Assembly (NCBI RefSeq): GCF_002245655.1
Contig: NZ_NOIH01000035.1
Location: forward strand, 1 to 40,442
Direction: 5' to 3'
Source of the DNA: Thauera propionica
GTDB taxonomy: Bacteria; Pseudomonadota; Gammaproteobacteria; Burkholderiales; Rhodocyclaceae
Length of the DNA: 40,442 nucleotides
Part shown: positions 1 to 40,442 of the stretch, in pieces
Position numbering within the stretch: position 1 is the stretch's first letter
Layout of the letters: each line of letters opens with the position of its first letter
Translations under genes and position numbers: made by a program
Notes under the pieces: model-generated
What the model was told of the DNA's origin: nothing
The model's database searches: none
The model's input: only the letters and a program-made list of their open reading frames with translations

Positions 1-199
1 CCGTGAGCCGACTGTTCATAACTGGGCGCTGGGCATAATGGCCGTTATGATCAGCTATCCATAACGGCCAGAAACCGCCACTGGTCACCCAATCCCGATA
101 GCAGCCATCCGAGCGATGGCAGTATGCTACCGGCGTGTGTGCCAGATCGGACGCATCGACCCGCAAGGTCGTCGGCTGCTGCTTTCTCTGCCTTTTTAT
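1..199 (-). CDS. possible partial reading frame running off the left edge
   Basis: The minus strand is open from a TGA at 200-202 to the window edge (66 codons). The translation is rich in Trp, His, Tyr and Cys, with stretches such as DWVTSGGFWPLWIADHNG. A TTG at 166 is the only plausible initiator near its beginning, and no ribosome binding site precedes it. I do not recognise the product. It lies where an integron integrase would be expected relative to the attI-like site, but nothing in it resembles a tyrosine recombinase. It may be a real gene truncated by the window or a chance frame. The rest of 1-330 holds an inverted repeat (40-69) and the attI-like site. Confidence 0.22.
   Translation of the reverse strand, partial: MKRQRKQQPTTLRVDASDLAHTPVAYCHRSDGCYRDWVTSGGFWPLWIADHNGHYAQRPVMNSRLT
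40..69. repeat. perfect 10-bp inverted repeat
   Basis: GGCCGTTATG (40-49) and CATAACGGCC (60-69) are exact reverse complements separated by 10 bases. A further CATAAC lies at 17-22. The GTTATG/CATAAC core resembles integrase simple sites, so this may be part of the recombination platform left of attI. It could equally be an operator or a small terminator. Confidence 0.5.
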
Positions 200-262
200 T
201 CAGTGCTTCGCGTAGTTTCTGCTTCTAAACAGTAACTTGTCGAACACGTTATCCGGCATTCC

Positions 263-305
263 GATGTTATGCGGCATAACTGTCGCCCTAAAACAAAGTT
301 ATATC
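263..305 (+). other. attI: attI1-like integron recombination site
   Basis: The 20 bases GTCGCCCTAAAACAAAGTTA at 282-301 match, from memory, the right end of the class 1 integron attI1 site. The preceding GATGTTATGCGGCA (263-276) corresponds to the GATGTTACGCAGCA found at the same distance in attI1. Cleavage would fall between G298 and T299, placing the first cassette directly to the right. A perfect GTTATGC-G-GCATAAC palindrome (266-280) overlaps the weaker integrase-binding region. Two cassette-like genes with attC sites follow in the correct orientation. No intI gene can be seen in the short stretch to the left. Confidence 0.8.
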
Positions 306-330
306 CGCAAGAGCACCGCACGAGATACCT

Positions 331-798
331 ATGAAGACTGATGCAAAACTTTCGGAGTGCAGGCAATACCGTTACGCACTCTGGCGCACGTGGGACGACT
401 CGAAACCTTATGCAATGTTTGTTGGCCTGAATCCGTCTACTGCTGACGAAACAGACGATGACCCAACCATAAGACGTTGCATTGGTTTCGCCAAAGATTG
501 GGGGTACGGCGGTCTGTGCATGGCCAATTTATTCGCTTATCGCGCTACCGACCCAAGCAATATGTTTTCAGCCCAAGATCCTATCGGGCCACAAAACGAT
601 GTTTGGCTTGAGAGGCTCGCAAAAGATGCTGGTATCGTCGTGGCAGCTTGGGGAAATCACGGCGGGCACCTTGGTCGCTCAAAAATAGTTTCAGCACTCA
701 TACCAAATCTTCAATGTTTGAAAGTTAACAAGTCAGGTGAGCCGGCACACCCGCTGTATCAGCCAAGCACAGCAAAGCCAATAGCGTTTCACGCATAA
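331..798 (+). CDS. DUF1643 family protein (integron cassette 1)
   Basis: The 155-residue protein has the DUF1643 signature: an N-terminal RYALWRTWDDSKPYAMFVGLNPSTAD block (given in part; residues about 14-39), then DDPTIRRCIGFAKDWGYGG and a MANLFAYRATDP stretch. The family's biochemical function is unknown; members are frequent in phages, plasmids and integron cassettes. The gene begins 33 bases after the attI crossover, has only a weak ribosome binding site, and its TAA stop (796-798) is embedded in the GCATAAC core box of the following attC. Both are typical of cassette genes. It would depend on an integron promoter to the left. Codon use is less G+C-rich than in the core genes downstream. 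Confidence 0.85.
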   Translation: MKTDAKLSECRQYRYALWRTWDDSKPYAMFVGLNPSTADETDDDPTIRRCIGFAKDWGYGGLCMANLFAYRATDPSNMFSAQDPIGPQNDVWLERLAKDAGIVVAAWGNHGGHLGRSKIVSALIPNLQCLKVNKSGEPAHPLYQPSTAKPIAFHA

Positions 799-880
799 CA
801 TGGCGCTCAACCTCGCTCCCTTCGGTCGCTGGACGCTGCGCGATAAAGCCGCGCAGCGCCGGTTAGCTCTACGTTAGGTT
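793..880 (+). other. attC: attC site of cassette 1
   Basis: The left core is GCATAAC (793-799) and the right core is GTTAGGT (874-880), fitting GTTRRRY. Inside these, GCTCAACC pairs with GGTTAGCTC with one unpaired base, as expected for L'' and L' boxes carrying an extrahelical base. A central stem (GCTGCGCG against CGCGCAGC) forms the variable terminal structure. The left core contains the stop codon of the DUF1643 gene. Length is about 88 bases, within the normal attC range. Confidence 0.8.
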
Positions 881-887
881 GCAGACC

Positions 888-1577
888 ATGATTTGCACAA
901 AGTGCGGGGGAACCAGATTCAACAGTTGGAATCGTTGCATGGACTGCCGCAATCAGCGAGCAAAAGTGCGGGCAGAAAGAGTAAAGAAGAATGGCGGCTC
1001 TCATACCAGCACAGAATGGAAGTCGCTCTTGGCAAACAGCCCAAACTGTGCCGAATGCGTTCGGCCTTGGGCGGAGATACCTCCTCGACCTGACCCACGT
1101 TACAAACACCCTTGGACGAAGGGCCACAAAATACCGATTTATCACGGTGGATCAGACGACATTTCAAATATCCAGGTTGAGTGCTACGAATGCAATTTTC
1201 GCAAGAATGCCGGTGCGCTTGGTCGCGCACGAACAGGCAATACGAATCCAGTTAAGAAACCCAACAGCGGAAATAACATGCCCACTGCGCAAGAACGAAT
1301 ATCGAGAAGATTTAGCTTCATTCTCAACAATGGAACAGAAGTTTTTCCGGTACAGATGAAGAGGCGTGATACGGGGACGATTGCATTCAGAGTTTCTCCT
1401 GGCGGTACGGGTGGTAACACCCTTGAAGCCAGTGAAGAAGTGGATGAAGAAACGATGGTGCGGAAAGTGCTCGAAGAGGGCTACGCTGTTCGCTGCAGAT
1501 CTTTGGATGGAAACACGAATGGCTTATACAAGCACGGCCATAGGTCAGTACGGGAAATCCGCCGAAATGCAACCTAA
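888..1577 (+). CDS. HNH-type endonuclease-like protein (integron cassette 2)
   Basis: ATG at 888 gives 229 residues; an in-frame TTG nine bases earlier is a weaker alternative. Residues 3-20 carry two CxxC pairs (CTKC, CMDC), a probable zinc knuckle. A further CAEC pair is followed by GHKIPIYHGGSDDISN and CYECN, which is the HNH pattern: His-Lys-Ile-Pro, the central Asn, and a CxxC zinc pair at about residues 85-110. The last 95 residues form a separate unrecognised domain. HNH proteins are often restriction or mobile-element nucleases; the substrate here is unknown. The TAA stop (1575-1577) lies within the ACCTAAC core of the next attC, marking it as a cassette gene. Confidence 0.75.
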   Translation: MICTKCGGTRFNSWNRCMDCRNQRAKVRAERVKKNGGSHTSTEWKSLLANSPNCAECVRPWAEIPPRPDPRYKHPWTKGHKIPIYHGGSDDISNIQVECYECNFRKNAGALGRARTGNTNPVKKPNSGNNMPTAQERISRRFSFILNNGTEVFPVQMKRRDTGTIAFRVSPGGTGGNTLEASEEVDEETMVRKVLEEGYAVRCRSLDGNTNGLYKHGHRSVREIRRNAT

Positions 1578-1652
1578 CAACACTATCAACTCGGACGTGC
1601 AAAAGCGCCGCTTCGCTCTGCTTTTACACGCCGGTTATGGTGAACGTTCCAG
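1572..1652 (+). other. attC: attC site of cassette 2
   Basis: The left core ACCTAAC (1572-1578) fits RYYYAAC exactly and contains the HNH gene's stop codon. TCAACTCGG and CCGGTTA form L'' and L' with an unpaired base. The central hairpin pairs GTGCAAAAGC with GCTTTTACAC, with one extra base on the left arm. The right core is GTTCCAG (1646-1652), which departs from GTTRRRY, so it probably abuts a degenerate cassette or chromosomal DNA. Confidence 0.65.
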
Positions 1653-1730
1653 CGGACCGCCTTCGGCGGCCGCTGAACTCTGACGTCGAGCGACAGCTTT
1701 CCTCAAAGCTCAACGTCAGGAGCGGGTCGA
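1641..1730 (+). repeat. degenerate attC-like hairpins at the array's right end
   Basis: TTCCAGCGG (1647-1655) pairs with CCGCTGAA (1670-1677) around a CCGCC-TTC-GGCGG stem, and GTCGAGC follows at the distance a right core would have (1685-1691). A second structure follows: CTGACGT (1680-1686) with ACGTCAG (1713-1719), enclosing AGCTTT-CCTC-AAAGCT (1695-1710). Both resemble decayed or partial attC sites with no gene between them. Confidence 0.4.
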
Positions 1731-1752
1731 CAGCGGACAAACTGACCGACCT

Positions 1753-2391
1753 ATGCCCAGTTCTGCCCCCAGCCCAAAAACCATGCGCTACCAAGGCCGT
1801 ATCACCACCTGGAAAGACGACAAAGGCTTTGGCTTCATCACGCCCAATGGCGGGGGTGAGCCGGTCTTTCTCCACATCAGCAGCTTCTCGGGCCAGTCTC
1901 GTCGGCCGGAAGGCGACGAACTGGTGACCTACGAGCGCGTCACCGACGACAAGGGACGCACGCAGGCAAAGAGGGTGGCCTATGTGGGCGAGCGGGTCGA
2001 GGTAGCTCCCGGACGCAGCGTGCTGCCATTGCTCTTTGCCGCGGCATTCCTGCTCTTCATCGGCGCGGCCGTCTTCTACGGTCGGCTTCCGGTGGCGATC
2101 CTCGGGCTATACGGGGCGGCGAGTGTCGTCGCCTTCATCGCCTATTGGTCCGATAAGTCGGCGGCGAAACGCAACCAGTGGCGGACGCAGGAAAGCACCT
2201 TGCACCTGTTCGCGCTGCTCGGCGGCTGGCCGGGCGCGCTGGCGGCGCAACGGGTGTTCCGGCACAAGACCTCCAAGTCGTCGTTCCAGGCGGTGTACTG
2301 GATCACCGTGGTGCTGAACTGCGCGGCGCTCGGCTGGCTGCTATCGCCTTATGGCGCGCAGACGCTCGAGGCGGTGATCGGGCTCATCTGA
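1753..2391 (+). CDS. cold-shock domain / DUF1294 membrane protein
   Basis: Residues 11-75 are a cold-shock domain: WKDDKGFGFITPNGGG contains the RNP1-type KGFGFI motif, and VFLHISSF is the RNP2-like strand, so single-stranded nucleic acid binding is expected. After a linker, three or four hydrophobic segments (about residues 90-125 and 150-210) form a DUF1294 membrane domain. The CSD-DUF1294 fusion is a common proteobacterial architecture of unknown role. ATG 1753 gives 212 residues. ATG 1783 (MRYQGRITTW) would give 202 and starts right at the domain. Neither has a clear ribosome binding site. It is the first chromosomal-type gene after the cassette array and could be its flank. Confidence 0.85.
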   Translation: MPSSAPSPKTMRYQGRITTWKDDKGFGFITPNGGGEPVFLHISSFSGQSRRPEGDELVTYERVTDDKGRTQAKRVAYVGERVEVAPGRSVLPLLFAAAFLLFIGAAVFYGRLPVAILGLYGAASVVAFIAYWSDKSAAKRNQWRTQESTLHLFALLGGWPGALAAQRVFRHKTSKSSFQAVYWITVVLNCAALGWLLSPYGAQTLEAVIGLI

Positions 2392-2490
2392 AAGCCTGAG
2401 AGAGAACATAGCGCGGCGGCCCGGCGGGCGGGCTTTCGGTAGCGTCACGCACGAAGGCGCGCTGATGCTTCGGGCCCGGGCCGGCCCTTC

Positions 2491-3135
2491 TCACCACCCC
2501 GCATCCAGCGCCACCAGCACGCGCGGCGCGTCCGCGACGGCGGGTGAACGATGGACGATGCCCCGGTATTGATTGCCCTGCCAGAGGCTGCCCTTGAGCA
2601 GGGCGACGTCGAAGGGGTCGATTGCGTGAATGCGGTGGCCGGGGCGAAGCAGTCCCGACGATTCGTCCGGCAGCCCGTTGGCGCCTGCGCCGAGGAAGCG
2701 GCGGTCCACCGCGTGCTCTTCGATCCATTCGGTGCCCGGGCCGCGATAGGTGCACAGCATGCGGATGCCGACACGGTCGACGTGGAATCGCGGGCACATG
2801 GCGCGCTGGACGACCTCGAGGCGCACGCCGATGGTTTGGGCGTCGAGCAGGTCGCCCAGCATGTCGGCGAGCAGCACCAGGTCATCGGCCAGCGCATCGC
2901 GGCCGGGCCCGGGTGGCAAGGCCCGCAGGTCGGGCGCCTCGCCCCGGGCCAGGGTCTGGCGAAAGCCGGTACCGAGGGCATGGCGGTTCTCATCCAGCCA
3001 GTCGGCGATCAGGGGATTACGCGGGCGCGCCCACTGGGCAAGCTGGATGTCGGGCTCGAAGATGCGGGTGAGGCCGAACGGCGCATCAGCCAAGGCGTGA
3101 CAGGAGGTGGCGTGTAGCGGCAGTGGGGCGTTCAT
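2491..3135 (-). CDS. DUF1826 family protein
   Basis: The 214-residue protein shows the DUF1826 hallmarks: an early QWARP segment, then CPRFHVDRVGIRMLCTYRGP in the centre, and a C-terminal GIVHRSP motif. The repeated His and Cys residues suggest metal binding. DUF1826 genes are known neighbours of COG0523 metallochaperones in zinc-limitation (Zur) regulons; no COG0523 gene is in this window. ATG 3135 is chosen because a GGATGAG ribosome-binding-like sequence precedes it by six bases; ATG 3141 is an alternative. The upstream longer frame begins with TTG inside an inverted repeat and is rejected. That repeat (3144-3199) overlaps the ribosome binding region and may regulate the gene. Confidence 0.8.
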   Translation of the reverse strand: MNAPLPLHATSCHALADAPFGLTRIFEPDIQLAQWARPRNPLIADWLDENRHALGTGFRQTLARGEAPDLRALPPGPGRDALADDLVLLADMLGDLLDAQTIGVRLEVVQRAMCPRFHVDRVGIRMLCTYRGPGTEWIEEHAVDRRFLGAGANGLPDESSGLLRPGHRIHAIDPFDVALLKGSLWQGNQYRGIVHRSPAVADAPRVLVALDAGW

Positions 3136-3143
3136 GGGCATCT

Positions 3144-3199
3144 CATCCGGTTGGCTGGCACTAATGCTACATTGTTGCACTAGTACAGCCAACCGGATG
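3144..3199 (-). promoter_or_regulatory. nested inverted repeat and palindrome in the DUF1826 leader
   Basis: CATCCGGTTGGCTG (3144-3157) and CAGCCAACCGGATG (3186-3199) are perfect 14-base inverted repeats. Between them lies TGCTACATTGTTGCA (3165-3179), a 15-base imperfect palindrome (12 of 15 positions symmetric). The proximal arm ends in GGATG, part of the likely ribosome binding site of DUF1826. The palindrome could be an operator of a Fur/Zur-type repressor, by analogy with known DUF1826 regulation. The stem could fold in RNA and hide the translation start. Confidence 0.5.
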
Positions 3200-3222
3200 C
3201 GATGCCGCCGGTACGCGGGTCG

Positions 3223-6200
3223 CTACGCCCGCCCCAACCTGAACCACAGCGCGTACAGCGCCGGCACGAACAGCAGCGTGATCGCCGTGCCCACCGCGAC
3301 GCCGCCGATCAGCACGTAGGCCAGCGGCCCCCAGAAGGTGTCGAGCGTGAGCGGGATGAAGGCGAAGGCGGCGGCGAGCGCGGTGAGGATGACCGGGCGC
3401 GCGCGCTGCACGGCGGCCTCGACGACGCCTTCGAAGGCGTTCATGCCTTCCTCGAAGTTGTCGGCGACCTGCTGGGTGAGGATGAGCGTGTTGCGCATGA
3501 GGATGCCGGCGAGGCCGGTGAGGCCCAGCAGCGCGACGAAGCCGAAGGGCTGGTTGAACAGCAGCAGCGCCAGCACTGCGCCGATGAGCCCCAGCGGGGC
3601 GGTGGCGACGACGATGAAGGTGCCGGAGAAGGTGCGCATCTGCAGCATGATGAAGATGAGCATGAACGCGACCATGACCGGCTGCAGCTTCTGGATGGAG
3701 GCGTTGGCCTTGCCCGACTGCTCGACCGCGCCGGAGATCTCCAGGTGATAACCGGGCGGCAACTGGCTGCGCAGTTCGGCCAGCGCGTTCCAGACATCCG
3801 CGGTGACGTCGTTGGGCTGGGCGCCTTCGACGTCGCCCTGCACCGATAGCGACAGCTCGCGGTTGTAGCGCTTGATGACCGGCTCCTCGAAGCGCAGCGC
3901 GAGGCGGCCGAGCTGGCTGGCGGGCAGCTTGCGGCCGTCGGGGGTCAGGATCTCGAGCGTCGACAGGCTTTCGGCGTCGAGCCGCTGGCCGCCGTTGGCG
4001 CCGCGGGCGATGACGTCCACGGTGCGCACGTCCTGCCGCACCTGGGTGACGCGCACGCCGCTGAACTGGAACTGCAGTTGCTGCGCCACGTCCTGCGGGG
4101 TGAGGCCGAGCAGGCGCAGGCGTTCGGTGTCCATCTCCAGGTGCAGCACGGGGGCGCGCTCGTCCCATTCCAGGTGCGGATCGACCACGTGCGGGTTGGC
4201 GGCCATGATCTCGCGCACCCGATGCGCGATGCGGCGCACTTCCAGCGCGTCGGCGCCGACCACGCGGAAGGCCACCGGCCAGATCACCGGCGGGCCGTAC
4301 AGCAGGCGCGACACGCGCACCCGCGCCTCGGGGAACTCGCCTTCGTCGATGTGGCGCTGCAGCTCGGCCATGATGCGGGTGCGGGCGGGCACGTCCTGGC
4401 TGACGGCGATGATCTTGGCGAAGGCCGGATCGGGCGGTTCGGGGTTGGCGGCGAGGAAGAAGCGGGGCGCGCCGCCGCCGACGTAGCTCGACAGCGTGCG
4501 CACGTCCGACATGGGCGCGAGGATGGCTTCGATCTTGCGCACGGTGGCGTCGGTGGCGCCGATGCTGCTGCCTTGCGGCAGATAGACGCTGATGAGCACC
4601 TCGGGGCGGTCGGAGCTGGGGAAGAACTGCTTCTGCACCAGCGTGACCATGCCGACCACCGCCACCACGAGCAGGCCCAGCGTGCCGAACACCACCGACT
4701 TGCGCCAGGTGACGCACCAGGTGATGAGCCGACGCAGGCGGCGGAACATGGGCGTCTGGTACACGCTGGCGTGGTCATGCACGTTCTCGCGCGCCACTTC
4801 GGGCAGCATCTTCACCCCCAGGTAGGGGGCGAACACCACCGCCACCAGCCACGACACCAGCAGCGACAGCGCCAGAACCCAGAAGATGTTGCCGGCGTAC
4901 TCGCCCACCGACGAGCGCGCGAAGCCGATCGGCAGGAAGCCCGCCACCGTGACCAGCGTGCCGCACAGCATGGGCGCGGCGGTGACGTTCCACGCATGGG
5001 CGGCCGCGCGCACGCGGTCCCATCCTTCCTCCATCTTCACCAGCATCATCTCGACGGCGATGATAGCGTCGTCCACCAGCAGGCCCAGGCCGATGATGAG
5101 CGCGCCGAGCGAGATGCGGTCGAGGTTGATCCCCATCAGCTTCATCACCAGGAAGGTGATACCCAGCGTCAGCGGTACCGCGATGCCCACCACCAGCCCC
5201 GCGCGCCAGCCGATGGCCAGCATGCTGACAGCGACCACCACCGCCACGGCGACGAGGAACTTGATCTGGAAGAGATTGACCGCGCCGGCGATGGCCTCGG
5301 CCTGGTTGGTCAGCACCTCGAGCGAGATGCCCAGCGGCAGGCGTTCGCGTTCGGACTCGATGAAGGCCGCCAGCCGTTTACCCAGCTCCAGGCCGTTCTC
5401 GCCCTTGGCCATGACCATGCCGAGCAGCACCGCATCCTCGCCGCGCGAGCGCACCAGATAGCCCGGCGGGTCTTCGTAGCCGCGCTGGATGGTGGCGATG
5501 TCGCCGAGGCGCAGCACGCGGTCAGCCACGCGGATGGGTACGGCGGCGAGCTGCGCCGGGTCGGACAGGTCGGCGTCGAGCCGCAGGTACAGGCGCGGGC
5601 CGTCGGTCTCGATGCTGCCGGCCGGCAGCAGGCGGTTGTGCGCGGCGATGGCGTCGAACACCGCCTGCGGCGACAGGCCCAGGTTGACCAGCGTGGCGTT
5701 GTCGAAGGACACATACACCCGCTCCGGGCGCTCGCCCAGCACCTGCGCCTTGTGCACGCCGGGCACGTGCTGCAGACGGTCGCGGATCGCCTCGGCCTCG
5801 CGCACCAGCTCGCGCATCGGCATGCCGTGCGCGGTGAGCGCGATGAGGCTGAAGTAGGTATCGGCGAAGTCTTCGTTGACGATCGGGCCGATGACACCCG
5901 CCGGCAGGCTGGCGGCCTCGTCCTGCATGCGCTTGCGCACGTCGTACTTCAGCGCCGGCACCTGCGCCGGCGGCGTATGGTCGTGGAACTCCACCTGCAG
6001 GTTGGCCGAGCCGGGGCGCACCGTGGTGATGATGCGGTAGATGTTCTCGACGTCCTGGATGCGCTTTTCCAGCCGGTCGACGACCTGCTCCTGCATCTCC
6101 TGCGGCGTGGCGCCGGGCCACACCGCATTGACGACCATGACGCGCATCGTGAACGACGGGTCTTCCGCGCGGCCGAGCGACAGGAAGGCGTAGACGCCGG

Positions 6201-6279
6201 CCAGTATCGACAGGATGAGGAAGAAGAACGTGACCGAGCGCTCGCGCACCGCGAGCGCCGACAGGTTGGGGAAGCTCAT
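3223..6279 (-). CDS. RND efflux transporter permease
   Basis: This 1018-residue protein has the AcrB-family layout. There is an N-terminal TM1 (about 17-36), then a periplasmic porter domain containing GATPQEMQEQVVDRLEKRI. A TM2-TM6 bundle follows, with the proton-relay pair Asp403-Asp404 in GLLVDDAIIAVE (TM4). The second half repeats this order and ends with TM8-TM12. The protein would exchange protons for an exported compound in the inner membrane as a trimer. It overlaps the upstream adaptor gene by four bases (ATGA), so the two are translationally coupled. No outer-membrane factor or regulator gene is nearby. The subfamily resembles HAE1-like multidrug pumps; the substrate cannot be told from sequence. 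Confidence 0.93.
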   Translation of the reverse strand: MSFPNLSALAVRERSVTFFFLILSILAGVYAFLSLGRAEDPSFTMRVMVVNAVWPGATPQEMQEQVVDRLEKRIQDVENIYRIITTVRPGSANLQVEFHDHTPPAQVPALKYDVRKRMQDEAASLPAGVIGPIVNEDFADTYFSLIALTAHGMPMRELVREAEAIRDRLQHVPGVHKAQVLGERPERVYVSFDNATLVNLGLSPQAVFDAIAAHNRLLPAGSIETDGPRLYLRLDADLSDPAQLAAVPIRVADRVLRLGDIATIQRGYEDPPGYLVRSRGEDAVLLGMVMAKGENGLELGKRLAAFIESERERLPLGISLEVLTNQAEAIAGAVNLFQIKFLVAVAVVVAVSMLAIGWRAGLVVGIAVPLTLGITFLVMKLMGINLDRISLGALIIGLGLLVDDAIIAVEMMLVKMEEGWDRVRAAAHAWNVTAAPMLCGTLVTVAGFLPIGFARSSVGEYAGNIFWVLALSLLVSWLVAVVFAPYLGVKMLPEVARENVHDHASVYQTPMFRRLRRLITWCVTWRKSVVFGTLGLLVVAVVGMVTLVQKQFFPSSDRPEVLISVYLPQGSSIGATDATVRKIEAILAPMSDVRTLSSYVGGGAPRFFLAANPEPPDPAFAKIIAVSQDVPARTRIMAELQRHIDEGEFPEARVRVSRLLYGPPVIWPVAFRVVGADALEVRRIAHRVREIMAANPHVVDPHLEWDERAPVLHLEMDTERLRLLGLTPQDVAQQLQFQFSGVRVTQVRQDVRTVDVIARGANGGQRLDAESLSTLEILTPDGRKLPASQLGRLALRFEEPVIKRYNRELSLSVQGDVEGAQPNDVTADVWNALAELRSQLPPGYHLEISGAVEQSGKANASIQKLQPVMVAFMLIFIMLQMRTFSGTFIVVATAPLGLIGAVLALLLFNQPFGFVALLGLTGLAGILMRNTLILTQQVADNFEEGMNAFEGVVEAAVQRARPVILTALAAAFAFIPLTLDTFWGPLAYVLIGGVAVGTAITLLFVPALYALWFRLGRA

Positions 6280-7325
6280 CGCGGCAGCTCCCGCACCGCC
6301 ATGTTGTCGACCAGCAGGTGGGTGCCGAGGGCGACCACGCGGTCATCCGCGGCCAGCGCGCCGCGTACGCGCACGGTGTCGCCGTCGGTCGCCAGCAGCG
6401 TGACCGGAACCTGGCTGACGGCGCCGTCCTTCACGCGCCAAACGCGCGGCCCCTCGCCGCGCTCGTTGAGAGCGCCCAGCGGCAGCACGAACTCGCCGTC
6501 GGCCGCGGCCGCGCCGTGGAAGCGGGCGCGCACCACGGCGCCCAGCACCAGCGCGTCCTGCGCGCCGCGCACCGTGTAGCGCGCACGCAGCGTGCGGCCC
6601 TGGCGCTCGACGGCGCCGGCGGTCTCGCGCAGTGCCAGCGGCAGGCTGGCGCCGTCGGCCAGCGTGGCCTCGCCTTCGGCGGGCGGCGTCGCGCCGGCGG
6701 GGAAATGCACCTCGATCTCGCGCTCGCCGGCCTGCGCCAGCAGCGCGACCTGCTGCCCGGCGCCGACGACCTGGCCGGCTTCGCCGACGACGTCGATCAG
6801 CACGCCGGCCGCCGGGGCCTGCAGGCGGCCGTAGCCAAGGGCGTTGCGTGCCTGGGTGAGGCGCGCGGCGGCGGCATCGCGCCGGGTGCGGGCTTCGCGC
6901 GCCGACAACTCGAAGCGCTGCAGCGCCTGTTCGCTGGTGTAGTTGCGCTGCTGCAGCTGGCGGTTGCGCACCAGATCGGCGCTGGCGGTGGCCAGTGCGG
7001 CCTCGGCAGCGGCGAGGTCGGCCTCGGCCGCGCGCACCGCCTGCTCCAGATCGCGGGTATCCAGTTCGAACAGCACCTGCCCGGCGGCGACATGCTGACC
7101 GGCATCCACCGCGCGGCGCGCGATGCGCCCGCCCACCTGGAAGGCCAGCGGCGATTCCACCCGCGCCCGCACCGTGCCCGACAGGCCGAAGGCGGTGTCG
7201 CCCGCGGCGGCCACCGCCACCGTACGCACGAAGGGCGGCGCCTTGGCCGGCGGGGGCTGCGTGGCATCGCCACAGCCGGCCAGGAGGAGCACACCGAGGA
7301 AGAGCGGGAACATCGCGAGGCGCAT
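6276..7325 (-). CDS. RND efflux periplasmic adaptor lipoprotein (membrane fusion protein)
   Basis: From ATG 7325 the 349-residue protein starts with a lipoprotein signal whose lipobox LLAGC makes Cys18 the acylated residue; the longer upstream frame would bury this signal. A biotinyl-lipoyl half-domain follows (around GGRIARRAVDAGQHVAAGQVLFELD), then an alanine-rich alpha-helical hairpin (about 95-155). The second lipoyl half contains LQAPAAGVLIDVVGEAGQVV, and beta-barrel and membrane-proximal domains complete the AcrA/HlyD-type fold. It would bridge the RND permease and an outer-membrane channel. The gene is immediately upstream of the permease and overlaps it by four bases. Confidence 0.92.
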   Translation of the reverse strand: MRLAMFPLFLGVLLLAGCGDATQPPPAKAPPFVRTVAVAAAGDTAFGLSGTVRARVESPLAFQVGGRIARRAVDAGQHVAAGQVLFELDTRDLEQAVRAAEADLAAAEAALATASADLVRNRQLQQRNYTSEQALQRFELSAREARTRRDAAAARLTQARNALGYGRLQAPAAGVLIDVVGEAGQVVGAGQQVALLAQAGEREIEVHFPAGATPPAEGEATLADGASLPLALRETAGAVERQGRTLRARYTVRGAQDALVLGAVVRARFHGAAAADGEFVLPLGALNERGEGPRVWRVKDGAVSQVPVTLLATDGDTVRVRGALAADDRVVALGTHLLVDNMAVRELPR

Positions 7326-7495
7326 GGGATTCTCGTCAGGGGAACGCGCGTGGACACTGACACGCCAGCCAGACCGCCGGCATGTCACGCAAGGCGCCGA
7401 CATTACGCCTGTCCGGCGTTCATTTCCATACTCAAACGAATGGTGTCGGACGTCTGCGGCAAGGTGCCACGCCGCCGGGCGCGGGGCTGTAAACG

Positions 7496-7531
7496 GCAAG
7501 AGGCGGCATGCTCTCGCACCCCGCCTCTTGC
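7496..7531 (-). terminator. hairpin downstream of lipA
   Basis: GCAAGAGGCGG (7496-7506) and CCGCCTCTTGC (7521-7531) are a perfect 11-base inverted repeat with a 14-base loop, 38 bases past the lipA stop. There is no long T tract, only GTTTA after the stem on the minus strand, so termination strength is uncertain. The rest of 7326-7568 contains the adaptor leader, in which I see no convincing promoter. Confidence 0.55.
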
Positions 7532-7568
7532 ACCGTACCGCATTCGCACCCGCACGGGCGCGCAGGCC

Positions 7569-8528
7569 TCAGACCACGCCGGCGCCGTGCGCCTGCTGGT
7601 CGGCCCAGTAGCTCGACCGCACCATCGGCCCGCAGGCCGCGTTCTTGAAGCCCATCTTCAGCGCTTCGGTCTCGAACATCTTGAAGGTGTCCGGATGCAC
7701 GTAGCGCAGCACCGGCAGATGGCCGCCGGAGGGCTGCAGGTACTGTCCGATGGTGAGCATGTCGACGTCGTGCGCGCGCATGTCGCGCATGACCTCGAGG
7801 ATTTCCTCGTCTGTCTCGCCCAGGCCGACCATCAGGCCGGACTTGGTGGAAACTTCGGGGTGGCGGGCCTTGAACTGCCTGAGCAGTTCGAGCGAGTAGG
7901 CATAGTCCGAACCCGGACGGGCCTGCTTGTAGAGGCGCGGCACGGTCTCGAGGTTGTGGTTCATGACGTCGGGCGGGGCGGCGTCGAAGATGTCGAGCGC
8001 AATCTCCATGCGACCGCGGAAGTCCGGCACCAGCACCTCAATGGTGGTCTTCGGCGACGCCGCGCGCGTCTCGCGGATGCAGTCGACGAAGTGCTGGGCA
8101 CCGCCGTCGCGCAGGTCGTCACGGTCGACCGACGTGATCACCACGTAGTTGAGGCGCATCGCGGCGATGGTCTTGGCCAGGTCGCGCGGCTCGTTGGGGT
8201 TCAGCGGCTCGGGGCGGCCGTGGCCGACGTCGCAGAACGGGCAGCGACGGGTACAGATGTCGCCCATGATCATGAAGGTGGCCGTGCCCTTGCCGAAGCA
8301 TTCGTGGATGTTCGGGCAGGAGGCTTCCTCGCACACGGTGTGCAGCTTGTGCTCGCGCAGCGTTTCCTTGATCTCGTTGAAGCGTTCGGCTTCCTGGCCG
8401 GCGCCGAGCTTGATGCGGATCCAGTCGGGCTTCTTGAGGCGTTCGGCGGGGACGATCTTGATGGGGATGCGCGCGGTCTTTTCTGCGCCGCGCTGTTTGC
8501 GGGCTGGGGTTTCCACCGGCTTTTCCAT
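7569..8528 (-). CDS. lipA: lipoyl synthase
   Basis: This radical-SAM enzyme inserts two sulfurs into protein-bound octanoyl chains to make lipoyl cofactors for pyruvate and 2-oxoglutarate dehydrogenases and the glycine cleavage system. In 319 residues it has the auxiliary-cluster cysteines C66, C71, C77 ([12 protein letters not shown]), the radical-SAM cysteines C92, C96, C99 (CTRRCPFC), and the C-terminal RSSY motif whose serine ligates the auxiliary cluster. Length is normal. It is the last gene of the long minus-strand cluster, 50 bases after lipB, which supplies its substrate. Confidence 0.97.
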
Positions 8529-8578
8529 AGTGGCTGTTCTCTGGGGTTCAGGAATCGCGCTCGTGGCGCAGACCGGGA

Positions 8579-9250
8579 TTATGAGCCTGCCGGCAGGGCT
8601 TGGGCAGTCCCGCGCGACGGATTGTCGTGACCGGCGTCGCCACCCACGGGTGGCAACAGGCGCTGCAGGTGGGCCAGCAGGCGCTCGCCGACCTGCTCGA
8701 CGCCGTCGCTGACGCCGAAGTCCTTCATGCGGATCGTCTTCAGGCCTTCGTAGCCGCAGGGATTGATCCAGCCGAAGGGCGCGAGGTCGGCGTCGACGTT
8801 GATCGCCAGCCCGTGGTAGCTGCAGCCGTTCTTCACGCGCAGGCCGAGCGCGGCGATCTTGTCACCGGCGATGTAGACACCGGGTGCGCCGTTCTTGCGT
8901 TCGGCCGCGAGGCCGTAGTCGGCCAGCGTGTCGATGATCGCCTGCTCCATAAGGTTCACCAGTTCGCGCACCTTGAGGCGGCGCCGTGGCAGGTCCAGCA
9001 GCAGGTAAGCCACCAGCTGGCCGGGGCCGTGGTAGGTGATCTGGCCGCCGCGGTCGATGTGCACCAGCGGGATGCCGGCCGGGTTCTGCAGCAGGTGTTC
9101 GGGCTTGCCGGCCTGGCCCAGGGTGTAGACCGGCGGGTGCTGCAGCAGCCAGATCTCGTCGGGCGTGTCGTCCGTGCGTCCGGCAGTGAACGCGCGCATC
9201 GCCTCGAGCGCCGGCGCGTACTCCACCAGGCCGAGGCGCTTGACGATCAA
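8579..9250 (-). CDS. lipB: octanoyltransferase (lipoate-protein ligase B)
   Basis: LipB moves octanoate from acyl carrier protein to lipoyl domains, the step before LipA. The 223-residue protein has [18 protein letters not shown] (about 67-84), catalytic Lys131 in [14 protein letters not shown] and catalytic Cys165 in INPCGYEG. The start appears to be TTG at 9250, which overlaps the ybeD stop as TTGA. The residues after it ([11 protein letters not shown]) match the usual LipB N-terminus, and the overlap explains translation without its own strong ribosome binding site. A GTG at 9226 is a less likely alternative. Confidence 0.95.
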
Positions 9251-9531
9251 AGCACCACCTTGACCATCGGGTGCGAGGTCAGCTCGCGGTACATCGTGTC
9301 GACCTGCAACTGCGACACCGCGCGGAAGGTACAGGTGACGGCCAGGTAGTTGCCCTTGCTCGACGGCCGCATCTCGGCCCCCGCCGGGTCGAAGTCCGGC
9401 GCGTGGCGCAGCACGACCTCGATCACCGCCTGGGCGAAACCATCCACCCGCGCGCCCATGATCTTGATCGGGAAATCGCAGGGAAACTCCAGCAGGCTCT
9501 GGCGCGACTGGGCGCCCTCGTTATCCACCAT
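9247..9531 (-). CDS. ybeD: YbeD/DUF493 family protein
   Basis: The 94-residue protein matches the UPF0250 (DUF493) family: [14 protein letters not shown] near the N-terminus and [33 protein letters not shown] at the C-terminus (described in part). The fold is an ACT-like alpha-beta sandwich. In many proteobacteria the gene sits beside lipB, and a regulatory role in lipoate metabolism has been proposed but not proved. Here it overlaps dat by 11 bases and lipB by four, so the three are probably co-translated. Confidence 0.92.
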
Positions 9532-10384
9532 TACGCATCACCGTCTGTTTGAATTCCTGATACCAGGCATACATCTGCCGCCCCATCGGACCGGGCTGGC
9601 CGGTGCCCACCGGCTGGCCGTCGAGCGAGGTGATGGGCAGCACTTCCTTGGTGGACGAGGTCATCCACAGCTCGTCGGCGCTGCGCACCTCGGCTTCGAG
9701 CACCTCGCGTACCTCGTGCGCCATGCCGTGCGTGCGGGCCAGTTCCAGCACCACGTCGTAGGTGATGCCGGGCAGCATCAGATGGCTCTTGGGCGGCACC
9801 AGCAGCACGCCGTCCTTGCACACGAAGATGCTGGAGGCCGCGCCTTCGGTGAGGAAGCTGTCGCGGAACAGCACGGTCTCGGCGCAGCCCTTGTCGATGG
9901 CGTGCTGGCGCAGCAGGCAGTTGGCCAGCATCGACACCGTCTTGAGGTCGCAACGCAGCCAGCGGATGTCGGCAGCGCTGGCGGCGGACACGCCGGTCGC
10001 CAGCTGCTCGGCCGTCGGCGTGACCAGCGGCTCGCTCATCAGGAACACCGTGGGCGCGACCTCGGGGCCGGGGAAGGCGTGGTTGCGCCTGGTGTCGGCG
10101 CCGCGCGTGACCTGCAGGTACACCGACTGGTCGTCCCACGGGTTGCGGGCGACGATCTCGCCGATGATGGCCTTCCATTCCTCGGCGCCGTGCGGATTGG
10201 CAAGCCGCATCGCCGCCAGCGTGTTGGCCAGCCGCGCGACGTGCTCGTCGATGCGGAAGGCGCGGCGCGAATAGACCGGGATGACTTCGTAGGCGCCGTC
10301 GCCGAACAGGAAGCCGCGGTCCATCGGCGACACCCGGGCTTCGGCGAGCGGGACGTACTGTCCGTTGACATAGGCGGTGATCAC
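9521..10384 (-). CDS. dat: D-amino-acid transaminase (class IV aminotransferase)
   Basis: The 287-residue PLP enzyme of fold type IV should interconvert D-alanine and D-glutamate via 2-oxo acids. RGFLFGDGAYEVIPVYSRRAFRIDEH (residues 23-48, shortened) is the class IV start, and Lys148 in CDLKTVSMLANCLLRQ is the PLP lysine. EGAASSIFV and the LPGITYDVV phosphate-binding turn follow. GTG 10384 is chosen because GGGAG lies eight bases upstream; the longer frame runs into dacA. Branched-chain or aminodeoxychorismate-lyase activity cannot be excluded, but the context next to a D-alanine carboxypeptidase favours D-amino-acid metabolism. Confidence 0.88.
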   Translation of the reverse strand: MITAYVNGQYVPLAEARVSPMDRGFLFGDGAYEVIPVYSRRAFRIDEHVARLANTLAAMRLANPHGAEEWKAIIGEIVARNPWDDQSVYLQVTRGADTRRNHAFPGPEVAPTVFLMSEPLVTPTAEQLATGVSAASAADIRWLRCDLKTVSMLANCLLRQHAIDKGCAETVLFRDSFLTEGAASSIFVCKDGVLLVPPKSHLMLPGITYDVVLELARTHGMAHEVREVLEAEVRSADELWMTSSTKEVLPITSLDGQPVGTGQPGPMGRQMYAWYQEFKQTVMRNGG

Positions 10385-10401
10385 GCTGGACTCCCGATGG
10401 C

Positions 10402-11529
10402 TCAGAGGTTCTTGAAGAACATCACGATGGCGTCCCACAGGCGGCCGAAGAAGCCCGCCACCGGCACGTCCTTGAGGGCCACGACCGGGTAGTCGCCGAT
10501 CGCCTTGCCGTCGACGCTGAGCTTGAGCGTGCCGACTTCCTGGCCCTTCTCCAGCGGCGCCACCAGCGGCTGGCGGCTCTCGAGGGTGACCTGCACCTTC
10601 TGCGCGGCTTCCTTGGGCAGCGACATCACGAAGTCACGCGTGAAGCCCACGGCCACCTCGTTTTCCTTGCCCTTCCACACGCGGAACTGCGACAGCACCT
10701 CGTCGGCGGAATAGAGCTTGACCGTGTCGTAGAACTGGAAGCCGAAGTTGAGCAGCTTGAGCGATTCCTGCGCGCGCACCGTGTCCGACGACGCGCCGAG
10801 CACGACCGAGATCAGCCGGCGCGAGCCGCGCTGGGCGGTCGACACCAGGCAATAGCCGGCCGTGCTGGTGTGGCCGGTCTTCATGCCGTCGACGGTGGCA
10901 TCCATGTACAGCAGGCGGTTGCGGTTGGGCTGCTTGATGTTGTTGTAGGTGTACTCCTTCATCGAGTACAGGCTGTAGTACTCGGGGAAGTCGCGCACGA
11001 TGGCGCTGGCCAGCAGCGACAGATCGCGCGCCGTGGTGTAGAGCTGCGGGTCGGGCAGGCCAGTGGAGTTGGTGAAGTGGGTGTTGGTCATGCCCAGGCG
11101 CTGGGCTTCGCGGTTCATCAGCGCGGTGAAGGCTTCCTCGCTGCCGGCGATGGTCTCGGCCAGCGCGACGCAGGCGTCGTTACCCGACTGCACGATCACG
11201 CCACGGATCAGCTCGTCGACCGTGACCGGCTTGTTCGGCTCGATGAACATGCGCGAGCCTTCCATGCGCCACGCCTTTTCCGACACCGGCACCACTTGGT
11301 CCGGCGTGAGCGTGCCGGCCTTGAGCGCGGCGAAGGTCAGGTAGGCGGTCATCAGCTTGGTCAGCGAGGCCGGCTCGATACGGGCGTCGGCATCCTTGTC
11401 GGCCAGCGTCTGGCCGGTCGCGTGGTCGACCAGCACCCAGGCCTTGGCGGCGAGCGCCGGCGGCGGCACGGACTGCGCGAGCGCAGCGACGGAAAACAAC
11501 GAAATCAGGACAGCAAGGAAGAAACGCAT
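10402..11529 (-). CDS. dacA: D-alanyl-D-alanine carboxypeptidase (PBP5/6 type)
   Basis: The 375-residue low-molecular-mass penicillin-binding protein trims the terminal D-Ala from peptidoglycan stem peptides. It has a signal peptide (residues 1-19, cut after AALA), then S55-LTK58, the SGN triad at 115-117 and KTG at 217-219. A beta-rich C-terminal domain ends in an amphipathic helix (GRLWDAIVMFFKNL) that anchors it to the outer leaflet of the inner membrane. ATG 11529 fits the signal peptide. The leader just upstream is pyrimidine-rich with no Shine-Dalgarno sequence. A TATAAT promoter lies about 46 bases upstream. dacC would be an equally valid name. Confidence 0.94.
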   Translation of the reverse strand: MRFFLAVLISLFSVAALAQSVPPPALAAKAWVLVDHATGQTLADKDADARIEPASLTKLMTAYLTFAALKAGTLTPDQVVPVSEKAWRMEGSRMFIEPNKPVTVDELIRGVIVQSGNDACVALAETIAGSEEAFTALMNREAQRLGMTNTHFTNSTGLPDPQLYTTARDLSLLASAIVRDFPEYYSLYSMKEYTYNNIKQPNRNRLLYMDATVDGMKTGHTSTAGYCLVSTAQRGSRRLISVVLGASSDTVRAQESLKLLNFGFQFYDTVKLYSADEVLSQFRVWKGKENEVAVGFTRDFVMSLPKEAAQKVQVTLESRQPLVAPLEKGQEVGTLKLSVDGKAIGDYPVVALKDVPVAGFFGRLWDAIVMFFKNL

Positions 11530-11574
11530 GAGGAGAACCCGGGAAATGAGGAGGGAGACAGGCGGGAACGCCGA

Positions 11575-11604
11575 ATTATAGGCGCCCGTCCGAGGGCAGA
11601 CCAA
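11575..11604 (-). promoter_or_regulatory. sigma-70 promoter upstream of dacA
   Basis: On the minus strand a perfect TATAAT (+ strand ATTATA, 11575-11580) is preceded by TTGGTC (+ strand 11599-11604) with an 18-base spacer. Transcription would start near 11568, giving a 40-base leader. It lies in the largest gap of the mre-to-lipA block (11530-11654), so dacA, dat, ybeD, lipB and lipA can probably be expressed independently of the elongasome genes. Confidence 0.55.
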
Positions 11605-11654
11605 AAGCGAAAGCCTTTGTTTCAACCCAATGTTGCGTTGCGCAAGCCGGCGCG

Positions 11655-12773
11655 TCAGCGCACGACGACGAAGGGCTTGAGCCGCAGCGTCGAGCCCATG
11701 CGCTCGGCCGCGGCGCGGGCCTCGTCCACCGTGTCGTAGGGGCCGGCATGCAGGCGGAAGCGTTCACCGTCGGCGAACAGCTCGAGGCGCTCGGCATGCT
11801 CGGCCACCTCGCGCTCGACGGTGGCGCGGAAGCCCTCGGCATTGGCGCGCGAGGCGAAGGCGCCGAGCTGCAGGAAGATGCCCGCACTGGCCGAGGCGAT
11901 GTGCGGCACCAGACCGTCGCCGTCGGCACCGGAGGTGGCTGCGACCGCAGCAACGACCGCGGCGGCAGCGGGCATGGACGAGGCGGCCTGCGGCGGCGCG
12001 AGCGGCGGCAGGGCGCGGGATTCGACCGCCGCGGGCGGCGGGCTGGCCGGCGCGGGCGACTCGGCGACGGCCACCGGCGTGCGCCCGGGCAAGGGCGGCA
12101 CGGGCTTGGCGGCCGCCATCATCGGCACCTCGTCGGGCAGGATCTGCTCAATCTCGACCTCGGCGCTGCCGGCGTTGATGTAGCCGAGCTTGTGCGCGGC
12201 GGTGTAGGACAGGTCGATGATGCGGCCCTTGTGGAAGGGGCCGCGGTCATTCACCCGCACCACCACCGAGCGGCCGTTGCCGGCGTGCGTCACGCGGACG
12301 TAGCTCGGGATGGGCAGCGTGGGGTGGGCCGCGGTCATCGCGTACATGTCGTAGGGCTCGCCGCTGGAAGTCGGCTTGCCATGGAAGCGGCGGCCGTACC
12401 AGCTCGCGCGGCCGCGCTCGCGGAAGGGGCGCAGCTCGGTGGCCGGCACATAGCCCTGGCCGAAAACGTTGTAGGGCCGGTTGGCGAAGCGGTGCAGCGG
12501 CTCGAGCCGCGGTTCGGCGTCGGGAATGGCGTCGAGGTTCTCCGGCGGCACGTCGTCGGGGCCGTCATCCTTGTAGTAGCCGCCACCGCGGGCAGACTGG
12601 GCGGCAGGCGCGGAGGGCTTGGACGCCGCGGTGTCGTCGCTGCGCTTGGGCGCCGAGCCGCAGGCCGACAGCAGCATCGCGGCGGCGGCCACGATCGCGA
12701 AGGCGGCCAGCGAGCGCCCGCGTGGGGCACGCTCGGCACGAATCGGTACGACGAGGGCAGGATCAGACTTCAT
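11655..12773 (-). CDS. rlpA: septal ring lytic transglycosylase RlpA family lipoprotein
   Basis: The 372-residue lipoprotein has an N-terminal signal with lipobox LSAC (Cys38). A double-psi beta-barrel domain covers about residues 115-215 (GRASWYGRRFHGKPTSSGEP, then VVRVNDRGPFHKGRIIDLS with the conserved Asp). A proline-alanine linker follows, and a SPOR domain (about 297-372, FLQLGAFASRANAE onwards) binds denuded glycan at the septum. RlpA cleaves glycan strands lacking stem peptides in some species. ATG 12773 has GGAG five bases upstream and is preferred to the GTG at 12779. It sits between rodA and dacA, as is usual in betaproteobacteria. Confidence 0.93.
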   Translation of the reverse strand: MKSDPALVVPIRAERAPRGRSLAAFAIVAAAAMLLSACGSAPKRSDDTAASKPSAPAAQSARGGGYYKDDGPDDVPPENLDAIPDAEPRLEPLHRFANRPYNVFGQGYVPATELRPFRERGRASWYGRRFHGKPTSSGEPYDMYAMTAAHPTLPIPSYVRVTHAGNGRSVVVRVNDRGPFHKGRIIDLSYTAAHKLGYINAGSAEVEIEQILPDEVPMMAAAKPVPPLPGRTPVAVAESPAPASPPPAAVESRALPPLAPPQAASSMPAAAAVVAAVAATSGADGDGLVPHIASASAGIFLQLGAFASRANAEGFRATVEREVAEHAERLELFADGERFRLHAGPYDTVDEARAAAERMGSTLRLKPFVVVR

Positions 12774-12788
12774 CGGCACTCCGGGACT

Positions 12789-13934
12789 TCAGCTGCTGCG
12801 CGCCACGAGGCGGCTGCGCTGGATGCTCATCAGGATACCGATGCCCAGACATAGCGTGACGAGCGCAGTTCCCCCGTAGCTGACAAAGGGCAGCGGCACG
12901 CCCACGACGGGCAGGATGCCGCTGACCATGCCCATGTTCACGAAGGCGTAGGTGAAGAAGATCATCGTCACCGCACCGGCGAGCAGGCGCGAAGCGTGGG
13001 TTGGCGCGAACGCGGCGATGGTGAAGCCGCGGATGAGCAGCAACAGGTAGACCGCCAGCAGCACGACGGCGCCGACCAGGCCGAACTCTTCGGCCAGCAC
13101 GGCGAAGATAAAGTCGGTATGGCGCTCCGGCAGGAAAGCGAGGTGGGTCTGCGTGCCCTCCATCCAGCCCTTGCCCGACAGGCCGCCCGAACCGATGGCG
13201 ATGGTGGACTGGATGATGTGGAAGCCCTTGCCGAGCGGGTCGCGCGTGGGGTCGAGCAGGGTGCACACACGCTGCTTCTGGTATTCGCGCAGCACCTGCC
13301 AGTCGACGTCCGGCTGGCACAGGGTGTCACCGAAGGCGACGATGGAGCCGATGCCGATCACCGCCGCCAGCACCAGCGGCACGATCAGCTTCCACGACAG
13401 GCCGGCGAAGTAGATCACGTACAGGCCGGACGCCGCGACCAGCAGGCTGGTGCCGAGGTCGGGCTGGATGACGATGAGGCCGACCGGCACCACGAGCAGC
13501 AGACCGGCGACGATGAAGTCGACAAAGCGCGTCTGCCCTTCGCGTTGCTGGAAGTACCAGGCCAGCATCAGCGGCATCGCAATCTTCATGATCTCGGACG
13601 GCTGGATGCGGGTAACACCGATGTCGAGCCAGCGTTGTGCGCCCTTCGACACCTCGCCGAAGAGCTCCACGCCGATCAGCAAGACGACACCCGCCGCATA
13701 CAGCGGCAATGCCAGGCTCAGCAGGCGGGTGGGCGTCAGCCAGGCGACGACCCACATGGCGCCGAGCGCGACACCAAAGTGGGCGAGCTGGTTGTCCAGC
13801 CGCTCGGGCGATGCGCTCTGCATCAGCACCCAGGCGTAGCCGAGCAGCACGCCGAGCAGCAGCGTCAGCATCGGGTCGATCGGCCGCAGGAAGGCGCGCA
13901 CCAGCGCGATCGGATTGAAACGCCAGCCACTCAT
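12789..13934 (-). CDS. rodA: rod-shape-determining SEDS glycosyltransferase RodA
   Basis: RodA polymerises glycan strands from lipid II in the elongasome with PBP2. The 381-residue protein has about ten hydrophobic segments. It carries the SEDS pattern: QRWLDIGVTRIQPSEIMKIAMPL at about residues 99-121, with the conserved QPSE, then VIQPDLGTSLL near 155-165. GLSGKGWMEGTQTHLAFLPERHTDFIF (shortened) and the C-terminal PFVSYGG follow. The start ATG overlaps the mrdA stop by four bases, coupling it to its partner transpeptidase. Confidence 0.96.
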   Translation of the reverse strand: MSGWRFNPIALVRAFLRPIDPMLTLLLGVLLGYAWVLMQSASPERLDNQLAHFGVALGAMWVVAWLTPTRLLSLALPLYAAGVVLLIGVELFGEVSKGAQRWLDIGVTRIQPSEIMKIAMPLMLAWYFQQREGQTRFVDFIVAGLLLVVPVGLIVIQPDLGTSLLVAASGLYVIYFAGLSWKLIVPLVLAAVIGIGSIVAFGDTLCQPDVDWQVLREYQKQRVCTLLDPTRDPLGKGFHIIQSTIAIGSGGLSGKGWMEGTQTHLAFLPERHTDFIFAVLAEEFGLVGAVVLLAVYLLLLIRGFTIAAFAPTHASRLLAGAVTMIFFTYAFVNMGMVSGILPVVGVPLPFVSYGGTALVTLCLGIGILMSIQRSRLVARSS

Positions 13935-15907
13935 CGCGCCGTCTCCGGAGCTCCCGCCGGGACCGGCGGCAAGGCCGGCACGAGCGGCCCGCCGCCTGCG
14001 CCATTCACGCCTTCCTCGCCGAGACTCTCATCCGCTTCGACATCCTCTGCCGCTGGCTGGCCCGCGCGTTGGTGCAGCAGGTAGTAGTCCATCACCTGGC
14101 GTGCGATGGGCGCGGCCGACTGCGCCCCGAAGCCGCCGTTCTCGACCAGCACCGCCAGCGCAATCTTCGGCGCTTCAGCCGGCGCATAGGCGACGAACCA
14201 GGAGTGGTCGCGCAGGCGCTCGCGGACCTTGCCCTCGACGTAGCGCTGGCCGCGCAGCGAGAACACCTGCGCGGTGCCGGTCTTGCCGCCCGAGGTGTAC
14301 TCCGCGCCCTGGAAGGCGCGCCGGCCGGTGCCGCTGATGTTCACATCCACCATGCCGTCGAGCACCGCCTTGACGTTGGCCGGCCTGAGCGGGATCTCGC
14401 GCAGCGGCTCGGGCTCCACCACGCGCCGCTCTCCGCTGCGCGAATCGATCACGTGGCGCACGATGTGCGGCCGGTACAGCTTTCCGTCATTGACCAACGC
14501 CGCCAGCGCATTGGCGAGCTGCAGCGGTGTGTAGGCGTTGTAGCCCTGGCCGATACCGACCGAGATCGTCTCGCCGGGAAACCACTGCTGCTGCTCGGGC
14601 CGGCGGAAACGCTGGCGCTTCCACTCGGGTGAGGGCAGCACGCCAGTGGCCTCGCCGGGCAGGTCGATACCGGTGCGCGAACCGAAACCGAACGGCGCCA
14701 TGAAGTTGGCAATGTTGTCGATGCCCAGCTCGTGCGCGAGCTGGTAGTAGTAGGTGTTGCACGACACCACGATGGACTTGTGCAGGTCGACCATGCCGTG
14801 GCCGCCGATCTTGTCGTCCATGAAGCGGTGGTTGCCGAGGTTGAAGTAGCCGAGGTCGGAGATCGCCTGCTTGGCCGTGCGCTTGCCCGTTTCCAGCCCG
14901 GCGAGCGCCATGAAGGGCTTGAAGGTCGAGCCGGGCGGATAGGCCGAATAGATCGCGCGGTTCAGCAGCGGATGGTCGGGCGATTCGTTGAGCGCCTTCC
15001 AGTCCTGGGTGGAAATGCCATCGACGAACAGGTTGGGGTCGAAGGTGGGCGTCGACACCAGCGCCAGCACGCCGCCCGTGGCCGGCTCGATCGCGACCAG
15101 GGCGCCACGGCGGTCGCCGAAGGCGTTCTCGGCGATGCGCTGCAGCTCGATGTCGAGCGTCAGTTCCAGATCGTTGCCCGGCGCGGGCGGCGTGCGCGAC
15201 AGGGCGCGCACCGCGCGGCCGCCGGCATTGACCTCGACCTGCTCGACGCCCGTGGTGCCGTGCAGTTCATGCTCGTAGAACTGCTCCAGCCCGGCCTTGC
15301 CGATATGCTGCGTGCCGCGGTAGTTGGCGGCATTGCCCGCCTCCTCGATGCGCTCGACGTCGCGCTGGTTGATGCGACCGATGTAGCCGACGACGTGAGA
15401 ACCCACGGCGCCCTGCGGATAGTCACGCAGCAGTCGCGCCTTCACCTCGACGCCGGGGAAGCGGTAACGATGCGCGGTGATGCGGGCGACTTCCTCGTCG
15501 CTCAGGCGGCTGCGCACCGGCACGCTTTCGAAGTTGCGGCTCTCCTCGAGCAGCTTGGCGAAGCGGCGCCGGTCGCGCGGCTCGATCGCCACCAGCATCG
15601 CCAGTTCGTCCAGCGTGGCCTCGACATCGCCGACCTGCGAGGGGGTGATCTCCAGCGTGTAGGTGGCGTAGTTGCGCGCGAGCACCACGCCGTTGCGGTC
15701 GACGATGGTGCCGCGGTTGGGCACCGTGGGCAGCAGGGCGATGCGGTTGTCCTCGGCGCGCGTCAGGTAGTAGTCGTGGCGCACGACCTGCAGGTAGTAG
15801 AAGCGTGCGGCCAGCAGCCCGAGGCAGACGCACACGAACAGCGCGGCAACGACCACGCGCAGGCGGAAGCGTGCGAGCTCCTGGGCGGGCGCGCGTAACT
15901 CGGTCAT
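13931..15907 (-). CDS. mrdA: peptidoglycan D,D-transpeptidase PBP2
   Basis: PBP2 cross-links glycan strands during lateral wall growth. The 658-residue class B penicillin-binding protein has one N-terminal transmembrane helix (about 17-38) and a dimerisation/pedestal domain (about 60-240). The transpeptidase domain carries S327-TFK330, S382-CN384 and K542-TG. A low-complexity Ala/Pro/Glu tail after about residue 620 is longer than in Escherichia coli and looks disordered. The gene overlaps rodA by four bases and follows mreD by 12. Confidence 0.96.
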   Translation of the reverse strand: MTELRAPAQELARFRLRVVVAALFVCVCLGLLAARFYYLQVVRHDYYLTRAEDNRIALLPTVPNRGTIVDRNGVVLARNYATYTLEITPSQVGDVEATLDELAMLVAIEPRDRRRFAKLLEESRNFESVPVRSRLSDEEVARITAHRYRFPGVEVKARLLRDYPQGAVGSHVVGYIGRINQRDVERIEEAGNAANYRGTQHIGKAGLEQFYEHELHGTTGVEQVEVNAGGRAVRALSRTPPAPGNDLELTLDIELQRIAENAFGDRRGALVAIEPATGGVLALVSTPTFDPNLFVDGISTQDWKALNESPDHPLLNRAIYSAYPPGSTFKPFMALAGLETGKRTAKQAISDLGYFNLGNHRFMDDKIGGHGMVDLHKSIVVSCNTYYYQLAHELGIDNIANFMAPFGFGSRTGIDLPGEATGVLPSPEWKRQRFRRPEQQQWFPGETISVGIGQGYNAYTPLQLANALAALVNDGKLYRPHIVRHVIDSRSGERRVVEPEPLREIPLRPANVKAVLDGMVDVNISGTGRRAFQGAEYTSGGKTGTAQVFSLRGQRYVEGKVRERLRDHSWFVAYAPAEAPKIALAVLVENGGFGAQSAAPIARQVMDYYLLHQRAGQPAAEDVEADESLGEEGVNGAGGGPLVPALPPVPAGAPETAR

Positions 15908-15919
15908 CGCCCGCGGCCC

Positions 15920-16441
15920 TCAGATCGGCCGGTTGTCATCGCGATCCACCGGCCGGTACTGCGGCAGCATCAGCAGGATGGACAGCGGCGCCCACAGCAG
16001 GGCACTGCTCAGACTGGACAGGAAATAGGACCACCCCGGGAACTCCGCGCCTGCCAGTACGCGCACGACCAGCATCAGCACCTGGGTGAGCAGAAACAGC
16101 GGCAGCATGTGGATCGCCTGCTGCAGCAGCGGGAACCACAGCACACGACGGGCGGCACCGTTGGCGACGTAGGCCAGCACCACGTAGGCCAGCGCATGCT
16201 GCCCCATCGCCGCGCCCTGGCCGACGTCGACCAGCAGGCCGAAGACGAAGCCCACGCCCATGCCGATGCGCAGCGGCTCGCGCACGCACCAGATCGCCAG
16301 CACCAAGGCGACCCAATCGGGAATGCCCGGCACGCGGCCGGAGGGGATGTACTCGAGGCCGAGCGCGGCGATCAGGCTGAGGTAAACGAACCACAGCTTG
16401 ACCGGCAGCAGGATGCGGCTGGAACGGTTGGTCGGCTGCAT
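15920..16441 (-). CDS. mreD: rod-shape-determining protein MreD
   Basis: The 173-residue protein is almost wholly hydrophobic, with about five to six membrane segments, as expected for MreD of the elongasome. VGFVFGLLVDVGQGAAMGQHALAYV (about 63-87, shortened) is the family's conserved core. It lies three bases after mreC and 12 bases before mrdA, in the standard mreBCD-mrdA-rodA order. MreD is thought to help activate PBP2-RodA together with MreC. Confidence 0.93.
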   Translation of the reverse strand: MQPTNRSSRILLPVKLWFVYLSLIAALGLEYIPSGRVPGIPDWVALVLAIWCVREPLRIGMGVGFVFGLLVDVGQGAAMGQHALAYVVLAYVANGAARRVLWFPLLQQAIHMLPLFLLTQVLMLVVRVLAGAEFPGWSYFLSSLSSALLWAPLSILLMLPQYRPVDRDDNRPI

Positions 16442-16444
16442 GCT

Positions 16445-17320
16445 TCAGCGCTCCCGGGCCGCCGGCTCCGGCGGCGGCGGCGGGTAGGCGGTGCGCCCGA
16501 TCACCAGCACCTGGACGCTGGTCTCGACGGCCGCCAGGGGTTGGGCCTCGATGCGGGCGAAGGCGTCCGTCTCGCGGTCGACCGCCATGATGACGGCGAC
16601 CGGCAGGCCGGGCACGAACACGCCGTCCAGGCCGGAGGTGACGAGCTGGTCGCCTTCGCGGATGTCCGCATCGGCCAGCACGAACCGCATCTCCAGCCGG
16701 CCGCGGCCGGTGCCGAACAGCACGCCGCGCACGCCGTTGCGCACCACGCTGACGGGAATCGACTGCGTGCGGTCGGTCAGCAGCGTGACCTCGGACTGCA
16801 CCGGATGCACGCGCGTAACCTGGCCCACCACGCCCTTTGCGTCGACAACCGCCAGCCCCGGCTCGACGCCCTGCTGGGTGCCGCGGTCGAGGATGACCTT
16901 GCGCGCGAAGGGGTCGGGGGCGTTGTACAGGATGTCGGCAGCGATGCTCTTGACCTCGACGCGGCGCGACATGTCGAGCAGCGCGCGCAACTGGGCGTTC
17001 TCTTGCTCGAGCAGCTCGAAGCGCAGCAGGCGCTCGCCCGAGGCGAGCTGCTGGCGCCGCAGGTCGGCGTTCTCGATCTGCACCTCGATCAGCGTGGCGA
17101 AGTAGCGCGAGGCATTGCGCACGAAGTCGGCCGGTGTCGCGGCCGCCATCTGCAGCGGATAGGTGACCACCGACAGCGCGTTGCGCATGACTTCGAGGTA
17201 GCGAAAGCGCAAGTCGGCCACCAGCAGCACCAGGCAGATGGCGACGAAGGCAAACAGGCGCGCAACCGGCGCCGGTCCGCGCTTGAAAATCGGAGGAGGC
17301 TGATGGCCGACGAAAGACAT
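16445..17320 (-). CDS. mreC: rod-shape-determining protein MreC
   Basis: From ATG 17320 the protein has 291 residues: a short cytoplasmic start, one transmembrane helix (about 20-38), and a coiled coil (about 65-110, rich in Glu, Gln and Leu). Two beta-barrel subdomains include RKVILDRGTQQGVEPGLAVVD (shortened) and GVVGQVTRVHPVQSEVTLLTD. MreC is periplasmic and bridges MreB/MreD to PBP2. A TTG two codons upstream lies inside a strong hairpin (17323-17372) and is unlikely to be the start. The C-terminus is a proline-rich tail. Confidence 0.95.
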   Translation of the reverse strand: MSFVGHQPPPIFKRGPAPVARLFAFVAICLVLLVADLRFRYLEVMRNALSVVTYPLQMAAATPADFVRNASRYFATLIEVQIENADLRRQQLASGERLLRFELLEQENAQLRALLDMSRRVEVKSIAADILYNAPDPFARKVILDRGTQQGVEPGLAVVDAKGVVGQVTRVHPVQSEVTLLTDRTQSIPVSVVRNGVRGVLFGTGRGRLEMRFVLADADIREGDQLVTSGLDGVFVPGLPVAVIMAVDRETDAFARIEAQPLAAVETSVQVLVIGRTAYPPPPPEPAARER

Positions 17321-17322
17321 CC

Positions 17323-17372
17323 GCAAGACCCGGGGCCGTCAGGTGAAGGAAAGTGAGCGGCCCCGGGCTTGC
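17323..17372 (-). promoter_or_regulatory. mreB-mreC intercistronic hairpin
   Basis: GCAAGACCCGGGGCCG (17323-17338) and CGGCCCCGGGCTTGC (17358-17372) pair over 15 bases with one bulged base and a 19-base loop. The stem ends two bases before the mreC ATG and starts 17 bases after the mreB stop. No T tract follows on the minus strand. It could attenuate transcription, protect the mreB 3' end after processing, or mask the mreC ribosome binding region. Confidence 0.55.
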
Positions 17373-17388
17373 ACGCCGGGGCCGGTCA

Positions 17389-18602
<1,214 letters not shown>

Positions 18603-18890
18603 ATGTCGCTATCCAATGAACAAGTCGGGCACATCGCCCGCCTCGCGCGGATCGCGCTTTCCGACGCCGAAGTGGATGCCACGCGCGCAAAGCTCAATGG
18701 CATTTTCGACCTCATCGAACAGATGCAGGCGGTGGACACCACCGGCGTCGAACCGATGAGCCACCCGCAGGAGCTCGCCACGCGCCTGCGCGAGGACGTC
18801 GTCACCGAGACCAACCGCTGCGAAGCCTTCCAGAAGGTCGCCCCGCAGACCGAAGCCGGCCTCTACCTGGTGCCGAAGGTCATTGAATGA
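18603..18890 (+). CDS. gatC: Asp/Glu-tRNA amidotransferase subunit C
   Basis: The 95-residue GatC tethers GatA to GatB in the enzyme that converts Asp-tRNA(Asn) and Glu-tRNA(Gln) to Asn-tRNA and Gln-tRNA. It has the family's [15 protein letters not shown] helix near the N-terminus, then the [10 protein letters not shown] turn and LREDVV. The gene starts the gatCA-lipoprotein-gatB series, divergent from mreB. No good Shine-Dalgarno sequence precedes the ATG. Confidence 0.94.
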
Positions 18891-18939
18891 TCCGCCTCGC
18901 GGCCGGCCTCGCCGCGATGCCCACTTTCTTGCCGAACCC

Positions 18940-20409
18940 ATGATCAACGCTTCCCTCCCGGAACTGCGCCGCGCGCTCGATGCGCGGCAGATCTCCAGCG
19001 TCGAACTCGCGAGCCTGTTCCTCGACCGCATCGACGCGCTGAATCCCGAGCTCAACGCCTTCATCACCGTTGATCGCGACGGTGCACTCGCCGCGGCCCG
19101 TGCCGCCGACGAGCGCATCGCAGCCGGTACGGCCGGCGCGCTCACCGGCATCCCGCTCGCGCACAAGGACGTGTTCTGCACCGAAGGCGTGCTGACCACC
19201 TGTGGCTCGAAGATGCTGTCGAACTTCGTCAGTCCCTACGACGCCCACGTCGTCAGCCTGCTCAAGGCCGCCGGCGTGGTGAGCCTGGGCAAGGCCAACA
19301 TGGACGAGTTCGCGATGGGCTCGTCCAACGAAAGCTCGTACTACGGGGCGGTGAAGAACCCGTGGAACACCGCCCGAGTGCCCGGCGGCTCGTCCGGCGG
19401 CTCGGCCGCCGCGGTTGCGGCGCGCCTGGCGCCGATCGCCACCGGCACCGACACCGGCGGTTCGGTGCGCCAACCGGCCGCCTTCTGCGGCATCACCGGC
19501 ATCAAGCCGACCTACGGCCTGGTGAGCCGCTACGGCATGATCGCCTACGCGTCCTCGCTGGACCAGGGCGGCGCCTTCGGCGCCAGCGCCGAGGATTGCG
19601 CGCTGCTGCTGTCGGCGATGACCGGTTTCGACGAACGCGACTCCACCAGCCTCGAGCGTCCGACCGAAGACTACACCGCCGCACTCGCTGCGCCGGCTTC
19701 GGCAAAGCCGCTCGAAGGTCTGCGCATCGGCCTGCCGCGCGAGTTCTTCGCCGAAGGCATGGCCGACGACGTGCGTGCCGCTGTCGAGGCCGCACTCGAC
19801 CACTACCGCGCGCTCGGCGCCACCACGGTCGAGGTATCGCTGCCCAACGCGAAGCTGGCGATCCCGGCCTACTACGTGATCGCGCCGGCCGAGTGTTCGA
19901 GCAACCTGTCCCGCTTCGACGGCGTGCGCTACGGCCATCGCGCCGCGGACTACGGCGACCTGGCCGACATGTACAGCAAGAGCCGCGCCGAGGGCTTCGG
20001 CGCCGAGGTCAAGCGCCGCATCCTCGTCGGCACCTATGTGCTGTCGCACGGCTACTACGATGCCTATTACCTGCAGGCGCAGCGCCTGCGCCGACTGATC
20101 GCGCAGGACTTCCAGGCCGCGCTGCAGCAGTGCGACGTGATCGCCGGCCCGACCACGCCGACCACCGCCTGGGCGCTGGGCCAGATGGCGGACGACCCGG
20201 TGCAGATGTACCTGTCGGACATCTACACCATCGCGGTGAACCTCGCCGGCCTGCCCGGCCTGTCGCACCCGGTCGGCTTCGGTACCGACGGCCTGCCTGT
20301 GGGGCTGCAGCTGATTGGCGACTACTTCGCCGAGGCACGGCTGCTGAACGCCGCACACCGCTTCCAGCAGGTCACCGACTGGCACGCCTGCCGGCCGGCC
20401 GCCGCCTGA
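18940..20409 (+). CDS. gatA: Asp/Glu-tRNA amidotransferase subunit A
   Basis: GatA is the glutaminase subunit that releases ammonia for transfer by GatB. The 489-residue protein has the amidase-signature catalytic triad Lys76 (IPLAHKDVF), cis-Ser151 and Ser175 (within [13 protein letters not shown] through [10 protein letters not shown]), at the spacing known from other GatA proteins. ATG 18940 gives the normal length; an earlier TTG at 18883 would overlap gatC and add an unrelated leader. It follows gatC by 49 bases and precedes a small lipoprotein gene by 11. Confidence 0.95.
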
Positions 20410-20420
20410 GACAGACCGCG

Positions 20421-20915
20421 ATGCGGGCAGCGCTGCGCCACACGCTCCGTCACGGGCTGTTCGTGCTCGCCGGCGGGCTGCTGGCGTCCTGCGGCGTGCT
20501 GCCGCCGGCACCGCCTTCGGCGCAGCCGGACGTCGCACGCCCGAGCGAGGCGCCCGGCCGCCTGAAGCCGATGCCGGTGCGCCCGCTGGACGTGAAGGCC
20601 AACTGCCGCTTCCGCGACGAAGCCGGCTACGCAGCGACGGCCGTCCTCGACATCAGCCACGCCGAGGTGAAGGCGTTCAGCGCCACGGTGGACATACCGC
20701 GCCGCGGCAGCTGCCGCTTCGACGGCCCCTTCACCCAGACCCGCCGCCTGCCAAGCGTGGAGTTGCGCGCGCAGGACGGCTGCACCGTCAACATCTGGGA
20801 ACAGGGCCAGCAGGTGACAGTGGGCTTCTCCAACTGCGCGCGGCGCTGCAGCCGCGGCACTTTCGACTACGTATGGCCGATCATCGTCGATCGGACCAGC
20901 GGCGAATGCCACTGA
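20421..20915 (+). CDS. cysteine-rich lipoprotein of unknown function
   Basis: ATG 20421 opens a 164-residue protein with a basic start, a hydrophobic stretch and the lipobox LASC (Cys24), followed by a proline-rich linker. The mature part has seven more cysteines, in NCRF, SCRF, GCTV, NCARRC and GEC, suggesting a small disulfide-bonded periplasmic domain of about 110 residues. I do not recognise the family. It sits 10 bases behind gatA and 34 before gatB, on the same strand, so it is probably co-transcribed although its likely location has no obvious link with tRNA amidation. The longer frame reaching back into gatA is a shadow. Confidence 0.75.
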
Positions 20916-20949
20916 GCATTTGCCGCGAACCGCAACAAGAGAAACGACC

Positions 20950-22410
20950 ATGAGCAGAACGGATTGGGAAGTCGTGATCGGGCTGGAAGTGCATGCCCAG
21001 CTCAACACCGCCAGCAAGATCTTTTCCGGCGCCAGCACTGCCTTTGGCGCCGAGCCCAACGTGCAGGCGAGCGCGGTGGACATCGCCCTGCCCGGCGTGC
21101 TGCCGGTGCTGAACCGCGGCGCGGTCGAGCGCGCGATCCGCTTCGGTCTGGCGATCGGCGCCCACGTCGCCGACAAGAGCGTGTTCGCGCGCAAGAACTA
21201 CTTCTACCCCGACCTCCCCAAGGGCTACCAGATCAGCCAGATGGACCTGCCGGTGGTGGTCGGCGGCGCGATCACGATCCGCGTCGGCGAGGGCGAGCAG
21301 GCCTACGAAAAGACCGTGCGCCTGACCCGCGCCCACCTCGAGGAAGACGCCGGCAAGAGCCTGCACGAGGACTTCCACGGCATGACCGGCATCGACCTCA
21401 ACCGCGCCGGCACGCCGCTGCTCGAAATCGTCTCCGAGCCCGACATGCGCTCGTCGGCCGAAGCCGTGGCCTACGCCCGCGCGCTGCACGCGCTGGTGCG
21501 CTGGATCGACATCTGCGACGGCAACATGCAGGAAGGTTCGTTCCGCTGCGATGCCAACGTGTCGGTGCGCAAGAAGGGCGCGACCGAGTTCGGCACCCGG
21601 CGCGAGATCAAGAACCTCAACTCCTTCCGCTTCCTGCAGCAGGCGATCGACTACGAGGTGCAGTGGCAGATCGACACCATCGAGGACGGCGGGCGCATCC
21701 AGCAGGCCACGGTGCTGTTCGACCCCGACACGGGCGAGACGCGCATGATGCGCAGCAAGGAAGACGCGCATGACTACCGCTACTTCCCCGACCCCGACCT
21801 GCTGCCGCTGATGATCTCGGACGAGTGGAAGGCGCGCGTGCAGGCGGCGATGCCCGAACTGCCGGGGGCGATGAAGGCGCGCTTCATGGACGCATGGGGC
21901 CTGTCCGCCTACGACGCGACCACGCTCACCGCGTCCAAGGAAGTCGCCGACTTCTACCAGGCCACGGTGTCGGCCGCCGGCGCTGCGCTCGCCAAGCCTT
22001 GCGCCAACTGGGTGATGGGTGATCTCGCCGCACGCCTGAACAAGGCCGAACTCGACATCGGCGCATCGCCGGTGTCGCCCGCGCAGCTCGCCGGACTGGT
22101 CGCGCGCATCGCCGACAACACCATCTCCAACGCCATCGCCAAGAAGGTGTTCGAGGCGCTGTGGAACGGTGAAGGCACCACGGCGGACGAGGTCATCGAC
22201 AAGCAGGGGCTCAAGCAGGTCACCGACACGGGCGCCATCGAGGCCATGATCGACGAGGTGCTCGCCGCCAACCAGAAGTCGGTCGACGAGTTCCGCGCCG
22301 GCAAGGAGAAGGCCTTCAATGCCCTGGTCGGCCAGGTCATGAAGGCGAGCAAGGGCAAGGCCAGCCCGGCGCAGGTCAACGAGCTGCTGAAGAAGAAGCT
22401 CGGCGCCTGA
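20950..22410 (+). CDS. gatB: Asp/Glu-tRNA amidotransferase subunit B
   Basis: GatB binds the mischarged tRNA, activates the side chain with ATP and uses ammonia from GatA. The 486-residue protein begins [15 protein letters not shown], the family hallmark. The conserved core motifs [42 protein letters not shown] (shortened) and [10 protein letters not shown] are present. The C-terminal third is the helical and YqeY-like tail that contacts the tRNA elbow. ATG 20950 matches the usual start; an earlier in-frame ATG at 20920 adds an unrelated leader. Confidence 0.97.
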
Positions 22411-22438
22411 TCGCGCAGCGCCCGATTCGGGCACTGCG

Positions 22439-22485
22439 ACCGACCCCGCGTTCGACCGCTTCGGCGGCCCGGCCGCGGGGTCGGT
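22439..22485 (+). terminator. large hairpin downstream of gatB
   Basis: ACCGACCCCGCG (22439-22450) pairs perfectly with CGCGGGGTCGGT (22474-22485), and an inner ACCGC-TTC-GCGG stem can also form. It lies 29 bases past the gatB stop and is followed by GCCGTTTA rather than a long T run. Confidence 0.6.
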
Positions 22486-22536
22486 GCCGTTTACGGCCTG
22501 CACCACACTTGCCCTGCATCAATAACATCTCCAGCA

Positions 22537-22573
22537 CTTCGTCACATTCTTATATTCTTCGATACTGACGAAG
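22537..22573 (+). promoter_or_regulatory. inverted repeat around an A+T-rich promoter-like core before the YeeE gene
   Basis: CTTCGTCA (22537-22544) and TGACGAAG (22566-22573) are perfect inverted repeats enclosing an A+T-rich core with a direct ATTCTT repeat and TATATT (22551-22556), a candidate -10 element. No good -35 is at the right distance. The arrangement suggests an operator of a local regulator, perhaps one sensing sulfur compounds, as this precedes a YeeE/YedE gene. That link is inference. Confidence 0.4.
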
Positions 22574-22617
22574 CCGGCCTCGAATCGCGGACACAAGTCG
22601 CCGGCGCAGGAGGAGAG

Positions 22618-23721
22618 ATGGATGCATCGGTCGACCTGATCGACTGGCTGGGTGAAGACCTGAGCCTCGCGCTCGGCGGCCTGGTCATCGGCGCGCTGTT
22701 CGGCTTCTTCGCGCAGCGTTCCCGCTTCTGCCTGCGTGCGGCCGTCGTCGAGGTGGCGCGCGCCCAGGCGGGTGCCAAGCTGTCCATCTGGCTGCTCGCG
22801 TTCTCCTCGGCGCTGATCCTGACCCAGACGCTGATCCTGCTCGGCCTGTTCGACACCGCCAACGTGCGCCAGCTGTCGAGCCAGGGCAGCCTGTCGGGTT
22901 CGCTGATCGGCGGCCTGCTGTTCGGCATCGGCATGGTGCTTGCGCGCGGCTGCTCCAGCCGCCTGCTGGTGCTGGCGGCCAACGGCAACCTGCGCGCACT
23001 GCTGTCGGGCCTGATCTTCGCCGTCACCGCGCAGGCATCGATGAACGGCATCCTGTCGCCGTGGCGCGAGGCCCTCGGCAAGTTGTGGACCATCGAGGGC
23101 GGCAACGCGCGCGACCTGCTGGCCTGGGCCGGCATCGGCAACAGTGGCGGCCTGCTGTTCGGGCTGCTCTGGTTGGCGGCCGGTGCCTGGTTCGCGCGCC
23201 GGCACCGCATCGACGGCTGGGGCTGGGTGGGCGGCATCGCGGCGGGCCTGATGGTGGGTTGCGCCTGGTGGTTCACCTACCGCATGGCCGGTCTGCTGTT
23301 CGAACCGACGCCGGTACAGAGCATGTCCTTCACCGGCCCGTCGGCCGACGTGCTGATGCTGGTGCTGTCGCCACCGGGCCAGCCGCTCAACTTCGACCTC
23401 GGCATGGTGCCGGGCGTGTTCCTCGGTTCGTTCATTGCCGGCCTGTTCGCCCGCGAACTGAAGCTCGAGGGCTTCCAGGGCGGACACGCGATGCGGCGCT
23501 ACATCGCCGGCGCAGTGCTGATGGGTTTCGGCGGCATGCTGGCGGGCGGCTGCGCCGTGGGCGCCGGCGTGTCGGGCGCCGCGGTGTTTGCGGTAACGGC
23601 ATGGGTGACGCTGGCCGCGATGTGGGCCGGCGCAACCCTGACCGACTGGCTGGTCGACCGCCCGGGCGCCACCGCGGCTGTCGGCGCCAGCGGGACGGTA
23701 TCCGCACCCAGCCAGCCATGA
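22618..23721 (+). CDS. YeeE/YedE family membrane transporter
   Basis: The 367-residue protein has about nine to ten membrane helices and the family's conserved cysteines: Cys38 in RSRFCLRA, Cys112 in LARGCSSR and Cys312 in LAGGCAVGAG. These resemble the cysteines that relay thiosulfate in TsuA-type YeeE transporters. Import of thiosulfate or another reduced sulfur or selenium species is therefore likely, but the substrate is not proved. A strong ribosome binding site (AGGAGGAG) lies just upstream of the ATG. No tusA-like gene is beside it. Confidence 0.88.
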   Translation: MDASVDLIDWLGEDLSLALGGLVIGALFGFFAQRSRFCLRAAVVEVARAQAGAKLSIWLLAFSSALILTQTLILLGLFDTANVRQLSSQGSLSGSLIGGLLFGIGMVLARGCSSRLLVLAANGNLRALLSGLIFAVTAQASMNGILSPWREALGKLWTIEGGNARDLLAWAGIGNSGGLLFGLLWLAAGAWFARRHRIDGWGWVGGIAAGLMVGCAWWFTYRMAGLLFEPTPVQSMSFTGPSADVLMLVLSPPGQPLNFDLGMVPGVFLGSFIAGLFARELKLEGFQGGHAMRRYIAGAVLMGFGGMLAGGCAVGAGVSGAAVFAVTAWVTLAAMWAGATLTDWLVDRPGATAAVGASGTVSAPSQP

Positions 23722-23792
23722 CACGCGGCGCCAGCCGGGCGTCATCGCTTCGCTATACTTCGGATTCCCCCACCGACCGCGCGGAGTCTCCG

Positions 23793-24629
23793 ATGTGCCA
23801 GCTGCTCGGCATGAACTGCAATGTGCCGACCGATATCTGTTTCTCCTTCGCGGGTTTTCGTGCCCGTGGCGGCCTGACCGACCATCACCGCGACGGCTGG
23901 GGCATCGCCTTCTTCGAGGGCGCTGGCGCGCGGGTCTTCCTCGACCCCAGTCCCAGCGCCGATTCGCCGGTCGCCGAGCTGGTCAAGCACTACCCGATCC
24001 GCTCGCTCAACGTCATCGCCCACATCCGCAAGGCCACGCAGGGCGAGGTGAGACTGGAGAACACCCACCCTTTCCAGCGTGAACTGTGGGGGCGCTACTG
24101 GATCTTCGCCCACAACGGCAACCTGAAGAACTTCGCGCCGACGCTGACGGGCCGCTTCCAGCCGGTCGGCACGACCGACTCCGAACTCGCCTTCTGCTAC
24201 CTGCTCGATCGCCTCGCACAGCGCTTTCCGCAAGGCACCCGCGACATCGCCGAACTGCATGCCGAACTGCATGCCGAACTGCGCGCGCTCGCCATCGAGA
24301 TCGGCAGCCACGGCGAGTTCAACTTCCTGCTGTCGGACGGCAACCAGCTGTTCGCGCACTGTTCGTCACGCCTGTGCTATATCGTGCGCAAGGCGCCCTT
24401 CCCGGTGGCCCATCTGGCCGATGAAGACCTGACCGTCGACTTCAACGAAGTCACCACCCCGCTCGACCGCGTCGCCGTGATCGCCACCACGCCGCTGACC
24501 GACAACGAATGCTGGACGCAGATCGCGCCGGGCAACCTGCTCGCCTTCCGCGACGGTGAACCGGTCGCGCTGCGCGACACGACAACCGTTGCGCAGGACT
24601 ATCCTCGTGGCACAGTGACAAATGCGTAG
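23793..24629 (+). CDS. class II glutamine amidotransferase (YafJ-like)
   Basis: The 278-residue protein begins MCQLLGMNCN, so Cys2 is the N-terminal nucleophile after Met removal, as in Ntn-type glutamine amidotransferases. HHRDGWGIAFF, HIRKATQG, FAHNGNLKNF and TTDSELAF fit the YafJ/DUF3700-like group. The acceptor is unknown. GGAG lies seven bases before the ATG, and a TATACT (23754-23759) could be the -10 of its own promoter. The longer frame from 23061 is a shadow of the YeeE gene. A 12-base unit repeated in frame gives HAELHAELHAEL. Confidence 0.88.
   Translation: MCQLLGMNCNVPTDICFSFAGFRARGGLTDHHRDGWGIAFFEGAGARVFLDPSPSADSPVAELVKHYPIRSLNVIAHIRKATQGEVRLENTHPFQRELWGRYWIFAHNGNLKNFAPTLTGRFQPVGTTDSELAFCYLLDRLAQRFPQGTRDIAELHAELHAELRALAIEIGSHGEFNFLLSDGNQLFAHCSSRLCYIVRKAPFPVAHLADEDLTVDFNEVTTPLDRVAVIATTPLTDNECWTQIAPGNLLAFRDGEPVALRDTTTVAQDYPRGTVTNA
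24249..24282 (+). repeat. in-frame 12-bp tandem repeat
   Basis: GCCGAACTGCAT occurs twice in tandem, followed by a partial third copy (GCCGAACTGC), inside the amidotransferase gene. Each unit encodes Ala-Glu-Leu-His. Copy-number change would keep the reading frame and lengthen one helix. Confidence 0.75.
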
Positions 24630-24704
24630 CAGTTCCTCGCGGGCGGCAGCAAGACGGGTTAGAGTTCGTATCCGCCCGGGGTTTCGAGTCGTCGAGGTTT
24701 GATC

Positions 24705-25118
24705 ATGGATTGTCCGTTGTGCACGCCTTCCGCCGAGCAGGTCGTCTGGGAGGATGATCGCTGCCGCGTGATCCGCGTCGACGATCCCGCCCATCCGGGT
24801 TTTTGCCGGGTGATCTGGCGCGAGCACGTGGCGGAGATGACGGACCTGCTCACCGCCGACCGGCGCCACCTGTTCGCGGTGGTGATGGCGACCGAACGCG
24901 CGCTGCGCGACCTGCTGCATCCGGACAAGATCAACCTCGCCAGCTTCGGCAACATGGTGCCGCACATGCATTGGCACGTGATCCCGCGCTATCGCGATGA
25001 CAGCCACTTCCCGGAGTCGGTGTGGGGCACGCCCCAGCGTCCCGGCGTGGCGCATGCTGCAGCCGACCCTGTCGCCCTGGCGCGTGCGATCGACAGCGCA
25101 CTTGCCGCGGGTCAATGA
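24705..25118 (+). CDS. HIT family hydrolase
   Basis: The 137-residue protein has the histidine triad HMHWHVIPR (His87, His89, His91), which hydrolyses nucleoside phosphoramidates or dinucleotides. It begins with CPLC, a possible zinc pair with other Cys/His residues. It belongs to the diadenosine tetraphosphate-hydrolase-like branch rather than the short Hint branch, on the basis of its CPLC start and WREHVAEMTDL segment. ATG 24705 is chosen over an upstream TTG. The following gene begins 31 bases downstream. Confidence 0.88.
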   Translation: MDCPLCTPSAEQVVWEDDRCRVIRVDDPAHPGFCRVIWREHVAEMTDLLTADRRHLFAVVMATERALRDLLHPDKINLASFGNMVPHMHWHVIPRYRDDSHFPESVWGTPQRPGVAHAAADPVALARAIDSALAAGQ

Positions 25119-25149
25119 CCCCGCCGCTTACGACCGAGGCCCTTCGACG

Positions 25150-26757
25150 ATGGACTTCTCCAGCCCCGCAGCCTGCCTTGACCAGCTGCAACGCCTGCAC
25201 CCGATCGACATCCCGGCGACCCACGCGACGCTGACGCGCATCGTCGAGGGACTGCTCGACGCGAAGCCGGCGCCCAACCAGCATCTCGAGGTGCTGGAGG
25301 CCGCGCGCGAAGTCATCGCCTACGCCCAGCACGAAACGGCCCGTCGCTATGCAGCCCAACCACTGCCGCCCGACAGCGAGGAGAACCGCACCCTGCTCGA
25401 AGTCGTTAAGCTGTGGCGCAAGCTGTCGCACTCCTACGCCCAGATCGCCCGCGTCGACGCCGCCGGAGGCACGCTGTTCGACCAGCGCGCGCTGCTGGCC
25501 CAGCGCCGCACGCACTACGCCGGCCTCGCGCTGTTCGAGTACTTCCGCGCCCACCGCGCCGTGCCTGCCGGATTCTGGACCGAGATCCACACCAGCTACC
25601 GTGATGCCATCGAGACCGGCGTGCATCGCACGCGCGTGGCCGATCCGCTCAACGAGGTGTGGCGTGCCCAGAGTCCACTGGAAGCCTACGTCTCGATCCT
25701 GCTGCTGGACCTGGCCAATCCCTACGGCCGCAGCGAGCGCGAGCTGAACTGGATCATGCGCTGGGCGCAGCGCTTCGCGCCCTATTGCAGCCTGTCGCAG
25801 GACACGCAGCAGTTCAAGCCCACCGAGTACGGCGTGGACCTGGCGGGCGATCTCGGCCTGCGTCCGCTCGGGGTGCAGGCCGCCGCCGACACCTTGCAGC
25901 GCTTCGACGGCAGCGGCCTTGCGAGCCAGATCCAGGCGGTGCTCGAGCAGTTCAAGCGCGGCGTCAAGCCGGCCTCGCTCGGCCTGGGCGAGGACTGCCC
26001 GACCGACGCCAGCGCGCGGCTCCTGCTGTCGCTTTACCGCCCGTGGGGACGAGGCACGGCCGGTCGTCGCTTTCCGCGGCGTCACAAGCAGGGCAGCGTG
26101 GAGCTGACCGGCGACTGGCTCACGATCGGCTTCGCGGTAGACGGCGAGATCTTCCGCCAGCCCAAGCTTGAGAGCCCGCTGCACCTGCTGCGCGACGACA
26201 TCTCGCTGTTCACCTTCGGCGAGCGCGCGATGGCAGTCACGGACAGCCAGCAGGCACGGGAACGCAATCTGCGCGATGCCGAACGGCTCGGCCTGGACTA
26301 CGAACAATGGGAGCTCATCGACCACTCGGTCGGGGGCTTCCGGTTGCGGCGCGGCGAGGCCGGCGAACGCCTTGCCCACCACCAGTTGGTCGGCGTGCGG
26401 CCGCTCGACGGCGACCGCTTCGTGCTGGGCGACCTGAGCTGGCTGATGTATCGGGAAGACGGAGTGCTGGAAGCAGGCGTCGAAGTCCTGCCCGGCGTAC
26501 CGCACATGGTGGCCGTCCGCCAGGCAGGCCCCAAGGACGGCCGCAAGCCCTACCAGCAGGGCTTCCTGCTGCCCGAATCACCCTCGATGAAGTCTCCTGC
26601 GGCGCTGGTGCTGCCCGTGCTCTGGTTCCAGGCCGGACAGCTCGTCGAGGTCCGCCATCGCGACCAGCGCCGCCAGGTCCGCCTCAGCCGGATGCTGAGG
26701 CGCGGGGCGAACTTCGACCTGTGCTCCTACGAGGCGGCCGAGCCGAGTCCCGCCTGA
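25150..26757 (+). CDS. conserved protein of unknown function, possible C-terminal PilZ-like domain
   Basis: From ATG 25150 the protein has 535 residues and no signal peptide or membrane segment. The first 300 residues look mostly helical, with hydrophobic-Leu patterns. Residues 300-420 look more beta-rich, and DHSVGGFRLRR (391-401) resembles the DxSxxG motif of PilZ domains, but the partner RxxxR is not at the normal distance. Cyclic-di-GMP binding is therefore only a possibility. It follows the HIT gene closely and its last 74 bases overlap the end of phoR on the other strand. The upstream extension through the HIT gene is a shadow. Confidence 0.7.
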   Translation: MDFSSPAACLDQLQRLHPIDIPATHATLTRIVEGLLDAKPAPNQHLEVLEAAREVIAYAQHETARRYAAQPLPPDSEENRTLLEVVKLWRKLSHSYAQIARVDAAGGTLFDQRALLAQRRTHYAGLALFEYFRAHRAVPAGFWTEIHTSYRDAIETGVHRTRVADPLNEVWRAQSPLEAYVSILLLDLANPYGRSERELNWIMRWAQRFAPYCSLSQDTQQFKPTEYGVDLAGDLGLRPLGVQAAADTLQRFDGSGLASQIQAVLEQFKRGVKPASLGLGEDCPTDASARLLLSLYRPWGRGTAGRRFPRRHKQGSVELTGDWLTIGFAVDGEIFRQPKLESPLHLLRDDISLFTFGERAMAVTDSQQARERNLRDAERLGLDYEQWELIDHSVGGFRLRRGEAGERLAHHQLVGVRPLDGDRFVLGDLSWLMYREDGVLEAGVEVLPGVPHMVAVRQAGPKDGRKPYQQGFLLPESPSMKSPAALVLPVLWFQAGQLVEVRHRDQRRQVRLSRMLRRGANFDLCSYEAAEPSPA

Positions 26758-28060
26758 GACGGGCCGCCGGGAAGCGCATCGCGAACCGGCTGCCCTTGCC
26801 CGGCTCGCTGCTGACGGCGAGCTCGCCCTGGTGGCGGGTGAGGATGTGCTTGACGATGGCCAGCCCCAGGCCGGTGCCACCGGTCTCGCGCGAGCGCCCG
26901 CGGTCGACGCGATAGAAGCGCTCGGTCAGACGCGGGATGTGCTCGGGGTCGACGCCGATGCCGTCGTCCTTGACCCAGTACTCGCCGCCTTCGCCGTCAA
27001 TCCGCCAGCCGAGTTCGATGTGGCCGCCGGCAGGTGTGTAGCGCACCGCGTTGCTGGCGAGGTTGGAGAAGGCGCTGTGCAGTTCCTTGCGACTGCCCAG
27101 CAGGGCGCCGCCCCCTTCAAGCACGAGATTCACGCTGTGGCGGCCTCCCGACAGGATCTCGGTTTCGCGCGTGACCGCGCGCATCAGTTCCTGCACATCC
27201 ACCTCTTCCTCCAGCGCGGCCGGCGCCCCGGTCTCGAGTGCGGACAGGGCCAGCAGGTCCTCGATCAGGCGCTGCATGCGGGTGGATTGTTCGCTGGCCA
27301 GCTTCAGGAAGTGCAGCACGTCCTCGCGACTGAAATCGTCGAGGCCGTCGGTCAGGGTCTCGAGGAAGCCGCCGACCACGGTCAGCGGCGTGCGCATCTC
27401 GTGCGACACGTTGGCGACGAAGTCCCGGCGCATGTTCTCGAGGCGCTCGAGCTGCGAGATGTCGCGTGAGACCACCATGCGCCGGCTACCGGCAAAGCGG
27501 ATGACCTGCACCTGCAAGGTGCGATCGCGACGGCGCAGCGAATGCATGACCAGCGGCTCGGCATACTGCCCGGCCTGCAGGTAGGCGACGAACTCGGGCT
27601 GGCGCACCAGGTTGGTAATGGGGGTACGCAGGTCGCGCCGGCGATCGAGTTCGAAATGCTGCTCGGCCATGACGTTGAGCCACTCGATGCTGTCGTCGTC
27701 TGCCAGGTAGACGAGGCCGTCGGGCATCGCCTGCGCCGCCTGCTGGAACCGGCCCAGCTCGGCCGACAGCTTGTCACGCACCGCAAGCTCGCGCTGGAAG
27801 CGGTCTCCGAGCTCGGCGAACACGCTGCCCCACAGGCCGTCGACCTGCGGCGGCATGTTGCCCGCGGGCTGGCGGGTCCATTCGACCAGCTGGCGCATGT
27901 GGCGAGCAAGCAGGATGGCGGCGGCCAGGAAACCCAGCACCACGAGCGCGAGCGCGGCATCTGCACCGCGGTAATGGCCGGCCAGCAGGGCAAGGCCCAG
28001 TATGGCCGCCACGGGCAATCCCACACCGGTGGCGATGTAGCGAAGGGGACGATGGATCAC
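26684..28060 (-). CDS. phoR: phosphate regulon sensor histidine kinase PhoR
   Basis: PhoR senses phosphate status through the Pst system and phosphorylates PhoB. GTG 28060 gives 458 residues and has GGAG six bases upstream. Two N-terminal membrane helices (about 8-55) are followed by a PAS domain (about 105-200). The HisKA domain carries His220 in FVANVSHEMRTPLTV. The HATPase domain has N-box SNLASNAVRYTP, DDGIGV and GGTGLGLAIVKH. The C-terminal 20 residues are Arg/Ser-rich and lie over the end of the convergent unknown gene. It is 28 bases downstream of phoB. phoU and pst genes are not in the window. Confidence 0.94.
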   Translation of the reverse strand: MIHRPLRYIATGVGLPVAAILGLALLAGHYRGADAALALVVLGFLAAAILLARHMRQLVEWTRQPAGNMPPQVDGLWGSVFAELGDRFQRELAVRDKLSAELGRFQQAAQAMPDGLVYLADDDSIEWLNVMAEQHFELDRRRDLRTPITNLVRQPEFVAYLQAGQYAEPLVMHSLRRRDRTLQVQVIRFAGSRRMVVSRDISQLERLENMRRDFVANVSHEMRTPLTVVGGFLETLTDGLDDFSREDVLHFLKLASEQSTRMQRLIEDLLALSALETGAPAALEEEVDVQELMRAVTRETEILSGGRHSVNLVLEGGGALLGSRKELHSAFSNLASNAVRYTPAGGHIELGWRIDGEGGEYWVKDDGIGVDPEHIPRLTERFYRVDRGRSRETGGTGLGLAIVKHILTRHQGELAVSSEPGKGSRFAMRFPAARLRRDSARPPRRSTGRSSPRASASG

Positions 28061-28088
28061 GCGCGCTCCGTCAATCGGCAAGTACCGA

Positions 28089-28799
28089 TTATCGCGCGGC
28101 GGAAAGCTGCGGTGCCTGGGTCGAGAATCGGTAGCCACTGCCGCGCACCGTCTGGATCAAGGCATCGTGCCCGGAAGGTTCGAGCGCGCAGCGCAGGCGG
28201 CGGATGTGCACATCGACCGTGCGCTCTTCGACGAAGACGTGGTCGCCCCACACCTGATCGAGGAGCTGTGCGCGCGAATGCACCCGCTCGGGGTGGGTCA
28301 TCAGGAAATGCAGCAGACGGAATTCGGTCGGTCCGAGCGCCAGTGCCTCGTCACCCGTGGTGACGCGGTGGGTGGTCGGGTCCAGACGCAGGCCGCCGAG
28401 CTCCACGGCGTCTTCCGTCGCCTGCGGCGCCCGGCGGCGCAGCACCGCCTTGATGCGCGCCACCAGTTCGCGCGGGCTGAAGGGCTTGGTGATGTAGTCA
28501 TCGGCCCCGGTCTCGAGCCCCATCACCTTGTCCTGCTCCTCGCCACGGGCGGTGAGCATGATGATCGGAATCGCGCGGGTGCGCTCGTCTGCGCGCAGGC
28601 GGCGGGCGAACTCGATGCCCGATGCGCCCGGCAGCATCCAGTCGAGCAGGATCAGGTCGGGCAAGGCCTCGCGCACGATGCGCTGGGCGGACTCGGCATC
28701 CGATGCGCGCACCACGTGGTGGCCGGCGCGATTGAGGTTGGCGGCGATCAGTTCCTGGATCGCCGGTTCGTCTTCCACGAGCAGAATGTTCGCTGGCAT
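28089..28799 (-). CDS. phoB: phosphate regulon response regulator PhoB
   Basis: The 236-residue OmpR-family regulator has a receiver domain with phospho-acceptor Asp53 ([10 protein letters not shown]) and Lys105 ([10 protein letters not shown]). A winged-helix domain (about 130-230) includes [19 protein letters not shown], then DVHIRRLR and VRGSGYRF. It would bind Pho boxes and activate phosphate-scavenging genes. No clear Pho box is visible upstream of phoB itself; instead a nested inverted repeat lies at 28828-28876 between phoB and the divergent DUF971 gene. Confidence 0.95.
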
Positions 28800-28827
28800 G
28801 CTGTTGACTCCGGTTGGCCTGCGCAGT

Positions 28828-28876
28828 GTATTTCAGGTGTTTGACATTTTGATGACGCGTCATGCACCTGAAACAC
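28828..28876. promoter_or_regulatory. nested inverted repeats between phoB and the DUF971 gene
   Basis: GTATTTCAGGTG (28828-28839) pairs with CACCTGAAACAC (28865-28876) with one mismatch. Inside, ATGACGCGTCAT (28852-28863) is a perfect 12-base palindrome adjoining the right arm. Position 30-80 bases upstream of phoB suggests an operator or a structured leader. It does not match the direct-repeat Pho box. Confidence 0.5.
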
Positions 28877-28954
28877 GGTTGCGGCTCTGCCGCGCCGGGG
28901 TCGGGCAAGGGTGATTCGGGTATTATTGTGGCCCCCGAACGCGAGGCTTTCGCC

Positions 28955-29377
28955 ATGGCCGGACTGGATCAGAACACGCCGCTACCCACTGAGATCACAC
29001 TGCACAGCCAGTCGAAGCGGCTCGAGATCGCCTTCGACGACGGCAGCCGCTTCACCCTGCCCTTCGAGTTCCTGCGCGTGCATTCGCCTTCGGCCGAAGT
29101 GCGCGGCCACGGCCCCGGCCAGGAAACCCTGCAGCAGGGCAAGCGCGACGTCGACGTGGTCGACCTTCAGCCGGTGGGCAACTACGCGATCCGCCCGGTG
29201 TTCTCCGACGGCCACGACAGCGGGCTGTATTCCTGGGACTACCTCTACATGCTCGGCCAGCAGCAGGACGCGCTGTGGCAGAACTATCTCGACCGCCTCG
29301 AGCAGGCGGGCGGCACGCGCGATCCCGCCAAGGCGCCCCCGCCGGCGCCCAAGGGCGGCTGCGGACACCATCACTGA
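28955..29377 (+). CDS. DUF971 family protein
   Basis: The 140-residue protein has the DUF971 (gamma-butyrobetaine hydroxylase N-terminal-like) pattern: a beta-rich start with [27 protein letters not shown] (shortened), then [27 protein letters not shown]971 proteins are often next to ubiE and iron-sulfur genes; the function is unsettled. The C-terminus, GGCGHHH, could bind a metal. ATG 28955 is chosen by family start. It ends seven bases before ubiE, so the two form an operon. TATTAT (28921-28926) may be a -10 element. Confidence 0.88.
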
Positions 29378-29384
29378 GACGATC

Positions 29385-30122
29385 ATGAGCGACAAGACCA
29401 CGCACTTCGGTTTCCAGACGGTTGCCGAAGAGGCCAAGGAAAAGAAGGTGGCCGAGGTGTTTTCCTCGGTCGCACAAAAGTACGACGTGATGAACGACCT
29501 GATGTCGTTCGGCCTGCACCGGATCTGGAAGCACTTCACGATCCAGATCTCGGGCGTGCGTGAAGGCGACCGTGTGCTGGACGTCGCCGGTGGCACGGCC
29601 GACCTGTCGCTCGCCTTCGCCCGCAAGGTCGGCACCAAGGGCCAGGTGTGGCTGACCGACATCAACCACGCGATGTTGTCCCGGGGCCGCGACCGCATGG
29701 TCGACCATGGCTTCACCATGCCGACCGCGCAGTGCAACGCCGAGAAGCTGCCCTTCCCGGACGACTGGTTCGATTGCGTCACGGTCGCCTTCGGCCTGCG
29801 CAACATGACGCACAAGGATGTCGCGCTGGCCGAGATGCGCCGCGTGCTGCGCCCCGGCGGCCGCCTGCTGGTGCTCGAGTTCTCGCGCGTGTGGAAGCCG
29901 CTGTCGCCGCTGTACGACCTCTACTCGTTCAAGCTGCTGCCCTGGATGGGCGAGAAGGTGGCGAACGACGCGGAAAGCTACCGCTACCTCGCCGAATCGA
30001 TCCGCATGCACCCTGGGCAGGAAGAACTGAAGTCGATGATGGAACAAGTCGGCCTCGCGCGTGTCGATTACTTCAACCTCAGCGCGGGCGTCGTCGCCCT
30101 GCACCGTGGCTACAAGATCTGA
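29385..30122 (+). CDS. ubiE: ubiquinone/menaquinone biosynthesis C-methyltransferase UbiE
   Basis: UbiE C-methylates the quinone ring using S-adenosylmethionine. The 245-residue protein has the UbiE signature [17 protein letters not shown] near residue 35, the SAM-binding [10 protein letters not shown] (about 67-76), NAEKLPFPD, and AFGLRNMT with the second signature. ATG 29385 matches the normal start. It follows DUF971 by seven bases and precedes the Tim44-like gene by 19. Confidence 0.97.
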
Positions 30123-30141
30123 ACCTGGAGACTGACCAAAG

Positions 30142-31008
30142 ATGAAAAACCTCTTCCTCACCCTGATCGTGGCCGTGCTGTCGTTCGGCTTCGGCGCGCC
30201 CGAAGCCGAAGCCAAGCGCCTTGGCGGCGGCAGCAGCTTCGGCATGCAGCGCCAGGCCACGCCCCAGCAGGCCCCGCGCCAGCCTGCCGCCACGCAGACA
30301 CCGGCCTCCGCCGCAACGCCCGCCGCCGCACCCAAGCGTTCGTGGATGGGTCCGGTCGCCGGCCTTGCCGCTGGCCTGGGTCTCGCCGCCCTGTTCTCGC
30401 ACCTTGGCCTCGGTGAGGAAATGGCGTCGTTCATGATGATCCTGCTGCTGGCCGTTGCAGCCTTCTTCATCTTCCGCCTGCTGTTCCGCCGCGGCGGCAA
30501 CACCCAGCAAGGCCAGAACCTGCAATACGCCGGTGCCAGCGCCGCGTCGGGCGCCGCCACGCCGCTGCGTCCTGCCCCGGCTGCTGCCCCGATGTCGGGT
30601 GCTGGTACCTCTGCCTCGGGCCTCGACAAGGCGATTGCCGAAGGTTTCGACGTGCAGGGTTTCGCCCGCCAGGCCAAGCTGAACTTCATCCGCCTCCAGG
30701 CCGCCAACGATACCGGCAACCTCGACGACCTGCGTGAATTCACCACGCCCGAAGTCTTCGCCGAAATCCGCATGCAGCTCACCGAGCGCGGCACCGCCGA
30801 ACAGCGTACCGATGTGGTTGAGTTGAACGCTGACGTGGTCGATGTCGAGGAAGAGAACGGCCGCTACGTCGTCAGCGTCCGCTTCAACGGACTGCTGCGC
30901 GAGGAAGAAGGGGCTGCGCCGGCAAGCTTCGACGAGATCTGGCACCTGACCAAACCCGTCAGCGGCAGCGGTGGCTGGCTGATCGCCGGCATCCAGCAGA
31001 TCAGCTGA
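30142..31008 (+). CDS. Tim44-like domain protein
   Basis: The 288-residue protein has an N-terminal signal peptide or anchor, then KRLGGGSSFGMQRQ and a Gln/Ala/Pro-rich linker, the usual start of bacterial Tim44-like proteins. There are two central hydrophobic segments (about 67-113). The C-terminal Tim44/MRPL45-like domain (about 165-288) contains FARQAKLNFIRLQAANDTGN and ends in GGWLIAGIQQIS. Bacterial members are membrane-associated and of uncertain function. Its place between ubiE and ubiJ, followed by a strong terminator, makes it the last gene of the DUF971-ubiE transcript. Confidence 0.88.
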   Translation: MKNLFLTLIVAVLSFGFGAPEAEAKRLGGGSSFGMQRQATPQQAPRQPAATQTPASAATPAAAPKRSWMGPVAGLAAGLGLAALFSHLGLGEEMASFMMILLLAVAAFFIFRLLFRRGGNTQQGQNLQYAGASAASGAATPLRPAPAAAPMSGAGTSASGLDKAIAEGFDVQGFARQAKLNFIRLQAANDTGNLDDLREFTTPEVFAEIRMQLTERGTAEQRTDVVELNADVVDVEEENGRYVVSVRFNGLLREEEGAAPASFDEIWHLTKPVSGSGGWLIAGIQQIS

Positions 31009-31022
31009 TCGTCGTATCATCG

Positions 31023-31056
31023 ACGGGGAGGCCCAAGGGCCTCCCCGTTTTGCTTT
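31023..31056 (+). terminator. intrinsic terminator after the Tim44-like gene
   Basis: CGGGGAGGCCC (31024-31034) and GGGCCTCCCCG (31037-31047) form a perfect 11-base-pair stem with a two-base formal loop. TTTTGCTTT follows. It lies 15 bases past the stop codon on the + strand. Confidence 0.9.
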
Positions 31057-31095
31057 CAGGTCCGCCCTTTCGTACCCTGCTCCGGCTCAGACACC

Positions 31096-31677
31096 ATGCT
31101 GTCCAGCGTTTTTCTCTCCGCCACCAATCACCTGCTATCGCAATCGGGCTGGGCGCGCACCCGCCTCCAGCCACATGCCGGACGCACCGCGCGGCTGGCG
31201 ATTGCGCCGCTCGCGGATCTCGACTTCTCGGTTTCCGTGGAGGGTTACTTCGCCGCCTGGTCGGGCGAGGACGCGCCCGAAGTGCTGTTGCGGCTCGCGG
31301 CGGTCGATCTGCCGAAGCTCCTGGTCGATGGCCTGGAGACCGCGATGCGCCACGTGCGCATCGAAGGCAATGCCGAATTCGCCGACGCCCTGGGCTTCGT
31401 GTTCCGCCACCTGCGCTGGGACGCGGAAGAGGATCTGTCGCGCGTATTCGGCGACATTGCCGCCCATCGCATGGTCGAAGGCGGCAAGCAATTGGTCGGT
31501 GAGGGACGGCGGTCGCTCGTGCGCGTGGGCGGCAACCTGGCCGAGTACCTCACCGAAGAGTCTCCGCTGCTCGTCCCGCGCAGCGCGCTCGCCGAGCTAT
31601 CGCACGACGTCATCGCACTGCGCGACGCGCTCGGCCGGCTAGACAAGCGGGTTTCCCGCCTCGAAGGGCGGCGCTGA
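31096..31677 (+). CDS. ubiJ: ubiquinone biosynthesis accessory factor UbiJ
   Basis: The 193-residue protein has an N-terminal SCP2-like lipid-binding domain and a C-terminal coiled-coil segment (HDVIALRDALGRLDKRVSRLEGRR, shortened). That is the UbiJ architecture, a scaffold of the soluble Ubi complex that binds quinone intermediates. In enterobacteria ubiE-ubiJ-ubiB are contiguous. Here a Tim44-like gene and a strong terminator intervene, and no ubiB follows. It starts 39 bases after the terminator, so it needs read-through or a promoter overlapping the terminator; none is clear. Confidence 0.88.
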   Translation: MLSSVFLSATNHLLSQSGWARTRLQPHAGRTARLAIAPLADLDFSVSVEGYFAAWSGEDAPEVLLRLAAVDLPKLLVDGLETAMRHVRIEGNAEFADALGFVFRHLRWDAEEDLSRVFGDIAAHRMVEGGKQLVGEGRRSLVRVGGNLAEYLTEESPLLVPRSALAELSHDVIALRDALGRLDKRVSRLEGRR

Positions 31678-31716
31678 ACAACACGCCATCCCGAACGGAC
31701 AGCCCGAGCGCGGAAC

Positions 31717-31750
31717 CAAAAAAAAGCAGCTCCGGAGAGCTGCTTTTTTC
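31717..31750. terminator. bidirectional terminator between ubiJ and atpC
   Basis: GCAGCTC (31726-31732) and GAGCTGC (31737-31743) form a stem with loop CGGA. A run of eight As precedes it and a run of six Ts follows, so it can terminate transcription from both the ubiJ and atp sides. Confidence 0.92.
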
Positions 31751-31785
31751 TTCCCGCCCCATCCATCGACGGAGCGGAGAAGCGA

Positions 31786-32211
31786 TCAGTGGCCGCGCTT
31801 GCGCAGGCGCTCGATCGCGGCGAGTTGTGCCACTGCTTCCATGAGCTCGGCCTGGGCCTTGGCGTAATCCAGACGCGCGGTCTGATTGGCCATTGCCTCT
31901 TCGGCCTTCTTCTTGGCTTCCAGCGCCTTCGCTTCGTCCAGATCCTTGCCGCGGATCGCGGTGTCGGCAAGCACCGTCACCAGACCCGGCTGAACCTCGA
32001 GCAAACCACCGGCAACGAAAACAAGCTCTTCTTCCGCCTGATTCGGAACCTTGACCCGCACCGCACCCGGTTTGATCCGGGTCATCAGCGGCATGTGGCC
32101 GGGCAGAATGCCGAGTTCACCCGCCTCGCCAGGCAGCGCGACAAACTCTGCCAGCCCGGAGAAGATCTGCTCTTCCGCGCTGACGATGTCGACATGAACC
32201 GTCATAGCCAT
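31786..32211 (-). CDS. atpC: ATP synthase F1 subunit epsilon
   Basis: The 141-residue epsilon subunit of the central stalk couples rotation and inhibits ATP hydrolysis. It has the beta-sandwich N-terminal domain ([22 protein letters not shown], shortened) and a two-helix C-terminal domain ending in [12 protein letters not shown] lies five bases before ATG 32211. It is the last gene of the atp operon, 53 bases after atpD, just before a bidirectional terminator. Confidence 0.96.
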
Positions 32212-32264
32212 GTTGTTTCCTTTTCAAATCCGCGCGGCACCGAGGTACCGCGCGGGCGGACGAA

Positions 32265-33680
<1,416 letters not shown>

Positions 33681-33691
33681 TCAATAATCCG

Positions 33692-34561
33692 TTACACCGC
33701 GGCGGCGCCGCCGACGATTTCCGACAGCTCCTTCGTGATCGCGGCCTGGCGGGTCTTGTTGTAGACCAGCTGCAGTTCGCCAATCACGTTCTTGGCATTG
33801 TCGGAAGCGGCCTTCATTGCCACCATGCGCGCGCTCTGTTCGGATGCCATGTTCTCGGCCACGGCCTGGTAGACCAGCGCCTCGACGTAGCGGACCAGCA
33901 GTTCGTCGATGACGACCTGCGGATCCGGCTCGTAGAGGTAATCCCACGAGCTGTCCGGCGTGCCCAGCTTCTCGCCGGTGAGCGGCAGCAGCTGCTCGAG
34001 CACCGGTTCCTGCTTCATGGTGTTCACGAAGCGGGTATAGGCCAGGTAAACCGCGTCGAGCTCGTCGTTCTGGAACGCGTCGAGCATGACCTTGACCGGA
34101 CCGATCAGCTTTTCCAGGTGCGGCGTGTCACCCAGCTGGGTAACGTTCGACACCACCTTGGCGCCCATGCGCTGCATGAAGCCCAGACCCTTGTTGCCGA
34201 TGGCGCAGGCACGGATCTCGGTCACGCCCGAGGACTCCCAGTCCTTCATCGCGTTGAGCGCGATACGCTGGACGTTGGTGTTGAGGCCACCGCACAAACC
34301 CTTGTCGGTGGTCACCAGGATCAGCCCCACCCGCTTGACCTGGTCCTTGCGGACCAGGAACGGGTGCTTGTAGTCGGTCACATTGGCCTGGGACAGGTTC
34401 GCGGCGAGTCGGCGGATCTTCTCGGCAAAGGGGCGGGCGGCACGCATCCGGTCCTGCGCCTTGCGCATCTTGGATGCAGCCACCATCTCCATGGCCTTCG
34501 TGATCTTGCGCGTGTTTTGCACGCTCTTGATCTTGGTACGGATTTCCTTACCGCTAGCCAT
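33692..34561 (-). CDS. atpG: ATP synthase F1 subunit gamma
   Basis: The 289-residue rotor shaft has the conserved N-terminal coiled coil ([26 protein letters not shown], shortened) and the C-terminal helix ([31 protein letters not shown], shortened). Together they form the rotor axle inside the alpha-beta ring. GGAG lies about eight bases upstream of the start. It lies between atpA and atpD in standard order. Confidence 0.97.
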
Positions 34562-34582
34562 ATTCCGTCTCCCTCGCCGGCC

Positions 34583-36121
34583 TTAAGCCCAGCTCTTCTT
34601 GAACTCGGCGATCGCGGCAGCCAGGGTCTTTTCGCCGTCGGCGTCCAGTTCCTTCTTGCTCAGGATCGAGGAGACCAGATCGGCCTGCTTGGTCTTGACG
34701 AATTGCAGCAGCGCGGCTTCGAAGGCCAGCACGCGACCCACGTCGACGTCGTCGAAGTAGCCGTTGTTCACCGCGTACAGCACGATGGCCATGTCGGCGA
34801 TCGACATCGGCGAGTACTGAGCCTGCTTCATCAGTTCGGTAACGCGGCGGCCACGCTCGAGCTGCTTGCGGGTCGCATCGTCCAGGTCAGAAGCGAACTG
34901 GGCGAACGCAGCGAGTTCGCGGTACTGCGCGAGGTCGGTACGGATACCGCCGGACAGCTTCTTGACGACCTTGGTCTGCGCAGCACCACCGACGCGGGAC
35001 ACCGAGATACCGGCGTTGATCGCGGGACGGATACCGGCGTTGAAGAGGTCGGTTTCCAGGAAGATCTGGCCGTCGGTAATCGAGATCACGTTGGTCGGAA
35101 CGAACGCGGACACGTCGCCGGCCTGGGTCTCGATGACCGGCAGTGCGGTCAGCGAACCGGTCTTGCCCTTGACTTCGCCGTTGGTGAACTTCTCGACGTA
35201 ATCGGCGTTCACGCGCGCGGCGCGCTCGAGCAGACGGGAGTGCAGGTAGAACACGTCGCCCGGGTAGGCTTCACGGCCCGGCGGACGGCGCAGCAGCAGC
35301 GAAACCTGGCGATAGGCCCAGGCCTGCTTGGTCAGATCGTCATAAACGATCAGGGCGTCCATGCCGCGGTCGCGGAAGTACTCGCCCATCGTGCAGCCGG
35401 CGTAGGCAGCCAGGTACTGCATGGCGGCAGATTCCGACGCGGTGGCGGCGACGACGATGGTGTATTCCATCGCGCCGTTCTCTTCCAGCTTGCGCACGAC
35501 GTTGGCAACGGTCGAGGCCTTCTGGCCGATGGCCACGTACACGCAGTACATGTCCTGGCCCTTCTGGTTGATGATCGCGTCGACCGCGACGGCAGTCTTG
35601 CCGGTCTGGCGGTCGCCAATGATCAGCTCGCGCTGGCCACGGCCAATCGGCACCATCGAGTCGACCGATTTCAGGCCGGTCTGCACCGGCTGCGAAACGG
35701 ACTGACGGGCGATGACACCCGGCGCGACCTTCTCGATCTTGTCAGTGAGCTTGGCGTTGATCGGGCCCTTGCCGTCGATCGGCTGACCCAGCGCGTTCAC
35801 GACGCGACCGATCAGCTCGGGGCCGACGGGCACTTCGAGAATGCGGCCGGTGGCCTTGACGGTGTCGCCTTCGGTGATGTGCTCGTACTCGCCGAGCACC
35901 ACGGCGCCGACGGAATCACGCTCGAGGTTGAGCGCCATACCGAAGGTGTTGCCGGGGAATTCCAGCATTTCGCCCTGCATCACGTCGGTGAGGCCGTGGA
36001 TGCGGGTGATGCCGTCGGTGACGGAAACCACCGTGCCCTCGTTACGCGACGTGGCGGCGAGCTGCAGGTTCTGGATCCGGCTCTTAATCAGATCACTGAT
36101 TTCAGAGGGGTTGAGTTGCAT
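34583..36121 (-). CDS. atpA: ATP synthase F1 subunit alpha
   Basis: The 512-residue non-catalytic nucleotide-binding subunit begins [16 protein letters not shown]. It has the P-loop GDRQTGKT (about 169-176) and the alpha signature with the arginine finger in the [14 protein letters not shown] segment. Its length is normal. The gene is 13 bases after atpH and 21 before atpG. Confidence 0.98.
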
Positions 36122-36134
36122 AGCTTTTATGCTC

Positions 36135-36668
36135 CTAGTTCTTTAGCGCAGCGGCCATGTTCGCGAGCTTGCCGCGGACCGAGGCGTCGATGACTTCGTC
36201 GCCGACGGCGATGCGAACCCCGCCGATGAGGGCAGGGTCGATGTGGACCTGGACATTCAGTTTGGCCTTGAAGCGCGCTTCGAGGTCAGCCTTCAGTGAG
36301 GTCAGCGTTGCATCGTCGAGGGGGAAGGCAGAGGCGATATCCGCCTCGAGGACACCTTCGTGTTCGTTCTTCAGTGCAACGAACAGGTCACGGATCTCGG
36401 GAAGCACCTGCAGGCGTTCGTTATCCACGAGGACACGGACGAAATTCTGCTGTTCTGCGGACAGGGTCCCGGCCACATCCAGCACCAGCTGCATGAGCTG
36501 GCCGGCGGTGAGCTTGGGATCGGAAATGCAGGCCCGCATGGTGGAATCGGCCGCCACGACGGCGAGCCGATCCAGTGCTTCCGACCAAGGCCCCAGCGCA
36601 CCTGCCCCGCGAGCCAGCTCGAAGGCGGCATCCGCATAGGGGCGCGCGATGGTGACGTTCTCGGCCAT
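36135..36668 (-). CDS. atpH: ATP synthase F1 subunit delta
   Basis: The 177-residue delta subunit joins the top of F1 to the b-subunit stalk. It has the N-terminal helical bundle ([20 protein letters not shown]) and the C-terminal strand ([28 protein letters not shown], shortened), the family signature. It starts three bases after atpF. Confidence 0.96.
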
Positions 36669-36671
36669 GAC

Positions 36672-37145
36672 TTATTGCAGTTCCTGTTTCAGGTTGGCAA
36701 GCAGTTCGCCGTGCACCTGGGCGTTGATTTCGCGGCGCAGGATCTTCTCGGCGCCGGCAACGGCCAGATTCGCGACCTGGTCGCGCAGGGCTTCCTTGGC
36801 GCGCTGGGCAGCCACACCGGCTTCCGCCTCGGCGGCTTCACGGGCGGCCGCAATGATGCGGGCGGCTTCGGCACGGGCCTCGTCGACAAGTTGGCTCGCC
36901 TGCTTTTCAGCGGAGGCACGCACATCACCCGCAGATTCGCGGGCCTTGCGCAGTTCCTCGACGACCTTCTTCTCGGCGAGTGCCAGATCGGCCTTGGCCT
37001 TGTCCGCAGCTGCCAGCCCGTCGGCGATTTTGTTCGCACGCTCGTCCAGTGCCTTCACGATGGGCGGCCACACGAATTTCATCGTGAACCACGCCAGAAT
37101 GAAGAACACAACGAGCTGGGCTATCAGGGTTGCGTTCAAATTCAC
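36672..37145 (-). CDS. atpF: ATP synthase F0 subunit b
   Basis: The 157-residue peripheral stalk protein starts with a membrane helix (about 5-25, [23 protein letters not shown], shortened). A long Ala/Glu/Lys-rich helix follows and dimerises as a right-handed coiled coil. The start codon is GTG at 37145 with a GAGGG-like sequence about ten bases upstream, and the residues after it ([10 protein letters not shown]) match other AtpF proteins. A non-ATG start may tune the two-copy stoichiometry. Confidence 0.96.
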
Positions 37146-37192
37146 GGTTCTTGGCCCTCAGGTTGGTTCAAAAAAGGATGAACTCGAACCGA

Positions 37193-37447
<255 letters not shown>

Positions 37448-37502
37448 TTAGTGGGGAAGGTGAGTTTAAAAAACCAGTACTGCTTTAAAGTGAAACTGAA
37501 AC

Positions 37503-38692
<1,190 letters not shown>

Positions 38693-38746
38693 CGGTTGTC
38701 GCGCCAGCCTGTTGCTGCAGCCGGCGACCGCCCAAAAATCCCGCGA

Positions 38747-38775
38747 ATACTAGGGGTTATCCACAACAAAGTCAA
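38747..38775 (-). promoter_or_regulatory. sigma-70 promoter of the atp operon
   Basis: On the minus strand TTGACT (+ strand 38770-38775) and TAGTAT (+ strand 38747-38752) are separated by exactly 17 bases. Transcription would start near 38740, giving a leader of about 48 bases before the atpI ATG at 38692. It is the only good hexamer pair I find in this intergenic region. Confidence 0.7.
38757..38765 (+). promoter_or_regulatory. perfect DnaA box inside the atp promoter spacer
   Basis: TTATCCACA matches the strict DnaA-box consensus in all nine bases and lies wholly between the -35 and -10 elements of the atp promoter. Only this one box is seen, so it is not a replication origin by itself. 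Binding of DnaA here would be expected to affect atp transcription. The palindrome TTGCA-T-TGCAA (38783-38793) lies nearby. Confidence 0.6.
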
Positions 38776-38915
38776 ACTTCAGTTGCATTGCAACAATGAC
38801 CCCCATAGCCGTCGTGTATCTTATACAAGTCGCCAACCGGAAGAGCGCCGGACGAGGCCCCTCGGACTGTTCCGCGGGAGGCTTGGGGGGCGCCCACGAC
38901 GCTTATTGACAAGGC

Positions 38916-40247
38916 ATGATCAAGACACGCAAGGCCACGCGCCGGGAGATCCTCGGCTGGAGCATGTTCGACTTCGCGAACCAGGCCTACACCCTGCTGA
39001 TCGTGACCGTCGTGTTCGGCGACGTCTACACGCGGCTCATCGTCGGCGATGCGCCGGATTACCGCGTGGGCAATCTCCTCTGGAGCACGGCGCTGTGCCT
39101 CAGCTACGCACTGGTGGTGCTTACCGCGCCGCTGCTGGGCGCAGCAATGGATGGCGGGCGGGCGAAGAAGCGCATGCTCTTCGCCAGCTACGCCCTCACC
39201 GTGGCAAGTACCGCGCTGCTCTACTTTGTCGACCCGGGCCACGTCTGGCTCGGCTTCATCCTGATCGTGATTTCGAATGCGGCCTACTCCGCGGGCGAGT
39301 CCTTCATTGCCAGCTTCCTGCCATTTCTCGGCGACACCGACGAGCTGGGACGGATCTCGGGACTGGGCTGGGCCCTGGGCTATGCCGGCGGACTGGTCTC
39401 CGCCGGCTTCGTGCTGCTAGTCCTCGGCGAGGTCGCCGCGGACAACTTCGAACGCATCCGCTGGGTCGGCCCCTTCGCCGCGGCCTTCTTCCTGCTCGCA
39501 GCGATCCCGACCTTCATCTGGGTGCGCGAGCCCGCCATCGGGGACCGCCGTCGCTTCAACGCCGAACTGGTTCGCATCGCCTACAAGCGCGTTGCGACCA
39601 CGCTTCGCAGCCTTCCGGAATTCCCGGACCTGCGCCGCCTGTTCATCTCGATTCTGTTTGCGATGGCGGGGGTCTACGTCATCGTCGCCTTCTCGTTCAT
39701 TTACGGCGCGCAGGTCATCGGCTGGAGCGAGGATACGCGGGCGCTGATGTTCGTCGTGGTGCAGATCACCGCCCTGATCGGCGCCCTGGCGTTCGGTGCG
39801 CTGCAGTCCCGCCTCGGCGGGCGGCTCACCTACGCGCTGACGCTGGGACTGTGGATCGCAGCCATCCTGGCAATCTACTTCGTGGGCGAACTGACGACAC
39901 TGCTCAACCATGCACTGGCCCTCTCGCTGCGCGAGGAGCAGGTGTTCCTCTTCGCTGGGCTGCTGTCCGGCCTCAGCCTGGGGTCAAGCCAGTCCGTGGG
40001 GCGGGCGCTGGTAGGCATGTTCTCGCCCGAGGCCCGCGCAGCCGAACTGTTTGGCTACTGGGGCCTGATGAGCAAGCTGGCCGCCATCTTCGGCATCCTC
40101 GGCGTCGGCCTGCTGCAGTGGGCACTCGGGCTGCAGGGCGCAGTGCTGTTCTGCATCGTCCTGTTCGCCGCCGCACTCGTGCCGCTCGCAGGCATCGACG
40201 AGGCCCGCGGCGTCGATGCGGCGCGGCGCGCATCAGATCCAAGCTGA
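38916..40247 (+). CDS. MFS transporter, UMF1 family
   Basis: The 443-residue protein has about 12 membrane helices. The start RREILGWSMFDFANQAYTLLIVTVVF (shortened) contains the WSMFDFANQAY motif typical of UMF1/Atg22-like major facilitator proteins. GAAMDGGRAKKRML is the loop 2-3 motif. The substrate is unknown; relatives export or import amino acids or act at unknown steps. An AAGG lies only one base before the ATG, an unusually short spacing. It is divergent from the atp operon and the last gene in the window. Confidence 0.88.
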   Translation: MIKTRKATRREILGWSMFDFANQAYTLLIVTVVFGDVYTRLIVGDAPDYRVGNLLWSTALCLSYALVVLTAPLLGAAMDGGRAKKRMLFASYALTVASTALLYFVDPGHVWLGFILIVISNAAYSAGESFIASFLPFLGDTDELGRISGLGWALGYAGGLVSAGFVLLVLGEVAADNFERIRWVGPFAAAFFLLAAIPTFIWVREPAIGDRRRFNAELVRIAYKRVATTLRSLPEFPDLRRLFISILFAMAGVYVIVAFSFIYGAQVIGWSEDTRALMFVVVQITALIGALAFGALQSRLGGRLTYALTLGLWIAAILAIYFVGELTTLLNHALALSLREEQVFLFAGLLSGLSLGSSQSVGRALVGMFSPEARAAELFGYWGLMSKLAAIFGILGVGLLQWALGLQGAVLFCIVLFAAALVPLAGIDEARGVDAARRASDPS

Positions 40248-40286
40248 CGCCACCAACGGCCGACGGATTTTCGGCACCCAAGGCCG

Positions 40287-40311
40287 TGTCGGAAAATCTG
40301 ACAGTCCGACA
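40287..40311 (+). promoter_or_regulatory. cluster of TCYGACA half-sites upstream of the sigma-54 promoter
   Basis: TGTCGGA (40287-40293) and TCCGACA (40305-40311) are perfect inverted repeats 11 bases apart, and TCTGACA (40297-40303) is a third, direct copy. They lie about 60-80 bases upstream of the -24 element, where activator sites of enhancer-binding proteins are usually found. A second inverted repeat, AAGTCTT (40338-40344) and AAGACTT (40353-40359), lies nine bases before the promoter. Confidence 0.5.
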
Positions 40312-40367
40312 ACTCCATAAACTCGGCTGATCCGGAAAAGTCTTGTTTCGAAAAGACTTCCGTTAAG

Positions 40368-40383
40368 TGGCATCACTCTTGCT
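40368..40383 (+). promoter_or_regulatory. sigma-54 (RpoN) promoter for a gene beyond the right edge
   Basis: TGGCATCACTCTTGCT has the -24 GG and -12 GC exactly ten bases apart and differs from the TGGCAC-N5-TTGCW consensus at one position (T for C after TGGCA). Transcription would start near 40394 and run out of the window; no start codon for its gene is seen before 40442. It cannot serve the MFS gene, which ends upstream at 40247. Confidence 0.65.
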
Positions 40384-40442
40384 TGCAAGCTTGTTGTAAA
40401 TAGTCGGCCCTGAAATATTCAATTTCCCGCTTTCAGCGGCTG

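Follow-up and report, generated by a model that had tools for sequence, protein, structure and literature searches.

Positions 65-1729 of the window (the whole stretch of DNA analysed, 40,442 nt, which is the entire contig C29 of a 3.93-Mb draft genome of Thauera propionica in 57 contigs) very probably represent an integrase-less integron unit, in which an attI-type site with a leader (LF) heads a short array of cassettes that closes with a fixed right end (EF), and which belongs to a family dispersed in Thauera and its relatives. Judged by its sequence, the unit has two ends, no intI1 inside, cassette junctions at G^TT and one good attC; elsewhere the genome encodes full-length IntI1, and a sister copy of LF is the same as the LF of plasmids. 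The features are as follows.

65-1729 (+ strand): integron unit, made up of the LF leader, the DUF1643 and HNH cassettes and the EF right end
1-73 (no strand assigned): terminal repeat of a three-tyrosine-recombinase element with its body on contig C16 (inverted match of 11-73 to C16:2855-2793)
65-298 (+ strand): LF, attI-like leader of a repeated family, from the left end CGGCCA to the G of the crossover point
248-249 (+ strand): crossover point A, G^TT (138 of 435 pairs lose homology at 246-253)
261-300 (+ strand): attI1-like core, which contains crossover point B, G298^T299 (attI1 match; 124 of 435 pairs end at 296-303)
331-798 (+ strand): gene of cassette 1, DUF1643 protein (PF07799, E=4.8e-49; phrog_3230); the cassette covers about 299-873
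793-879 (+ strand): attC of cassette 1, attC1 (covariance model, 27.9 bits, E=1.3e-4)
888-1577 (+ strand): gene of cassette 2, HNH endonuclease-like (PF01844, E=1.3e-6 with the ORF taken from 879; PHROG HNH families)
1572-1649 (+ strand): degenerate hairpin that resembles an attC, at the end of cassette 2 (1568-1648 folds with z=-1.8)
1645-1685 (+ strand): attC half lacking R'' (model: 1645-1684, 17.5 bits, E=0.033)
1686-1729 (+ strand, 44 bp): EF, right end of the unit, placed by profile match and boundary; it ends with GGGTCG

A preliminary description had reported an attI1-like site and two cassettes at the left end of the window, and both are real. The extent that it gave, 263-1730, runs one base past the right end and starts inside the leader. 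It had also spoken of a fragment; that term is not supported, since the two defined ends of the unit are common to many other copies. Directly 3' of EF lies a cold-shock/DUF1294 (CSD/DUF1294) gene. In the open-licence PMC literature we found no paper describing LF; an earlier description of the unit ends may exist outside that scope.

Crossover points and cassettes

The attI-type site was recognized by an exact 19-nt match of positions 282-300 to the right end of attI1, which occurs once in the window. The attI1-like match as a whole reached a local score of 25 over 37 columns, compared with 15 for the best of 4022 other tiles, and is diverged further left. In an alignment of 37 LF copies, homology breaks at the G^TT points. 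When 30 copies were compared in 435 pairs, 262 pairs lost homology at the two G^TT points, whereas in the remaining 173 homology ended elsewhere, which counts against our reading of the unit. An empty LF unit, with crossover point B joined directly to EF and one mismatch allowed, was found in none of 29 Thauera genomes, a further point against it.

As had been proposed, the stop codons of both cassette genes lie inside attC cores, that of the DUF1643 ORF in the R'' box of attC1 and that of the HNH ORF in an R''-like box at 1572-1578. Two attC folds had been proposed as well. We searched for them with a covariance model derived from 17 attC sites at other loci. It recognized the first and missed the second hairpin, whose degeneracy also counts against our reading; the single-strand folds by themselves were unremarkable (z -1.7, -1.8 and -2.6). 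The stretch 802-878 of attC1 is 96% identical to C18:793-869 in the same genome. An ORF followed by attC and bounded by G^TT, the make-up of a gene cassette, is evident in cassette 1 and weakly so in cassette 2; the fused attC half after the HNH hairpin (1645-1691) was probably left behind when a last cassette was lost.

The suggestion that the two genes form a mobile defence pair is not supported: PADLOC returned no match for DUF1643, and its two REase_II matches to HNH were weak (E 0.0018 and 0.0052). Rfam gave 0 matches over the window at the gathering threshold.

The LF family

LF is a repeated sequence. Matches were found in 20 of 29 Thauera genomes, and the genome under study has five copies. 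In a draw of 150 genomes from the family, 18 (Thauera included) had a match, some at the attI core only; in a draw of 399 genomes from the order there were two, the present genome among them. The LF of the plasmids described below matched two of 369 genomes drawn from the class, namely the present genome and one with a match to the core only. The best matches of the window LF elsewhere (84-85% identity) are in other species and other genera of the family, and its identity to the other copies in its own genome is 76-80%; a closer relationship across species and genera than within the genome is expected of a dispersed family.

Both ends of the unit recur with LF. Among the 37 copies in fetched loci, which include the near-duplicates L057/L058 and L065/L066 and the plasmid copies L072, L088 and two in L089, the left end is exactly CGGCCA in 34. 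EF follows on the same strand within 6 kb in 23 of the 37, and none of these 23 units contains intI1. The fetched locus ends within 6 kb in 12 cases, and in the other two no EF was found within 6 kb, which counts against our reading of the unit; in no case did an EF on the opposite strand come first.

Two other identities of LF were considered and rejected. As a structured RNA it had a covariation term of -0.3. As for the first 115 positions being a remnant of intI1, the LF profile generally aligns with intI1 units only from position 116 or later. From about position 116, LF aligns weakly with the intI1-attI1 spacer, mostly at 24-33 bits; one IntI1 locus aligned with LF positions 85-242 only, at 35 bits. 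No consensus promoter was found on the sense strand near LF, which again counts against our reading; the first 1.9 kb of the window contains one in all, at 1298-1327 of the minus strand, where 1.3 would be expected.

Some units stand in tandem. In three such places (L020:575-671, L021:575-678 and L081:5630-5740), a conserved spacer, about 60 bp long, connects the GGGTCG of one unit with the CGGCCA of the next; it starts near GTCGAGAC and finishes near GTCTCAGTC.

Relation to class 1 integrons

The LF unit shares with class 1 integrons (chromosomal and Tn402-borne) a similar attI core, crossover at G^TT, cassettes with attC, the left end CGGCCA and the right end EF/GGGTCG; it differs from them in lacking intI1 and in the first 115 positions of its leader, which are a different sequence. 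No IntI1 match was found in the window at E<=1e-3, so that intI1 does not stand beside attI as in a class 1 integron. In intI1 units, about 110 bases after intI1 are conserved, and they end with TGGCCG, the complement of CGGCCA. Among 80 fetched intI loci, some of which are cut or different at these places, CGGCCA was present in 55 and EF in 16; the 11 loci with integrases of 73-77% identity had neither outer end. The outer ends of the window unit are thus those of the class 1 integron, and the LF units appear to be siblings, lacking an integrase, of the intI1-bearing ones. The preliminary description had seen in this DNA a relative or ancestor of the class 1 platform, known in environmental betaproteobacteria. 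That it is an integron piece of such kinship, in the environmental betaproteobacterium Thauera, is supported; as for an ancestor, the unit, with both outer ends in common with the intI1 unit, is better read as a sibling.

Four contigs of the genome carry integrase genes: intI1-type genes are full-length on C28 and C35, frameshifted on C33 and degraded on C16. At the protein level, the IntI1 of C28 is 100% identical (rounded) over 337 amino acids to many named records; for the Pigmentiphaga locus L107 the unrounded value is 99.7%. In the same locus (4560-4900), attI1 is joined directly to EF and Tn402-like sequence, as an empty class 1 integron.

C16 appears to adjoin the window, from the 44-nt overlap between the end of C16 and the window start. 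If it does, the degraded intI1-like gene of C16 (75-82% amino acid identity in two main pieces, with in-frame stops) would then lie about 3.5 kb to the left, with its own attI facing away. Between them would be the element with three recombinases (window 1-73; C16, fetched as L017, 2796-6317). It encodes three adjacent Phage_integrase proteins between inverted ends, the arrangement of a RIT element, and we take it to be of the RIT-like family. A 32-bp direct repeat (window 39-70, C16:2796-2827, 100% identical), found once on each contig, flanks it. Contig C39 also ends in the left repeat of this element, so a second copy is possible.

These data can be explained in another way, by an ordinary chromosomal class 1 integron that decayed in place, with the remnant on C16 as its integrase, the cassettes in the window as its array and the three-recombinase element splitting the two. 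We consider this improbable. The degraded gene and the overlap of the contig ends are as it would have them, but an attI-like core that belongs to the C16 remnant lies on its far side (C16:1992-2027), the remnant turns its 3' end, not the attI end, towards the window, and LF occurs, complete with a left end, at many other sites that lack intI1. With the three-recombinase element taken out, the remnant would lie back to back with the unit of the window. The same order with an intact intI1 occurs in genome G005, where L061:1753-11810 contains EF and cassettes, attI1 and intI1, followed by an LF pointing the opposite way, its cassettes and EF.

Partial attI1 sequences outside an intact intI1-attI1 context, as here, are known from the delta-attI-type gene cassettes (PMC12901181); there an attI remnant replaces attC at the end of a cassette, whereas in the window a full leader heads the array. 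The report of such cassettes (PMC12901181) would agree with a reading in which EF plus LF is a gene-less cassette, its attC replaced by an attI-like site, and the arrays are longer arrays containing such spacers; so would contigs C35 and C17, where an LF begins about 60 bp beyond an EF. Solitary units, however, run from CGGCCA to GGGTCG, not between G^TT points, against unrelated flanks that include Tn402-like backbones, and this makes a gene-less cassette very unlikely.

The window unit resembles a CALIN in having a cassette array (one good attC, 793-879, and one half site) without a neighbouring integrase, and differs in having an attI-type site and two fixed ends repeated across genomes; off-target insertion at a chance secondary site, which is named as one origin of CALINs (PMC8618304) and would likewise give attC-bearing cassettes without integrase, is hardly credible for a conserved, repeated 234-bp leader with fixed ends.

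In the integrase-less unit with its own attI-type site, cassettes would be inserted at LF by IntI1 acting in trans. The G^TT breakpoints, the resistance cassettes found behind LF and the report of short attI1 derivatives on which IntI1 is functional (PMC12901181) make this the most likely mechanism of loading, and the full-length IntI1 of the same genome makes loading in trans likely here. Of the 20 Thauera genomes with LF, nine show no intI at E<=1e-60, which counts against it; some of these are incomplete drafts. The LF unit offers a concrete route to integrase-free arrays, in which attI is kept and the integrase would come from elsewhere in the genome.

Resistance plasmids and probable movement of whole units

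One of the LF copies of this genome, C35:3181-3413 (minus strand), is identical to the LF of plasmid pMRCP1333 (233/233 nt), to that of pYKBR041 (236/236, with the match continuing for a few bases beyond the crossover) and to the remaining part of LF on pN260-3 (191/191). The EF of the C35 unit is present exactly on pN260-3 and pYKBR041 and absent from pMRCP1333, whose EF is of the type seen in L107 and similar integrons. Directly behind LF are resistance cassettes on all three; pMRCP1333 and pN260-3 carry blaIMP-1, and pYKBR041 carries aac(6')-31. No IntI1 match was found in the three fetched plasmid stretches (11-12 kb), with L107 serving as positive control. After EF, all three plasmids continue as do class 1 integrons such as L107 (ACACCGG...), and the left flank of pMRCP1333 and pYKBR041 is similar, not identical, to that of the same integrons. 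We take these flanks to be Tn402-like, in keeping with annotated tniR/tinR genes.

Among 72,556 plasmid records, these three plasmids were the only ones with high-identity LF matches; a search with the window LF in a more sensitive mode added three Thauera plasmids, and E. coli records gave no LF match. Judged by its genes (PPK2, pyruvate kinase), contig C35 appears to be chromosomal, and homologues of its PPK2 occur in nine of 28 other Thauera genomes at 67-90% amino acid identity. Because LF is diverse in Rhodocyclaceae and uniform on the plasmids, transfer would have gone from chromosome to plasmid. An LF unit of this lineage would then have been captured by a Tn402-type transposon and would now head resistance cassettes. 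These data suggest that a Tn402-type element has taken up an integron of Rhodocyclaceae for a second time. An LF unit identical to the head of Tn402-like resistance arrays points to a second, separately captured platform, one that would presumably go unnoticed in an assay directed at intI1 only.

LF may also supply a promoter for the cassettes. A host of pYKBR041 was kanamycin resistant, and in the published table aac(6')-31 is the sole resistance gene listed and no integron is listed (PMC9499019). With aac(6')-31 first behind LF, this suggests that LF or its flank provides the promoter.

Whole units appear to move, considering their dispersal and the presence of both unit types at the corresponding place in Tn402-like backbones. 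The unit ends are sharp; by eye, many left flanks group into families that recur and break off where the unit begins, and in some cases the left and right flanks resemble imperfect inverted repeats (unscored). When joined flanks of Thauera units were compared with the 29 genomes as a query of 1426 of 2400 nt (five flank pairs and a shortened sixth, of ten), no match clearly spanned the junction of an empty chromosomal site, which counts against our reading. In 13 relative loci we looked at the region upstream of the CSD/DUF1294 gene: the EF profile matched in three (G001, G009 and G011), and GGGTCG-like relics were seen by eye in four (G005, G021, G024 and G026). The other six loci (59-64% amino acid identity, possibly paralogues) showed no relic, in an alignment too poor to call empty sites. 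The modules in G001, G009 and G011 at the chromosomal place of the window unit indicate that the insertion may be old.

A broader reading, which we offer tentatively as a serious possibility, is that Rhodocyclaceae have a native family of bounded units (CGGCCA...GGGTCG) to which the class 1 integron belongs. Such units would insert whole at preferred targets by means of a putative enzyme, and most would lack an integrase and rely on one in trans. Tn402-type elements would have captured them at least twice: a unit with intI1 would have given the clinical class 1 integron, and a unit lacking intI1 would be the LF unit that heads the aac(6')-31 and blaIMP-1 arrays.

A further sequence is associated with the crossover points. 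A stretch of at least 2.5 kb, with an ORF for a tyrosine recombinase of 302 amino acids, begins exactly at the G^TT of attI1 on C28 and in G005; a 94% identical stretch begins at crossover point A of LF in G009, and its first 86 bp are also found at LF in G028 (L018:1-2506, L078:4656-7161, L059 and L181:4425-6928, L069:4223-4308). This stretch may be an element that targets attI sites.
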